Origin: Phycisphaerae bacterium
Lineage (GTDB): Bacteria; Planctomycetota; Phycisphaerae; UBA1845
Direction of reading: 5' to 3'
NCBI GenBank assembly: GCA_029260055.1
Contig: JAJDDX010000379.1
Span: 1-58,362 of the forward strand
DNA: 58,362 bases
Shown here: one piece after another, positions 1-58,362 of the stretch
How positions within the stretch are numbered: position 1 is the stretch's first letter
Layout: each line of letters begins with the position of its first letter
Notes under the pieces: generated by a model
Seen by the model: the letters and a program-made list of their open reading frames with translations, nothing else
The model's database searches: none
Told to the model about the DNA's origin: nothing
Translations under genes and position numbers: made by a program

Positions 1-73
1 CCCGGCGCGCCGGGACCCATGCCACCCCGGTGCGGCCATCGATTGAGATGCAACAACGCACTAGTCTCCGAGG

Positions 74-1048
74 CTAACGTCGCCGCGTCCGCGCGAGCTC
101 GGCTTCCGATGCGATGAACCCGAACGCCGCCCAGTTCGAACCCGCCACGACACGTTGGAAGACCTCACGTGCCTTCCCGGCATCACCACTGACCAGGTGC
201 CAGTGCCCGAGGCCGTACCCCATCGTGGCGACGTCAAGTGAACTCGCCGTCTCCGCGTCGAGCAACTCGCTCGGGTCGATCAACCCCTTGTACATGAGGC
301 AGCGCCGATGGTACGCGGCGTTCTCGATGATCTTCATGTCGGGACTCACCCGATCCAGCAGCCACGTCGCCCGTTCATCGCGACCCACACGTCGCAGCGC
401 CAGGTACATCCAGTCCGTCACCGCGACGACGTTGTCCGGAAGGCCGCGCGTGTGGTTCATGCACGTTCGGTACGCCACAAGGGCCCCTTCGAAATCACCC
501 ATGAGGTACCGGGCAAGCCCGAGGTGATACCACACATTGAACGCTGTCGTCGTAAGCGGGATGTTCTCGGCGTTCGGCATCCCATCCGGCTCGATCTCAT
601 CAGGCTTGCCCTCGATCAGCTCCGCAGCCCTCTCCAGATCGGAAGCGGCGTCGCCGAAACGGCGAATACTGATATACCGATGACCGCGGTGCCGGTAGAA
701 ACGACCATCCTGCGGAAACCGACGGATGCCTTCCGAGAACACCTCGATCGCCTCGTGCATGCGAAGCAGATACCCAAGTCGCCTGCCCACCCAGATCAAG
801 CGATCAGGATCATCGGGGTCATCATCCAGTGCGGCGCGCGCCGCGGCGAGGTCAGCCTCCAGCTTCGTCCACTTTTCACCGGGCGGCATCGGCGGGAGTT
901 CCCGACCAAGTAGCGAAACGAGCTTGGGCTGCGACGCCGCGTCGCCGCGATGAGCACGCATCCGACCGTTCTCGTCGCGCGGCGTGACACAACCGCTGAG
1001 TAGCATCTGTAACACCAGACTTGTAAGCACGACCGATGGAATCTTCAC
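74..1048 (-). CDS. TPR-containing lipoprotein
   Basis: Predicted envelope lipoprotein with tetratricopeptide-like helical repeats. Function is unknown and probably a protein-interaction scaffold. An N-terminal hydrophobic stretch ends in the lipobox LLSGC. The middle and C-terminal parts hold TPR-like pairs (DRLIWVGRRLGYLLRMHEA, FYRHRGHRYISIRRFGDA, VWYHLGLARYLMGDFEGA). I chose the GTG at 1048 because GAGAGGAG lies six bases before it; the ATG at 1054 abuts that ribosome binding site and is badly spaced. It points away from the sulfotransferase gene at 1192, with about 140 bp between the two starts. The extra residues of an upstream in-frame start at 1084 do not look like part of a signal peptide. 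Confidence 0.8.
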   Translation of the reverse strand: MKIPSVVLTSLVLQMLLSGCVTPRDENGRMRAHRGDAASQPKLVSLLGRELPPMPPGEKWTKLEADLAAARAALDDDPDDPDRLIWVGRRLGYLLRMHEAIEVFSEGIRRFPQDGRFYRHRGHRYISIRRFGDAASDLERAAELIEGKPDEIEPDGMPNAENIPLTTTAFNVWYHLGLARYLMGDFEGALVAYRTCMNHTRGLPDNVVAVTDWMYLALRRVGRDERATWLLDRVSPDMKIIENAAYHRRCLMYKGLIDPSELLDAETASSLDVATMGYGLGHWHLVSGDAGKAREVFQRVVAGSNWAAFGFIASEAELARTRRR

Positions 1049-1191
1049 GATCATCTCCTCTCGGGTCGAAGGGCCTGGGTGCATGATACCCGCGCCCGCC
1101 CCACCGCGATATTCGCTTGTAACGCGGAGCCAAGGTCTCTACCATCGGCCGCGACGCTGCGAATGTGGCACTGGAATCGGAGCTGGTCCGC

Positions 1192-1959
1192 GTGAAGAAC
1201 TGTATCATCCTCGGGTCGGGACGCAGCGGGACGAGCATGGTGGCTGGAGCCCTCGCCGAAGCCGGGTATTTCATGGGCAAGCGGCTTCATCGCCCCCGCA
1301 GCGCCAACCCGAAGGGGTTCTTCGAATCACCGCAGATCAACCGGACCAACGACGCGCTACTTCGCCAAGTGGTGCCACATCGGTCCCTCTTCGTGGGGCA
1401 CTGGCTGCACCCGGAACGGCTCGGCCGCTACCACATGTGGCTCGCGAGAGTCCCGCTCGACACTGTGATTCCCTGCTCGGATGGGCTGCATGCTCGAATG
1501 CGCAAGTTCGTGCGGCTCACGCCGTACTGCTTCAAAGATCCGAGGTTCAGCTATACGCTACCGGCGTGGCGACCGATCCTTGGCGACGCCGTCTTCGTGT
1601 GCGTCTTTCGCGACCCGGCGGTTACCGCTCAGAGCATCGTCAAGGAGTGCGACTCGCCGCGCTATCGCGGTCTGCCCATGACGGCGGAGTGGGCCTTCGA
1701 TACCTTCACGCTGATGTATCGCCACATCCTCAACGTACACAGGCACGATGGGCAGTGGTTGTTCCTGCACTACGATCAGGTGCTGGCGGGCGACGGACTG
1801 GCGCGGCTCGCAGAGCATCTCGATGCCGACGTCGACCAGGAGTTTCCCGACAAGTCTCTGCGGCGCTCTGAACCCCGCGTGACTCCGCCCTCGGCCGCCG
1901 CGGAGGTCTATGCCGCGCTGTGCGAACTCGCCGAGTATCAGCCACGGGGGACGAGTTGA
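1192..1959 (+). CDS. Sulfotransferase family protein
   Basis: Probable PAPS-dependent sulfotransferase, moving a sulfuryl group to a glycan or other hydroxyl acceptor; the acceptor cannot be read from sequence. The N-terminal P-loop-like motif ILGSGRSGTSMVAGAL is the 5'-phosphosulfate-binding loop. FRDPAVTAQSIVKE resembles the 3'-phosphate-binding segment with a conserved Arg and Ser. Length (about 255 residues) suits bacterial members of the family. The GTG at 1192 has GGAG nine bases upstream; a GTG at 1165 would add nine residues. A glycosyltransferase gene follows on the same strand about 80 bp downstream, so the product may decorate the polysaccharide made by this cluster. A polysaccharide lyase 8 gene nearby is compatible with sulfated glycans, but that link is inference. 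Confidence 0.82.
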   Translation: MKNCIILGSGRSGTSMVAGALAEAGYFMGKRLHRPRSANPKGFFESPQINRTNDALLRQVVPHRSLFVGHWLHPERLGRYHMWLARVPLDTVIPCSDGLHARMRKFVRLTPYCFKDPRFSYTLPAWRPILGDAVFVCVFRDPAVTAQSIVKECDSPRYRGLPMTAEWAFDTFTLMYRHILNVHRHDGQWLFLHYDQVLAGDGLARLAEHLDADVDQEFPDKSLRRSEPRVTPPSAAAEVYAALCELAEYQPRGTS

Positions 1960-2042
1960 CGTGTTGACGAGTCGAAAGCCCGAGCCGTGGCGAACCGTAA
2001 CATCCGATCGTGCTGCCCCCCTGCGTGGCGGAGCGTGCCGTC

Positions 2043-3098
2043 ATGGCTGAAGTCCAAGCTAGTGTCATCGTCTGTGTTTACAACCGCGGTGCGGAGGTGC
2101 TCCATTGCCTGGACAGCATCCTGTCCTCGGACTTCGATGATTGCGAAATCGTACTGGTCGACGATGCCTCGACGGACGACACGCCGAGCCGGCTCGCGGT
2201 CTTCGCGGAATCCCACCCCGATAGGCGCGTGACCATCGTCCGTAACAAGCGGAACCTCGGCGTGTCCGGTGCGAGAAACGCCGGAATCGCCGCGGCGAAA
2301 GGGCACGTCGTCGTCTTCACCGACTCGGACTGCACCGTCGATCCTGCCTGGCTCCGCTTGCTCACGAGCGCTTTCGAGAACGAATCGATTACGGCCGCGG
2401 GCGGCACCGTCTTGAATCCACAGCCGACGAACATGGCCGAGCGGGCCTACGTGGGGCGATCGAAGATCCAGCGTACGAGTTGGCAAGGTCGAAAACTCGT
2501 TGGCTGCAACATGGCCTTTCGGCGCGACATCATCGCGACGCTCGGGTTCGACTCCGCTTTGAGCTACTACTGCGATGAGGACGACCTGGCTCGACGCCTG
2601 GACGCGATACGGTGCGAATTCGCGTTCGTTCCCGATGCCGTCGTCCATCACCACCATCGGCTCGATCTTCGCGGCTACCTCCGCATGGGCTATCGCCAGG
2701 GAATCGGCTCAGCCCGCCTGTGGTACAAGCACGGCATCTACGTCGGCCGGGATGTATGGGCGGGCATCGCTGGCGCGGTGACACTCCCGCTAGTGGCGAT
2801 CGACCCAAGGCTCAGCCTCATACCGGCGGCCCTTGTTCTGTTGCAGCTTGGCGCGATCGCGTTCAACGAAATCGCTCTCAAGGGTAAGGGGATCGTCGAG
2901 ACCGCGATCGTCTTACCCCTCGCGGTCTTGTACTACGTATACAAGTCCTGCGGCGTGGTCATGACGTGGCTCAGACTGACGTCCGGCGGCGAGAAGGCGA
3001 TCCGCGAATCGAAGCGCGGTTGGCTGCACACGCGGCGAGACGCCGCCGAGATCAGTACCGCGACCGTAAGGCAGCGGCCGAATGCACCGGAGCGCTGA
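2043..3098 (+). CDS. Family 2 glycosyltransferase, membrane-associated
   Basis: Inverting GT-A glycosyltransferase that adds a sugar from a nucleotide-sugar donor to a membrane-bound or surface glycan acceptor. The N-terminus carries the nucleotide-binding start QASVIVCVYNR, then VLVDDASTDDT and the metal-binding FTDSDCTVD (DxD-type). A downstream acidic cluster YYCDEDDLARRL fits the catalytic-base region. Two hydrophobic segments near residues 240-310 suggest inner-membrane attachment. The ATG at 2043 is preceded by GGAG nine bases upstream. An in-frame start at 2010 would add residues before the Rossmann strand and is less likely. It follows the sulfotransferase gene in the same direction. 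Donor and acceptor are unknown. Confidence 0.88.
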   Translation: MAEVQASVIVCVYNRGAEVLHCLDSILSSDFDDCEIVLVDDASTDDTPSRLAVFAESHPDRRVTIVRNKRNLGVSGARNAGIAAAKGHVVVFTDSDCTVDPAWLRLLTSAFENESITAAGGTVLNPQPTNMAERAYVGRSKIQRTSWQGRKLVGCNMAFRRDIIATLGFDSALSYYCDEDDLARRLDAIRCEFAFVPDAVVHHHHRLDLRGYLRMGYRQGIGSARLWYKHGIYVGRDVWAGIAGAVTLPLVAIDPRLSLIPAALVLLQLGAIAFNEIALKGKGIVETAIVLPLAVLYYVYKSCGVVMTWLRLTSGGEKAIRESKRGWLHTRRDAAEISTATVRQRPNAPER

Positions 3099-3199
3099 CG
3101 CGGAACTTACAGCATCACCGCGCGAGTGCCATGTTAACGTTCATCAAGTTAGCGGCACGTCCCGGGCCTCGACATGCCGCAAGGCGCTAGGGAGGGGCG

Positions 3200-3838
3200 T
3201 CAGCGGACCTTGCGTAAGACGGTCGTCAAATCGACGGTCCGAAGCTTCTCGAATCCGCCGGCCGCCAGCGCTTCTGTGATCACGCGATGAGGACCGCCCT
3301 CCGGATCGGTCGAATCATGGAACGCGATCACGCCGCCCAGGACTGCGTGCGGGCTTCAGCATTCGAAGTCCTTCTTGACGCCCTCGTAACGATGATCGCC
3401 GTCGATCCAAAGCAGACTCACCGGCGCGGCCCATCCGCAGGCCGCGACCTCCGATGGCAAATTCACTAGCCTGATGGTCTCGCACACGCCGCACCGAAGC
3501 ATATGCTTGAAGAACGCCACTCGATCTTGCGGGCCGAACGAGCCGCCCAGCACGCCCTCAAACTCCTCGTGCGGTTCGATCGCATACACGGGGATGCCTG
3601 CATGGTCACGCGAGCCGAGTGCCAGCGCGGTAGTGGACTTTCCGCGGTAGCTGCCGATCTCGACAACCGAGCCGGCCGAGACTTCAGATGCCAGAGCGTA
3701 AAGGAGCTTGCACTCATCGACGCTGAGTTGCCCCGTCACCGACATGATCTTCCGCAGATACGCCGGCGTCGCAGGCGAGTACCGTGCGGCAACGATCGCC
3801 GCAGCCCGTCGGAGCTTGTGAGGCAGGCCGCTGCTCAT
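3200..3838 (-). pseudogene. SAM-dependent methyltransferase with in-frame TGA
   Basis: Class I methyltransferase of the Methyltransf_24/CmcI-like type. SVVEIGSYRGKSTTALALGS is the SAM-binding motif I, and LLWIDGDHRYEGVKKDFEC is the usual strand-4 region. The frame stops at a TGA at 3356-3358 after 160 codons. Past that TGA the same frame continues 51 codons as SPHAVLGGVIAFHD and so on, ending at 3200. That is exactly the C-terminal part the family needs. Relatives have Trp at the TGA position, so this looks like TGG changed to TGA. The start codon overlaps the flippase stop (ATGA at 3835-3838), so the two genes are translationally coupled. It could be a recent nonsense mutation, a read error or, less likely, recoding; selenocysteine is poorly supported here. 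Confidence 0.72.
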
Positions 3839-5079
3839 ACGCCCCCCTCTCTTCCGGCACGCCACATGCCCGTCGCCACGATCACGATCAGGCCCGCCAA
3901 CGTGACACCCTGCACCGCAAGCAGCACCGACACGATCGTCGACGGCACTTGATGCCACATCATCACACCCACGAACTGCACCACCAGACCCGGAAGATAC
4001 ACATACAAGAAACTGAAACGCCCGACCGCCGCACCGGCGAGAGCCACCATATGGCACAGATAGCCGACCAACCGCAAGCTCACCAACCCCGAAAGCAGCG
4101 GCGCACCACCCACGAACTCTGATGCATACACGAGCTGCATGATCTCGTCGGGCCAGAAGACGAAAATCGCCAGCGGCGGCGCCGCCAAGAGCAGGAAGTA
4201 AGCGCACAGACGAACGAAAGTCGCTATACCGCCGCGCCCCTGTCGAGTAAGCGATGTCAGCATGGGCAAGAGCACGAGGCTGAACGGCGTAACAAGCACG
4301 CCGATCGCGCCGGTTAGCTTGAAGGCCGCACCATACACGCCGGCATCCGCGTCCAGCAGGTAGTGCTTGACCGCGAGCATGTCGATGTTCTGAAAGCCCG
4401 CGGTCGTCAGCAGCATGAGGAACATCGGCCCGGTGAACCGCCGCACCGCACCGCCATCGACGCTTTCCGGTTCGTGGCTACGGAAAAGTGGCCCGAGTTG
4501 CAGACGCGCCAGCGCCACCGCAAAGACGGCGGCCACTACGTACGCGAATAGTGCGCCCGCGACGCTCCTGACTGCCACGAAGATAGCAAGCCCGGCGCCC
4601 AGGCGAACGAAGGCCTCGGCCATGGTGTTGGCGGCGTAGTGGCGGAAGTACTGCAGGCCGCGCAACACGCCACGTGAAACGCTCAGAAGGAGTGTCACGA
4701 AGAGAAGCGCATACGCCACGATGATCGGAACGACCGACTGGAAGTTCAGGAACGTCGCCAGCGGCTTCAGCGCGAGCAGGCCGATGATCAGACCGATCAG
4801 GCCGTAACGCGTGACGCGCCGCGTCACTTCGCGCGAAAGTACGATGATCTTCCCGTGTGTGCCCGCCTCGGCATACTCGGCGGTGAACCTCGCCACCGTC
4901 CCGTTGATCGGCCCCAGCCCGATCTGAAGCACGGCGAACAGCGACAGTGCGGCGAAGAAGTCGGCCGAGGCCTCAGTGCCCAGCTTGCGAGCCACGTAGG
5001 CCGTAAAGATGAGGCTGAGCACGGCCGTCACGCCGGTACCCGCGACCAGCGTGACGCTATGTCGTGTTTCCGATCGCAT
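3835..5079 (-). CDS. Polysaccharide flippase (Wzx/MVF-like membrane protein)
   Basis: Multi-pass inner-membrane protein of about 414 residues with the composition and spacing of MATE/MVF-type oligosaccharide flippases. These move lipid-linked repeat units across the cytoplasmic membrane. Hydrophobic helices run the whole length, starting at SVTLVAGTGVTAVLSLIFTA. Typical short basic loops are present, such as VARKLGTEASADFFAALSLF. I use the ATG at 5079; a TTG at 5082 is immediately upstream. The gene lies 46 bp after a PpiC-type isomerase gene, and its stop overlaps the start of the methyltransferase, so the three probably form one transcript. Together with the glycosyltransferase and sulfotransferase genes upstream it suggests a surface-glycan export locus. 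Confidence 0.86.
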   Translation of the reverse strand: MRSETRHSVTLVAGTGVTAVLSLIFTAYVARKLGTEASADFFAALSLFAVLQIGLGPINGTVARFTAEYAEAGTHGKIIVLSREVTRRVTRYGLIGLIIGLLALKPLATFLNFQSVVPIIVAYALLFVTLLLSVSRGVLRGLQYFRHYAANTMAEAFVRLGAGLAIFVAVRSVAGALFAYVVAAVFAVALARLQLGPLFRSHEPESVDGGAVRRFTGPMFLMLLTTAGFQNIDMLAVKHYLLDADAGVYGAAFKLTGAIGVLVTPFSLVLLPMLTSLTRQGRGGIATFVRLCAYFLLLAAPPLAIFVFWPDEIMQLVYASEFVGGAPLLSGLVSLRLVGYLCHMVALAGAAVGRFSFLYVYLPGLVVQFVGVMMWHQVPSTIVSVLLAVQGVTLAGLIVIVATGMWRAGREGGV

Positions 5080-5125
5080 CAACGCTCATCCGTCGACCCA
5101 CAGTGGGTCCTGCCTTGCGCCGCCG

Positions 5126-6043
5126 CTAGTCATCGGACGCCCCGACCCGATTCTCCGAATAGACGATGCTTGCCCTGGCCCTGAGCTCGAGATCGGCCTT
5201 CTGGCGCAGTGCTTCAATCTTCTCCGCCTTCAACACGTCCATGACGGTCGGCTTGATGCTGTCGAAGCTGATGTCCGGATTCCGCCGTCTATCGACAAGC
5301 TTGATGATCCAGAAGCGGTTGTTCGGCCCGCGAATGACGTCGCTCACCTCGCCGACCTTCAGATCATAGACCACATCGCGCCACGCCTCCGGCACGTGTC
5401 TCCAACGCAGATACCCCAGGTCCCAGGGCGCCCGCCCGGTCTTCGGCACCTTCGGGAACCGTCTAGCGGCTATCTCCTCAAAGGACGCCCCCTGCCGAAG
5501 ATCATTCAGCGCCTTCGTTGTCGACGCCTCATCCCGCCACAGCAACTGCCACACGTGGAGTTCCGTCCGGATTCGGGCGGCGTTCCTGTCGAAGTACTGC
5601 TTCGCATCTGCTTCGCTGACCTCTGCTCTTGCCGAGATGTCCTTTTGAAACAGTTTCGCAAGCTCGTCTCGCTTGAACGCGTTGATCCGGGCCTCCATGT
5701 GGGCGAGCTTCTCCTGGTACTTGGCGTTGGCGTCCAGACCGAGTTCGACCGCCCGCTGGCGGATGAGTTCCTTGCGCACGAGCGCATCGAGGACGTTTCG
5801 CCTTTGCTCCGACGACAAGGCTTCGTCATGGCCACCGCTACTCGCGACGAAGCGTACGTCCGCGTCGCGGATCGCGGTCCCGTTTACCGTGGCGAGAAGT
5901 TCCTCGGTCGGTCGCGTCGTTCGGTCCGGCGCAGCGACGTTGGGATCCACCGGCGAACCTGATTGAGTCTGACCCCGCGCCAGGGCTACGGCAAGGCCTG
6001 TCGTGCCGAGCAATGTCAGTAATGCTAGTGTCGATTTGGACAT
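5126..6043 (-). CDS. PpiC/SurA-like periplasmic peptidyl-prolyl isomerase
   Basis: Predicted exported foldase. It has a signal peptide (STLALLTLLGTTGLAVALA), an N-terminal SurA_N-like helical domain with LATVNGTAIRDADVRF and ALVRKELIRQRAVELGLD, and a parvulin domain. The parvulin part is recognised from FEEIAARRF, GRAPWDLGYLRW and VYDLKVGEVSDVIRGPNNRFWIIKL. Length (about 305 residues) is normal for single-parvulin members. The ATG at 6043 follows GGGAGGG at seven bases; an in-frame ATG at 6061 is upstream of that site and rejected. It is the first gene after the decaheme gene terminator and heads the run of isomerase, flippase and methyltransferase. Its clients may be outer-membrane or secreted proteins; that is family knowledge, not visible here. 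Confidence 0.88.
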   Translation of the reverse strand: MSKSTLALLTLLGTTGLAVALARGQTQSGSPVDPNVAAPDRTTRPTEELLATVNGTAIRDADVRFVASSGGHDEALSSEQRRNVLDALVRKELIRQRAVELGLDANAKYQEKLAHMEARINAFKRDELAKLFQKDISARAEVSEADAKQYFDRNAARIRTELHVWQLLWRDEASTTKALNDLRQGASFEEIAARRFPKVPKTGRAPWDLGYLRWRHVPEAWRDVVYDLKVGEVSDVIRGPNNRFWIIKLVDRRRNPDISFDSIKPTVMDVLKAEKIEALRQKADLELRARASIVYSENRVGASDD

Positions 6044-6078
6044 GGCTGCACCCTCCCACAACGAGTACGTCTCGGCCC

Positions 6079-6119
6079 AAAAGAAAAGGGAAGGCGGCTC
6101 CGACAGAGTCCGCCTTCCC
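6079..6119 (-). terminator. Rho-independent terminator of the decaheme gene
   Basis: On the minus strand a perfect 10-bp GC-rich stem GGGAAGGCGG / CCGCCTTCCC, with a 12-nt loop, is followed directly by TTTTCTTTT. The stem arms lie at 6110-6119 and 6088-6097. The site is 27 bp past the stop of the decaheme gene and 36 bp before the start of the PpiC gene. The two genes are therefore probably separate transcription units. Confidence 0.9.
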
Positions 6120-6145
6120 CGTTGGTCATTCTACTTGGCTATCGA

Positions 6146-8842
6146 TCAGTGGCAAACCGTGCAGGATTCCTCCTCGTCGCCACTCCACGGATCATCCGGC
6201 GTCGGGTCCCACGTCTGGAGGTCCAGGTGGGCCGTCGTCGCTTCAGAATCATGACAACCGCCACAAGCGAGCCGATTCGCGTTGGTCGCCCAACTTCCGC
6301 TCGTGGTCTCAGCCGGGTGGCAGGACTCGCAGAAGCGGATGTCCTGCGGGAACGTGATGTCCCAGCTTCTACCCGTCATAGGATCGGCGTTGTAACCTAC
6401 CGTCGTGTTCGGGAAGTTGAGACTCGACCCGAAGTGGACGGCGTGGACACGCCTCGAGATCGGGCCACCGCCGTACCATGCGCCGTCCGCGTGTCCGTTC
6501 TGGTAGTCGTGGCAAGCGCCGCACTGATCCACGGCGGTGTCGTCGAAGATCTTGTAGTGACGCGGGAAGTCGAGGATGAACCCCTCGCCGTCCGGGCCCT
6601 GGTGGCAGTCGTTACACGCGCGGGCTATCGGAAGCTCCTCGGTAGCCGTGCCGACCTGGAACGTCGTCTTGGCGACCGAAGGCGTCTTGTAGTCGGTGCC
6701 GTCGACGCGGCCGATGTCGGTGATCTCGACGGAGGCCACGTACGTGCCCGCTTCCAGATCGTCGACCGGATCGAGCGTGTAGGTGATCGAGCCGGTCGAC
6801 CACGCCGCCTTCGGATCGTCGTCCGCCGGATCGGCATGCATATAGATCGCGTTGCTCGGATAGTAGCCGCCCACCAGCTTCACATCAGTGTCACCCGCGA
6901 ACACCGCGGTCGTGACCGCGCTGTCGTCCAATTGGAGGGCGAAGTAGCTGCCCAGGTTCCTGCTGCGAATGGCCACCGCACCATCTTCGAGATAGGCAAT
7001 CGCGCGGGCGGCAAAAGCCGAATCCGCGTTGAGCCAGTCCACGATTTCCGTCGCCGTCGCCGCTTCCGTGTCCGCAAAGGTCCCGTCCGCAACCGCTACG
7101 CTGATCGAAGCGGAAATGGTCTCGGCGGCCCTCCCGGACACGTTCTTCTCCAGGAGGTCCATGCCACCGTCCACCGTCAGTTCGAGGGTCGCGTCCGCGG
7201 CGCTGATGTCGAACGGGCCGGCGCCGTCGCTGACAACCTCCACGCGTGCCGCGGTCGTCAGCACCGGGCCGAACTTCGCCCGCGGGCCGTGAACGAACAC
7301 ATAGGCATGGTCAAACAGGCCGTCGCCCTTCGGGCAGTTGTCGGCCGTGCAGCCGTCCTTCTCATCGTCATGCATAACCGTCGTATGGTCGATCGGGCTA
7401 CCGCCGTCGTTGATGACGATGGTGACCACCGGGCTTTCGCCGGCCACGAAGTAGGAACCGTTGGCGGGCGTCGACACCGAAAGATCAACCGTGAATTCCG
7501 GGATGTTCCGAACGTCCTTCGTGGTCCAGTCGTGGGCCACGGAAACCGCGGCATCCACCCCGGCTGCCGGGTGGCAGGCGGCACACGCCGCATCGGTCGC
7601 CTGTGGACCGCCGGCGTGGTTCGTGCCGGTAGCGAAGTCCACCTCGTCGTGACACGAGCCGCATGCCATGCGCGACGGAACGTTCATCCAGTTGGCCACA
7701 TCCTCGCCCGAGCCCTGGTGGCAGGCTGTGCAGTTGCGGATCACCGCCGGGAAGCCCACCTTCCACCACGAGTGCTTGGTGTCACGGTAGCCCCAGATAG
7801 CGTACTCGCCGTTGTCGGCCGACTCGTCCTCCGCGGTGGCGGGATCATCCCACACGATGCCGTCGGCACCCGCGATGCTCTGCACCTCGTGGCCGGCGTG
7901 GATCTTGTGGATCATCGGCGCCATGTCGATCGTCCCGCCGCCCTGAGGATCGGTCATCCCGGGCAGGTGGCACGTCACGCAGTTCTCGACGGTGAGTCGA
8001 TCGCCACCGTGGCCATGGAAGTCGACACCGTGGCAGTTGAGGCAGGTGGCTGTCTCGACGATGTTCCGCGTCTCGGTGACATCCGAGCCGTCCGGCACGA
8101 AATCGAAGTTCGCATCGGCGGTAGCACCGGCGTGCCCACCGATCATGGCGGACACACGGTGGGTGCGCGTCCGATCGTACGTGATCGCCGCCCCGCCGAC
8201 GGTGGCTGTCGCCAGATTCGTCTCGAAGACGTACGAGTACGAGCCGTCACCGTTGTCCGTGAACGTGCCGCCGCTCTCGCGGTAGGCCTGGTCGGCAGCC
8301 GTGCCGTCGGGATTGGGCCAATCCCCGTCCGCCGAGCCTTCCACCGTCTGCGTACGATAGACGTACGCGACCCACTTGTTGTAGGCTTCACCGTCCGCAG
8401 CCGGGGCGAGGCTGACGATGTTGAAGTTTCCGCCCGTCAGACCCGTCACCGGGTTTCCGTCGCCATCTGCCACCGTGAAGTTGACGGTCGCCGTACCGTC
8501 GGCATCCGCCGTGGCCGAGGTGATGGCTGCAGTCGCAAAGTACTTGCCAGCCGTTTCGAATTCTCCGGTCGAGCGCAACATGTCGGTGCCGTGGAAGTTG
8601 GTGACTGCCACGCCGAGGCCGTCCGCGCCGTCCGCACCATCCGCACCATCCGCACCCGGTTCACCGGGCGGCCCCTGTTCGCCCTGAGGGCCTTGTGTGC
8701 CGCCACCCGTACTGCCATCTCCACCCCCGGTCCCGAGATCGAACCCCGGGCACCCACCGATGAGCACCACGCCGACACAGGTGACGACGACGAGCATCGT
8801 CATCGCGCCAAGCGACTCGAACTGTGACTTCCGAGCTGTCAT
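6146..8842 (-). CDS. Decaheme c-type cytochrome, OmcA/MtrC-like lipoprotein
   Basis: Predicted surface or outer-membrane electron-transfer protein of about 898 residues. There are exactly ten CxxCH heme sites in two groups of five, near residues 266-419 (CLNCH, CVTCH, CTACH, CGSCH, CAACH) and 741-893 (CNDCH, CGACH, CESCH, CGGCH, CTVCH). Beta-rich segments lie before and between the groups, as in OmcA/MtrC-type decahemes. The N-terminus has a lipobox (VVLIGGC) followed by a Gly-rich stretch and a collagen-like Gly-X-Y run (GPQGEQGPPGEPGADGADG), probably a stalk. The ATG at 8842 has GGAGGT seven bases upstream; in-frame starts further upstream lack this. No MtrA- or MtrB-like partner is visible nearby, so the route across the outer membrane is unknown. 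Confidence 0.93.
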   Translation of the reverse strand: MTARKSQFESLGAMTMLVVVTCVGVVLIGGCPGFDLGTGGGDGSTGGGTQGPQGEQGPPGEPGADGADGADGADGLGVAVTNFHGTDMLRSTGEFETAGKYFATAAITSATADADGTATVNFTVADGDGNPVTGLTGGNFNIVSLAPAADGEAYNKWVAYVYRTQTVEGSADGDWPNPDGTAADQAYRESGGTFTDNGDGSYSYVFETNLATATVGGAAITYDRTRTHRVSAMIGGHAGATADANFDFVPDGSDVTETRNIVETATCLNCHGVDFHGHGGDRLTVENCVTCHLPGMTDPQGGGTIDMAPMIHKIHAGHEVQSIAGADGIVWDDPATAEDESADNGEYAIWGYRDTKHSWWKVGFPAVIRNCTACHQGSGEDVANWMNVPSRMACGSCHDEVDFATGTNHAGGPQATDAACAACHPAAGVDAAVSVAHDWTTKDVRNIPEFTVDLSVSTPANGSYFVAGESPVVTIVINDGGSPIDHTTVMHDDEKDGCTADNCPKGDGLFDHAYVFVHGPRAKFGPVLTTAARVEVVSDGAGPFDISAADATLELTVDGGMDLLEKNVSGRAAETISASISVAVADGTFADTEAATATEIVDWLNADSAFAARAIAYLEDGAVAIRSRNLGSYFALQLDDSAVTTAVFAGDTDVKLVGGYYPSNAIYMHADPADDDPKAAWSTGSITYTLDPVDDLEAGTYVASVEITDIGRVDGTDYKTPSVAKTTFQVGTATEELPIARACNDCHQGPDGEGFILDFPRHYKIFDDTAVDQCGACHDYQNGHADGAWYGGGPISRRVHAVHFGSSLNFPNTTVGYNADPMTGRSWDITFPQDIRFCESCHPAETTSGSWATNANRLACGGCHDSEATTAHLDLQTWDPTPDDPWSGDEEESCTVCH

Positions 8843-9348
8843 CCTACAGACCTCCACAATACGGCTATTGATTCCTGAGTTGCCGATCAACCCCCCGCGG
8901 ACCGATGCGAGACGTGTCTCGCTCACGATCATGCGGTATCCGCGACGGGGGAGCTGAGCCGGCTACGGTTCCGACTTCGAACGGGTGAAGGTTCGGCATG
9001 CCATCGTGCCGCACACCTGGCACAGCTAGGCCGAACAGACAACTTGATATGCGAGCAAGCGGCAAGCCGACCTCCGTGGTGCGAGCGCTCACTAGGCGTA
9101 TTCGAACTGTCGCTACGCGCGTCCCTTCCGCCACGCCTTCGGAACGGCACATAGACGGTTATCACAAATACCCCTGCCGGGCGCGCGCGCCAACACCGTT
9201 AGATGTTATTTTCGGTCGGGGGCGCAGCCTTACACGAGTTACACGAAGAAGATAATTACCTAAATCTTATTGGCGCAACGACTTGACGCTCAGTGTTGTC
9301 ACCCATGCCGAGTGCCGGCCGCGAAGTGCCGATCGTGATCGGACCTGT
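8843..9348. promoter_or_regulatory. Upstream region of the decaheme gene with a direct repeat
   Basis: This 506-bp spacer has no convincing gene. It separates two minus-strand genes and should hold the decaheme promoter. The stretch near 9195-9270 is clearly more AT-rich than its surroundings. It contains a direct repeat TTACACGA at 9230-9237 and 9239-9246, a nine-base period like many tandem regulator half-sites. I could not find a good -35/-10 pair. Confidence 0.35.
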
Positions 9349-11424
9349 CTAAGGCGCCGACGTCTCATTTTCGAGAATCGCGAGCGCCCGCTGTGCCGCG
9401 ACGTGGTCGGGCCTGACCTGAAGCGTGCGTCGATACGCCGCCTTCGCCTCTTCCAACTGCCCCGCCTGCGCTAACGTATTCCCAAGATTGAAGTGCCCCT
9501 GCGCGAAGCTGGGATCGACTGCTATCGCGCGACGAAAAGCGGTGACGGCCTCAGTCGCGCGGCGCTGTCGCACATAGATGATGCCGAGGCTGTTGTGGAC
9601 GGCTGCCGTCCCCCCGTTGAGTGCGACCGCACGCTCGAGCGGGTCGGCCGCCTCGAACGGCTGACCCGCCACCAGCAGCACGGTACCGAGGTTGCCGTAA
9701 GCCTGAGCGCTCAGCGGATCGAGCCGGACCGCCTCCCGAAACTCGGTCGCGGCCTCCTCGTGCTTGTTCTGCTGGAAATACGCCTCTCCCATTCCGAGAT
9801 GCGCCTTGGCTGACCCGGGCCGACGCAGAAGTGCGTCGCGGTAGTACTCGATCGCCTTCTCCGGCGCACGGCTCTCCGCCAGAGCCTTGCCCAAGTTCAA
9901 GTAGGGATCCGCGAAGGTCGGACGAAGCCTGATCGCCTCCTCAAATGACCTGCCGGCTGTGTCCAAGTCGCCCTGCCTCGCAATCGTGACGCCGAGCCCG
10001 TTGTGTGCGCGGGCGTTCGTCGGCTCGATCTCGATCGCTCTGTGGAATGCGGCGACGGCCTCGGCGATACGGCCGGCTTCGGTCAAAGAGAGTCCCAGGT
10101 CGACATGCCCTCGTGCGTTGTCGGGATACTTCTCTACCACGTCCGACCACATCTCGATTGCGCTGTGGTAGACGCGGTTTCGGGCGGTCGTTCCGGCTCC
10201 GAGCACCACGACTACCAGCCCGGCCAGCACGAGACCCGCATACGAGGAACGCCGACCGGCGGGCGCTGTCCGCCCGAGGAGAAGGTGAAGTAGCTCGTAG
10301 GCACCCAAGACGGCGAGGAGCACCACCGGCGCCAACGGCAGATACATCCGGGGCTCCAACATCAGGTCTTGGAGCGGAAGGAGGCTCGACCTAGGGGCCA
10401 GAAGCAGGAAGAAGCCGGCCGCGACGAAGCCCAGGCGAGGTCGACGGACAACCGCCCAGACCGTCAGCATAAGCAAACCTAACAACGCGATACCCGGCAC
10501 GACGATACCGCCCACTCCCGTTGCGGCGGATCGGCCGTGGTCGATGCAGAGCCCGACCGGCACGAGTGCGAGCCTCAAGTAGCTCAGGATGACGCCGGGC
10601 TGCGTCAGGAGGTAGTCAACAGACCCCACATCCTTGTAGTCCAAACCAACCCCGACATCGGGATACCCCGACGAGCCGAGCCCGCGCACCAGGAACAGGA
10701 CCGCCCACGTCGCAGCCAGTGCCACATAGATCCCCCACCGTTGGCGGACGAGCGAGCGTAGCGAATCCGCGAGGAAGATGCGATCGAACAAAAGGATCGC
10801 CGCCGGCGCGGTGACCATGGCCGCGTTCGTACCCATTCCTAACGCGCACGCCAGGATCGCGCAGAACTGCCACCGCCCCGGCTTGGCCGCATCCGCGCTT
10901 CGAACCGCGCAGTACAGGGCTACGAAGTACAGCAACCCCATCAGCGACTCACTACGCTGGACGATGTACGTCACGCTCTGCGTCCCGAGCGGGTGTACGA
11001 CCCAAATCAGCGCGGTCGCCAGAGCCATGAACGGTGCCGCATCGCGATAGCACTGACCCGTTCCCTGCCTGCAAAGCGTCCGCCGAATCAGCCCATACAG
11101 CGTCAGCCCCGCGAGGATGTGGAACGCCAGATTGACCGCGTGGTATCCCCAGACATCCAAGCCGCCCAGCGCGTAGTTCAAAGCGAGCGTCAGATTGACC
11201 ACGGGCTGACGCCCGACGAGCACATCGTTCAGCGGCGAAAGGTGGTGAAGGTGCGGGTTCTCGACAATCTGCACCTGATCGTTGAACAGCATGACGCCGG
11301 AGAAGCTGTTCGCGTAGACCGCTAGTCCCGCTACGACAATGGCTAGGGGCAACAGACCGAGCCACCAGGCAGGGGCCTCCGCGCCGCCATCCGGATGATG
11401 GACCTTTTTCTTCTTCGCCGTCAT
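9349..11424 (-). CDS. TMTC-like multi-pass membrane protein with C-terminal TPR array
   Basis: Large protein (691 residues): about ten hydrophobic helices in the first 420 residues, then roughly eight TPR units. The TPRs follow the usual consensus (NARAHNGLGVTIARQGDLDTA, HFNLGNTLAQAGQLEEA). This architecture matches TMTC-type proteins, whose membrane half has a GT-C glycosyltransferase fold. The first loop reads MLFNDQVQIVENP, with Asn-Asp where the second copy in this window has the more usual Asp-Asp (VYDDPVHIHQN). The catalytic acid may therefore have diverged. A role in protein O-glycosylation is inferred from the family. The paralogue at 14069-16171 is clearly homologous across the whole length; a PL8 lyase gene lies between the two. 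Confidence 0.8.
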   Translation of the reverse strand: MTAKKKKVHHPDGGAEAPAWWLGLLPLAIVVAGLAVYANSFSGVMLFNDQVQIVENPHLHHLSPLNDVLVGRQPVVNLTLALNYALGGLDVWGYHAVNLAFHILAGLTLYGLIRRTLCRQGTGQCYRDAAPFMALATALIWVVHPLGTQSVTYIVQRSESLMGLLYFVALYCAVRSADAAKPGRWQFCAILACALGMGTNAAMVTAPAAILLFDRIFLADSLRSLVRQRWGIYVALAATWAVLFLVRGLGSSGYPDVGVGLDYKDVGSVDYLLTQPGVILSYLRLALVPVGLCIDHGRSAATGVGGIVVPGIALLGLLMLTVWAVVRRPRLGFVAAGFFLLLAPRSSLLPLQDLMLEPRMYLPLAPVVLLAVLGAYELLHLLLGRTAPAGRRSSYAGLVLAGLVVVVLGAGTTARNRVYHSAIEMWSDVVEKYPDNARGHVDLGLSLTEAGRIAEAVAAFHRAIEIEPTNARAHNGLGVTIARQGDLDTAGRSFEEAIRLRPTFADPYLNLGKALAESRAPEKAIEYYRDALLRRPGSAKAHLGMGEAYFQQNKHEEAATEFREAVRLDPLSAQAYGNLGTVLLVAGQPFEAADPLERAVALNGGTAAVHNSLGIIYVRQRRATEAVTAFRRAIAVDPSFAQGHFNLGNTLAQAGQLEEAKAAYRRTLQVRPDHVAAQRALAILENETSAP

Positions 11425-11638
11425 GGGTTCCGTCGTTTCCTCTGTGTTCCTCGGCCATCCCGGCCCGAGCCGTACATCGAATGCGAGTGTCGGCAGGCCT
11501 CTCCCGTCCGCCCGCCACGCGCGGCGGACCGCAATGTACCCGGGCGTCCGCTCGCGGGTAAGTCCCTAGTTACCACACATGCAGCGTCGGCAGGCACTGC
11601 TTGCATCCGCACGCGCCTGCTGCTACGACCTTAGGCGC

Positions 11639-13984
11639 ATGAAAGTCGAAATGCAAAACCCGCTCGGCGCGCGGCCCGTGGCTCCGGCTCGCACCTCGTC
11701 AAGATGCTCAGGACCCAGCCCGGCCTGCCGAACGCTACTCGCCTTCGCAGTCGTTTGCGCCGCCGCGACACGGATCGAGGGTGACGGCGTTAACCCGGAA
11801 ATCGGCCGGGAGATCGCGGAACTCCGTACGGTCAAAAAGCGGATCATCGCGGAGTTGACGTTCGCCGGCCTCGACCGCACAAGCGAAATAGGTCGGGGCC
11901 ACGTCGAACGGCTCGACGCCGATGTAGATCGGCTCTTGGCAGTGGACGGCGGTTACTGGTCCGCTTATCGACTATCTGACTTTTCGATCTCGGGCAACGG
12001 TCAGGCTTGGGCCGACCCGCTTACGCTGGCGCTTGGCTACGCCACGCCGGGCAGCAAACACCACCGAAGCGACGTGGTGCTCACCGCTGTATCCAACGGG
12101 CTTCGCCAGTTCATGAAGTTCGCGCACCCCGGCTGCGGCCAGCCGACAAACTGGTGGGCGTGGCAAATCGGCATTCCGTTGCGGCTGATACCTACGCTGC
12201 TTCTTGTGGAGAAGGAGCTTGAGGCGGAGCTTGTGGATCGCGAACTCGACACCTTGGTGTACCTGCTGAAACTGCAGAGGCATCCCAAGGCTGTGAGTGG
12301 CTACGTGCCGCCCAGCCCGGTGTATCGCGGCACGGTGAATACGAATTCCCTCTGGAAGTCTCAAGGCCGTCTCTTGTTCGCGGTGTTGACGGAGAACGTG
12401 GAACTGGCCCGCGAGTGGAGTCGCCGCGGGTTCGGCGAGATCGCACCCGCAGGATTTGGCAACCTGCAGGCAGACTACAGCTTCAAGTTCCACGTGGACA
12501 TCCCTATGTGGTCGTACGGCAACACGTTCCTGCACGACTACCCGATGCTCGCCGATCGCTTCCGGGGCACATCCTTCGGCCCGTCTTCAGAACAGCTCGA
12601 ATTGATGACCCTCATGGCCACGCGGTATGTTAAGGGCTTCCTATATCGAGGTCGCATTTGCCCAGCAATCACGGGACGCACGATCACTCGAAGTGACATG
12701 CACCACTATGCGAGTTTCGGCCCCGCAGGCCTCGCCGGACTCGCCGGGCTCGCACGGGCGGGCACGGCGGACGCCTCGAAGCTAGTGCCGATCATCGTGC
12801 GTGAACTCGCCTTCTACCCTGCCAAGGCCCGGGACTGGGACAAGTTGAGGGTCGGGATGCGAGTGGCTCCTGCCTACGGTGACCTGCTCGCCGATCCGTC
12901 AGCGATGCTCGGCCCGCGGCTGGCATGGTTGACGTCGCGCCTGGACCCGTCTATCGATCCAGCTCCACCCACAAACGACATCTTCATCTATCCCGACGCT
13001 GATTTGATGCAGGTGACACGACCCGACTGGGCGGTCGGGATCAAGATGCACTCCGACCGAAGCCCGGGGCACTATACGATTCCCGGCGAGAACCAGTTGG
13101 GCCGGTTCCTGAGCCACGGCTCGATGTTTCATTTCCTCTCGGGTAGCGAATGGGACGGTTGTTGGCCGACACTCGACTGGTCCCGCCTGCCGGGTACCAC
13201 CGTCACCCCGCAGGCGCGAAAAGCCAACCAGTCTTCTTTCTGCGGCGTCATGCGAAGCTCTTCCGAGGTTGGCTTGGCGGCGATGAGCTTCCAAGGTGGC
13301 CGGTTCGTTGCCCGGAAGTCGTGGCTCGTGAACGGTGAGCATATCGTCTGCACCGGCAGCGGGATCACCGGCCCTGGCCGAGTGGAGACCACTGTCTGCA
13401 ATCAACCGGTGCCGGACGAAGCCGTCGTGCTGATCGATGGCGACCCCGCACCGTCCGCGGTGTTCGACCGAGAAGTGACCGCTCGTTGGCTGTGGTTCGG
13501 CAACACGGGGTACGTGTTTCCCGGCGGGCAGACGCTTCGGCTCCTCCGGCAATCGCGCACCGGCGATTGGCGTAAGGTCCGTGTCGACCGCCTGGCCGTC
13601 GAGCTACCGCCGCGAACGCGGCAGTATGTCACTGCCGTCATCGAGCACACGCCATCATGCAGGTCATACTCTTATATCATGCTCCCGAACGCGGCTCACG
13701 AAGCGATGCCGCAGCACGCAGCCGCTCTCGAAGCAGCCTACTCGATCGAGGCGCAGAACCATCATCGCGTCCGGACCACCGATGGGGCCGTCGATGCGAT
13801 TGTGCTCTGGCAAGCCGCCCGAGTCGATTCGGTCGAAGCAGCCCGGGGCTGCATGCTCCTGCGTGATGCGGATGTCTGGCGAGTGGCCGACCCCGCCCGC
13901 AGTGAGTCTCCGCTCGTCGTCGGCATTAATGGAGTCGCGCACCGAGTGTCGCCCGCTGACGGACGAGCGCTCAGACTGCCGTAA
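11639..13984 (+). CDS. Polysaccharide lyase family 8 (hyaluronan/chondroitin lyase-like)
   Basis: Predicted secreted lyase that cleaves uronic-acid-containing polysaccharides by beta-elimination. Family signatures are visible: NWWAWQIGIP (Asn171), ADYSFKFH (His285), MWSYGN (Tyr293) and GRTITR (Arg347), numbered from the ATG at 11639. The 54-residue Tyr-Arg spacing and the order Asn, His, Tyr, Arg match known PL8 active sites. The C-terminal half has the beta-sandwich character of the family (GTTVTPQARKANQSSFCGV onward). Size (about 781 residues) is normal. A hydrophobic LLAFAVVCAAA stretch near residue 40 may be the signal peptide, so the true start could be later. Substrate is not certain; alginate- or xanthan-type activity also occurs in the family. 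Confidence 0.85.
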   Translation: MKVEMQNPLGARPVAPARTSSRCSGPSPACRTLLAFAVVCAAATRIEGDGVNPEIGREIAELRTVKKRIIAELTFAGLDRTSEIGRGHVERLDADVDRLLAVDGGYWSAYRLSDFSISGNGQAWADPLTLALGYATPGSKHHRSDVVLTAVSNGLRQFMKFAHPGCGQPTNWWAWQIGIPLRLIPTLLLVEKELEAELVDRELDTLVYLLKLQRHPKAVSGYVPPSPVYRGTVNTNSLWKSQGRLLFAVLTENVELAREWSRRGFGEIAPAGFGNLQADYSFKFHVDIPMWSYGNTFLHDYPMLADRFRGTSFGPSSEQLELMTLMATRYVKGFLYRGRICPAITGRTITRSDMHHYASFGPAGLAGLAGLARAGTADASKLVPIIVRELAFYPAKARDWDKLRVGMRVAPAYGDLLADPSAMLGPRLAWLTSRLDPSIDPAPPTNDIFIYPDADLMQVTRPDWAVGIKMHSDRSPGHYTIPGENQLGRFLSHGSMFHFLSGSEWDGCWPTLDWSRLPGTTVTPQARKANQSSFCGVMRSSSEVGLAAMSFQGGRFVARKSWLVNGEHIVCTGSGITGPGRVETTVCNQPVPDEAVVLIDGDPAPSAVFDREVTARWLWFGNTGYVFPGGQTLRLLRQSRTGDWRKVRVDRLAVELPPRTRQYVTAVIEHTPSCRSYSYIMLPNAAHEAMPQHAAALEAAYSIEAQNHHRVRTTDGAVDAIVLWQAARVDSVEAARGCMLLRDADVWRVADPARSESPLVVGINGVAHRVSPADGRALRLP

Positions 13985-14068
13985 TGTGCCGAAGGTAGAC
14001 GCCAGGTACCGGCTGGCTAAAGCGTCAGCCGTACGGTCGTCGCGCGGACGCCGTCCACCGCCACTACG

Positions 14069-16171
14069 CTACTCATCGTTGGATTCGCTCTGTGACTGCA
14101 GCATCTGCAGTGCCTGCCGGGCACGCACGTGCCGGGGCTTGAACCGCAGGCACTCTTGCAGGGCCGTCCTGGCGAGTTCCGGTTTGTCCAGCTTGGCGAA
14201 GGCCTCGCCGAGTCCGAAATACAGTTCGGGGTGTCGCGGGTGGATCGCTAGCCCTTCCGTGTACAACTGCGCTGCCCTGGTGAGTTCTCCCTGGTCGATG
14301 TAAATGCGACCGAGATCACAACACAAATCCGCCACCAACTCCGGGTCTTGCTGAGTCGAGCCCCTGCGCAGCGCGGCTCCGAACTGCGCGCTCGCATCGT
14401 CTTTCCTGCCCTGGGCCAAAAGCACATGCCCGAGGTTCCGCATCGCCCGCCCGAACTCCGGGTTGATTCGGAGGACGGCCCGATAGCGTGCGGCCGCTCC
14501 GTCCAGATCACCTCTTTCGTGAAGGGCGATGCCGAGATTGAATTGCGCGTTGTCGTGCTGTGGATCGGCGTCGATCGCCTTCATGTATGCCTCGACGGCG
14601 GCATCGCCCTCGCCACGGCGGCTCAGCGCGTTGGCCAGGTTGTACTGCGCCTGCGCGTGTTTCGGGTTGTGGTCGACGGCTCGGCGATAGGCATCAATCG
14701 CTTTGGAAAGTTCGCCACGAGCGTTGTGCACCAAGCCGAGGTTGTAATGGGCGTCCGCGTAGTCGGGCCGGAGTTCGATGGCGCGACGGAAAGCGCGTTC
14801 AGCTTCGCCCAGGTCGCCCACACCCGCGCCGTACTTCAGATGACCGCGAGCATTGTCCGGTCGCTTGCTCACTACGTCCCGCCAGATCGTCGTGTCGCTC
14901 TGGTACGCGTGATTGCGCTGGGATGTGGCGTAGGCCAAGGCGCCGGCCAGACCGAGCGCAATCGCCAGCCCCGTCCGCGCGATCGCCTTGCGTCGCCACG
15001 CATCCGCACCAATGAGCCACTCCACGGCGTGGAAGGCGCCGAGCACGACCAGCAGCAACACGGCCGCCAACGGCAAGTACATCCGATGCTCGACCAGCGG
15101 ATCTCGGATCGGAATGATGGTCGATGTCGGCGCCAGGATCAGGAGAAACCACGCGCCCACGAACCCAAGCCATGGCCTTGCACGAAGCGACCAGGCGGTG
15201 CCGCCGACCAGGATGAGGACCACGACCAAGGGAGGCACGATCCGCCCCGCTGTCGCGGCCGCGGGCCAGGCATAGTCCAGGCAGAGCGGATCAGGCCAGA
15301 ACGACAGCCTTAGATAATGGACGATCACGCCCGGCTGAGTGAGCGCATACGCCCACGGCGTGATCCCTTTGAACCCGAAGCCGACCGATCGGTTGGCAGC
15401 CTGTGCCGTGTCGAGCACGCCGTGAGCCACCCCGGTGACAACCAGAATGCCAAGCGTGGCGACGAGGCCGATGTAAAGGGGGTACCGCCGTTGCAGTGCC
15501 GCGCGAAACGAAACGGAAAGGAACGCCCGGTCGTACAGCAAGGCCGTGAGCGGCGCGGTCACCATAACCGCCTTGCTGCCCATGCCCAGGGCACAAGTCG
15601 CGACGGCGATCGCGTACCACTCAATCGGGTGTCTTCCGGTGGCACCGCGCATGAGACAGTAAACCGTCAACAAGTAGAACAGCCCCATCAGTGACTCGCC
15701 GCGCTGGATGATGTATGTCACGCTCTGCGTCTGCAGCGGATGTACGAGCCACAACAACGCCACGGCGCCCGCCAACCACCTCGACAACGAAGCGAAGCGC
15801 TCACGATACGCCTCGAGGCTTAGCGTTCGACGAACGAGGCCGTAGAGCGCCAATCCCGCAAGCAGATGCACCGCCAGATTGAACGCATGATAGCCCCAGC
15901 GGTCGAGCTGCCCGGCTGCGTAGTTCAGCGCGAGCGTCAGATCCACCACGGGTCGGCGCCCGCCCAACAACGTACCGAGTGAGCCCAAGTCGCGGATTCG
16001 TTCGTTTTGGTGAATGTGAACCGGGTCGTCGTAGACGAAGTCGCCGGCGAAGCTGGTCCAGTACGCTGCGACGCCCGCCACAACCAACAGCAACGGGATC
16101 ACAGCGCGCGGCATCCACGAGGAACCAGGCGTGCTTTCCACCTTCTCAGCAGCTTTCACCGATCTCTTCAT
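14069..16171 (-). CDS. TMTC-like membrane/TPR protein, second copy
   Basis: Homologue of the 9349-11424 product with the same layout: an N-terminal membrane domain with about ten helices and a C-terminal TPR array (AQYNLANALSRRGEGDA, AQFNLGIALHERGDLDGA, ELYFGLGEAFAKLDKPELA). The first extracytoplasmic loop has YDDPVHIHQNERIRD, the acidic pair expected in GT-C enzymes of the TMTC type. The ATG at 16171 overlaps the stop of the upstream glycosyltransferase by one base (TGATG at 16169-16173), so they are translationally coupled. A longer reading to 16369 runs through that glycosyltransferase gene and is rejected. Coupling to a GT2 enzyme supports a role in lipid-linked sugar transfer, but no substrate can be named. 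Confidence 0.84.
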   Translation of the reverse strand: MKRSVKAAEKVESTPGSSWMPRAVIPLLLVVAGVAAYWTSFAGDFVYDDPVHIHQNERIRDLGSLGTLLGGRRPVVDLTLALNYAAGQLDRWGYHAFNLAVHLLAGLALYGLVRRTLSLEAYRERFASLSRWLAGAVALLWLVHPLQTQSVTYIIQRGESLMGLFYLLTVYCLMRGATGRHPIEWYAIAVATCALGMGSKAVMVTAPLTALLYDRAFLSVSFRAALQRRYPLYIGLVATLGILVVTGVAHGVLDTAQAANRSVGFGFKGITPWAYALTQPGVIVHYLRLSFWPDPLCLDYAWPAAATAGRIVPPLVVVLILVGGTAWSLRARPWLGFVGAWFLLILAPTSTIIPIRDPLVEHRMYLPLAAVLLLVVLGAFHAVEWLIGADAWRRKAIARTGLAIALGLAGALAYATSQRNHAYQSDTTIWRDVVSKRPDNARGHLKYGAGVGDLGEAERAFRRAIELRPDYADAHYNLGLVHNARGELSKAIDAYRRAVDHNPKHAQAQYNLANALSRRGEGDAAVEAYMKAIDADPQHDNAQFNLGIALHERGDLDGAAARYRAVLRINPEFGRAMRNLGHVLLAQGRKDDASAQFGAALRRGSTQQDPELVADLCCDLGRIYIDQGELTRAAQLYTEGLAIHPRHPELYFGLGEAFAKLDKPELARTALQECLRFKPRHVRARQALQMLQSQSESNDE

Positions 16172-17202
16172 CAAGCGCCCAACCTCGACGGCCGCCCCCA
16201 TGCGCGGCTCACGATCCCGTGCATCATCCCGACGCCCCGCCAAAATGCACGTACAAAACTCATCACGGCAAAACCTGCGTACGCGATCCGCCCCGTGCGC
16301 CGCACCAACCGAACCGTCATCGGCACCTGCGCAACCCCGAGAAGGCCCGCAAGCACAGGAGCGCCCCATCGAACACCCGCCAGCGGAAGCAGCACGACCG
16401 ACGCGCCAGCCAGCACAGCTAGCGGCGGCTGGATGTGGTCAATCCAGTTGCTGTACGAATCACGCGCGGCATGCCCTTTGTGCGTGAGATGCAACCACAC
16501 GCGCCAATAGCCCTGCTGCCGTTGCGTTCGCAGATACGAGCCCCACTTCGTCGGGTGATAGTGCTTCACACGCGAACCTCGCTCGAACGCCAGCGCATGC
16601 CCGGCCGCGAGGATCCGAAATGACAGCTCGGCGTCCTGCGCTTTGAGGTACCGCTCGTCGAAACCACCGACCTCCTCCAGCACCGACCGGCGATACAGCA
16701 CGTTGAACGTCGCCAGGAAGTTGACCCGACTCGCCATGCCCGCATGCCGCTCGACGATTTCCTCATGAATGAGGCGTGCGAGGCTCGACTCGGGATTCAT
16801 GATCCCGTAGCTGCCGCTCACGCCCGCTACCCCCGAATCGTCCAAGTGAGGCACCAGCCGAGCCAGTGCATCCGGCTCCGCCACACAATCGGCATCGATG
16901 AACCACACGAAAGCCCCGCTCGCTGCCCGCCAACCGAGGTTTCGCGCGGCCCCCGGACCACGCCCGGCCCCTGGCATGCACGTCAGCGGGAACTCGGCCG
17001 CGATCTTCGCCGTCTCGTCCGTCGAACCGTCGTCGACAAAGATGATCTCGCGGACCGCCCCGGCCTCCACCATCGGCGCGACCGCCCCGAGACACTGCCG
17101 GAGTGTCGTCGCACAGTTTCGGCCGGGAATCACCAATGAAACGGCGTTATCGCCCACAGCGGATAACCAACGCGTTTTCGGCCCAGTTCCTGTTCCATGC
17201 AA
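16171..17202 (-). CDS. Family 2 glycosyltransferase
   Basis: GT-A enzyme of about 343 residues. AVSLVIPGRNCATTL opens the nucleotide-binding fold, IIFVDDGSTDETA follows, and FIDADCVAEPDALARL carries the metal-binding acidic motif. KAQDAELSFRILAAG is the catalytic-base region. Hydrophobic stretches at the C-terminus (PLAVLAGASVVLLPLAGV) suggest membrane attachment. The start is uncertain: the longest reading begins with TTG at 17202, inside an inverted repeat, and a GTG about 15 codons downstream is possible. It is coupled to the TMTC-like gene by a one-base overlap and diverges from the glycosyltransferase at 17346. It probably supplies sugars to a lipid carrier or adds them to one. Confidence 0.86.
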   Translation of the reverse strand: MHGTGTGPKTRWLSAVGDNAVSLVIPGRNCATTLRQCLGAVAPMVEAGAVREIIFVDDGSTDETAKIAAEFPLTCMPGAGRGPGAARNLGWRAASGAFVWFIDADCVAEPDALARLVPHLDDSGVAGVSGSYGIMNPESSLARLIHEEIVERHAGMASRVNFLATFNVLYRRSVLEEVGGFDERYLKAQDAELSFRILAAGHALAFERGSRVKHYHPTKWGSYLRTQRQQGYWRVWLHLTHKGHAARDSYSNWIDHIQPPLAVLAGASVVLLPLAGVRWGAPVLAGLLGVAQVPMTVRLVRRTGRIAYAGFAVMSFVRAFWRGVGMMHGIVSRAWGRPSRLGA

Positions 17203-17265
17203 TCATTGGGCCCGGCCTTTCTCGGACCCGATCACAGCACGTTTCATCGGGGCCCGTTTGCATGG
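17195..17265. repeat. Inverted repeat between divergent glycosyltransferase genes
   Basis: CCATGCAA at 17195-17202 is repeated inverted as TTGCATGG at 17258-17265. GGGCCC sits inside each arm, near 17208-17213 and 17250-17255. It lies in the divergent spacer between two glycosyltransferase genes and could be a shared operator or a hairpin. No regulator family is recognised. Confidence 0.4.
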
Positions 17266-17345
17266 AATCCCCGGATGCTCTCGGCTAGGATAGTAACCGA
17301 TGCCGGCATCTTTGGTGGACCTTTTTGCGTTTCCGATTGGCCGCG

Positions 17346-18077
17346 ATGTCTGATAACCCGTCACAACTCGCCAGCCCGCTCCCCGATGAGGTTCGGGCGG
17401 CCGTATTCGTCGTCATACCGGCCTATAACGAGGGCCCGTGCCTCGCCTCTGTCGTCGAGCACGTACGGGCACAGTACCCCAACGTGGTGGTGGTCGACGA
17501 CGGGTCGAGCGACGACACCCTCGCGGTAGCCAAACGGTCAGCCACCTACGCCCTCGGGCACATCATCAATCGCGGCCAGGGGGCGGCCCTCCAAACGGGT
17601 ATCGAATTCGCGGTGCGCCAAGGCGCACGGTACATCGTGACCTTCGACGCCGACGGTCAGCATCGCGTGGAGGACATTGGCGTCATCGTCGATCCCATTC
17701 GACGCGGCGCGTGCGACATCACGCTCGGTTCGCGGTTCCTCGACCCGTCGGGCGAGTGCGCGAATATGCCGGCTGTCCGGCGGTTCACGCTACGTCTGGG
17801 CGTCCTGTTCACCCGGCTCGTCAGCCGTGTCAAACTCACGGATGCTCACAACGGACTGCGCGGCTTCTCGCGCGCCGCCGCGGAGAAGATCGACATTTCG
17901 CTCGATCGGATGGCACACGCGAGTGAGTTGATCGACTTCGTCAGGCACTCCGGCTTGCCCTATCGCGAGGTGCCCGTTCAGGTCCGCTATACCGACTACT
18001 CACTCGCCAAGGGCCAATCGTCGCGCAACGCGCTGCGCATCGTGCTGCACTATCTGGTTGGAAGGGTCATGCCATGA
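17346..18077 (+). CDS. Dolichyl-phosphate-mannose-synthase-like glycosyltransferase
   Basis: Soluble GT2 enzyme of about 243 residues, of the type that transfers a sugar to a polyprenyl phosphate. VFVVIPAYNEGPCLASVVEH, NVVVVDDGSSDDT, HIINRGQGAALQTGIEFA and TFDADGQHRVEDI (DADGQH is the characteristic DxD variant) appear in the expected order, followed by DITLGSRFL. The ATG at 17346 is chosen over 17325 because it sits just before the conserved region; no strong ribosome binding site is visible for either. The stop overlaps the start of a DUF2304 gene (ATGA at 18074-18077). This enzyme/DUF2304 pairing is recurrent in bacteria and archaea. Its product could feed the GT-C proteins of this cluster. 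Confidence 0.9.
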   Translation: MSDNPSQLASPLPDEVRAAVFVVIPAYNEGPCLASVVEHVRAQYPNVVVVDDGSSDDTLAVAKRSATYALGHIINRGQGAALQTGIEFAVRQGARYIVTFDADGQHRVEDIGVIVDPIRRGACDITLGSRFLDPSGECANMPAVRRFTLRLGVLFTRLVSRVKLTDAHNGLRGFSRAAAEKIDISLDRMAHASELIDFVRHSGLPYREVPVQVRYTDYSLAKGQSSRNALRIVLHYLVGRVMP

Positions 18078-18460
18078 GCCCGTTTCAAATCCTGGTCGTT
18101 ACGCTCTCGGGATGCCTGTTCACCGGAAGCCTCATCGCGTTTGCCAAGGGCTGGGCGTCGCGCCGGGAGTGCCTGGTCTGGGCGACGATCTGGCTGACCG
18201 CCGGCATCTTCGTGATGTGGCCCGAATTGACCACCGTGATCGCCAAGCGATTCGGCATCCAGCGTGGGGCAGACCTGATTCTCTATTGCGCCGTGATCAC
18301 CATGCCCATCGGCTTTCTCATGATATACGCCCGTCTGCGGGCGCTTCGCCGTGAACTGACGGTGCTCGTACGCCGGCTGGCGATCGCCGACGCGACGGGG
18401 CCGGGCGCGTCGCCGCTCGCGACGCCGTCCGAAGACAACTCGGCCCACGGCACAGAATAG
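18074..18460 (+). CDS. DUF2304 small membrane protein
   Basis: Short protein (128 residues) with three hydrophobic segments: an N-terminal one (ILVVTLSGCLFTGSLIAFA), a second around VWATIWLTAGIFVMW, and a third around LILYCAVITMPIGFLMIYA. A basic amphipathic helix follows (RLRALRRELTVLVRRLA). This is the DUF2304 pattern. Members are often encoded beside dolichyl-phosphate-mannose-synthase-like enzymes, as here, where the start overlaps the preceding stop. They are thought to help anchor or support the glycosyltransferase at the membrane, but the role is not established. The C-terminal 25 residues are low complexity. Confidence 0.85.
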   Translation: MSPFQILVVTLSGCLFTGSLIAFAKGWASRRECLVWATIWLTAGIFVMWPELTTVIAKRFGIQRGADLILYCAVITMPIGFLMIYARLRALRRELTVLVRRLAIADATGPGASPLATPSEDNSAHGTE

Positions 18461-18604
18461 CACTGACCTCCCAGCGGCAAGCGGCCCGAAGTGCAAGCTA
18501 TCGGACGGCTGGAACCCGAGAATCGGCCCGTTCGCCGCCGATTCGCCGCCAGCCGGCATGCTGTGACTTCCCGTCCGTAATGGGTAGGTTCGTGCCGGAA
18601 ATGC

Positions 18605-18613
18605 TGGTATAAT
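18605..18613 (+). promoter_or_regulatory. Extended -10 promoter of the PEP-CTERM gene
   Basis: TGGTATAAT: a consensus -10 hexamer TATAAT at 18608-18613 with the upstream TG at 18605-18606. No good -35 is seen, as is normal for extended -10 promoters. Transcription would start near 18620, giving a 5' leader of about 65 nt. That leader contains a GC-rich hairpin at about 18630-18654. Confidence 0.6.
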
Positions 18614-18684
18614 ACTACGCGCTAGCCATGCGCCGCCTTGGGGGGCAAGGGCGCAGAACCGGGGTACGGACCTGGAGGGGAATC

Positions 18685-19662
18685 ATGAAGCTTCGCATGA
18701 ACAGACTATCGGTCGCCGCCCGCGCTGCGCGCCACGCCATACTGGTCGCGGCGATACTGGCCTTCAGCACAGGCAAAGCCATCGCAGCCGAGTTCGACCT
18801 GCTCGTGTCGAGCACCCACACCGACAACGTCCTGCGCTACGACGGCGTCACCGGCGCATACCTCGGCGAGTTTGCCAGCCACCCCGCGCTTCAACAGCCG
18901 CACGGCCTGACCTTCGGCCCGGACAACAACCTCTACGTCAGCAGCACGCTCAACAATGGGGTGCTTCGGTTCGACGGACAGACCGGCACCTTCATCGACA
19001 CATTTACGAGCCAAGGCGCACTCGTCTTTCCGTTCGGCGCGGAGTTCGGCCCGACTGGCGATCTATATGTCGCCAGCGCCGGCACCGACAGCATTCTCCG
19101 CTATGACGGGCAGACCGGCGTCTTTGACGCAACGGTCGACACTGGCGGCCTCCTCGATTTCCCGGAAGGCCTGACCTTCGGCCCCGACGGCCACATGTAC
19201 GTGGCCAGCACCGACGCCAACATGATCCTCCGCTACGACGGGCAGACCGGTGCGTTTATCGACATCTTCGCGAGCGGCGGGATGAACAGGCCCGACGACT
19301 TGGTGTTCGGCCCCGACGGAAACCTCTACGTCAGCGGCGGCTTTTCACACAACATCCTGCGTTTCAACGGCACCAGCGGCGCCTCCATGGGCGTCTTTGT
19401 CCCCGCGTTCAGCAACGGCCTGGCCGGCCCGCGCGGCATGGTGTTCGGCCCCGATGGCCACTTGTACGTCAGCTCGCTCTCCAGCGATAGAGTCCTCCGT
19501 TTCGACGGCGTGACCGGCGCGTCTCTCGGCACATTCGCGAGCGGCGGCGGTCTCGACGGCCCGACGAACCTGGTGTTCACCCCGGAGCCGGCGACGCTCG
19601 GCCTCCTGGCAGGCGGAGCGTTATTGGCGCTTCGTCGTCGACGGCGGCCCGCGGTACGCTAG
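18685..19662 (+). CDS. NHL-type beta-propeller protein with PEP-CTERM tail
   Basis: Secreted protein of about 325 residues with a signal peptide (AILVAAILAFSTGKAIAAEF). It has six repeats of roughly 48 residues, each like GLTFGPDGHMYVASTDANMI followed by LRYDGQTGAF. That is an NHL/SMP-30-like propeller. The C-terminus reads TPEPATLGLLAGGALLALRR followed by more Arg: a PEP-CTERM sorting signal (PEP motif, hydrophobic helix, basic tail), normally processed by exosortase. The ATG at 18685 has GGAGGGG five bases upstream and lies downstream of the extended -10 promoter. It may be a structural or glycan-associated surface protein; no enzymatic motif was seen. No exosortase gene lies in this window. 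Confidence 0.88.
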   Translation: MKLRMNRLSVAARAARHAILVAAILAFSTGKAIAAEFDLLVSSTHTDNVLRYDGVTGAYLGEFASHPALQQPHGLTFGPDNNLYVSSTLNNGVLRFDGQTGTFIDTFTSQGALVFPFGAEFGPTGDLYVASAGTDSILRYDGQTGVFDATVDTGGLLDFPEGLTFGPDGHMYVASTDANMILRYDGQTGAFIDIFASGGMNRPDDLVFGPDGNLYVSGGFSHNILRFNGTSGASMGVFVPAFSNGLAGPRGMVFGPDGHLYVSSLSSDRVLRFDGVTGASLGTFASGGGLDGPTNLVFTPEPATLGLLAGGALLALRRRRRPAVR

Positions 19663-19818
19663 CAAGCCGGTTCCCGCCCGCGCATCGATCGCCCATCTGC
19701 GACCCCCTTGCGTCGTCTCCGCGCGCATCCACCGCCGCTCCGGTTTTCCACCGTCCGCGGGTTTGGTACAGTTCCGCCATCGAACGGATCCTGGGCAACT
19801 GCATTCGGAGGAACTTAC

Positions 19819-20307
19819 GTGAGAAAGCTGTATCCCCTTGCGATGGTGGCGTGCGCACTGGCCGTGACCGGCTGTTCAACGATGAAGGGCAAACCCGCCC
19901 CGAACTTCGAACTGACGGCGCTCGACGGGAAGAGAGTCGAACTCGCGTCCTTCCGCGGGAAACCCGTGCTTCTGGCGTTCTTCGCCGCGGGGTGAGGCCC
20001 CTGCCGTGAGGAGGCTCCTCACCTGAGCAAGATCGTCGAGAAGTACGAGAAGGAAGGCCTCGTTGTCCTGGCCGTCAACGCGTGGGACGAACCGAAGAAG
20101 ACCATCAAGAAGTTCCTCAAAGAGAAGAAGCTCAAGCAGCGCGTCCTGCTCGATGGAAGCGCCGTGGCGGACAAGTACAAGTGCAACGGCATTCCGACCA
20201 CGTTTTGGATCGATGCCAAGGGCATTGTGCAGGACGTAGCCGACGGCTTCAGCGGTCCCGGACCGCTCGAACAGAAAACGGTGCGGCTTCTCAAAGATAC
20301 CGGCTGA
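19819..20307 (+). CDS. Thioredoxin-like (TlpA-like) lipoprotein, probable selenoprotein with UGPC motif
   Basis: Predicted membrane-anchored periplasmic thiol/selenol oxidoreductase, 162 residues if the in-frame TGA at 19993-19995 is read as selenocysteine. A signal peptide with lipobox AVTGC is followed by a redoxin start (GKPAPNFELTALDGKRVELA) and LLAFFAAG. Then comes TGA and GPCREEAPHLSKIVEKY. The TGA (residue 59) replaces the first catalytic Cys of CGPC, giving U-G-P-C. The frame continues intact through GLVVLAVNAWDE, CNGIPTTFWIDAKG and DGFSGPG to a TGA at 20305. A hairpin with a GGC loop lies at a SECIS-like distance after the TGA. The start is GTG, seven bases after GGAGGAA. A nonsense mutation is the alternative, but the exact replacement of the active-site Cys argues for selenocysteine. 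Confidence 0.8.
20006..20022 (+). promoter_or_regulatory. Candidate bacterial SECIS hairpin
   Basis: GTGAGGA (20006-20012) pairs perfectly with TCCTCAC (20016-20022) around the triloop GGC (20013-20015). The loop starts 17 bases after the in-frame TGA and begins with G. Both fit the usual description of bacterial SECIS elements: a stem just after the UGA with a small loop having G in its first two positions. The hairpin lies inside the coding frame, as SelB-dependent elements do in bacteria. Confidence 0.7.
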
Positions 20308-20418
20308 TCGCCCGAACCCGAAAGTCCACGCCGCGCGGCATGTTGTCCGCTTTCGATCCGTCTGGTATCTAGGTCCAAGGCTCGTGGGATCGGTTTCGCC
20401 GAAGAAAAGGACGATCGA

Positions 20419-20814
20419 ATGAAATATGTGGCCGCCCTGCTCGTGGCGCTTGCCCTCAATGCGAGCGCCAACCTGCTCATGAAGATCGGAATGGCCTCGG
20501 TTCAGTCCTCGGGCGGACTTTTTCGTGGCGGATTCATCGCAGCCGTCAAGACGGTCCTGACCAGCACGACGCTCGTCGTCGGACTGGTCTTCTTCGCCCT
20601 CAACGCGGCCTTCTACATGTACGCGCTCCAAAGCGACACGCTGAAGATCAGCATCGCTTATCCCATCATGGTGGGCGGCGGCTTCGCGCTGATCGCGATC
20701 GTCGCGCGAATTCACCCGGCGCTGCGGGAAAGCCTCACGACGGGACAATGGATGGGCGTCGCACTGGTATTGATCGGCATTGTACTCATCGCGGCACAGA
20801 CCAAGACGGCGTAA
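20419..20814 (+). CDS. EamA/SMR-type small membrane transporter
   Basis: Four-helix protein of 131 residues: YVAALLVALALNASANLLMK, a second helix around TLVVGLVFFALNAAFYMYA, a third around ISIAYPIMVGGGFALIAIVA and a fourth around WMGVALVLIGIVLIAAQ. This is the size and helix pattern of the small multidrug resistance/EamA half-transporter group. The helix 1 Glu that is essential in EmrE-type multidrug pumps is absent (Asn/Ser at that region). A lipid-linked sugar flippase like ArnE/ArnF, or another function, is therefore more likely than drug efflux. The ATG follows AAGGA at about seven bases. It lies 111 bp after the selenoprotein gene on the same strand. Confidence 0.78.
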   Translation: MKYVAALLVALALNASANLLMKIGMASVQSSGGLFRGGFIAAVKTVLTSTTLVVGLVFFALNAAFYMYALQSDTLKISIAYPIMVGGGFALIAIVARIHPALRESLTTGQWMGVALVLIGIVLIAAQTKTA

Positions 20815-20858
20815 CCGGATCATGCGCCACGGCCCGACAGACAACGGAGCGGCACACA

Positions 20859-21323
20859 ATGACAGGTTCGACGCCAGGCGCTATGGGAGACGGCGTCCTG
20901 CTCGCCATCTCGACCCGGCCGACCGATGGCGACCCCATGACGCTTCAGGAGACCGCAAACGTGGTCGCCGGGCGCGGAATCGATACCGAAAACAGAAAGA
21001 CGGGTACGCGCGAGATTACGCTGATCTGCGATTGGGCCTGGAAGCGAACGTGCGAACAACTCGACACGGAACTGCCATGGACGACACGCCGAGCCAATCT
21101 GCTGACCAAGGGGATCGATCTGCCGACGACGATCGGAAAGACGATCGCGATCGGCGACGTGCGAATCAAGGTTCACGACGAAAGCAGGCCTTGCGGTTTG
21201 ATGGACGAGCAACACGCCGGCCTGCGAGACGCGCTCAAACCCGAGAGCCGCGGCGGTGTCTGCGGCGAAGTGCTCGTCAGCGGTGTGATCCGAGTCGATG
21301 ATTCCGTCAGCGTGCTACCGTAA
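20859..21323 (+). CDS. MOSC domain protein
   Basis: Single MOSC domain of about 154 residues, the fold found at the C-terminus of molybdenum cofactor sulfurases and in YiiM/YuaD-like proteins. These bind sulfur or the cofactor and act in metal-sulfur chemistry. Visible landmarks are MTLQETANVVAGRGIDTENR near the start, then ANLLTKGIDLPTTIG, RPCGLMDEQHAGL and RGGVCGEVLVSGVIRVDDSV. Two Cys residues (in RPCG and GVCG) are candidates for sulfur relay. The ATG at 20859 has GGAG nine bases upstream; readings starting earlier overlap the transporter gene. It converges on the DUF2339 gene with a 16-bp gap. Substrate is unknown. Confidence 0.88.
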   Translation: MTGSTPGAMGDGVLLAISTRPTDGDPMTLQETANVVAGRGIDTENRKTGTREITLICDWAWKRTCEQLDTELPWTTRRANLLTKGIDLPTTIGKTIAIGDVRIKVHDESRPCGLMDEQHAGLRDALKPESRGGVCGEVLVSGVIRVDDSVSVLP

Positions 21324-21339
21324 GGCACCGACCGGATGG

Positions 21340-24213
21340 CTACCGCCGATCCCCCTTCCCGTCGGCGGCGTTCGCCTCGCCGATTCGCCCCGCCAGCCGC
21401 TGGTAGAGCAGCGAAGCAAACAGCAGCAGCACACCGAGCACCATGAACGAGATGATGCGATAGACCGTCTCGAGCCGTGCCAGGTCGAACAGGAAGACCT
21501 TGACCACCGTCACACCGTAGAGCCCCAGCGCCAGATAGCGCAGGACAGCCACGCGCCGCGCGAATCCCAACATCAGGCAGACCGTGGCATTCACGCCCCA
21601 GTAAACCGACATCGCCAGGTGCATCGCGAGGCGTGGGTCCTCGAAGTCGAGCCGCAGGGGTTCAAACTCGAATACCCGCGCGATCTCGAACGTCGGAATC
21701 CAAACCGTGAGCAGGACAACGAGGACCAGCATCACCACGCGTAACATGTCCACAAACAGGCCGAACGGGCCCACTGCCAGTGAACGGCGGATATGCCAAT
21801 AGGCCCACTGCGCCAGCGCGATGACCAGCACGCCCACGAGGAAAGTGCGATTGCAGAACGCACCGCTCAGGTGTCGCCACTCGCTTGCGGTGGTCATGGC
21901 AGTGTCGAACAGCATCGTCTTGAATACAACGAGGATCGTCAGCAGCAACGCGTAATGCGCCACCGCCTGCCTGCGAGTGCCGCCCATCGCCCACATGATG
22001 CCCGCCTGCAACGCCCAAAACGCCGTGATGAAAACGCCTCGGGCATCATGCGGATGGTCGAACGTGGCCTTCGCCCAGTTCTCGAATCCGAAGATGCGTG
22101 CAATCTCGAAGGCTCCGGTCCAACTCACGAGCAGCGCCGCCGTGAAGGCCAGCACGTTCGGCGGAGCGGCAAGCTCGCTGTCCGGCACGAGCCAGTCCGG
22201 CAGTTTGCGAGACAGCGGCCGCACCGACACGGCGAGCGCCACCAGCGCCAGCCCGGTGGCCACGGCCCGGTTCAGCCCGATCCCCTGGACCGTCGTCCAG
22301 GCGTTACCGCCCCACCCCAGTGTGTCCCAGCAGAAGAACTTGAGCACCAGCGCGAACGTCAAGACGTAGGGCAAGGGGCCTGTCCGCGGCACCCGCCACG
22401 CAACGAGCCACCACGCTACCGTCAGCCCGAGCCACCACCAGCTAGCAACGAAACGCTCCCACTGGTCGCAGAACAACCACAACAGCAACGCCGTGCCGCC
22501 GACAATCAGCGCCACGGCGAGATCACGTTGCGAGCCGGACGCCACTCGCTTGATGAGCAGTACGGCCGTGCCACCGTAGGCGCAAAGGGCGCTCAGCGCG
22601 AACAGCCCGACCGACCAGGAGAACGTCCACCGCCCGATGTCGAAAACGGTCTTGGTCAGTTCCGGATCGCGGTACTCGAAACAGTACAGATGGACAACGG
22701 CAGCCACCAGAACGCCCACGCCTTTGACCTGTAGCCATGTCGAACTGTATCGCCGACAGAACCACAGCGTCACAACCGCCTGAACCGACCAACTCACGCT
22801 GACCATGTAGCGGTCAAACTGGAGTGGAGCAGCAAGCGCCAGCATCGCGGCACCGTTGAGCCACAGGGCGAGCCGAACGCGCTCTGAGGTCTGTTCCCGC
22901 CCGACCAAACGCCACGCGGAAAGCCACTGCACACCGGCGGTCACCACCGCAAAGAGGCCCAACCAGGCGGGTATCGCTTCGCGCAGCAAGTAGTAACTCG
23001 CGGCGAAGAAGACCACGTTGTCGGCATGGACGATCGCCGCCGTGAGACGCGTCCAAAGCGCCCAACCGCGTCGCGTGGATACCAAGGCCTCAACGTGAAA
23101 TAGCACGTAGAACCCGAGCAGGAAGCCCCACGTCACCCACCTGGCGGCGGAGTCGTAATACTCGATCGCCCACAGTGAGAACAGGCCGGCTGTGCCCAGC
23201 CACGCGAGTGAGCGAAGCACATCCCACTTGCGAAGCGTCCCGCAGATCAGGAAGCCCACATCCAGAAACAGGACATAGGTCAGAAGCTGGACCTGTGCGT
23301 TGGTTCCGGTGCTCAGTGCGATGGGCGTGGCATAGCCACCGATCACACCGAGCACGGCCACGGGCAGCATATTGCCGTGTACCGAAACGGCCACCGCCAC
23401 AAGGGTGACACCGGTGAAGAGCAAGCCGGCCGTATTCGCGCCGACCAACTCGTAGAAGTTGTACGCACCGAAGACCGCGAGATAGAGCAGGCCCACGCCG
23501 CAGCCCAGCACGCCGGTCGCGAAACTGCGCATGTCGCGGTGCAGGCAAAACTCCCCCACGCCGATCAGGCCGATCCCCGCCACAGCGCCCGCGAGTACGC
23601 GCAACGTCGGGCTGATCCAACCCTGATCGAACGAGTATTTCACTAGAAAGAAGAAGGCGAGTAGCAGGATGACGGCACCGGCCCGGTTAAGCCACGTTCG
23701 CCCGATGACGAGTTCCGCGGCCTCGTCCCGTCCGGTCGCCGCGCCGCGCGCGCCCTCGCCGGCCTCCTGATCGCCTGCACCCGTCGTCTTGAGACGCCGC
23801 AGATCCCACGACGAAAGCTTGCTTGGCGTGTGAGGCGGTAGCGACCCCGGCTCGACGGCGGGCGCGTCGTCCAGGAGGTTACGCAGAAGCTCGACCGGCT
23901 CGAGCTCATCGGACTGATCTCCCGACTCGGGAACCTCCGCGGTCGGCACGGCCCACGGCACGGGCTTGCCATCCGACGAACACACGGGAAACGGCGGGGA
24001 AACAGGCGGAACGGTGCCCTGCCCCTCTTCGGACACACCGATAGGCGGAACGTCATCCGGGACGAGTGATTCGGAGCCCTCATCCTCCTCGGGCCCCGCC
24101 GCGCGACGCTCCAGTTCGGCGATGCGCGTGCTCAGCGTCGTCAGATCAAGGGTCAGACGCGCGGCAAGTCGCTTCAGTTCGTCGAGGTTTTGCTCGAAGC
24201 CCGGGTCCGTCAC
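21340..24213 (-). CDS. DUF2339 large multi-pass membrane protein
   Basis: About 957 residues. A soluble N-terminal region of 180-190 residues comes first: a short coiled coil LDELKRLAARLTLDLTTLST, then acidic and Pro-rich sequence. A very long membrane domain with roughly 25-28 hydrophobic helices follows, opening with WLNRAGAVILLLAFFFLVKY. This is the DUF2339 layout, known from many Gram-negative bacteria without a settled function. The GTG at 24213 is used because GAGGTG precedes it; an ATG-initiated reading to 24282 extends without a site. It diverges from the pyroglutamyl-peptidase-like gene. A role in envelope or polymer transport is only a guess from its size. Confidence 0.88.
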   Translation of the reverse strand: MTDPGFEQNLDELKRLAARLTLDLTTLSTRIAELERRAAGPEEDEGSESLVPDDVPPIGVSEEGQGTVPPVSPPFPVCSSDGKPVPWAVPTAEVPESGDQSDELEPVELLRNLLDDAPAVEPGSLPPHTPSKLSSWDLRRLKTTGAGDQEAGEGARGAATGRDEAAELVIGRTWLNRAGAVILLLAFFFLVKYSFDQGWISPTLRVLAGAVAGIGLIGVGEFCLHRDMRSFATGVLGCGVGLLYLAVFGAYNFYELVGANTAGLLFTGVTLVAVAVSVHGNMLPVAVLGVIGGYATPIALSTGTNAQVQLLTYVLFLDVGFLICGTLRKWDVLRSLAWLGTAGLFSLWAIEYYDSAARWVTWGFLLGFYVLFHVEALVSTRRGWALWTRLTAAIVHADNVVFFAASYYLLREAIPAWLGLFAVVTAGVQWLSAWRLVGREQTSERVRLALWLNGAAMLALAAPLQFDRYMVSVSWSVQAVVTLWFCRRYSSTWLQVKGVGVLVAAVVHLYCFEYRDPELTKTVFDIGRWTFSWSVGLFALSALCAYGGTAVLLIKRVASGSQRDLAVALIVGGTALLLWLFCDQWERFVASWWWLGLTVAWWLVAWRVPRTGPLPYVLTFALVLKFFCWDTLGWGGNAWTTVQGIGLNRAVATGLALVALAVSVRPLSRKLPDWLVPDSELAAPPNVLAFTAALLVSWTGAFEIARIFGFENWAKATFDHPHDARGVFITAFWALQAGIMWAMGGTRRQAVAHYALLLTILVVFKTMLFDTAMTTASEWRHLSGAFCNRTFLVGVLVIALAQWAYWHIRRSLAVGPFGLFVDMLRVVMLVLVVLLTVWIPTFEIARVFEFEPLRLDFEDPRLAMHLAMSVYWGVNATVCLMLGFARRVAVLRYLALGLYGVTVVKVFLFDLARLETVYRIISFMVLGVLLLFASLLYQRLAGRIGEANAADGKGDRR

Positions 24214-24337
24214 CAAGCACCTCACAGCGAAAGCGTGAGTTTGTCGAAACGCGCCGCGATTCTCACAGGGGGACGATATCAAGTCAAGCAGAATGCTTCA
24301 TGGACCGAACGATCGAACGTGGACCGGCTAAAGTTCC

Positions 24338-24367
24338 TTGAATACCACCGCCCCAATCAGTTACAAT
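24338..24367 (+). promoter_or_regulatory. Candidate sigma70 promoter
   Basis: TTGAAT at 24338-24343 and TACAAT at 24362-24367 are separated by 18 bases, a fair match to -35 and -10 consensus. It would give a leader of about 100 nt before the ATG at 24475. It sits in the divergent spacer between the DUF2339 gene and the pyroglutamyl-peptidase-like gene. Confidence 0.5.
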
Positions 24368-24474
24368 CGCTCTTGCAGTTCCGGCCTGCGGGCCATTTGT
24401 CAGTAAGAGCAGGCTCGGCTTGCGTCGCGTCGCGCGTCTCATCGCGGCGCGCACAACCTGGAGGGCAAGAGGGT

Positions 24475-25452
24475 ATGCGTTCACGTCCACTACGAATCAG
24501 CGTCACGGCAATGGCCCTCAGCAGCGTGTTTGCAGTCTCGGCGCTCGCGCAGGAAAGACGCGAAGAACCCGGCGGTGAACTGCCGCCCTACGCCCAGCGG
24601 ATCGAACTGCCCGAGCAGCGCGGCGGCCTGGACCTCGTGGAAAACGGTCTTCCCAACATCCTGGTCACGGGCTATTGGCCACCCACCAACGAGATGCTGC
24701 GACAATTCAGCACCGACCCCGTGCAAAACCCCGGTGGGTGGGTCGGCGAAAACTGGGAGAGCAGAGGTTACAACGTCTACGCCTTCTTCCCCGAGTTCCC
24801 AGGCGGTGTAGGCCAGGGCCAGGGCGACTTCGAGGTCGATTACCAGGACACGTCCGGTGATTGGTGGTCCATCGTGCCGCAGGTCAAGCCGATCGCCCTG
24901 ATCACTTTCAGCCGCGCGGCAAACGACTTCGGATGGGAAATGGAAGGCGGTAACCGGACCTACGTCGCGGCGAACTGGACGCCTGACTATCGAGCGCCAA
25001 CCCAGCCCACGCCCGAACTTCCGATCATGGACCTCGAACCACCCGGCACCGAACGATGGTCGACCCTTCCGATGGAGGAAATCAGAGCCGCGGTAAGGGC
25101 GCAGGTGCCCGCGCTGGATCCCTACATCGAGCCAATCGACAACAGCCGCTATCTATCCAACTTCATCGGGTACCATGGAAACTGGTATCACGACTTGCAC
25201 TCGCACACCGCCGACCCGCTGTACAATCTGGCAGCCGGCCACATCCACGTCGGTTATCAGATGCAACTCGCCGACGCCGTTCACGCGGCCGAGGTAAGCG
25301 TGCGTACGTTGATCACGCATGTGGACGAGCTACGCGGCACGCCGATCCCGGTCACCTCCGAGTGGGGCATGATGGTGCTCACGCTCTTGACGCTGACGGC
25401 CGGCACGCTGGTATTCATGCCGAGACGCAGTCCGGCGGCTGCCGTCGCGTAG
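24475..25452 (+). CDS. Exported pyroglutamyl-peptidase-I-like protein with IPTL-CTERM-like tail, no cysteines
   Basis: Secreted protein of 325 residues: a signal peptide (SVTAMALSSVFAVSALAQER), a body resembling peptidase C15, and a C-terminal IPVTSEWGMMVLTLLTLTAG followed by basic residues, an IPTL-CTERM-like sorting tail. C15 landmarks are NILVTGYWPPTNE (compare ILVTGFEPF), ALITFSRAANDFGWEMEGGN and AGHIHVGYQMQLADAVHAA with the expected His. The nucleophile motif, normally like AGxYLCN, reads IGYHGNW. There is no Cys anywhere in the protein, so classical cysteine-peptidase activity is unlikely. It may be a binding protein or use another mechanism. The ATG at 24475 has GGAGG about ten bases upstream. 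A copy of the 43-bp intergenic repeat starts two bases after the stop. Confidence 0.75.
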   Translation: MRSRPLRISVTAMALSSVFAVSALAQERREEPGGELPPYAQRIELPEQRGGLDLVENGLPNILVTGYWPPTNEMLRQFSTDPVQNPGGWVGENWESRGYNVYAFFPEFPGGVGQGQGDFEVDYQDTSGDWWSIVPQVKPIALITFSRAANDFGWEMEGGNRTYVAANWTPDYRAPTQPTPELPIMDLEPPGTERWSTLPMEEIRAAVRAQVPALDPYIEPIDNSRYLSNFIGYHGNWYHDLHSHTADPLYNLAAGHIHVGYQMQLADAVHAAEVSVRTLITHVDELRGTPIPVTSEWGMMVLTLLTLTAGTLVFMPRRSPAAAVA

Positions 25453-25454
25453 CC

Positions 25455-25497
25455 ATGTAGGGTAGGTCGAGGAACGAGACCTGCCGAACATCCCGCC
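25455..25497. repeat. 43-bp intergenic repeat, copy 1
   Basis: ATGTAGGGTAGGTCGAGGAA continues to CCGAACATCCCGCC. It contains an imperfect palindrome GGTAGGTC / GACCTGCC. It starts two bases after the stop of the pyroglutamyl-peptidase-like gene. The same sequence recurs at 27624 and, with changes, at 28081. Confidence 0.85.
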
Positions 25498-25778
25498 CTC
25501 TTCTGGACCCGCCGGTTTGAAGCGACGCCTGCAGAGGAAGGCGTAAGCATGCTCATGCGGCCCGGCAATACCGATGATGAGCCCGCCGACCTACTGGGCG
25601 GTGGTCACTTGGCCAAACAGCGACGCCTGGATCGGGCACGCCTCAGATCGTAGCTCGTTGTCCGACAAGCAGCACTGAGTTTCCGGCGGGGACACCGTCG
25701 TCTGAGCATCGTGGCGATGACTACTCACCCCCGCAAGAACCTGCGGACTAGCACACCCGCCCGCCCATAAGACAAAGA
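25498..25778. other. Non-coding spacer
   Basis: Between the repeat copy and the terminator hairpin I see no supported gene, RNA or promoter. Short open frames here have no ribosome binding site and no recognisable similarity. Confidence 0.5.
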
Positions 25779-25804
25779 GGGGCCAGCCGCGAACGGCTGG
25801 CCCC
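25779..25804 (-). terminator. Strong terminator hairpin
   Basis: A perfect 11-bp stem GGGGCCAGCCG (25779-25789) / CGGCTGGCCCC (25794-25804) closes on a four-base loop. On the minus strand it is followed by TCTTTGTCTTAT. It lies about 90 bp past the stop of the minus-strand dockerin-type gene, which it probably terminates. It may also stop transcription from the plus-strand side. Confidence 0.75.
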
Positions 25805-25893
25805 TTCCCTATCGTCACAAACCTGATTCGCCGGCGTCAGCGCCGTACACGCCGTCAGCTTTCAGTCTTGCATGTGGCGCGATCCCGCACTGC

Positions 25894-27390
25894 CTACGTT
25901 CCGGCGCCACCCTGCGTCGGAATGCACGTATCATTGAATTCGATGCACGTCTCATTCCTCAGGCAAGGGTCGCCCGCGCCTCCCACGCATATCCCCGCAC
26001 CATCACACGTGTCCGGCGTTGTACAGAACTGCCCATCGTCACACGGCGTGCCTGAAGGCGCCGACGAATGCTCGCACACGCCCGCATTGCACGTATCCGT
26101 TGTGCAGGCGTTGGAATCGTCACAGTTGTTGTTCGTGTACTGGCACACGTTCCCGACGCAAGCATCATCCGTACACTCACTGGAGTCGTCGCAATGCCCG
26201 TCGTTCATGCAATCCACACCGACGCCGACCAGCAGGACGTCGCCGGGAGACGTTCCCAGTACAGTGCCGGTCGAGTCGCTGAGATAGGCATCTTTGATCG
26301 GCTTGACTCTAAACTCGAATACTCCACTCGCATCCGAAGAGGCCAAGAACATGAAAGTGCCCAGATAGTCGTTTGCGGTCGTAACCGTGACGCCGGTTCC
26401 GTCGGACATCGCCGCTCCCAATCGACCTCCAACGTCATCCACGGCATCCACGACCGAACTCGAACCAAAGACGTAATCCGTGCTTGACTTGTCGATGTTC
26501 ATGGCGGTAAGCTCAAGCGACCCAGTCGTACCGCCGGTGACTTCCAGTGATACTTCGTAGGCGCCGACATCAGATGCCGGCTCGACACTGACGTCGATGA
26601 CTACCTGGCTGTCGCTGTCGTCCGGGTCGCCCGGATCGTCCGGTTCGATCAGATCGGTATCCGCAGTCACAAGGAAATCGATGTCCCCTCCGGACGGCGA
26701 TCGGTTCGTTAGAACACAAGCCGCCGGGGCGATGTAGGGATATGGATCCCCTTGAAAAGCAAGGATTATCTGAAACACATCGTTGATGTTGACTATCGCG
26801 TTGGGCCTTTCAGGCTCGACATCCAACCTTGTCCAATGCGCCGCATTCGGAGCTCCTTGAAAACCGAGTATCGCTGCGTAGGTATCGTCGAAGTTGACGA
26901 CGCCATTTGGCTGCGTCCAAACGTCATCGATAAACGAACCGACGACGTCGCACCAGAACCGTGCGCCTGGCCGGTCAATCGTCGATAGCGCAAGCGGTGT
27001 CGAGAACACCTCGCCATCGGGTGACGCGAGAAGGTCGTAATGGGCCGCCGGAACTACGGGGCAGTCGCCGATATGCACAACACTCTCGGTCCAGACACGA
27101 TACACCGGCGTCTCGCGGAGACGCGCCACGAGCCTGCCGTTAATCAGAACAGGTTCATCCACCCACCAATCGCTACCGACCGAAGCGCCGAAATAGTCAC
27201 TCGCCGTCAGCTCCAACAGGAACCCTACCGACTCCGTGTTGTTCGGCGAGAACGACAGGTACCGGTTCTTCAGCACATCGTGCGGCGCAGGGGCCGCACC
27301 CGGTTGGTTCGGGGGAGGCGGAGGATCGGCGAAACACACTAGCGTAGAAAGCAAGAACATCATCGTCGCCATGGTCTTCAAGCCGGGCAT
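25894..27390 (-). CDS. Secreted dockerin/cohesin-like protein with Cys-rich C-terminus
   Basis: About 498 residues. A signal peptide (MATMMFLLSTLVCFA) is followed by a Pro-rich linker and a beta-rich domain. Then comes a dockerin-like pair (GVVNFDDTYAAILGFQG and AIVNINDVFQIILAFQG), whose Asp/Asn spacing fits calcium-binding F-hand loops. A cohesin-like beta domain follows (VVIDVSVEPASDVGAYEVSL through FEFRVKPIKDAYL), and last a region of about 100 residues with repeated Cys units such as CDDSSECTDDACVGNVC and CDDSNACTTDTCNAGVC. These Asp/Cys units are common in myxobacterial and planctomycete surface proteins and likely bind calcium and form disulfides. The ATG at 27390 follows GGAGGATTCT. 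It is probably a cell-surface adhesion or scaffold protein. Terminator at 25779. Confidence 0.82.
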   Translation of the reverse strand: MPGLKTMATMMFLLSTLVCFADPPPPPNQPGAAPAPHDVLKNRYLSFSPNNTESVGFLLELTASDYFGASVGSDWWVDEPVLINGRLVARLRETPVYRVWTESVVHIGDCPVVPAAHYDLLASPDGEVFSTPLALSTIDRPGARFWCDVVGSFIDDVWTQPNGVVNFDDTYAAILGFQGAPNAAHWTRLDVEPERPNAIVNINDVFQIILAFQGDPYPYIAPAACVLTNRSPSGGDIDFLVTADTDLIEPDDPGDPDDSDSQVVIDVSVEPASDVGAYEVSLEVTGGTTGSLELTAMNIDKSSTDYVFGSSSVVDAVDDVGGRLGAAMSDGTGVTVTTANDYLGTFMFLASSDASGVFEFRVKPIKDAYLSDSTGTVLGTSPGDVLLVGVGVDCMNDGHCDDSSECTDDACVGNVCQYTNNNCDDSNACTTDTCNAGVCEHSSAPSGTPCDDGQFCTTPDTCDGAGICVGGAGDPCLRNETCIEFNDTCIPTQGGAGT

Positions 27391-27505
27391 AGAATCCTCC
27401 TTTGGTGAAATAGTGCGGACCTTCCCCGCATGCCAATCGCCGCGGGCATCCGAGTTCCCTACCGACTCTAGTCGTTCATGAACGTAGTCGTCAATGACCC
27501 GATCG

Positions 27506-27534
27506 AACATAATCTAAACTCAGACTCATGACAA
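27506..27534 (-). promoter_or_regulatory. Candidate promoter of the dockerin/cohesin-like gene
   Basis: On the minus strand TTGTCA (27529-27534) and TATGTT (27506-27511) are 17 bases apart, a fair -35/-10 pair. The leader to the ATG at 27390 would be about 110 nt. The region is locally AT-rich. Confidence 0.45.
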
Positions 27535-27623
27535 GGCAAGGAACCTTCGGAATCGTGGCCACAGGCGGCGAGGCCATCTTGATGGCACGGTCAATCGCAC
27601 CCTCACTGAAGGATGCACAGCTA

Positions 27624-27666
27624 TGTAGGGTAGATCGAGGAACGAGACCTGCCGAACATCCCGCCA
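27624..27666. repeat. 43-bp intergenic repeat, copy 2
   Basis: Nearly identical to copy 1 at 25455: one visible change (GGTAGATC for GGTAGGTC). It lies in a non-coding spacer between the dockerin/cohesin-like gene and the dockerin remnant. Confidence 0.85.
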
Positions 27667-27796
27667 TCGCGCAGGTTGCGGCTCGCGCAGCACGTGTGCC
27701 ACACGATGCTTCCCTCCTTGCTGAGGGGGGTCTGCACGGATCAAGTTGAAGGCCAGCACGGCAGTAGTTGGCGGTATCCGCCTTCGGTAGGCTTGC

Positions 27797-28078
27797 GTGC
27801 GGTTCTTCAATGCCAGCCTCTCAGGCCGGTCAGACTTACCCTTGAATCGCGCGGCCCGTATCGCATACAATCCCAGTGTGCTTTCGCACACTGGGGTACC
27901 CCATGTCCACGCCGACGGCAACTGCCATGCGGACCTCGCGGACTTCGCGGCGTTCCAGAACTGCTTAGACGTAGAACCGCTGTCCGGCGCGTGCCGAGCG
28001 CTCGACCTCGATCGGAACCTCGTGGTCGATCTAAACGACTTCGCCGCCTTCCATACGCTGCTCGCGGGATTCGATTGA
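27797..28078 (+). pseudogene. Remnant of a dockerin-bearing secreted protein
   Basis: The last 55 codons read as a planctomycete dockerin-like module: DGNCHADLADFAAFQNCLD followed by LDLDRNLVVDLNDFAAFHTL and a normal stop. The Asp/Asn-rich loops, Cys pair and repeated DFAAF are typical of the C-terminus of much longer secreted proteins. Here nothing of the expected N-terminal body or signal peptide is present. The frame upstream (from 27797) is unrelated low-quality sequence that crosses a perfect hairpin at 27872-27895. It is most likely the 3' end of a deleted gene. A copy of the intergenic repeat starts two bases after the stop, as for the gene ending at 25452. Confidence 0.65.
27872..27895. 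repeat. Perfect 10-bp palindrome
   Basis: CCCAGTGTGC (27872-27881) and GCACACTGGG (27886-27895) enclose TTTC. The stem is perfect and GC-rich but no T-run follows, so it is more like a REP-type palindrome or insertion scar than a terminator. It marks the point where the dockerin remnant begins. Confidence 0.7.
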
Positions 28079-28080
28079 CG

Positions 28081-28124
28081 ACGTAGGGCATGGTCGAGGT
28101 ACTAGACCTGCCGAACATCCCGTC
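28081..28124. repeat. Intergenic repeat, diverged copy 3
   Basis: ACGTAGGGCATGGTCGAGGT continues to CCGAACATCCCGTC and aligns with copies 1 and 2 with several substitutions and one extra base. It starts two bases after the stop codon of the dockerin remnant. Confidence 0.75.
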
Positions 28125-28378
28125 AGGCGAGGTGGCCCCGCCGCGTAAGGTCGAGACCGTGCTGAGCCGTCCGCAGGTGTCGCTTCGCTCCACCTGCCCC
28201 ACAAGATGGGTGGCATGGGCAGGCGCCAGCTTTCCCATGATTTCGATGCGCCGACGCCCGGCAAGCGCCTTGCCCCACAAACCCGCCCGGTCACAGCGCA
28301 TCCGATGACAATAAAGGCGAGATAGTGCAGAATGTCCGACCAGGCGAGCGATCTCACACGGCACGGCGACACGCGGCC

Positions 28379-29005
28379 ATGCATGATGAAGCAACCATCC
28401 TGGAAAACGCACGTTGCCTGACGTGTGAGTACCAACTCCAAGGACTGCCCGAGCCGGTCTGCCCCGAGTGCGGCCGCTCGTTCGATCCGGCCGACCCTTG
28501 CACGTTCGACACGCGCCCCGATGGATGGCGCCGGCGCCGTTGGATCAAACGAGGCTGCATCGCACTCGCAATCGCCCTTGTGGCGTTCAGTCTGTTCCCG
28601 CGACGCCTCATCAAGTCGAGCATGACCTTCACCTGCACGACGTGCGGCGACGTCCAGAGCGAGCGCCGCGTAGAGCCTCAGCTCCCCAGTTGGGTGCCGT
28701 TTCGATACCCCGGGTTTCACTCCGCTTCACAGCAGCCGCCGTCGACTGCCACGAGCGCGACGCCCTGTACGACCCATTCGCACAGCGTAAACGTGCGCTT
28801 CGACCTCTATTACGGCGGCAGTTGCAGCGGAACCGGATGGGCTCCGCCCGGCAGGGTCGTCACCTTCAACGACATGCCCGCGCGGCTGGACACGGCGTCA
28901 ATGGTCCTCAAGAAGCTGACGGAACCCGCGAACAACGGGATTCTGGTTTACAGTAAGCCAGTGGTGAGCCCGGAACCGGTGAGCCCCACCGAAGAGTCGG
29001 AGTAG
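28379..29005 (+). CDS. Zinc-ribbon membrane protein
   Basis: About 208 residues. The N-terminus has a zinc-ribbon-like motif CLTCEYQLQGLPEPVCPECG, two CxxC pairs about 13 residues apart, a signature frequently seen at the start of planctomycete membrane proteins. A single hydrophobic helix follows (GCIALAIALVAFSLF), then an extracytoplasmic region with another CTTC pair and a Cys-containing segment (YYGGSCSGTGWAPPG). The ATG at 28379 is chosen because it precedes the zinc ribbon directly; no clear ribosome binding site is seen. Function is unknown. Confidence 0.7.
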   Translation: MHDEATILENARCLTCEYQLQGLPEPVCPECGRSFDPADPCTFDTRPDGWRRRRWIKRGCIALAIALVAFSLFPRRLIKSSMTFTCTTCGDVQSERRVEPQLPSWVPFRYPGFHSASQQPPSTATSATPCTTHSHSVNVRFDLYYGGSCSGTGWAPPGRVVTFNDMPARLDTASMVLKKLTEPANNGILVYSKPVVSPEPVSPTEESE

Positions 29006-29114
29006 TCGGAAGCGCCGGCGGTCTATTGAAATCGAGCGATGCCCCCCGTTGGACGCAGCCGCACGAACGGTTAGCATTCTGGGAGTTCACCCTCTTCGCG
29101 AAAGGACGCCGACC

Positions 29115-29336
29115 ATGACCGAGCCCGACGACATTGTGTCCCTCACGTCTGCAGGAAATGAGGCGGAAGCGGTCGCCATCGTAGCGCGACTCGAGGCCGA
29201 GGGCATTAAGGCTCAAAGCGTCGGCGGCCTTACCGCCGGCTTCCGGGCCGAAGCACCCGGATACGTTCAGATCATCGTGCCACGCGCGGACCTCGAGCGG
29301 GCCCGAAAGATACTCGCCGAAATCCAAGCCAAGTAG
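29115..29336 (+). CDS. DUF2007-type small protein
   Basis: A 73-residue protein: IVSLTSAGNEAEAVAIVARL, then EGIKAQSVGG and VQIIVPRADLERARKILAEI. The beta-alpha-beta pattern and the final helix match DUF2007, described as a putative signal-transducing domain. It resembles a small ferredoxin-like or PII-like fold. The ATG follows AAAGGA by eight bases, a good site. It lies on the plus strand and converges with metF, 25 bp away. No function can be assigned from sequence. Confidence 0.82.
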   Translation: MTEPDDIVSLTSAGNEAEAVAIVARLEAEGIKAQSVGGLTAGFRAEAPGYVQIIVPRADLERARKILAEIQAK

Positions 29337-29361
29337 GGCACACCGCGGCCTGTGCGTACCG

Positions 29362-30252
29362 TTAGGAATGCGCGGCCGGCGTCGCCAGGCTCGCCTTGAT
29401 GAGCTGGTAGATCGCGCGCGTGGCCGTCGAACGGTTCAGCGTGTAGAAGTGGACGCCTGCGACGCGTTGTTCCAGGAGTTCGAGGCACTGCTGGGTCGAG
29501 TGATACATCCCAATATGACGAACCGCCTCCGGGTCGTCCTCGACCGCCTCGATCTTGCGCAGTAGGGCCTTGGGAATCGACGCGCCGCACATCTCGGTGA
29601 ATCGCTTCACTTGCCCGACGCTGAGCACCGGCATGATACCGGCGATGATCGGCACCGTGATGCCGGCCGCCGCTGCACGATCGCGGAACGACAGGAACGC
29701 CGAGTTGTCGAAGAACAACTGCGTGATCAGAAAATCGACGCCGGCGTCCACCTTGCGTTTGAGGTTATCGAGGTCGACTTGAGCGTTCGGCGCTTCCGGG
29801 TGCGCCTCGGGATAGCACGCGGCGCCGATACACACGTCACAGCGATCGCGAATAAACGCCACGAGTTGGTTGGCGTGTTGGAAGCCGCCGTCGGTGGGCT
29901 CGAACGAGTCCCGCCCCTCGTGCGGATCGCCGCGAAGCGCCAGGATGTTCTCGATCCCGCGCATGCGCAGGTCGTCGACGGCCTGGCCCAGTTCCGCGCG
30001 CGTATGGCCCGCACAGGTCAGGTGGGCCATGCTCTCCATCCCGATATCGCTCTTGATTCGCGCCACGAGGTCCGTGGTCTTCTTCCGCGTCGCACCGCCG
30101 GCACCGTACGTCACCGACACATAGCTCGGCTCGATCGGCTTGAGGGCCTCGATCGTCTTGTAGAGGTCCCAGAAACCGATGTCGCTGTTCGGCGGGAAGA
30201 ACTCGAACGACAGCGTCGGTTTGGATTGCTCGATGTGTTGCGAAATCCGCAT
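29362..30252 (-). CDS. metF: 5,10-methylenetetrahydrofolate reductase
   Basis: Flavoenzyme reducing methylene-THF to methyl-THF, the methyl donor for methionine synthesis. The 296-residue length is normal for bacterial MetF. Visible motifs: LSFEFFPPNSD (catalytic Glu), VSVTYGAGGATR, HLTCAGHTRAEL, ILALRGDPHEG (flavin-contacting Asp), FLITQLFFDN and PIIAGIMPVLS. The start lies only 13 bp after the tRNA-Tyr gene on the same strand, with no separate promoter or strong ribosome binding site visible, so the tRNA and metF may share a transcript. It belongs functionally with the aspartokinase and cystathionine gamma-synthase genes at 51-53 kb, although no riboswitch is seen here. Confidence 0.96.
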   Translation of the reverse strand: MRISQHIEQSKPTLSFEFFPPNSDIGFWDLYKTIEALKPIEPSYVSVTYGAGGATRKKTTDLVARIKSDIGMESMAHLTCAGHTRAELGQAVDDLRMRGIENILALRGDPHEGRDSFEPTDGGFQHANQLVAFIRDRCDVCIGAACYPEAHPEAPNAQVDLDNLKRKVDAGVDFLITQLFFDNSAFLSFRDRAAAAGITVPIIAGIMPVLSVGQVKRFTEMCGASIPKALLRKIEAVEDDPEAVRHIGMYHSTQQCLELLEQRVAGVHFYTLNRSTATRAIYQLIKASLATPAAHS

Positions 30253-30265
30253 GACGGGTCTCGAC

Positions 30266-30347
30266 TGGGCGCGGAAGGATTCGAACCTTCGAAGGCTTCG
30301 CCAACGGGTTTACAGCCCGTCCCCTTTGTCCACTTGGGTACACGCCC
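30266..30347 (-). tRNA. tRNA-Tyr (GTA)
   Basis: On the minus strand the acceptor stem GGGCGTG pairs with CGCGCCC. The anticodon arm ACGGG-CTGTAAA-CCCGT gives anticodon GTA. A long variable arm (GGCGAAGCC) and the T arm with GGTTCGAATCC follow, as in class II bacterial tRNA-Tyr. It is 82 nt including the discriminator A; CCA is not encoded. Confidence 0.95.
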
Positions 30348-30562
30348 CTTACTCGACGACGACCCAAAACGCGCTAGGCGCAGAGGATTCATCGAGCAAA
30401 AGTCAGGAACTTCTACAGTAACCGCCCGGTCCTGACAAGCGGTATTCCCCGGAACTCGCCCCGGCAAGGCTGATAGTCCGTGCGGCACGGACGACCGAGG
30501 CCGAGCACCGCACCAACTCACGCCCCTGTTGCCGTCTGAGCGAACTTTTTCGTTCTAGGCTA

Positions 30563-30579
30563 CACGACCAGGGGTCGTG
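30563..30579 (-). terminator. Hairpin after the last small ORF of the respiratory operon
   Basis: CACGACC (30563-30569) pairs with GGTCGTG (30573-30579) around three bases, just after the stop of the 26-residue ORF. No T-run follows on either strand, so termination is plausible but not certain. Confidence 0.4.
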
Positions 30580-30586
30580 CGGCGTG

Positions 30587-30667
30587 TCAGGTCGTCTGGA
30601 CCAGAAAGTCGAGCAGACCGAACATAATCGCACCCACGAACGCCACAAACGCTAGAAAAATCGACAT
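30587..30667 (-). CDS. 26-residue single-helix membrane peptide
   Basis: The peptide begins MSIFLAFVAFVGAIMFGLLD and ends FLVQTT: one transmembrane helix with almost no loops. AAGGAG precedes the ATG by ten bases. It lies last in the minus-strand respiratory run, 48 bp after a similar 27-residue peptide, and both end in a QT-containing tail. Very small helices are common accessory subunits of cytochrome complexes, which suits the location, but no specific family is recognised. It is too short for routine gene finders. Confidence 0.6.
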   Translation of the reverse strand: MSIFLAFVAFVGAIMFGLLDFLVQTT

Positions 30668-30715
30668 CGTCGTAAGACTCCTTTCTTCTGTCCGAACGTC
30701 GGCTCGCAAGGCTCG

Positions 30716-30799
30716 CTAGCGGGTCTGAATCAACCCGAAGAGCGTCGAGCTAAAAAGCACACCGAAAAAGACGATGGCCGCGATGATGCTGGCAAACAT
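30716..30799 (-). CDS. 27-residue single-helix membrane peptide
   Basis: The peptide begins MFASIIAAIVFFGVLFSSTL and ends FGLIQTR. It is a single hydrophobic helix with a basic last residue. The ATG is preceded by GGAAAGGA at six bases. It is about 100 bp downstream of the COX15-like gene and 48 bp upstream of the second small peptide, which it resembles in length, composition and C-terminus; the two may be duplicates. An accessory role in the upstream bc-type complex or in heme handling is inference from position. Confidence 0.6.
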   Translation of the reverse strand: MFASIIAAIVFFGVLFSSTLFGLIQTR

Positions 30800-30900
30800 G
30801 TGGAATCCTTTCCGTTAAAGCGGGTGTCCACCGGTCCCTACCTCATCCTGCCACAAGGGCGGGTGAAGTCTATCCCAGCCGAGGTATCCGGGCAACCGGT

Positions 30901-31794
30901 TCAGGCCTCGAGAGGCCCGTCCGGTTCGCAGGCCACGATTCGCCGCGTGGCGACGAGCAGCACGGCGGAACTGGCCAGAAGGGCCGCGCCTACGCCTGCA
31001 TGGATCGTCGGAACGACCCACGCCGCCCCGAACGAGCGGAACGCGACCGTCGAGGTGGTTAGAAACGCGAAGCCGCCGGTCAGCAACTGCAGGACGACCA
31101 GTCCGGCCGACACTTGCGCCGAGCGCACGAGTGGCTTGCGATCCGGGTGCTGTGCCATGAACCACAGAGTAGCCCAGCCGACCACGATACAGACCACCAT
31201 CGCCCAGAGCATGTGGGCAGCCAGGGCGAAGCCCACTGCGCCATGACGCTGAGCCGCTCCTAGCAGCAACTGAACGAACACCGCCCCCGCTAGGGCGAGC
31301 GCAAGGCGCCGGGACGATACCGCCGTCTTGGTCGCCGCTGGCGCGGCGACCTCCACCCAACTGCGCGACGTAACAAGCGCCACCGTACAAACGAGTGCGA
31401 AGCACAGTTGCCCGACGACGCCGTGGGTCGGAGGTGTATAAGGGCAGGCGGTATGCATCCGCGACTCGCCGAGCACCACCTGGACGGCGACGAAGGCGAA
31501 GGTCGCAGCGCCCAACGTTCGAGCCGCACCGCCCGCCGGCCACGCCAAAATCGCCATCAGCAGCGTCACAGCCGCTAGCGCCCTGCCGCCGTGCTGATGG
31601 ACCGTCACCCAGGCATCGCCCCCGGGACTGCCGCCGCTATCCGCGGACGACGCAGTCGGCACGGCGTTGGTGCTGGTAAGACCCGCGCCGACGAATACCT
31701 GCAGCAAGAGGATGAGCGTCAGCAGCATCGCGAGCCAATGCGTACCACGGCGGTAGCGCGGGCGCGAATTCGCGGATGTCAGATTCGTCGTCAT
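30901..31794 (-). CDS. COX15/CtaA-like heme A synthase-type membrane protein
   Basis: Eight-helix membrane protein of about 297 residues, in two related four-helix halves as in COX15/CtaA, which convert heme O to heme A. Conserved His are visible in HWLAMLL, VTVHQHGGRALA, AAHMLWAM and PTIHAGVGA. Loops CPYTPPTHG and GESRMHT fit the region around the first His pair. The start is uncertain: the ATG at 31794 opens a normal N-terminus, while an ATG at 31875 lies close behind the upstream stop and would add a basic tail. A heme A gene inside a bc-type operon is unusual because no heme-copper oxidase gene is in the window. It may serve an oxidase elsewhere or act on another heme protein. Confidence 0.75.
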   Translation of the reverse strand: MTTNLTSANSRPRYRRGTHWLAMLLTLILLLQVFVGAGLTSTNAVPTASSADSGGSPGGDAWVTVHQHGGRALAAVTLLMAILAWPAGGAARTLGAATFAFVAVQVVLGESRMHTACPYTPPTHGVVGQLCFALVCTVALVTSRSWVEVAAPAATKTAVSSRRLALALAGAVFVQLLLGAAQRHGAVGFALAAHMLWAMVVCIVVGWATLWFMAQHPDRKPLVRSAQVSAGLVVLQLLTGGFAFLTTSTVAFRSFGAAWVVPTIHAGVGAALLASSAVLLVATRRIVACEPDGPLEA

Positions 31795-31887
31795 GGTCGG
31801 ATTACGGGCTGGGGCGAGCGGGAATGACCGACACGTCGGCGACCGGCGAACCGGCCGCCGATGCGTCGGGTTCATTCGCAAACGAGT

Positions 31888-32613
31888 TTACTTCTCGTAC
31901 GTAAAGTCCGCTTCCTTCGTCTCGCCGGTAGCGACTTCGACTTCCATCGTCTGGACGCCGAAGGTTTCGTGCCACGCCTGGATCGTGTACTTGCCCGGCG
32001 GTAGGCCCTTCAGTTCAAACGTGCCGTCCTTGCCGGTCGTCGCAAAGAACGGATGGGAAAAGACCTCGATGTAGCAGCCCATCCACGGGTGTACGTCACA
32101 CTTGACCTTGAAGACCTCCTCCTTGACCAGCGAGACCTCTTTCTCCATGCCCTTTTTCGGCTGGGTGAAGTTCAGCGCCTCGTTCTCTTTCGGGAGGAAG
32201 TGGATGTTGTGGTTCGTGTCGTCGCCGTTGACGATCTTGAGCGGCTGACCGTCCATGATGCCGAACACGTGCGGCGAGTACTCGCACCCCTCCTGCTTCA
32301 GTTCAACCGGCTCGGTCGGCGCGGGATACTTGCGATCGCCCAGGCCGTCCTTGACCGACACGAGCACGTTGCGCAGCGTCATCGGATCGGTCTTCTTGTT
32401 GATGATGACCTCGTAACTGCCGATCGCCTTCTTCGACTTCTTGCAGTTCGGGTCCTTGCTGGTGTTGATCTTCGTGCGCTTGTGCGCCTTCACATCGCCC
32501 TTGAAGATGACTTTGCCCTTGATGACGCCGTCGTCCTCAGCCTTGACCGGCTGGACTCCACACACGAACGCCGCCATGACAGCCAGTGATACTACGTTGC
32601 GTAAACGAAACAT
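31888..32613 (-). CDS. Exported cupredoxin-like protein with carboxypeptidase-regulatory-like tail
   Basis: Periplasmic copper protein of 241 residues with a signal peptide (VVSLAVMAAFVCGVQPVKAE). The type 1 copper ligands can be read as His in DDTNHNIHFLP, then Cys and His in VKCDVHPWMGCYI, with Met in the same stretch. The C-terminal part (GKDGTFELKGLPPGKYTIQA) is a beta-sandwich of the carboxypeptidase-regulatory-like type. Such proteins are often annotated as methylamine-utilisation or plastocyanin-like proteins in planctomycetes. AAGGAG precedes the ATG by eight bases. Lying directly downstream of the octaheme gene, it is a good candidate for the soluble electron carrier that takes electrons from the complex. 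Confidence 0.8.
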   Translation of the reverse strand: MFRLRNVVSLAVMAAFVCGVQPVKAEDDGVIKGKVIFKGDVKAHKRTKINTSKDPNCKKSKKAIGSYEVIINKKTDPMTLRNVLVSVKDGLGDRKYPAPTEPVELKQEGCEYSPHVFGIMDGQPLKIVNGDDTNHNIHFLPKENEALNFTQPKKGMEKEVSLVKEEVFKVKCDVHPWMGCYIEVFSHPFFATTGKDGTFELKGLPPGKYTIQAWHETFGVQTMEVEVATGETKEADFTYEK

Positions 32614-32700
32614 GACCTGTACTCCTTTTCTTCCAGATCGCCTGATTCTGCGGTAAACGGCATCGGTTCCGGCGACATGCGCTCGGCCCAGCCGCTCTCG

Positions 32701-35700
32701 TTAATCGAACTCCTCTTCCTCGTCGAACTCGTCGTCGCCCCCTTCGCCGTCCTCGTCGAACTCTTCCTCCGAGTCATCTATGACGATCTTCAGCAGCGGC
32801 GCTCGCAACCCCATGGCACCCGCCTCATAGAGATGATCGGCCAACAATTCAAGGTGGTCGGTGCTCGTCCCCGGATAGGCCGGGTCGCCAAGGAACGGAC
32901 TTACGCCACCGGCGAAGTTCTGCGGCATCTTGGTGTCCGGCTGAATCAACGCCGGTTCAAGCATCCAACCTTGGACCCAGTCGCGGCGCAGCCGCTTATA
33001 CGAAAGGGCCAGGTTGGGGGCAGAAGCCGCCAGAAGCTGCACGCGTTCGTTGATTCCAACGGGCCCGGGCCCCTCGATCACAGCCGTCGTCTCCACGTCG
33101 CCGCCGGCGTAGCGGAGATTCTGCGCACTGATGAGCGTGTGCCCATCGATGACGGCGCCGATGGGATAAGGCTTGCCGTTGAGAATGACGATCGCGTCAT
33201 CGCCCTCGCCCCTCACCGCGTCAAGACGATAGGTCTGCACGAACTGATCCGTGTTCGCGGCCGGTCCTTCGAGCATCTTGCCGAACACGTGACACTTCAG
33301 GCATCCCATGTCGTTGAACAGGAACGAACCCCGCTCAAATCGCTCGTCGGGCGAGATCGTCAGCGGCGGCTCACCGAACGGATACTCGATGTCGAACAGC
33401 GATTGCATGAACTCGGCCCGATTCAGTAGCTTGGCGTGTGCCTCGCGCACACGCTCCGGCGATTGGGCGAGCACGTCGAAGTCCCTCGCCCGCATCAGCT
33501 TGCGATCGACGGAGAACCATCGCAGGCGCCCGGCAGCGTCGGCGAGGAGGCTCTTTTCGAACCACGTCTCGGCCCACTCCTCGTCTCCTCGAGCACGCTC
33601 CGCTTCGATCGCTTCAGCCACCGGCGCCAGCGACTCGTTCAGCTTCATCGCGTCGCGCTGGCTCAGGGCGGCGAAGTACGCCACCAGCGTCGTCGCCTGC
33701 TCGCTCGTCAGGTTGAAGCTTGGCATGCGCACTTGCAGCCACGGCCTCAGCGGTTCGACGTTGCCGAAGAAGCCGTGTAGCCAATCCGGCTGAACCTTGG
33801 CTCCCTCACCCCATAGACGTGGTGGGGCGTTGGCTTCATCAAACAAAATGGTTCCGCTGACATCTCGCGCAAAGTACTGCTGGATAGTCGGTGCGTTGTC
33901 CTCTAGTTGGTGGCATCCGTTGCAGTTCAGTTCGCGGGTCAGGTGGCGCCCGCGTGCGATCGGACCCAGCGTGCTTCCCGCGTAATCGACCTTGAGCGAA
34001 TCATTGACCCGCGCTGATGCGCGCGACAGCAGGAATGTCGTCAGTGCCTCGGCTTCCTTCTCGGTGAAGTAGAAGTTGGGCATCTTGAGCTTGTCGTATG
34101 GTCGCTTGAGCTTCTCGCGATCCCAGATGCGCGGGTTGAGCATCTTGTGTTTCGCGAACGCGGCGTGGGTGTGGGTGATCTGCTCCTGCAAGTCATCCGG
34201 CGTGGGCGATCGCCGGTTGAGGTCCCAGGCGTCGCGCGGGTAGACAAAGCCATACACGTCGGGCTGGTCGTGCCGCATGTCGTGGAACGCATGGTTGTAG
34301 TTCGCGAAGTCCAACTGCGCGACGGGCTTTTCCGCCCATGTGCTCAGGTCGGTACCGGGCGGCGTCGCGCCTTCGAAGCCGCGAATCTCGTGGCAGGCGT
34401 AGCAACCGTAGTGCGAGATCGTCTTGTTACCGAGGTAGAGAAGCTGCTTGTCTTCGAGCGTCATGCCGGAGACGAGGTCGTAGGCCGCGTCTTTGCCGAG
34501 GGTGCGGGTTAGGAGCGACACGAGCATGCTCGTGAGTTCGCCGCCGACGTCCTGGACGATGGCCATGCTTCTTCGTTCGGACTTCTGAGCCGACAGAAGC
34601 GTGAAGATGAGTTCTTCCGCCATCGCGTGCCGCTCGGGCGTCATCTCGAACTCGCCCTGCACAAAGGCGTTGTTCTCCAGCGTCATGAGATACGAGGCGA
34701 TATCCGCGGCCTCGGACGGCAGGAGCCGCATGCTCGGCATCTTGGTCGTGGCTGAGTAGTGCGCGGGGTTGATCAACCACGAGTAGAGCCAGTCGGCCGT
34801 CACCTTGGACCCGATGCCTGAAAGGTCCGGGGCGAAACGCGTGAATACCGGCGGCTTGTCAAGATCCTCGGGATCGAACCGCGTGGCGTCCGGATCAAAG
34901 ATCGTGTCCGTATCCGTCGGGAAACGATCGGATGCGTACTGCACGCGCTGCTCGTACGTCATGCCCTTGTAGCGGTGGAAGGCCGTCTGCTCGTCCAGGC
35001 CTTCGCGCTGCATCAGATCCTTCGTGATCCACTCCTGACCGTACTCGGCGATATTTCCGTGGCAACCGAGGCACCCGAATTGCTTGAACAATTCACGGCC
35101 TCGCGTCGGATCGCCGACTGTATCCGCCGGCTTGGTGACCGGCTTCCAGTCGTCCGACAGGGCGAACAAGTACCTCGACACAGCCGCGACTTCCGTCTCC
35201 GTGCGCAGGACGGGCTCCGGATCAAAGTTGTTGGCGCCTTGATCGCGATTATTCTCCTGCATGAAGAAGTGCGGCATCCGCGTCGAGGGGCGGAAGCTCT
35301 GCGGGCTATAGATCCACGGCTGGACGAACTCGGGCTCGAGTTTCGCAGCGATGTGGCGCAGGTCGGGTCCGACCCGGCGCGCTCCCGCCAGCTCCTTGAT
35401 GTTGTGGCAATTGATGCAGCCGACTTGGGTAAACAAGTACCGTCCCAGGTTGATGCGCCCGCCGTGGCGCTTGCCCTCGAACAGTGCGATGTCGGTGATC
35501 TCACTGTGGCACTTGGCGCAACCGGCCTCCGTATACTGAGGAAGGCGCATGGGCCGATCCCAGTAATGCGCGACCGTCTCGAACGTGACATTGGGGATGC
35601 CCAGCCGCGTGATGTAGTACTCGTTCTTCCACGCCTCTTCGATTTCGTGCGTCGGCGGCGAGTGGGCAGCCTGCACGAAGTCGGTCTCCTGCGGATTGCC

Positions 35701-36894
35701 CTCGTGGCACACCGTGCATCCCACCTTGTTCGCGGGATGCGGCGAGTCGATCGACACGTAGAGGTCAAAGTCGGGGTGGGCGAGGATCGGCTGGCCAATC
35801 TCGATCGGCTCGCGGTCACACACCTCCATGTACCCGTTGACCAGGTCGAGCAGTGCTGTCAGATACTCGGAGCGTTGCTCCTGTGCGAGATCGTCCCAGT
35901 GCTCCGATACGCCTCCTGCGGGCAGGCGCGTTCCGCTCGCGAGCACGGGCGGCTCCGGCGGGTTGATCAGGTCCCGGCCTTTCCTTGACAACGCTTCGTT
36001 GATACTCGGCAGCGCGCGTTCGAGCCGCGAGGCCAATCGCTCCTCGGCGAAGGCCGGGTCATCGATCGCAATATGGCACGTGGTACACCGGTCCGTCGTG
36101 TACGACTCGAGGTAATTGAGCTGTTGACGCACGTCCGGCAAGACGAGTTGCCTGACCTGTTGCCGACCGGGCGTGGTCTTGGGCGCCGTGAAATCGCCGA
36201 GCGGCGCATGGATGATCGCCTTGACCAGCGGAAGGCGGCCGCCTTCGTCATCGCTGGGAAGCACACCGCGCAGTTGTTGGTCACGCAGAAGCGCCGATGC
36301 CCGGAGTTCCTCCAATTCCGCCACGTGCTTTTTCGCGGCGCGAACCTTCGCGGTGAGGGTGCGTATCTGACTCTCTAACTCGTCGCGCTGATCCTCGAAG
36401 ACTTCCTTGTCCTTGCGGAGGCTCTCGACCAACGCCTCTTCTTCGCGAAACTGTGCGTGCGCCGCCTCGGTGCGGGCGTGGCCGGCACCGTGCTCACCCA
36501 GCGTTGTCTCATAAGTACTACGCGTGACTTCAAGCTCCTGGAATGCGCCGCTGTACTTGTTGTTGGCTATTCTGAACGCGAGGTCCGCTATCTCGAACTG
36601 CTTCTCCAGTTTCTCGAGCTGCCCAGCGTCCGGCTTGGCATACTCCTCAGCACTCGCGAGTTGGTACTCGGCCTCGCGCAACTTGTCGTCATACTCCGGC
36701 AGCATGGCATCGAGATAATCGAGGTGAGCTACCGCGGCCTTGGCATCGAAGTAACGCTCCTGGAACGCGCGCCACGGGCGGTCATAGTCGACCCAGATCA
36801 TCCAAAAGATGGACGCCGTCATCAGCACGCTGCTGATCGCGAACCATCGATTCAGCTTGTTCGGGTTGTAGAGGCGACTTTCCGGAATAGGCAT
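32701..36894 (-). CDS. Giant octaheme c-type cytochrome with N-terminal coiled coil
   Basis: 1397 residues. An N-terminal membrane anchor (WFAISSVLMTASIFWMIWVD) is followed by a long charged coiled coil at about residues 45-210 and then a periplasmic region with eight CxxCH sites (CTTCH, CTVCH, CAKCH, CINCH, CLGCH, CYACH, CNGCH, CLKCH, near residues 269, 392, 458, 492, 607, 830, 990 and 1197). Several sites are followed by GPDL-type and MP-containing segments (ARRVGPDLRHIAAKL, STRMPHFFMQ, TKMPSMRLLP) like mono-heme cytochrome c domains with Met ligands. The tail is extremely acidic (DDEFDEEEEFD). It follows the two cytochrome b genes on the same strand. It is probably the electron-accepting multiheme subunit of the quinol-oxidising complex. 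Not a hydroxylamine oxidoreductase. Confidence 0.87.
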   Translation of the reverse strand: MPIPESRLYNPNKLNRWFAISSVLMTASIFWMIWVDYDRPWRAFQERYFDAKAAVAHLDYLDAMLPEYDDKLREAEYQLASAEEYAKPDAGQLEKLEKQFEIADLAFRIANNKYSGAFQELEVTRSTYETTLGEHGAGHARTEAAHAQFREEEALVESLRKDKEVFEDQRDELESQIRTLTAKVRAAKKHVAELEELRASALLRDQQLRGVLPSDDEGGRLPLVKAIIHAPLGDFTAPKTTPGRQQVRQLVLPDVRQQLNYLESYTTDRCTTCHIAIDDPAFAEERLASRLERALPSINEALSRKGRDLINPPEPPVLASGTRLPAGGVSEHWDDLAQEQRSEYLTALLDLVNGYMEVCDREPIEIGQPILAHPDFDLYVSIDSPHPANKVGCTVCHEGNPQETDFVQAAHSPPTHEIEEAWKNEYYITRLGIPNVTFETVAHYWDRPMRLPQYTEAGCAKCHSEITDIALFEGKRHGGRINLGRYLFTQVGCINCHNIKELAGARRVGPDLRHIAAKLEPEFVQPWIYSPQSFRPSTRMPHFFMQENNRDQGANNFDPEPVLRTETEVAAVSRYLFALSDDWKPVTKPADTVGDPTRGRELFKQFGCLGCHGNIAEYGQEWITKDLMQREGLDEQTAFHRYKGMTYEQRVQYASDRFPTDTDTIFDPDATRFDPEDLDKPPVFTRFAPDLSGIGSKVTADWLYSWLINPAHYSATTKMPSMRLLPSEAADIASYLMTLENNAFVQGEFEMTPERHAMAEELIFTLLSAQKSERRSMAIVQDVGGELTSMLVSLLTRTLGKDAAYDLVSGMTLEDKQLLYLGNKTISHYGCYACHEIRGFEGATPPGTDLSTWAEKPVAQLDFANYNHAFHDMRHDQPDVYGFVYPRDAWDLNRRSPTPDDLQEQITHTHAAFAKHKMLNPRIWDREKLKRPYDKLKMPNFYFTEKEAEALTTFLLSRASARVNDSLKVDYAGSTLGPIARGRHLTRELNCNGCHQLEDNAPTIQQYFARDVSGTILFDEANAPPRLWGEGAKVQPDWLHGFFGNVEPLRPWLQVRMPSFNLTSEQATTLVAYFAALSQRDAMKLNESLAPVAEAIEAERARGDEEWAETWFEKSLLADAAGRLRWFSVDRKLMRARDFDVLAQSPERVREAHAKLLNRAEFMQSLFDIEYPFGEPPLTISPDERFERGSFLFNDMGCLKCHVFGKMLEGPAANTDQFVQTYRLDAVRGEGDDAIVILNGKPYPIGAVIDGHTLISAQNLRYAGGDVETTAVIEGPGPVGINERVQLLAASAPNLALSYKRLRRDWVQGWMLEPALIQPDTKMPQNFAGGVSPFLGDPAYPGTSTDHLELLADHLYEAGAMGLRAPLLKIVIDDSEEEFDEDGEGGDDEFDEEEEFD

Positions 36895-36968
36895 ATCGAA
36901 AAGATCCAGCGAGCGGCGAGTCCCGCCGCGTTACGTCACACACGCGCCAAAAAAGCGGCGCCACGTCG

Positions 36969-38075
36969 CTACACGTTCAGGAACCACTCCGTGATGCCCA
37001 CGACGTAGTGAAGATTGAACATCCACCTCAGAGCCATCTTGATCGGCATCAGCATCATCATCAGCAATAGAAACGCCATGACGTTGTACCGGATGAAGCC
37101 CATCTGAAGGTACATGCGACGGAAGAACGTCGCTTTCAGAAGCACCGGGCAGACGACGAAGTAGCCGACCACCAGCACGATGCCGGGCAGTTCCCGAATC
37201 AGGAAGTGTTCCGGGAGGCGACGATCGAGCAGCCCCTGCCAGAACAGGTCGTGGAACTCGGTGTTGAGCAGTGCCGCGGGTCTGTGCGGATCCCAGAACT
37301 CGTAGGGACCGAAGAAGTTCCAGTTCGGTCCTCGCAGGAACGTGCCGAAGATGATCAGCACCACCCAGAGGATGACGAAGCCGAAGAGGAACGTCGAGAT
37401 CGCGAACGGTCGCTCTTTGAAGGTGTAATAGCCGTTGCCGCGCGGGTTCTTGTCGATGTACGGAATGGCGATCAGGCCCACGATGATCAAACCTGGCAGC
37501 ACGACACCCGCGAGCCAGGGGTCGAAGTAGACCAGCATCTCCTGGAGGCCGAGGAAGTACCACGGCGCCTTGGCTGGGTTCGGTGCGACGTTCGGGTCAG
37601 CCGGCTGCTCCAGCGGCGCGGGCAATACGATCGCCCATACGACGAGCGCCGCGGTACACAGCACCAGCGCGATCAGTTCGATGTAGACCAGATCAGGCCA
37701 GACGAGGACCTTGTCGTCGGCACCGGCCTCGCGCAACGGTTCGCCTCGCTCCATACGCTCGTCGTTGAGTGCCGCCTGCCGGAAGGCGAGCCATAGCAGG
37801 AAGCCCACCAAGACCATCATCATGACGATCGGCACGTTGTCCGCTTTCGTCACGATCTTGACGAAGTTCGAGTCGAGACAACTCACCAGAAACGCGAGCG
37901 TACAGAGTGCGCCGATCGTCCCGGCCACCGCAGGCTTGGTCACCGTCCTGTACTTCAGGAGGAAGACCGCCAGCGCGACGACCGAAATGATCAGAAACCA
38001 ATGCGGCTCGCACAGCACGTTGATGACGTGCTTCACGTCGTCCAATGCGGATGTCGCTGCGAGATAGTTAACCAT
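36969..38075 (-). CDS. Cytochrome b C-terminal subunit (subunit IV-like, extended)
   Basis: Membrane protein of 368 residues with about eight helices. NPAKAPWYFLGLQEML replaces the PEWY-type Qo-site motif of cytochrome b and subunit IV. The following helices (WLAGVVLPGLIIVGLIAIPY) and KNPRGNGYYTFKERPFA match the subunit IV fold. Two or three extra helices at the N-terminus and a long C-terminal extension (LLLMMMLMPIKMALRWMF) make it larger than PetD. It lies 62 bp downstream of the b6-like gene. Known biology of split b6f-type complexes says it forms the quinol-oxidation site with that subunit and the Rieske protein. The change from PEW to APW at the Qo glutamate position is notable. Confidence 0.86.
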   Translation of the reverse strand: MVNYLAATSALDDVKHVINVLCEPHWFLIISVVALAVFLLKYRTVTKPAVAGTIGALCTLAFLVSCLDSNFVKIVTKADNVPIVMMMVLVGFLLWLAFRQAALNDERMERGEPLREAGADDKVLVWPDLVYIELIALVLCTAALVVWAIVLPAPLEQPADPNVAPNPAKAPWYFLGLQEMLVYFDPWLAGVVLPGLIIVGLIAIPYIDKNPRGNGYYTFKERPFAISTFLFGFVILWVVLIIFGTFLRGPNWNFFGPYEFWDPHRPAALLNTEFHDLFWQGLLDRRLPEHFLIRELPGIVLVVGYFVVCPVLLKATFFRRMYLQMGFIRYNVMAFLLLMMMLMPIKMALRWMFNLHYVVGITEWFLNV

Positions 38076-38137
38076 CCTGGGTGCAAACCTCCGAGGTCCT
38101 TGACGCGGTTCGGAACCGTTTCGGCCGAAGTCGACCG

Positions 38138-38917
38138 CTACAGCGGACCGCTAATCCCGCCATCCTTGCGCACGCGCCAAAAATGAACGCCCAACAGCAC
38201 CGTCACCACCAGCGGAATGAACACACAGTGCAACACGTAGAACCGCAGTAGCGCATTGGGCCCGACGAAAGTACCCGCCAGCAGGCCGAAGCGTGCATCG
38301 TCCCCGGCGTGAACGAGGGGCACACCGCCGATTTGAATGAACGCGGCACCGGGCCCTTCGTAGCCCACAAACGGCGTCGCCCGCGCCATGTTCGAGCCCA
38401 CGGTGATCGCCCACATCGCGAGTTGATCCCACGGCAGCAGGTAACCGGTGAACGAAAGCAGCATCGTCAGCACCAAAAGGATGACACCGACGCTCCAGTT
38501 GAACTCGCGCGGTGGTTTGTAGCTGCCTGTGAGGAAGACGCGCAGCATGTGCAGCCATATTGCGATGATCATCGCGTGCGCGCCCCACCGGTGAAGCTCA
38601 CGCAGCAGCCCGAGCGTCACGTGCGCCCGCAAGCCTTCGATATCGAAGTAGGCGTACTCGACCGTCGGGCGATAGTAGAACATGAGAAGCACGCCGGTGA
38701 CGACCTCTACCAGGAAGAGGAAGAACGTCAGCCCGCCCATGCACCATGTGAACGAAAGGCGAATGCCGCTCTTGCGAATCGCCACGGGGTGAAGGTGGAG
38801 GAACACGTTGCTGAGAATCGCCATCGCTCGTGTGCGACGGTCGCGCGGCACGCCGTGCCGAAACACGCTTCCCCAAATCTGCCCCTCACGGACCCAGTTG
38901 CCTAAACGTCCCAACAT
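38138..38917 (-). CDS. Cytochrome b N-terminal subunit (b6-like)
   Basis: Four-helix diheme cytochrome b subunit of 259 residues. The heme-ligating His pairs are visible: [15 protein letters not shown] (14 apart) and [16 protein letters not shown] (15 apart), the spacing of cytochrome b6. The Qo-side motif [20 protein letters not shown] is clear. [20 protein letters not shown] has the basic residue usually near the high-potential heme. It is encoded between the ferredoxin-Rieske gene and the subunit IV-like gene. This is the membrane core of a quinol-oxidising complex. Confidence 0.95.
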
Positions 38918-38997
38918 GTCGCCTTGGTTTCCTTACGCCTGATGACCGCCGCCCGCCGATCGAATCGATCGACTGAGCGGCACATATCCCGCGATAC

Positions 38998-40062
38998 CTA
39001 GACCGGGAGGAAGCTGTCCTTCTGATCCCACTGGCCCAGTTCGTGCTGGTATTTCTTGCTCTTGTCCACGACCACGATGCCGCCCTCTTCCAGGATCTTG
39101 AAACGCTCAAGCGGCCTGGGCGTCGGGCCTTCGAAGTTGATTCCGTCAAACGTGTACCCGCTGCCGTGGCAGGGGCACTTGTACTTCTTGTCGTTGGGAA
39201 GCCAGTTCGGAATGCAGCCAAGGTGCGTGCAGATGATGTTCAGCGCCGCGATGCGATCGTCGAGGCGGATCATCCAAATGCCCTGCGGCTTGTAGTCCTC
39301 GTTGACTTCGCCGACAGCCATCTCCAAATAGCGCTTCTTCGGACCGATGCGAATCCGCGGATCGGGCTCCTCCAGCACGTTGGGCATCATGAAGCGCCCG
39401 AACGCCGGGCCGATCGACACGCCGAGGCCCGTACCGAATGCCACCCAGCCCACCGCGAGTGCCGCCCCACCGGCTACGGTGCGGCGTCCGGCATCCGGGT
39501 CCTTCGAGGCCTTCTTGGCCGCCTCGACTAGCTTGGCCTGGCGCGCATCGGGCGGAAGCTGAGCCGCCGCCGTTCGACGCCATTCATCCGAGTCGATATC
39601 GCCGCTGCGCAGAATGCCGGCGTTCCCACCGCGTGTCGCAGCGGCTCTTAGCAGCGCGGCGATGGCTGGGTCGGTCTCATCGTCGGTCAAAGCGGCAGCC
39701 GCCGACTTGGCTGCGGGCTTGTCCGCCTTCTTGGCGGCAGCGGCCGGCTTCGGCTTCGCCGGCACGGCGGCCGGTACTTTCGCTGAAGCGGGCTCCGCCG
39801 GTGGGTCGGCGGCAGTCGGCGCCTCGTCGGACACCTCCGCCATCATAGTCTCGAACTTGATTACATCGACGGGGCATTCCTCGGCTGCGTCCCGGATGGA
39901 GCCGGTCAGCGGTTTGTTGAACTCCGCGGCCATCGCCGCCGGGCGGATGATGCAACTGTCCTCCGTGACCTGGAAGACCTCGGGACACGCAGCCTCGCAG
40001 GCATCGCAGACGATGCACCCCTCTTCGATCCAGACTCTCGTTACTACTTCCTTCGTAGCCAT
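38998..40062 (-). CDS. Ferredoxin-Rieske fusion protein
   Basis: 354 residues with an unusual order of domains. Residues 1-75 are a ferredoxin-like domain: GCIVCDACEAACPEVF followed by EECPVDVIKFE supplies Cys for one [4Fe-4S] cluster. Residues 75-150 are an Ala/Pro/Lys-rich linker. A membrane helix near residues 195-220 (GGAALAVGWVAFGTGLGVSI) is preceded by RR, as in Tat-exported Rieske proteins. The C-terminal Rieske domain has CTHLGC and CPCHGSGY, the Cys-His ligands of the [2Fe-2S] cluster. The ferredoxin domain would lie in the cytoplasm and the Rieske domain in the periplasm. GGAG precedes the ATG. Genes for split cytochrome b follow, so it is the Rieske subunit of that complex; the ferredoxin part is the novelty. 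Confidence 0.93.
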   Translation of the reverse strand: MATKEVVTRVWIEEGCIVCDACEAACPEVFQVTEDSCIIRPAAMAAEFNKPLTGSIRDAAEECPVDVIKFETMMAEVSDEAPTAADPPAEPASAKVPAAVPAKPKPAAAAKKADKPAAKSAAAALTDDETDPAIAALLRAAATRGGNAGILRSGDIDSDEWRRTAAAQLPPDARQAKLVEAAKKASKDPDAGRRTVAGGAALAVGWVAFGTGLGVSIGPAFGRFMMPNVLEEPDPRIRIGPKKRYLEMAVGEVNEDYKPQGIWMIRLDDRIAALNIICTHLGCIPNWLPNDKKYKCPCHGSGYTFDGINFEGPTPRPLERFKILEEGGIVVVDKSKKYQHELGQWDQKDSFLPV

Positions 40063-40094
40063 GAGGCTGCTCCGTCACCAACAACCGCGTGCCA

Positions 40095-41201
40095 TCAGCC
40101 CTGCAAGCGGGCCTCAACGGCTTCCACCGCCCGGCCGCGAACCACCGCGGACGGGTCGGACTTTAACTGCTCGATCAAAACCCACAAGTCCGGATCGTCG
40201 AGATTCGCCGTCGCGTCGATGGCCGCAATAAGCAGGCCGTCCACGCGGTGCGCGGGCATCTTGTAGCGATGCACGGCGCCGGATTCATCACGCCGTTCGT
40301 ATCGCTCGCCCTTCTCCCAGAATGACCGGTCGAGCAGGTCCGTGAGTGTGGACTTGCCCGCCGCGCTGCCCAGCCGTGCCATCGCCAGAGCCGCCGACCA
40401 GGCGACCTCGCCGTCTCGCGATAGTCGTGTCCGCTCCAAGGCCTCGACGACCTGTTGGTCGTCGCCCTTCGCGAGTACCGAGAGCACCGTGCAGGCGGTC
40501 AGCAGCGTTTCCGGCACGTCCGACGAGTCAAGCAGCGCCATCACCGTTTCGACCGCCGAACGAGCTTCGGGCACCTCGTACAGGTTCCCGAGTTCCTGCA
40601 GCGCGACGCGGACATAGGGCTCACGCCCGTCGCGGACGATGTCGATCAAGGGGCCGACGGCGGCCGGACACTCGGTCCGCCCCAGCGCGTGGATCGCAAA
40701 CTCGAGACGACGTGAACGGATGCTCTCTTGCGCTTGACCAGCGGCAGGCGTTGCCGCGTAGGGAGGCGGCGCCTCCATGTCGGCCCGGATGATGCCCACC
40801 AGGCGGGCGGCCACCGATCCGACTTCTTCTTCGGTGAGTTCCGCATCCTTGTTTTCGAGGCGTTGAGTCAGTTCGAGCGCTGTCTGCCAGAGTTCCTTCT
40901 CTTTAGGAAGGAGGACGCCGGCGCTCTTCTTGCCGCTATTGGCTTCCAGCGTCTGAAGCAGGCTGTCGATGCTGCGCTCGCGGTCAGTGGCGGGGGCGCC
41001 GAACAGGAATACCACCAAGACCGCCCCGCCGACAATCGCCCCGACAATCAGCATGGGTACGCCGAACCACTGCCCCAACAGCGCAGGCGAGAACAACTCG
41101 CCGGTCCCCGGTGCGGCATCCTCCCCGCTCGGCGGCGTCGACTGCGCAACGGCGTCGCTGCCGGCCGGCTCGTTATCCACTTGTTTCGCTTGTTCTTCCA
41201 T
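40095..41201 (-). CDS. HEAT-repeat membrane-anchored protein
   Basis: About 368 residues: an acidic N-terminal tail, a membrane helix (FGVPMLIVGAIVGGAVLVVF), and a helical domain. HEAT-like repeats can be seen (LEFAIHALGRTECPAAVGPL, VRVALQELGNLYEVPEAR, AWSAALAMARLGSAAGKSTL). The ATG at 41201 is adjacent to a GTG at 41204; both give nearly the same product. It is the first gene of the Rieske/cytochrome b run, 32 bp before the ferredoxin-Rieske gene. It probably serves as an assembly factor or structural subunit, but no HEAT protein with an established role in bc complexes is known to me. Confidence 0.78.
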   Translation of the reverse strand: MEEQAKQVDNEPAGSDAVAQSTPPSGEDAAPGTGELFSPALLGQWFGVPMLIVGAIVGGAVLVVFLFGAPATDRERSIDSLLQTLEANSGKKSAGVLLPKEKELWQTALELTQRLENKDAELTEEEVGSVAARLVGIIRADMEAPPPYAATPAAGQAQESIRSRRLEFAIHALGRTECPAAVGPLIDIVRDGREPYVRVALQELGNLYEVPEARSAVETVMALLDSSDVPETLLTACTVLSVLAKGDDQQVVEALERTRLSRDGEVAWSAALAMARLGSAAGKSTLTDLLDRSFWEKGERYERRDESGAVHRYKMPAHRVDGLLIAAIDATANLDDPDLWVLIEQLKSDPSAVVRGRAVEAVEARLQG

Positions 41202-41204
41202 CAC

Positions 41205-41593
41205 GCCCGGTACTAACCCGACGGAGCCGCGGCCGGTCGACGACGCAACCGCAACATCGGCATCCCCTCCGCCACCGCTTCAGCGGCGACCGCCATCACA
41301 TGACTAACGCCATATTGGTCGGCTGCTGAGGCCCAGGCAAGCGCCCATCCGCTACGGGAATACCCGCAGACGAAGCGCTCGCCCGTCGCTCCGATCGAGC
41401 GCAGGTGTGGCAGCACCCGCCAGAGGAATGCGTCGCCGGCCCACCCTGAGAGCCCGGATAACCCAGTTTTTACCATCGTGGAACTTAGTTACAGCCCAGA
41501 ACGGGACATCGTTCCAGAATTCACGGGCGCCGTCAAGATCTGCGGAGCACCTGACCGGGTCCACGCTGCAGCGTATCGGCCCAAGAAGCTGCA
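41205..41593. other. Spacer upstream of the respiratory operon
   Basis: No gene can be supported. A minus-strand open frame at 41213-41476 (87 codons, MVKTGLSGLSGWAGDAF) ends nine bases before the HEAT gene. It lacks a ribosome binding site and any recognisable motif, so it may be chance. The promoter of the respiratory operon should lie here but I see no convincing -35/-10 pair. Confidence 0.4.
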
Positions 41594-42475
41594 TCAGCGA
41601 AGGAGCGTGAGAACCCGGGGTAGGATCGTGCAGGTGGCTGGAAGGACCCCGGCCAATTCGCCGTCAAGCTCTACCGGCACACTTGCAGAGGAACTGACTA
41701 CGACTTCCCGCCCGTGGCAATAGACTACCCCGCCGCGCCCGACGTGCCGCCCGCGGAGCGCGGACACGGCGTGGGCGAGTAGCCCCGTGCGGGAGGCACA
41801 CGGCATGACGCAAACGTCGAGGAGTCCGTCGTCGTATCGGGCATGCGGGAGCAGCCGCAACCCCACGGAATACCGCGCGATGTTGCCGATCAACGCGAGC
41901 CCAGTGCCCTCAAAGACGCACGCACCGTCGACCTCGACCCGCAATGGCGGGAAGCGATGCGCCCAGAAGGTTCGCCAGAGGGGCCAGAAGTAGTCCCGAT
42001 AGGAGATGTGCCCGCGGCGTGTGCGGCTGACGCGTTGCACGCATTCCGCGTCGAAGCCGATCCCGGCGACGGCTGCGAACCGTCGCCCGTTCAGGACACC
42101 GAGGTCGAACGGGAACGGCTCACCCGTCAGCAAGGCCCGCGCCACGCCCGCAGCATCGCGCGGCATCCCGAGTTCCGTCGCGAGCAGATTCTCCGTGCCC
42201 GTCCCCCACGCGACGACCGGCGTCGAGCGATCGGCGAGGCCGTTGATGACTTCGTTGAGCGTGCCATCCCCACCGACGGCGAGAATAGCCTCCGCCCCGT
42301 CGGTCTCGTGCCGTGCCAACTCCGTGGCATGGCCAACACCGTTCGTGCGGAGAATGTCGAGTTCGCAGCCCTGCTCGTGGAGCAGCTCACCGACGCGATT
42401 CACGCGTCGAAGGGCATTCCGCCTTCCCGACACCGGGTTGAGTATCGCCGCCACGCGTCGTCGCATCTGTTGCAT
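41594..42475 (-). CDS. Diacylglycerol/lipid kinase, DagK/YegS family
   Basis: 293 residues, the usual size. The kinase signature AVGGDGTLNEVINGL is present, along with an NPVSGRRNALRRV start and the family motif GTGTENLLATELGM. The C-terminal half is the beta-sandwich domain (VEVDGACVFEGTGLALIGNI, LLPHARYDDGLLDV). These enzymes phosphorylate diacylglycerol or related lipids at the inner membrane using ATP. The start is at the first ATG (42475); a second ATG three codons on is equally possible. It lies between the PhzF gene and the respiratory operon on the same strand with gaps of over 100 bp on both sides, so it may be a separate unit. Confidence 0.9.
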   Translation of the reverse strand: MQQMRRRVAAILNPVSGRRNALRRVNRVGELLHEQGCELDILRTNGVGHATELARHETDGAEAILAVGGDGTLNEVINGLADRSTPVVAWGTGTENLLATELGMPRDAAGVARALLTGEPFPFDLGVLNGRRFAAVAGIGFDAECVQRVSRTRRGHISYRDYFWPLWRTFWAHRFPPLRVEVDGACVFEGTGLALIGNIARYSVGLRLLPHARYDDGLLDVCVMPCASRTGLLAHAVSALRGRHVGRGGVVYCHGREVVVSSSASVPVELDGELAGVLPATCTILPRVLTLLR

Positions 42476-42597
42476 CCGCTACTGGTTCGCCCCGCTAGAC
42501 CCTTGCCAGTCAGTCAATCGGCGTCTCCGCGCCGGCAGTCGCGAAGTTTGGTTCGATTTGAAGGAAAGGGCCGGCCCCAGCCACCCCGTAAGTACGT

Positions 42598-43518
42598 TCA
42601 GTCAGCAAGGAGCAGGGTGCCTCGCATGGTGGGCACGGCCTGGCCGGCAATTCGAACACCGCAGGTCCCGTCATCCGCCACCGCGACGAGGGCATGGAGC
42701 AATCCCGCCCGCCCGCCGGCGATCCCCTGGGTGCAGGTCAGCCCCGCCATGCCGTCGTGAACGGGTACGAGTCCGCGGCTCGCCAGATACGCCGTCAGCG
42801 GGCCGTGCGCGCTCCCGGTCACGGGGTCTTCATTGATCCCAGCCGCCGGAGCGAAGAAACGCGACTGCACATGGACCGACGGCGTCAGCGTCTTGGTCGT
42901 CGCCAGGCAGAGCCCCCGCATGCCGCGTTGCTCTTGCCATGCACCCAGCTTGCCGAACTCCGGCCTCGCCTCGTTGAGGGTCTGGAAGTCCCGCACGAAG
43001 AGGATCAGGTCCTCATCCTGCGTTCGGACCGGCGACATCGATTCATCGAACGCCCCGTGGCCCAAGCCCAGGAGCGAGCCGAGTTCGGCGTAGTCGACGG
43101 CTATGTCTCGCAGCACGGGCTTCGGCAGGTCGAGCCAGAAGAGCAGCGTGCCGTCGGTGCCGGGAATGCTCTCTACGCTGGTCGCCAGCACGCCGGATCT
43201 GGTTTCGATCATCGTCGGCGTCGAGGACGCCGGATCGTCGTGTGCAATCCGCCCGGTGTCGACCAACGCCCTGAGCCCTGCGATGGTCGCGTGGCCGCAC
43301 ATGTTCACTTCCAGCGTCGGCGTGAACCAGCGGAACCGCAACGACGCCTCGGGTACCGTCGGCGGCAGGATGAAGGTGGTCTCAGCCAGGTTGAACTCAG
43401 CCGCGATGGCCTGCATCTGAGCGTCGGTGAGCCCGTCGGCGTCCAGGACCACGCCGGCTGGGTTGCCGGCGAACTGCCGGTCGGTAAACGCGTCGATCAC
43501 GAAGTATTCCAAAGCCAT
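42598..43518 (-). CDS. PhzF family isomerase
   Basis: PhzF/DapF-fold protein of 306 residues. The family sequence starts at YFVIDAFTDRQFAGNPAGVV. Landmarks are AEFNLAETTFIL with the catalytic Glu, RWFTPTLEVNMCGHATIAG and GINEDPVTGSAHGPL. Members isomerise small metabolites; PhzF itself acts in phenazine synthesis, but most relatives have unknown substrates and no phenazine genes are present. The ATG at 43518 follows GGAAACGACTC. It diverges from the ATPase/TPR pair with a 302-bp spacer. Confidence 0.9.
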   Translation of the reverse strand: MALEYFVIDAFTDRQFAGNPAGVVLDADGLTDAQMQAIAAEFNLAETTFILPPTVPEASLRFRWFTPTLEVNMCGHATIAGLRALVDTGRIAHDDPASSTPTMIETRSGVLATSVESIPGTDGTLLFWLDLPKPVLRDIAVDYAELGSLLGLGHGAFDESMSPVRTQDEDLILFVRDFQTLNEARPEFGKLGAWQEQRGMRGLCLATTKTLTPSVHVQSRFFAPAAGINEDPVTGSAHGPLTAYLASRGLVPVHDGMAGLTCTQGIAGGRAGLLHALVAVADDGTCGVRIAGQAVPTMRGTLLLAD

Positions 43519-43820
43519 GAGTCGTTTCCAAGGTCAATCGGCGCCGGCGGCTGACCTCGCGTCAGGCCGCTGACAGCGCCGCGATCAACCGCGAATCGTA
43601 ACGAACGGGAAGATGGGCGGCAATCGGGCGGCTCGCATACGCCGGTCGATGAGGGTACACTGAGGCTTCGCCGCATCGTGGCCCGGATATCCGGCAGTCA
43701 CACACGACACTGTGCCGATATGAAGCGGGCGCGTGTCTTGACGCTTTGCGGATGTCAGCGTGTCATGCGTGCTCAGGCGTGATCTTGGTGCCCCCTGCGG
43801 AGCATGCCAGGAGTCTACGA
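43519..43820 (+). promoter_or_regulatory. Divergent spacer before the ATPase/TPR pair
   Basis: A weak promoter candidate is TTGACG (43738-43743) and TGTCAT (43761-43766) with a 17-base spacer. It lies about 55 bp before the ATPase start, and ACGCT / AGCGT flanks part of the spacer as an inverted repeat. Nothing else is supported here. Confidence 0.3.
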
Positions 43821-45167
43821 ATGTCCGACCTACTCGAACGTGTCTACCAGGCCTTCGACCCGGCCAAGCCAGCCACCGATGCTGACATCTATGTCAACCT
43901 GGACGAGGTTCGGGGGGAGGCTGATGTAGTCGAGAAGTTGGAGAAGCGAATTCGTCTGTCGGCGGGGACAACCTGCCAACTCCTCGCGGGCCATCGCGGT
44001 AGTGGCAAGACAACCGAATTGAAGAGACTCGAGCGCGTACTGTCTGCGGGCGACAAACGGTACTTCGTCGTCTTTGTTGAAAGCGCTGCCGACCTTGATC
44101 TGAACGACGTGGATTTCCCCGAGATCCTCATAGCGATCATGCAACGGCTCGCGATGGAACTCAAGGAACGAAAAGGCATCACGCTGAAACCTGGCTACTT
44201 CAGCGATCGGTTCGAGAAGCTCAAGAAGTTCTTCGGAACCGAGGTCGAATTCGACAAGCTCGATCTCGGCGCGTCGTTCTTGAAACTGTCCGCGACGATG
44301 AAGAGCAGTCCGGATGCGCGCGAAGAACTTCGCAAGCTACTCGAACCGGATACCAGTAACCTGCTTCATGCCGCCAATGACATACTTGGCGAGGCCATGC
44401 TTGCGCTCGGGAAGAAGGGCTACACAAACATCGTCATCCTCGTGGACGATCTCGACAAAATCGTCTTGCGGCCCCACAAGGATGCCGGTTGTTCCACGGC
44501 GGAGCATCTCTTTGCCAACAGGCACGCTCAACTCAAGGGATTCTCCTGCCACACCGTTTACACCGTGCCACTCGCCCTCGTGTACTCGACGCTGGGTGCG
44601 AAGATCGCGAGTTCATACGGAACTGAAACGCCGGTCGTACCGATGACGAAGATTCGGACACGCCCCCCCGGGAGTAAGGCGCACAAACCGGGGACCGACA
44701 GGTTCCGCGATATCATCGCTCATCGACTAAAACACGCCAAGACTCAGGAATCAGAGGTCTTCGGTAAGGGCGTCATCGATCGGCTTGTCGTAATGAGCGG
44801 GGGCCAGCCGCGCGAGTTGATGAAGCTCGTCCGAGATGCGCTCATCGGCGGTGCCCTGCCCGTACAGTCGGGAGCAGTGGCTCGTGTCGAGACGGAGGGA
44901 GCCCGAGCCTACGCGCGCCAGCTCACGGAAGAACAGACGAAGTTGCTCAGGCAGGTTGCCAAGTCGGGCAGGATTGTCCGCAACAAGGCTACTGACGAGA
45001 CCTTCCGCGAGTTACTGGACAGCCGAGCAGTTCTTCAGTACGTCAACGACACGGAGTGGTATGGAGTGAATCCGCTGATCGACATGCCGAAGGGCAGACC
45101 CAAGCCGAAAGCGAAGCCAAGACCGACAATAACGAAGAAGGTCAAAGCGAAGCGGAAGAGGAAATGA
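43821..45167 (+). CDS. STAND/AAA-like P-loop ATPase
   Basis: 448 residues. Walker A is GHRGSGKTTELKRL and Walker B is IVILVDDLDKIVLRPH. A later Arg/Pro-rich region (TKIRTRPPG) may hold the sensor, and SGGQPRELMKLVRDALIGG resembles the lid domain of Cdc6/STAND-type ATPases. A winged-helix-like segment (EEQTKLLRQVAKSGRIVRNK) follows, and the tail is a run of Lys/Arg/Pro (KGRPKPKAKPRPTITKK), suggesting nucleic acid or membrane contact. AGGAG precedes the ATG by seven bases. The stop overlaps the start of the TPR gene (ATGA). Pairs of this type occur in planctomycetes and other multicellular or complex bacteria and are suspected conflict or signalling systems; no function is proven here. Confidence 0.82.
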   Translation: MSDLLERVYQAFDPAKPATDADIYVNLDEVRGEADVVEKLEKRIRLSAGTTCQLLAGHRGSGKTTELKRLERVLSAGDKRYFVVFVESAADLDLNDVDFPEILIAIMQRLAMELKERKGITLKPGYFSDRFEKLKKFFGTEVEFDKLDLGASFLKLSATMKSSPDAREELRKLLEPDTSNLLHAANDILGEAMLALGKKGYTNIVILVDDLDKIVLRPHKDAGCSTAEHLFANRHAQLKGFSCHTVYTVPLALVYSTLGAKIASSYGTETPVVPMTKIRTRPPGSKAHKPGTDRFRDIIAHRLKHAKTQESEVFGKGVIDRLVVMSGGQPRELMKLVRDALIGGALPVQSGAVARVETEGARAYARQLTEEQTKLLRQVAKSGRIVRNKATDETFRELLDSRAVLQYVNDTEWYGVNPLIDMPKGRPKPKAKPRPTITKKVKAKRKRK

Positions 45168-46972
45168 CGAGCCACCCGCCAAGCCGGAATTCGTCCGACG
45201 AGCCGGGGCCGGCGGAGGACGTCTCGTCGCGCCCCGCCTATTCCCCCGAAACGGAGCGCCAGTCAGCCGAGTTCGCCGCCATGCGACGAATGCTCACGGC
45301 CTCGCGCGGCACATTCTCATTGAGTATCACCGTATGCAACAGCCCAGCTCTTCGTGACTATCTCGTCGACGGGCTACTCGAGGACGACCGCGATTACGTC
45401 CGGATCGTCCCGCCGAACGACACTGAGGGCGTGTTGGCTTTCGTTCAGGAAAGCCTTGGCTCGCGCACGCCGTCCGCACTCTTCATTGTTGACCTGGAGA
45501 AGTCGTTGCCGTCGGAGGGCCCGCGTCCAGCCATCAGATCGCTCAACGCCACGCGCGAGAAATGGCAGCAGTGCTTCTCTTGCCCGGTAGTCTTCTGGCT
45601 GCCCGAGTACGCAGTCAGGCTACTGGCGGTTGAGGCGAAAGATCTCTGGGCGTGGCGCAGTCACCAGTTCGAATTCGTCGCCGACACGGGCGAGCGAACG
45701 CCATCCGTAACTCAGGCGTTCGCGGGCGGGATCGACGCTGTTCTCAATCTTGACGCGGATCGGAAGCAATTCCGAGTTGCTGAACTTCGGGGCCGCATCA
45801 AGGCCGCAGGCAAAGAGCCCGCCCGAGAGCTAGTCCCGCACCTTACCAACTGGCTCAGGGAGTTGGGCGTCCTCCTCCACAGAACCGGGGAGTTGGACGA
45901 AGCCGAAGCCGTGTTCCGCCGGGGTCTGGAGCTTTCCCAGCAGTTCGGGCAAGTCGAAAACGTGGCTCGTCAGTGCTGTAACCTCGGGGCGATCCATAAA
46001 ACACACGGCGATCTCGATCGCGCCGAGGAGATGTTCCGAAAGGCGCTCGCCTTCGCAGAGAAGTCCGGACAGCAGGAGGTCATGGCAATCGTCTACGCCA
46101 ACCTCGGGACGATCTATGAAACACACGGCGATCTCGATCGTGCCGAGGAGATGTACCGCAAGGCGCTCCCCATTGGAGAGGAGCTCGGACGGCAGGACGT
46201 CGTGGCGAGCGCCGAGACCAACCTCGCGTTGATATACGTGACCCGCGGCGATCTCGATCGCGCCGAGCAGATGCTCCGCAATGCGCTCGCCATCAACGAG
46301 AGGCTCGGACGGCTCGAAGCGATGGCAGCCGACTACAGCAACCTCGGGGTGGTCTTTGACGTGCGCGGCGATCTTGATCGCGCCGAAGACATGCACCGTA
46401 AGTCGCTCGCCATCCACGAGAAACTCGGACTGCTCGAAGGCATGGCATCCGACTACGGAAACCTCGGGCTGATTTACGGAGCACGGACCGACCTCGACCG
46501 CGCCGAGGAGATGCACCGTAAGTCACTCGCCATTGAGGAGAGACTCGGCCGGCTGGAAGGCGTGGCAGCCGACTGCTGTAACCTCGGGCTGGTCTACAGG
46601 ATGGGCGGCGATCTAGATCGCGCCGAGGAGATGCATCGCAAGGCACTCGCCATCGAGAAAAGGATCGGTCGGCCGGAAGGCATGGCTGCCGCGTATGGCT
46701 ACCTCGGCCTGATCTTCCGCGAACGCGGCGATCTCGATCGCGCCGAAGAGATGCACCGCAAGTCGCTCGCCCTCGCCGAACAACTGGACTGGAAAGAAGG
46801 CGTTGGTAATCAGTACCGAAGCCTCGGGGCCGTCTTCAATGCTCGCGGCGACTCAGACGATGCACGCAAGCTCTGGACGAAAGCCCGCGACCTATACGCC
46901 CAAACCAGCATGCCGCACCTCGTTGAGGAAATACAGGCCCTGCTCGACGCCCTGCCGGATGAAGGTGATTGA
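45164..46972 (+). CDS. TPR protein with N-terminal inactive-NTPase-like domain
   Basis: 602 residues. After a disordered start, residues 36-175 form an alpha/beta region (FSLSITVCNSPALRDYLVDG, FIVDLEKSLPSEG, VVFWLPEYAVRLLAVEAKDL, WRSHQFEFVAD). It looks like a NTPase core without Walker A, comparable to the inactive STAND-like modules found next to active ATPases. Residues about 235-595 are nine TPR units of exactly 40 residues, for example YSNLGVVFDVRGDLDRAEDM. Seven of them are nearly identical at DNA level. The start overlaps the ATPase stop and GGAAGAGGAA lies just before it. The pairing suggests the ATPase senses or is held by this protein; partner and trigger are unknown. Confidence 0.82.
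   Translation: MTSHPPSRNSSDEPGPAEDVSSRPAYSPETERQSAEFAAMRRMLTASRGTFSLSITVCNSPALRDYLVDGLLEDDRDYVRIVPPNDTEGVLAFVQESLGSRTPSALFIVDLEKSLPSEGPRPAIRSLNATREKWQQCFSCPVVFWLPEYAVRLLAVEAKDLWAWRSHQFEFVADTGERTPSVTQAFAGGIDAVLNLDADRKQFRVAELRGRIKAAGKEPARELVPHLTNWLRELGVLLHRTGELDEAEAVFRRGLELSQQFGQVENVARQCCNLGAIHKTHGDLDRAEEMFRKALAFAEKSGQQEVMAIVYANLGTIYETHGDLDRAEEMYRKALPIGEELGRQDVVASAETNLALIYVTRGDLDRAEQMLRNALAINERLGRLEAMAADYSNLGVVFDVRGDLDRAEDMHRKSLAIHEKLGLLEGMASDYGNLGLIYGARTDLDRAEEMHRKSLAIEERLGRLEGVAADCCNLGLVYRMGGDLDRAEEMHRKALAIEKRIGRPEGMAAAYGYLGLIFRERGDLDRAEEMHRKSLALAEQLDWKEGVGNQYRSLGAVFNARGDSDDARKLWTKARDLYAQTSMPHLVEEIQALLDALPDEGD
45975..46860 (+). repeat. 120-bp coding tandem repeat (TPR units)
   Basis: The motif GGCGATCTCGATCGCGCCGA and close variants recur with a strict 120-bp period, followed by GAGATG- or GACATG-type sequence at about 46029, 46149, 46269, 46389, 46509, 46629 and 46749. 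Conservation includes silent positions, so the array has been recently duplicated or homogenised. It is part of the TPR coding frame, not a CRISPR array. Confidence 0.9.
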
Positions 46973-47102
46973 TCCCGCCGCGCCGCGCGCAACAGCGAGC
47001 CGGTTGCAGACCGTCCCTCCAACGAAGACTTCACAAACTCACTCGAATTCGGTAACCATCACACAGAAGTGTCGAACGCGCGGCTCAGGGTCTCTATTGT
47101 GG

Positions 47103-47471
47103 CTAGCCGCCGCCCATGCTTGTTTTCGATACGCGTTGGGCTGAGCCTTCTACTGCCAGGCCTGTGGCTCCGTCTATGCTCACGGGGACCTGGTCGAGGC
47201 GCAACTTCATGACGCGGCCCACTTTGAACTTCACGGTGCGCTTGCAGGGCACCATGACCTTCGCCATCGTCTTGGGGTTCTGAGCCTGGCGGGCGGCTCG
47301 TATCTTGCTCTCGAACACCCCGAAATCGCGAAACTCGAGCCGGTTGCCCTGCGCGAGTTCCTCGACGATCGAATCGAGAAAGGCCTGAATGACCCGCTTG
47401 GCAAGGACCCGCTTGCAGCCCTGCTCATCCGCGATCCGGTCGATAAGTTCTTTTTTGGTTACTGTCGCCAT
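47103..47471 (-). CDS. HU/IHF family DNA-binding protein with C-terminal extension
   Basis: 122 residues. The first 90 follow the HU/IHF fold: VTKKELIDRIADEQGCKRVL, VIQAFLDSIVEELAQGNRLE, FRDFGVFESKIRAARQAQNP and VPCKRTVKFKVGRVMK. The arm motif RxARxxxNPxT is present as RAARQAQNPKT, normal for HU. About 30 further residues (DQVPVSIDGATGLAVEGSAQ onward) are not part of the fold and resemble no domain I know. The ATG at 47471 is preferred over 47501. It converges with the TPR gene. HU-like proteins shape nucleoid DNA and assist recombination or regulation. Confidence 0.88.
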   Translation of the reverse strand: MATVTKKELIDRIADEQGCKRVLAKRVIQAFLDSIVEELAQGNRLEFRDFGVFESKIRAARQAQNPKTMAKVMVPCKRTVKFKVGRVMKLRLDQVPVSIDGATGLAVEGSAQRVSKTSMGGG

Positions 47472-47741
47472 CAAGCCACTCGAAAATGTGCGTCCGAACA
47501 ACAGGACCGCCTACCGCGTGCCACAGCCGATGTCGGGCCTGGATGATACGATCTATCCGCCCGGTGTCACCAGCGGTTGGAGTTCAGTACTAGGCACGCG
47601 ATACGTCAACGCGGCTGAACGTCCAATGAACGTAAGTCATCGTACAGCAAAGAGTTCCCGTCATCAAGGCTTTGTTTTCGGACCTGTGGAATCTGCTGGA
47701 GAAGGGAATGTCGCACGGGGAATCGCGGGGCCGGCCGGCTC

Positions 47742-48056
47742 CTAGCGGGTGCCGCGCCCGGTACGGGTCTGCTCGAATCGGCGGTAGAGGAAGTCGTCCG
47801 AATGACCGAAACGACCCTGGCGATCGATGACCGTCTCGCGGAATTCGATCTGTTCCGTGGAGAGTTGATAGGCACCCGTAGACGGCCAACTGGAGCGATT
47901 CGAGAAACCGTCAACCGACATATTCCACTGCGAATTGAACACGAGGTTGCCGCACACCGTCCCGTTGACCGGGTAGCGACGCACCCTCTGGGCGCAGCCG
48001 ACGGTCACCAGTGTCAGGCCGATAGCGACGATCAAGATTCCTGATCTGCGCACCAC
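47742..48056 (-). CDS. Small predicted lipoprotein
   Basis: 104 residues. A hydrophobic start (SGILIVAIGLTLVTVGCAQR) ends in a lipobox-like TVGC. The rest (RRYPVNGTVCGNLVFNSQWN, then SNRSSWPSTGAYQLSTEQIE) shows no recognised domain. The GTG at 48056 is chosen because AAGGAG precedes it by six bases; a second GTG follows at 48053. It diverges from pepA. Probably an envelope-exposed small protein; no function assigned. Confidence 0.65.
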   Translation of the reverse strand: MVRRSGILIVAIGLTLVTVGCAQRVRRYPVNGTVCGNLVFNSQWNMSVDGFSNRSSWPSTGAYQLSTEQIEFRETVIDRQGRFGHSDDFLYRRFEQTRTGRGTR

Positions 48057-48393
48057 GAAGCGCTCCTTTCCCGAACCCCCAAGCACCTTACCTTCCCACC
48101 ACTTGGCATTCCGATAGCTCCGGTCAACGAGGCGGTCCTGTAATAGGCGCCTGTGCTTCGCGGATCGTGGCCGTACGGTTCCGGCGGCGCCGCATGTTCC
48201 GGTAGCGCCTTTCGGGCGGACTTGCCCGGCGTGTTGTCGGCATGCGACAGGCGGGACCGGTCGTGCTGTGATCGTCGCTGCGCCACGGGGGCGGTCGGCC
48301 ACGGTTGCGGGGGCTTGGTGTGCGCCTACGATGGCCCGCGGCGAACGAGTCCACGTGTGTGACCTGATTCAAGTGTGCAAGGAGGTAGCCGCC
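48057..48393. other. Divergent spacer before pepA
   Basis: The plus-strand frame that continues into pepA is open upstream (from 48268), but the good ribosome binding site AAGGAGG sits just before 48394, so this stretch is treated as non-coding. No promoter pair is convincing. Confidence 0.4.
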
Positions 48394-49824
48394 GTGAAGA
48401 TCGAGCTTGCGAGCGCCCGACGCGCGACCGTCGATGTCGCGATCGATTTGGAATTCGCACCTGATAAACCGACGCCGGGCGGCGTGGGCAAGTCAGTCGG
48501 TGAGCTGCGCGTAGTCGAACGACGATCGACCCGAAAACCGCACGTCGGCGTGGCGCTGACGGTATCACTCGGAGCCAGGGACGACTGCACGCCCGAGACG
48601 ATACGTCGCGCGGGAGGCACGGTGGCGCGCTGGCTATCGACGCACCAGGCGCGCCGCGGAAGCGCGGATGTCTCCGCACTCGACAGCCTGGATTTCGACG
48701 GCGCCGCTAACGCATTCTGCGAGGGCCTCGCACTCGGCGCGTTTCGCTTCGATAGGCACAAGACAAAACGTAAGCCCGCCTCCGGCTTGACCGTCGACAT
48801 CGTCCCCGGGCGCCAGACACGGCTTACCGCCGCCGCCGTGAAGCGTGCCGCGGCGCTCGCCGAGTCGGTCAACCTTGCTCGCGAATGGGGCCACGAACCG
48901 CCCAACGTGGTCAACCCGGTGTCGCTGGCGGCACGTATCGTGCGGCTAGCCCGCGCGAGCAAGCTGAAGTGCAAGGTGCTGGATCACAGACAACTCGCTC
49001 GCATGAACGCGAACGCGATTCTTCAGGTCGGCGTGGCAAGCAAGACCCCCTCCCGACTGATCGTCCTCGAGTACCCCGGCACTACCAAGGCCCGAAACGC
49101 CAAGCCGGTCGTGTTGGTCGGCAAGGCGATCACGTTCGATACCGGCGGCTACTCGCTCAAGGACAAGAACGGCATCGTCGGGATGAAGTACGACAAGTGC
49201 GGCGGCATGGCTGTGATCGGCGCGTTGAAGGCGGCTGCGGCACTGAAGGTGAAGACGCCGGTCGTCGGCATCATCGCCGCGGCAGAGAACATGATCTCGG
49301 GCGAGGCGTATAGGCCCAACGACATCGTCAAGACGATGAGCGGCAAGACGGTCGAGATCATCAGTACCGACGCCGAAGGGCGGATGGTCCTGGCGGACGC
49401 CTTGACGTACGCCCAGAAGCACTACAAGGCGCGTGCGGTCATCGACCTTGCCACGTTGACCGGCGGCGTGGTCGTGGCATTGGGGTCGACGCGTGCGGGG
49501 CTCTTCTCCAACAACGACGCGCTGGCGGATCGTCTCTTCGCCTCCGGCGAGCGAGCCCATGAGCGGCTGTGGCGTCTTCCGTTGGATGACGAATACTTGG
49601 ATTTGATCAAGGGCGACGACAGCGACCTGAAGAACTCCGGCGGTCGCCATGCTCATCCGATCATCGGCGGGATCTTCCTCAAGCAGTTCATCGAGGGAAA
49701 GACACCGTGGGCGCATCTCGACATCGCGGGCGTGGGCGATACGGAAAAAGACCTGCCCTACTGCCCGAAGGGCGCGACCGGATTCGGTGTCAGGCTCCTG
49801 ATCGACTATCTTGCTGGTCTTTGA
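48394..49824 (+). CDS. pepA: Leucyl aminopeptidase (M17 family)
   Basis: Cytosolic metallo-aminopeptidase of 476 residues that removes N-terminal Leu and related residues. The catalytic domain has VGKAITFDTGGYSLK and STDAEGRMVLADALTYA, the two signature segments with metal-binding Asp and Glu and catalytic Arg. GMKYDKCGGMAVIGA aligns with the MKxDMgGA motif, with Lys in place of the usual Met. The N-terminal domain (LGARDDCTPETIRRAGGTVA) is normal for the family. The GTG at 48394 has AAGGAGG eight bases upstream. It is followed 40 bp later by rmuC on the same strand. Bacterial PepA can also bind DNA in some species; nothing here shows that. Confidence 0.92.
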   Translation: MKIELASARRATVDVAIDLEFAPDKPTPGGVGKSVGELRVVERRSTRKPHVGVALTVSLGARDDCTPETIRRAGGTVARWLSTHQARRGSADVSALDSLDFDGAANAFCEGLALGAFRFDRHKTKRKPASGLTVDIVPGRQTRLTAAAVKRAAALAESVNLAREWGHEPPNVVNPVSLAARIVRLARASKLKCKVLDHRQLARMNANAILQVGVASKTPSRLIVLEYPGTTKARNAKPVVLVGKAITFDTGGYSLKDKNGIVGMKYDKCGGMAVIGALKAAAALKVKTPVVGIIAAAENMISGEAYRPNDIVKTMSGKTVEIISTDAEGRMVLADALTYAQKHYKARAVIDLATLTGGVVVALGSTRAGLFSNNDALADRLFASGERAHERLWRLPLDDEYLDLIKGDDSDLKNSGGRHAHPIIGGIFLKQFIEGKTPWAHLDIAGVGDTEKDLPYCPKGATGFGVRLLIDYLAGL

Positions 49825-49864
49825 CGCCACCGGGGGCGCACCTCGGTAGGCCGGGCGGAGTGGT

Positions 49865-51082
49865 ATGACCGAAGCTGTATATGGATTGGTCGGCGTGGTG
49901 CTCGGCGCAGCTATCGGCGTCGCGCTGGTGCTACTCAGGCGCCGGGCCGAGCGCGAGCTTGCCCAGCGTCTGCTCGACGACATGCAGAAGGGCAAAGCCG
50001 ATGAACTGGCTTCGATGCTCGAGCAGGTCAAGGCAGCCTTCGGCGCCTTGTCGCGTGACGCTCTTTCCGCCAACACCGATGACTTCCTGAAGCTGGCCAA
50101 GACCAAGTTCGAGCAACAGACCACACAGGCCGATCAGACGCTTGAAACCAAGAAGAAGCTCATCGACGCCCGCCTGGAGGATGTGGCCAAGCGGTTGACC
50201 GAGTTCAACGGCCTGGTTCAGCAGATCGAGAAACAGCGAGCCGAGACTCACGGCAACCTTCGCGGCCAACTCGAAAAGGCCACACAAGCGACGAACCGAC
50301 TCCACGAAACGACGGGGCAGCTCCGCGAGGCGCTGGCGAGCCCGAAGCGCCGAGGGCAATGGGGCGAACGGATGGCCGAAGATGTCCTGCGGCTCGCCGG
50401 CTTTGTCGAGGATGTCAACTACCGCAAACAGAAGAAGTTATCCGAGGGAGGCATTCCGGACTTCACGTTCATGCTACCCGACAATCAGTGCGTCCATATG
50501 GATGTGAAGTTCCCACTCGACAACTATTTGAAGGTGCTCGAAGCGCCGGACGACGCGGCCCGCACCGCCTCGACCCAGGCGTTCCTGCGCGACGTGCGAA
50601 CGATGATCAAGGGACTCACGACGCGTGCCTACATCGACCCGGCCGCCGGAACCGTCGACTACGTCCTGGTCTTCATTCCCAACGAACAGGTCTACGGATT
50701 CATCCACGAGCATGACGGCACGTTGCTCGATGACGCACTTCGGATGAAGGTCGTGCTTTGTTCGCCGCTCACGCTGTACGCCATCCTCGCCGTCATCCGG
50801 CAATCGGTGGACAACTTCCGTCTTCAGCGAGCATCGACGGACATCCTGAACCTGCTGGCTGAGTTCAAGAAACAGTGGTCCAAGTATGTCGACGGCATGG
50901 ACAAGATGGGCGACAAGCTCGACGCAGCCGTCAAAGAGTATCAAACCCTCGTCGGTACGCGCACACGCCAGCTCGAACGCCAGCTCGATAAGATCGACGA
51001 TTTGCGCGAGGCCAGTGTGGAACAGGCGGCCGCACTGCTGCCGGATGCCGCGAGACCGACAGGGCAAGGCAGCGCGGAGTGA
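49865..51082 (+). CDS. rmuC: DNA recombination protein RmuC
   Basis: 405 residues, normal length. An N-terminal membrane helix (AVYGLVGVVLGAAIGVALVL) is followed by a long coiled coil at about residues 25-165 and the PD-(D/E)XK nuclease-like domain. GQWGERMAEDVLRLAGFVED, GGIPDFTFMLPDNQ, VHMDVKFPLDNYLKVL and VDYVLVFIPNEQVYGFIHE are typical. RmuC restrains inversions at short repeats in Escherichia coli and is widespread. GGAG lies close before the ATG. It follows pepA and precedes the promoter of the methionine operon. Confidence 0.93.
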   Translation: MTEAVYGLVGVVLGAAIGVALVLLRRRAERELAQRLLDDMQKGKADELASMLEQVKAAFGALSRDALSANTDDFLKLAKTKFEQQTTQADQTLETKKKLIDARLEDVAKRLTEFNGLVQQIEKQRAETHGNLRGQLEKATQATNRLHETTGQLREALASPKRRGQWGERMAEDVLRLAGFVEDVNYRKQKKLSEGGIPDFTFMLPDNQCVHMDVKFPLDNYLKVLEAPDDAARTASTQAFLRDVRTMIKGLTTRAYIDPAAGTVDYVLVFIPNEQVYGFIHEHDGTLLDDALRMKVVLCSPLTLYAILAVIRQSVDNFRLQRASTDILNLLAEFKKQWSKYVDGMDKMGDKLDAAVKEYQTLVGTRTRQLERQLDKIDDLREASVEQAAALLPDAARPTGQGSAE

Positions 51083-51144
51083 GCGGACGGCCTCACTTGT
51101 TCGAGCAGCGCCCAAGCCCTTTCTTGTATTCCACCATGCAACTC

Positions 51145-51172
51145 TTGACGATAGAGAACTTGCCCGTATAGT
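51145..51172 (+). promoter_or_regulatory. Sigma70 promoter of the methionine operon
   Basis: TTGACG (51145-51150) and TATAGT (51167-51172) are 16 bases apart, each one base or so from consensus. The start of transcription would be near 51179, just before the 5' hairpin and the riboswitch. Confidence 0.7.
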
Positions 51173-51178
51173 GCGTCT

Positions 51179-51197
51179 AACACTCATTGGGAGTGTT
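51179..51197 (+). other. 5' hairpin preceding the riboswitch
   Basis: AACACTC (51179-51185) pairs perfectly with GAGTGTT (51191-51197) around ATTGG and is followed by TT. It lies at the expected 5' end of the leader transcript. It could stabilise the RNA or terminate rmuC transcription. Confidence 0.5.
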
Positions 51198-51200
51198 TTG

Positions 51201-51302
51201 CTTTATCCAGAGTAGCCGAGGGTTCAGGCCCAACGACGCTACAGCAACCTGGCTGACCGCCAAGGTGCTACTTCCTGCCCGGCAAGTCCGGGGAAGATAA
51301 AG
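51201..51302 (+). promoter_or_regulatory. SAM-I (S-box) riboswitch
   Basis: Conserved S-box elements are present in order. P1 is CTTTATC (51201-51207) pairing with GATAAAG (51296-51302). Then come the kink-turn region AGAGTAGCCGAGGG, the GGCCC segment, CAGCAACCTGG, and CCAAGGTGCTACTTCC, before GGGAAGATAA closes. This class binds S-adenosylmethionine and controls methionine and cysteine genes, in keeping with the aspartokinase and cystathionine gamma-synthase genes downstream. The 3' strand of P1 runs into AAGGAG, the ribosome binding site of a tiny ORF, so SAM binding could block its translation. Confidence 0.93.
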
Positions 51303-51311
51303 GAGACGATC

Positions 51312-51341
51312 ATGACTATGCTCATGCCCAGCGGCGCGTAG
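51312..51341 (+). CDS. Met-rich leader peptide (MTMLMPSGA)
   Basis: A nine-codon ORF reading MTMLMPSGA with three Met. It starts seven bases after AAAGGAG, whose AAAG belongs to P1 of the SAM riboswitch. It ends at TAG (51339-51341) inside a small hairpin GGCGC-GTAG-GCGCC (51333-51346). The peptide itself probably has no function; its translation may report SAM and charged tRNA-Met and influence folding of the downstream leader. It is too short for gene finders and rests on the strong ribosome binding site and position. Confidence 0.55.
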   Translation: MTMLMPSGA

Positions 51342-51391
51342 GCGCCAACCACACGAAAACTAGTCGGATTCGCTTAGCGAAAGCTCGCTTC

Positions 51392-51420
51392 GCGCGCTGA
51401 GGGATAGTCCCGCCGCGCGC
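51392..51420 (+). terminator. Possible attenuator hairpin in the methionine leader
   Basis: GCGCGC (51392-51397) pairs with GCGCGC (51415-51420), and inside it GGGA (51401-51404) pairs with TCCC (51408-51411). The sequence GGACTCTTCATT follows, only partly T-rich. A competing stem AGCGA/TCGCT lies at 51376-51389. The arrangement allows alternative folds between the leader peptide and the aspartokinase start, but intrinsic termination is not certain. Confidence 0.35.
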
Positions 51421-51479
51421 GGACTCTTCATTCACGAACGCGTTCCAGGCACGACACGCGCCGCGCGGAGCGTGCGCGC

Positions 51480-52373
51480 ATGTGGGAACGCTCAAACGAG
51501 ATCAAAGCCGGGGCGACTCGGCCCAGGAGAACGGAATTGGCACACAACTACGACTCCGTCGTCATCAAACTAGGCGGCTCGGTGCTGACAGATATCGAGG
51601 CGTATCGTCTGGCCGGACAGAGCATTCGGGATGCTGTTTCAGACAGACCTCATGAGCGACTCATCGTAGTCGTATCCGCGCAGAACGGAATGACCGATGA
51701 ACTCTCGGCGCTTGCCACAGACCTGGCACCCAATCCCGAACCACGTGCGCTCGACCTTCTCTGGTCGACAGGCGAGTTGCGATCGGTGGCCACCCTTGCG
51801 CTGTGTTTGCAGCATCTCGATGTATCGGCTGCGGCGCTGAACGTACACGAATGCGGCGTCATCCGTTCGAGGGCAACGGGCGAAACGTCTTCGCTTCGGG
51901 TCGATCCGCTCCGCTTGCGGCGCCGGCTCGACACGGCCTGCGTGGCCATCGTGCCAGGCTTCCTCGCCAGAGGCGACCATGACGAAACGGTGACCATCGG
52001 ACGCGGAGGATCCGATCTGACGGCGGTGCTGCTTGCGCACGCTCTTAGCGCCGTGCGATGCGAACTCGTCAAGGACGTTCCCGGCTACTTCACGACCGAT
52101 CCGCTACGTGATCCCGCCGCCCGGCCGATCGCGAACTTGTCGTACGGTCAAGCCCGCAGGATGGCGGCCGCCGGCTGCGATCTCGTTCAGCCGCGTGCCA
52201 TCGAGGTCGCGGCGCGGACAAGAACGCCGCTCATCGTCCGAGGTGTCTCAAGGAGCGGCCTACAAACGCTCGTATCGACTGACGGAAAGCGAGTCTGCAC
52301 GCCGGCTACGACCCACTACCACACAAGCCATGAGCAGACTCATGAACGATCTGAAAGGACAGTGATTCTATGA
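51480..52373 (+). CDS. Aspartokinase, catalytic domain only
   Basis: Phosphorylates aspartate, the first step towards homoserine, methionine, threonine and lysine. 297 residues: SVVIKLGGSVLTD, VVVSAQNGMTDELSAL, WSTGELRSVATLAL, VTIGRGGSDLTAVLLAHAL and VKDVPGYFTTDPLRDPA follow the aspartokinase order. The C-terminal ACT domains that normally give feedback control are missing, so regulation is probably by the SAM riboswitch upstream. GGAG lies nine bases before the ATG. The stop overlaps the start of the cystathionine gamma-synthase gene (ATGA at 52370-52373). A related amino acid kinase activity cannot be excluded, but context favours a methionine-dedicated aspartokinase. Confidence 0.85.
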   Translation: MWERSNEIKAGATRPRRTELAHNYDSVVIKLGGSVLTDIEAYRLAGQSIRDAVSDRPHERLIVVVSAQNGMTDELSALATDLAPNPEPRALDLLWSTGELRSVATLALCLQHLDVSAAALNVHECGVIRSRATGETSSLRVDPLRLRRRLDTACVAIVPGFLARGDHDETVTIGRGGSDLTAVLLAHALSAVRCELVKDVPGYFTTDPLRDPAARPIANLSYGQARRMAAAGCDLVQPRAIEVAARTRTPLIVRGVSRSGLQTLVSTDGKRVCTPATTHYHTSHEQTHERSERTVIL

Positions 52374-53599
52374 AACTCGCCACACAGTTGATTCACGCGG
52401 CTCAGCCCTCGGAGCCGGGCACCGGCGCGATCGTCGCCCCGATCTACCAGACGAGCACCTTCGAGCAACAGGCTCCGGGGATCAACGCCGGGTACGATTA
52501 CTCGCGAACCAACAACCCCACGCGTGAGCGATTGGATGGCGTGCTCGCGGCGCTCGAGGGTGTGGAGCACGCGGCCGTCTACGCGTCCGGGCTCGCCGCG
52601 GAAAACGCGATACTGCAGGCGTTGCTTAGGCCCGGCGACAAGGTCATCGTCCCGCCCGACGTGTACGGCGGTACGCACCGGCTATTGAAGAACGTATATG
52701 AACCGCGGTCCCATGTGATCCGTACGGTCGATTATTCCGATCTAACCACGCTGGCACGCACGGTATCGTCCGCAACACGGATCGTCTGGGTAGAGACGCC
52801 TACGAACCCGCGGTTGCTGATCTACGACATCGAGGCCATCTGCGAGATCGCCCATCGACACGGCGCGTTGGTGGTCGTGGACAACACGTTCGCATCGCCC
52901 GTCCTCCAGCATCCTTTCGAGCACGGAGCGGATGTCGTGCTCCACAGCGTCACGAAGTACTTGGCCGGGCACTCCGATGTCATACTGGGAGCGGTGCTCG
53001 CCAAGGACGAGGCGGTCTTCGAGCCGATCAAGACCCTGCAGAATACCTGCGGCGCCGTACCGTCGCCCTTCGATTGCTGGCTCGCCTTGCGCGGCATCAA
53101 GACGCTCGAGTTGCGCGTCAAGCGACACACGGAGAACGCATTCGCCATCGCCCACGCCCTGAAGGGACACGAGGCCGTTGCCAGGGTCTACTATCCCGGC
53201 TTGCCGGACCATCCGAACCACGACATCGCACGGCGGCAGATGGAAGGCTTCGGAGGGATCGTCTCTTTGGAACTCGAAGGCACCGTCGACGATGTGCGCG
53301 AGTTCGTCTCCTCTAGACGGCTTTTCAAACTGGGTGAGAGCCTCGGCGGCGTCAAGTCTCTCATATGTCACCCGGCCACGATGACGCACGCCGCGATCCC
53401 GGCGAAGACGCGCGCCGAACTCGGCCTTACGGACACCCTCGTGAGGCTCTCTCCGGGCATCGAGGACGCCGGCGATCTGATCGAGGATCTGCTCGAAGGA
53501 CTGCGATCAGTTCGTCCCAAGGACCGAGAGGCGTGCTTGGCCGGACATCGCCCCATAACCAGGAAGGAGGGATCTGCGCCCGCCCGGTCGGCCCGATAG
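52370..53599 (+). CDS. metB: Cystathionine gamma-synthase/lyase family PLP enzyme
   Basis: PLP-dependent enzyme of 409 residues of the Cys/Met metabolism family. PIYQTSTFEQQAPG, YDYSRTNNPTRERL, ALEGVEHAAVYASGLAAENA, VDNTFASPVLQHPFEHGADV and HSVTKYLAGHSDVILGAVL (PLP-binding Lys) are all in place. GESLGGVKSLICHPATMTHA with an Arg/Ser-rich end is normal. Operon context (SAM riboswitch, aspartokinase) favours cystathionine gamma-synthase, but gamma-lyase and O-acetylhomoserine sulfhydrylase share these motifs, so the gene symbol is tentative. GAAAGGACAGTGATTCT precedes the ATG, which overlaps the aspartokinase stop. Confidence 0.86.
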   Translation: MKLATQLIHAAQPSEPGTGAIVAPIYQTSTFEQQAPGINAGYDYSRTNNPTRERLDGVLAALEGVEHAAVYASGLAAENAILQALLRPGDKVIVPPDVYGGTHRLLKNVYEPRSHVIRTVDYSDLTTLARTVSSATRIVWVETPTNPRLLIYDIEAICEIAHRHGALVVVDNTFASPVLQHPFEHGADVVLHSVTKYLAGHSDVILGAVLAKDEAVFEPIKTLQNTCGAVPSPFDCWLALRGIKTLELRVKRHTENAFAIAHALKGHEAVARVYYPGLPDHPNHDIARRQMEGFGGIVSLELEGTVDDVREFVSSRRLFKLGESLGGVKSLICHPATMTHAAIPAKTRAELGLTDTLVRLSPGIEDAGDLIEDLLEGLRSVRPKDREACLAGHRPITRKEGSAPARSAR

Positions 53600-53872
53600 T
53601 ATCGCTCTGCCGTGCCGTCCCACATTAAGGTTCCTACAGACCGCAAGCGCGTGATTAGGCTATGCCCGCGGCACTTCATGCGGGCTTGCGATCCGCCGAC
53701 AAGCACGTACAGGCTGGCTTTCCATGTCCCAAAGAGCCTGCGATGCGCTCAAACTGAACGCGTCGCGGCGCGTCTGTTGCCGGCGCGCGGGCCTGTGAAG
53801 TGCTGACTCGCGTTCGACACACATGCGTCGAAGGCAAGTGGTCGAAGGCATTCACGTCGGGGAGTGAGTGGC

Positions 53873-54844
53873 ATGTTGAGACGGGCACTCATCATCACGG
53901 TCGTTGTCGGCATTGGCTCGCTGGCCGCCCTGGCCGTCAACGCGATCATCGCGCCGCCAGCGCCTCCAGGAAGCGCCGGCGTCTTGGCGGTCGACTTCCG
54001 TGACACCGTCACCGCGGACGAGGGTATCGGCGTTGTCGCCGACACGAGGCCGGTTCTTAGAATCGCGGTCGGCGCTATGATCTCTCCCAGGAAGACCCGG
54101 CACCTGTATGACGAATTCCTGCAAGTGATCGCGGAGCGCGTCGATCGGCGTGCTGTGTTCCAGCAGCGCATGACGTATGCCCAGGTCAATACCATGATCG
54201 AGCGCCGAGAGGTCGATCTGGCATTCGTGTGCTCGGGTCCGTACGTAACCGGGAAAGCCGAGTTCGGAATGGAGATCCTCGCGGTACCGGTGGCGCACGG
54301 CAAGTCGGTCTACTACTCGTACTTGCTTGCGCACAAGGATAGCGAACTGACATCGATCGATGGGCTCCAAGGCAAGCGGTTCGCGTTCACCGACCCGCAC
54401 TCCAACACGGGCTGCCTCGTGCCGAAGTACATGCTCGCGGAGAAGGGGCAGAACTGCAGGACGTTCTTCGCGGATACCTACTACACCTACAGCCACGACA
54501 ACTCGATCCGTGCCGTGGCTGAGGGCGTCGCTGACGGCGCGGCGGTCGATTCGCTTATCTGGGAATTCCTGCAAGCCACCGACCCTGTCCACACGGCGCA
54601 GACCAAGGTCATCGGACTGTCCCCGCCGTACGGCATTCCGCCTGTCGTGGTGCATCCGGATATGGATCCCGCACTCAAGCGGGATCTCAGGGTGATGTTC
54701 CTCTCGCTTCACGAGGACCCCGACACACGGCGAATCCTTCGCGATCTCCACATCGACCGTTTCGAAGAAGGCCGTGACGAGGCGTATGACTCCATTCGCG
54801 AGATGCAGCGTTGGGTTGCGACGGCCAGTGTGGAGAGCGAGTAG
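53873..54844 (+). CDS. PhnD-like periplasmic binding protein
   Basis: 323 residues with an N-terminal membrane anchor or signal (ALIITVVVGIGSLAALAVNA). The binding fold is recognised from VLRIAVGAMISPRKTRHLYD, LAFVCSGPYVTGKAEFGMEI, SELTSIDGLQGKRFAFTDPH, SNTGCLVPKYMLAEKG and VADGAAVDSLIWEF. This is the phosphonate/phosphate-type binding-protein group (PhnD, also the sensor part of TtrS). No transporter genes are beside it. The stop overlaps by one base the start of a hybrid histidine kinase gene (TAGTG), so it is more likely a ligand sensor for that kinase than a transport component. The ATG at 53873 has GGGGAG eight bases upstream. Confidence 0.87.
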   Translation: MLRRALIITVVVGIGSLAALAVNAIIAPPAPPGSAGVLAVDFRDTVTADEGIGVVADTRPVLRIAVGAMISPRKTRHLYDEFLQVIAERVDRRAVFQQRMTYAQVNTMIERREVDLAFVCSGPYVTGKAEFGMEILAVPVAHGKSVYYSYLLAHKDSELTSIDGLQGKRFAFTDPHSNTGCLVPKYMLAEKGQNCRTFFADTYYTYSHDNSIRAVAEGVADGAAVDSLIWEFLQATDPVHTAQTKVIGLSPPYGIPPVVVHPDMDPALKRDLRVMFLSLHEDPDTRRILRDLHIDRFEEGRDEAYDSIREMQRWVATASVESE

Positions 54845-57816
54845 TGCTAAAGCGGAAGATCATCCTGAGGGTCGCCGGACTGATCACGGCGCTGATCGGC
54901 GCCGTGATCGTGCTCTCCGCAGTCAGCAACTACGAGCACCATCGCAGAGACCTCGAACAATCATACGGAGCACAACTTGGTGTACTGGCCGATCGCTGCG
55001 CGAGGTTGATGCTCTGGGACGACCACCTCGCCCTGACCGACCTGCTCGAAGAGACGATCCAGGCCGACGAGACGATAGTCTACGCTTTCCTCGAAGAAGA
55101 AGGACGCCCCCTCGCCCATACGTTTGACGGCGGGGTCCCGCGAGGGCTCTTGGCGTTGTCCGGGACGCCGGCGCACTCTGTGAGAACCCGGGAGATCGTG
55201 GACGAGCGCGGCCGGCGTCTTCGCGACTTCGTGACGCCGGTCGCTGGCGCACAGGCCTCGGTTCATCTCGGGCTTTCCGAACAGTTGCTCTCCCGTCGCG
55301 CGCTGGCCGACTCGCCCAAGATTGCCATGTTCGGAGCCGTGGCGATCGTACTCGGCCTCGCCCTTTCGGTCGTTATCGCCCGTCTGACGACTCGCGAGGT
55401 GGACGAAGCGATAAAGGCCACGAACGCGGAGAGTCGCGAGCGCAAACGCGCGGAGGAGGGCATCCGCCTGCGACATGAGGAACTTCGGCAGGTCAACGAG
55501 CACCTGCTCGCCACCGGCAACGAACTGCGGGAAGTCATGGCGCGCGTCGCCGGTGAGGCGGCCGGCCCGAGACGGTTCAGTAACCCCTCGCTCTTGCGGT
55601 GCTGGGAAGTGAACGACTGCTCAAACCCGGAGTGTCCGGTCTACGGACGCGAAAGTCAGCTCCGGTGCTGGGAAACAGCCGGCACCCTCTGCAAGGGCAA
55701 GGTCCAGGGCACATTTGCGCAGAAGCTGGGAGACTGCCGTGAGTGCGAGGTCTACCGGGCCGCCCGCAAGGATCCGATTTGCGCGCTCGGAGAGACCTTC
55801 AACGACACGATGGCCTTCCTCGAGGAGCAGCAGGCGAATCTCAAGAGGATCCTGAAGGCCGCCAACACCGCGAACCACGCCAAGAGTGAGTTCCTGGCCA
55901 ACATGAGCCACGAGATCCGAACACCGATGAACGGCGTCATCGGGATGACCGAACTGGCTCTGGACACTGACCTGAGCGACGAGCAAAGGGACTACCTGAC
56001 CACGGCATTGGCAAGCGCCAACTCGCTGCTGTGCCTACTCAATGACATACTCGATTTCTCGAAGATCGAGGCGGGTCGGCTCGATCTGGAGGAGGTTGCA
56101 TTCGACTTCGCCGACGTGATCGAGGGTGTCGTCAGCGCACTGGGTCACCGAGCATCCCAGAAGCGGCTGGAACTGATTTGCCACGTGAGCCCGGAGGTCC
56201 CGCGCAGCCTGCTCGGCGACCCGGTCCGGCTCCGCCAGATGCTGATCAACCTTACCGGCAACGCCGTCAAGTTCACCGCAAACGGCGAAGTCGTGGTCGT
56301 CGTCGAGATCGAGCAGCTTGTCGACGGGGCCGCGACGGTCCTTCTCTCCGTCACGGACACCGGCGTGGGTATCCCGAAGGACCGCCAGGCGGCGATCTTC
56401 GACAGCTTCACGCAAGCGGACGGCGCCACGACGCGTCAGTACGGTGGAACCGGGCTCGGACTCGCGATCACGAGACAAATCGCGAAACTGATGGGCGGCG
56501 ATATCTGGGTCGAGAGCGAAGTCGGACGGGGAAGCAGGTTCTACGCGCGCCTCACGCTCCAAGTCGCCGCGGTAGCGGAGCCGTCGAGGCGGACCGACGA
56601 TGTCCTGCAAGCTCGGCGCATCTTGGTCATGGACGACAACCAGACCAACCTCAGTCTTCTCGACAAGGCTCTCAGCGCGTGGGGTTGCCGCGTCACGCTG
56701 GCGACGACGGGCAATGAGGGATTGAAACTGCTTCGCACGGCAAAGGACGCCGGCGGTTCGTTTGACCTCGCCATCCTCGATGCACAGATGCCCGGCTTGG
56801 ACGGCATGACCGTGGCACGAGAAATCGAGCGGGATGCCGCCTACGGTCACCCGCCCGTGGTGATCGCCAGTTCCCTCGGAGGGAGGAGCGAGGTCGCGGG
56901 CTGCCACGACGTGCCCTGTGATGCCTGGCTCACCAAGCCGCTGAGGCAGGCCGTCTTGAAGGAAGCGCTGGTGCGGATCCTGGTCGGCCCGGCAGAGCAG
57001 CGCAACCGCAACGAACCGGACGGCGCGCCGCGCGCCGGCCAACGGCGCGATCGCAGGCGTTTCGCCGCGCGCGTGCTCCTGGTGGAAGATAACCCTGTGA
57101 ACGCCAAACTCGCCTCGAGGTTGCTCGAGAAATGCGGCTGCGATGTGACTCCGGCTGACAACGGCCTCAGGGCACTCGAATGCCTCGCTGAGCAATCGTT
57201 CGACCTGGTGTTCATGGACATCCAGATGCCCGAAATGGACGGTTATGAGGCGTGCGAGCATATTCGAGCCGACAGGCGGTGGCAGCGCCTGCCGATCATC
57301 GCCATGACGGCTCACGCCATGCAAGGAGACCGCCAGCGGTGCCTTGATGCGGGTATGGACGACTACGTGTCCAAACCGATCAACGCCGAGGAAGTGAAGG
57401 ACATCGTGGAGAAATGGACCACGAATAGGGCGGCGTCACCGGGAAACACCAACGAGCCGGCCCCGGTCGACCTGGAAAAGGCGCTGGCCGAACTCGCCGT
57501 CGATCGAGCGACCTTCCTGCAGGTGCTCGACGGCTTCGTCGAGACGATCCCCGCGCGTGTGGCTGATCTCGAGCAGGCGGTCGCCCATGCGGATCCCGAG
57601 ATGCTCTGCGCCGCAGCGCATACCCTCAAAGGCTCAGCCGGGAACGTCCGCGCGGAATCGATTCGCAGAATCGCCGAGGATCTCGAGACACGCGGACGGG
57701 AGCATCGACTCGACGCGCTGGATGCCTCGCTCGCGGAGCTAGTCACACTCTTCGATCGGGTCCGCTCGTACACCGAGGGACTCAGAGGCGAGTTAGAAGA
57801 CCCGACGCGGGCCTAA
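54844..57816 (+). CDS. Hybrid sensor histidine kinase with Cys-rich (two-CW-like) domain, two receivers and HPt
   Basis: 990 residues from the GTG at 54844 (GGAG eight bases upstream). Order: membrane helix near 7-28, extracytoplasmic sensor to about 155, second helix ([20 protein letters not shown]), then a Cys-rich module near 245-310 with [19 protein letters not shown] and [17 protein letters not shown], the pattern called two-CW. After that come a HisKA domain with [20 protein letters not shown] (His356), an HATPase domain ([20 protein letters not shown]), receiver 1 (Asp646 in ILDAQMPG), receiver 2 (Asp792 in [11 protein letters not shown]) and an HPt domain (His926 in [13 protein letters not shown]). 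This is a full internal phosphorelay. The upstream PhnD-like protein is a probable input. No separate output regulator is coupled to it. Confidence 0.93.
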
Positions 57817-57936
57817 CCACCCGCAATTCTCCGCGCCCAATCCCGAACGGCACGAAAACGGGGAGGCGACGATCCGGGCGAAGTGCGTGCCGGCCCGCCA
57901 CGGAGCGGCTTTGGGGTATGTCGATCAGGGCGAACT

Positions 57937-58362
57937 CTACCCGGTCACGCCTTGAGTCGCTCGCCGCGCCTGAGCAGCAGTCCGACCGCGATACGACCAG
58001 GTGTTTCGCCCTTCGTTCTTGCAGAGGTAGAGTTGGGCATCCGCGTCCGCCACGAGACGATCGGCGTCGGGCATCCACTCGTAATCCCCGGTGTACGCGA
58101 CGCCGAGGCTGACCGTCACGCTCAGCACGTCCTCGCCCACGGTCACGGCGAGTGCCTCCACACATGCGTGAACGCGTGCCGCGACGACGCATGCCGCCTT
58201 ACGGTCGACGTAAGGCGCAATCACGGCGAACTCCTCGCCACCATAACGTGCCAACAAGTCCGTATCTCGAAGCGTCTTGCACACGGCGTCGGCGACGCGT
58301 TGGAGTACCAGATCGCCGGCCTGGTGACCGTACGTGTCGTTGAACTTCTTGAAGTGGTCGAT
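57937..58362 (-). CDS. Diguanylate cyclase GGDEF domain, C-terminal part (cut by the window edge)
   Basis: The C-terminal 141 codons of a GGDEF protein; the rest lies beyond the right edge. IDHFKKFNDTYGHQAGD, ARYGGEEFAVIAPYVDR, VSLGVAYTGDYEWMPDA and ADAQLYLCKNEGRNTW are typical. The active-site motif is GGEEF, and RDTD five residues before it matches the RxxD inhibitory site, so active and product-inhibited cyclic-di-GMP synthesis is expected. The minus-strand orientation converges on the hybrid kinase gene with a 120-bp gap. Any sensory domain is outside the window. Confidence 0.9.
   Translation of the reverse strand: MDHFKKFNDTYGHQAGDLVLQRVADAVCKTLRDTDLLARYGGEEFAVIAPYVDRKAACVVAARVHACVEALAVTVGEDVLSVTVSLGVAYTGDYEWMPDADRLVADADAQLYLCKNEGRNTWSYRGRTAAQARRATQGVTG

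Follow-up and report, generated by a model that had tools for sequence, protein, structure and literature searches.

The window analysed here is a stretch of 58,362 nucleotides in which a plus-strand reading frame runs into a TGA codon at the very place where a thioredoxin-like active site would have its first cysteine. The question raised by this locus is whether the TGA is read as selenocysteine (Sec) or marks a damaged gene. With a probability of approximately 0.93, we take it to be a genuine selenoprotein gene, the predicted product being an exported, lipid-anchored thiol-disulfide reductase of the ResA/TlpA type with a Sec59/Cys62 pair.

By read-through translation and full-length homology, the coding sequence extends from position 19819 to 20307 on the plus strand (162 residues, Sec at residue 59), with the TGA at 20305–20307 as the stop codon. 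A ribosome-binding site, GGAGG (19807–19811, plus strand), was read directly 7 nt ahead of the GTG start codon. The translated frame starts with VRKLYPLAMVACALAVTGC and carries Sec in the context LLAFFAAG-U-GPCREEAPHLSK; with codons counted from the GTG at 19819, codon 59 is found in AAG-U-GPC. The Sec-encoding TGA occupies positions 19993–19995, at the first position of U-G-P-C, and the codon of the presumed resolving residue, Cys62, positions 20002–20004 (both on the plus strand). The original prediction of an in-frame TGA on the first Cys of a CGPC motif, followed by a frame open for more than 100 codons, was confirmed, 103 sense codons lying between this TGA and the stop codon. In a mechanical ORF search, the sole product was a 95-residue ORF that starts further upstream and ends at the Sec TGA. 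Since the standard ORF call stops at residue 58, before the active site, routine annotation would miss or mis-annotate the gene, as had been anticipated, and a redox protein conserved across an entire bacterial group risks being lost in this way. The upstream gene (18628–19662) encodes a beta-propeller protein (NHL/Vgb-lyase-like) with a borderline C-terminal PEP-CTERM match.

An ORF call that stops at the TGA, in an assembly fragmented into 500 contigs, could also reflect a pseudogene or a sequencing or assembly error, i.e. a nonsense change in an ordinary Cys-type TlpA gene. The comparison with homologues argues against this. Among the 60 nearest genomes (that of the window included), 26 encode a homologue whose TGA falls at exactly the same codon; these 26 represent the family of the window and a further three families in its order. 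For the alignment we used 25 of the Sec forms and read the remaining one (from G029) separately; the identity of the 25 to the window protein ranged from 35 to 58%. In agreement with the original prediction, residue 59 of the homologues is either TGA-encoded or Cys, and the TGA recurs in close relatives. In the region downstream of the TGA, dN was 0.042 and dS 0.51 for the pair L038/L040, and 0.24 and 1.5, respectively, for L021/L022, whereas synonymous sites were saturated in several of the more distant pairs. That dN is well below dS past the TGA in the closest pairs shows that the read-through protein is under purifying selection.

A tree of 60 sequences did not separate the Sec forms from the Cys forms and requires at least seven changes of label, four of which are forced by strongly supported branches. 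This pattern fits repeated exchange between Sec and Cys, the direction of which is not given by the tree. A profile search of 392 genomes of the phylum revealed further Sec forms, most of them longer proteins, and a scan of named genomes returned one distant homologue only, a Cys form from Chloroflexota.

The original prediction had also placed a 7-bp hairpin with a GGC loop at the right distance after the TGA. The hairpin was found exactly at 20006–20022 on the plus strand, with the arms GTGAGGA (20006–20012) and TCCTCAC (20016–20022) enclosing the loop GGC (20013–20015). The stem is perfect and begins 11 nt past the TGA, and the spacing from the TGA to the loop is 17 nt. When the codons were shuffled synonymously with the protein kept fixed, a perfect stem of at least 7 bp arose in 0.06% of 5000 shuffles. 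The published bSECIS model (PMC13188914) specifies a stem of 4–16 bp, a loop of 3–9 nt with G in its first two positions, a UGA-to-loop distance of 16–37 nt, and an energy of −7.5 kcal/mol or lower. The hairpin (7 bp, 3 nt, GGC, 17 nt) agrees with this model throughout, which bears out the SECIS-like hairpin of the original prediction; its energy varied with the length of sequence folded, from −9.7 to −14.3 kcal/mol. No Rfam element scored above its cut-off near the TGA. In the single sequence, the folding energy was unremarkable: 19% of the synonymous shuffles folded at least as well, the z value on dinucleotide shuffles was −1.5 (not significant), and a longer fold, in which the UGA itself is paired, was more stable when the window sequence was taken on its own, which counts against the hairpin. 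Since the folding energy of the single gene is not significant, the case for the hairpin rests on the comparative evidence.

In 50 Sec-form genes, the stem at the same position, 11 nt past the TGA, retained on average 6.78 of 7 pairs, while the same positions in 10 Cys-encoding homologues formed 3.3 of 7. This loss of pairing in the Cys forms is independent support for an RNA structure. One of the Cys forms, L053, has a nearly identical peptide (CGPCRVEAPYL) and only three pairs, showing that the peptide alone does not impose the stem. Stem pair 4, in which the second base of codon 64 pairs with the synonymous third base of the Pro67 codon, occurs as C-G, A-U, U-A, and G-C across the Sec forms, and stem pair 3 as G-C, A-U, and G-U. 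Among 39 distinct sequences there were 10 double changes at three stem pairs, a number reached by none of 500 shuffles, and the covariation score was 0.143 against an expected 0.055; kinship among sequences can, however, beat such shuffles even where there is no structure. With the closest 25 sequences only, the signal weakened to three double changes at a single pair. The pattern of TGA, 10 nt, and stem was present in 24 of the 60 genomes, and every exact match fell in this gene; the matches with one mismatch were the same palindrome on the opposite strand at the same place, and a reversed control gave one match. A few Sec homologues (L029, L061, and L073) do not have the exact 7-bp register, which counts against the Sec reading. 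Judged from these alignments, the hairpin represents an RNA element conserved in nearly all Sec forms at the same distance from the TGA. For the improvement of SECIS finders, the 50 homologues that contain the TGA and a compact, covarying hairpin make a clean set.

The decoding of UGA as Sec calls for selA, selB, selD, and tRNA-Sec, and all four were found in the genome, as would be expected if the original prediction is right. The same assembly encodes a tRNA-Sec with the anticodon TCA, and selA adjoins selB on contig C365. The selD gene (L082, G000:C276) has an in-frame TGA of its own, in SCAGUAGK, and its product is likely to be a selenoprotein itself. Selenoprotein forms of selD are already known from other bacteria. 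When the 60 genomes were searched, all four parts were found in most of those with a Sec form. In four less complete genomes with a Sec form (G017, G021, G041, and G047; 63–81% complete), at least one part was not found, which may reflect gaps or a stricter search filter; in three nearly complete ones (G002, G020, and G029), one part (selA or tRNA-Sec) escaped detection, probably for the same reasons. For G039, G045, and G049, the search gave no credible selA, selD, or tRNA-Sec, and these genomes also have no Sec form.

An open frame would also result if the whole genome read TGA as Trp, Gly, or another amino acid and Sec played no part. This is the least probable of the alternatives, with hardly any likelihood left to it: the gene itself stops at TGA, neighbouring genes with Pfam domains stop at TGA (17325–18077) as well as at TAG, homologues that lack the TGA have Cys at residue 59, and the genome encodes tRNA-Sec, selA, selB, and selD. 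The pseudogene or error, to which we give nearly as little weight, is opposed by a TGA at the identical codon in 26 genomes, the conserved hairpin, and the purifying selection downstream. Thus, with the TGAs of the homologues, the covarying hairpin, the machinery, and the selection taken together, it is very unlikely that the TGA represents a pseudogene, a sequencing error, or a global reassignment.

The predicted protein begins with a putative signal peptide (19819–19875, plus strand), identified by eye, in which a hydrophobic stretch is followed by a lipobox, VTGC, with Cys19 (19873–19875) as the residue predicted to be lipidated. Also by eye, most homologues were seen to have a GC closing a hydrophobic stretch at the corresponding position, and the lipobox and its counterparts suggest a lipoprotein located outside the cytoplasm. 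In Pfam, the best matches were AhpC-TSA and Redoxin, with a weak match to GSHPx, and the nearest solved structures were the ResA proteins 4nmu and 1st9. Residues 59 (Sec), 62 (Cys), 65 (Glu), and 126 (Pro) were invariant in the 25 aligned Sec forms. They align with the active-site pair of ResA, the Glu three residues past the second Cys, and the conserved Pro. The features of ResA/TlpA-like proteins, namely a thioredoxin-like domain, a CxxC-type motif, and the conserved Pro, were all present, and a thioredoxin fold of the ResA/TlpA type was assigned on this homology, which bears out the thioredoxin-fold claim of the original prediction. An AlphaFold model from the single sequence was poor (mean pLDDT 36).

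The Pfam matches, and the description of a UxxC selenoprotein family as ‘Prx-like thiol:disulfide oxidoreductase’ (PMC13188914, PMC1794560), raise the possibility that Sec is inserted but that the protein acts mainly as a peroxiredoxin-like peroxidase and not as a disulfide reductase. We consider this unlikely, since a UxxC motif whose second Cys is invariant matches the layout of thioredoxin and ResA, whereas Sec-containing peroxiredoxins use TxxU (PMC1088965), and since the nearest solved relatives are ResA proteins and NCBIfam places ResA far above the peroxiredoxins. The likely function is that of a membrane-anchored extracytoplasmic thiol-disulfide reductase with a DsbD-like electron donor. 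The genome encodes a protein with a DsbD-type membrane domain and also ResB-like proteins of cytochrome c maturation.

Strong sequence evidence supports a model in which SelB carrying Sec-tRNA(Sec) binds the hairpin 11 nt past the UGA, so that Sec is inserted at residue 59. The product would then be exported and lipid-anchored via Cys19, with Sec59 and Cys62 acting as redox partners within a ResA/TlpA-type thioredoxin fold. Sec would attack envelope proteins at their disulfides or oxidised thiols, Cys62 would resolve the intermediate, and a DsbD-like membrane protein would re-reduce the pair. The leading candidates for the substrate are apocytochrome c and a partner protein active in the reduction of peroxide or methionine sulfoxide. 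The gene neighbourhood gave no clue to the substrate: the genes flanking the locus were not found within 1.5 kb on either side of the homologues, so a conserved operon was not seen. Surface lipoproteins of pneumococcus, Etrx1 and Etrx2 (PMC3914529), offer an instructive parallel, by analogy, for the candidate substrate: they too are lipid-anchored thioredoxin-fold reductases outside the cytoplasm, with CcdA-linked electron pathways, but they are of the Cys type and have a methionine sulfoxide reductase as their known partner. The finding suggests that these organisms use selenium for redox chemistry in their cell envelope.

Selenoproteins are known from Planctomycetes (PMC4807772), and a survey of the Sargasso Sea reported four ‘thiol-disulfide isomerase-like’ ones (PMC1088965). 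Among the selenoproteins catalogued in a review of 2026 (PMC13188914) are UxxC proteins with PF00578, PF08534, and cd02966 domains. The Prx-like (PF00578), thiol-disulfide isomerase-like (cd02966), and Redoxin (PF08534) families of that review (Table 1 there) share with the window protein, at the domain level, a thioredoxin-like fold, Sec at the first position of UxxC, Pfam domains, and a bacterial SECIS just past the UGA; the window protein, which at this level combines a PF00578 or PF08534 domain with UxxC, differs in being a short, predicted lipoprotein. From the Cys forms ResA, TlpA, and CcmG, with which the active-site pair, the Glu, and the Pro align, it differs in having Sec in place of the first active-site Cys. 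It is not ResA in the strict NCBIfam sense, the model NF002854 giving 99.4 bits against a cut-off of 170. NF041054, a ‘WAxxUGC ResA-like selenoprotein’, is likewise Sec-containing and ResA-like, but the window motif is UGPC and not UGC, and the score was 49.8 bits against a cut-off of 300. No curated NCBIfam model reached its cut-off on this protein.

The reading as a Sec-containing thioredoxin-like lipoprotein was therefore supported by the relatives, the hairpin, and the Sec machinery, the lipoprotein part being suggested by the lipobox. One qualification applies: UxxC selenoproteins resembling thioredoxin, TlpA, or Prx are established, so the window protein adds a lineage, one that no curated NCBIfam model covers at its cut-off, and not a new kind. 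The addition is a subfamily of predicted lipoproteins across one bacterial order with an unusually clear covarying SECIS. We suggest tentatively, at somewhat under even odds, that this Sec-containing, TlpA-like subfamily is undescribed and order-wide, with a near-invariant SECIS, and that Sec is the ancestral state, the Cys forms having arisen by secondary loss. If so, selenium would underlie a share of the thiol redox reactions in the envelope of these bacteria.

Long TlpA-domain proteins from other families of the phylum (L052, L054–L073, and L075–L078, except L061) have TGA at the same position, most of them with the same hairpin, and some of their motifs read UGIC, UGAC, or UGMC. In two relatives, a second, longer TlpA-like protein (L084 and L085; G017:C722 and G011:C139) also has TGA at the first active-site Cys, in the motifs WASWUPPC and WASWUAPC, with a short hairpin of its own directly past the TGA.
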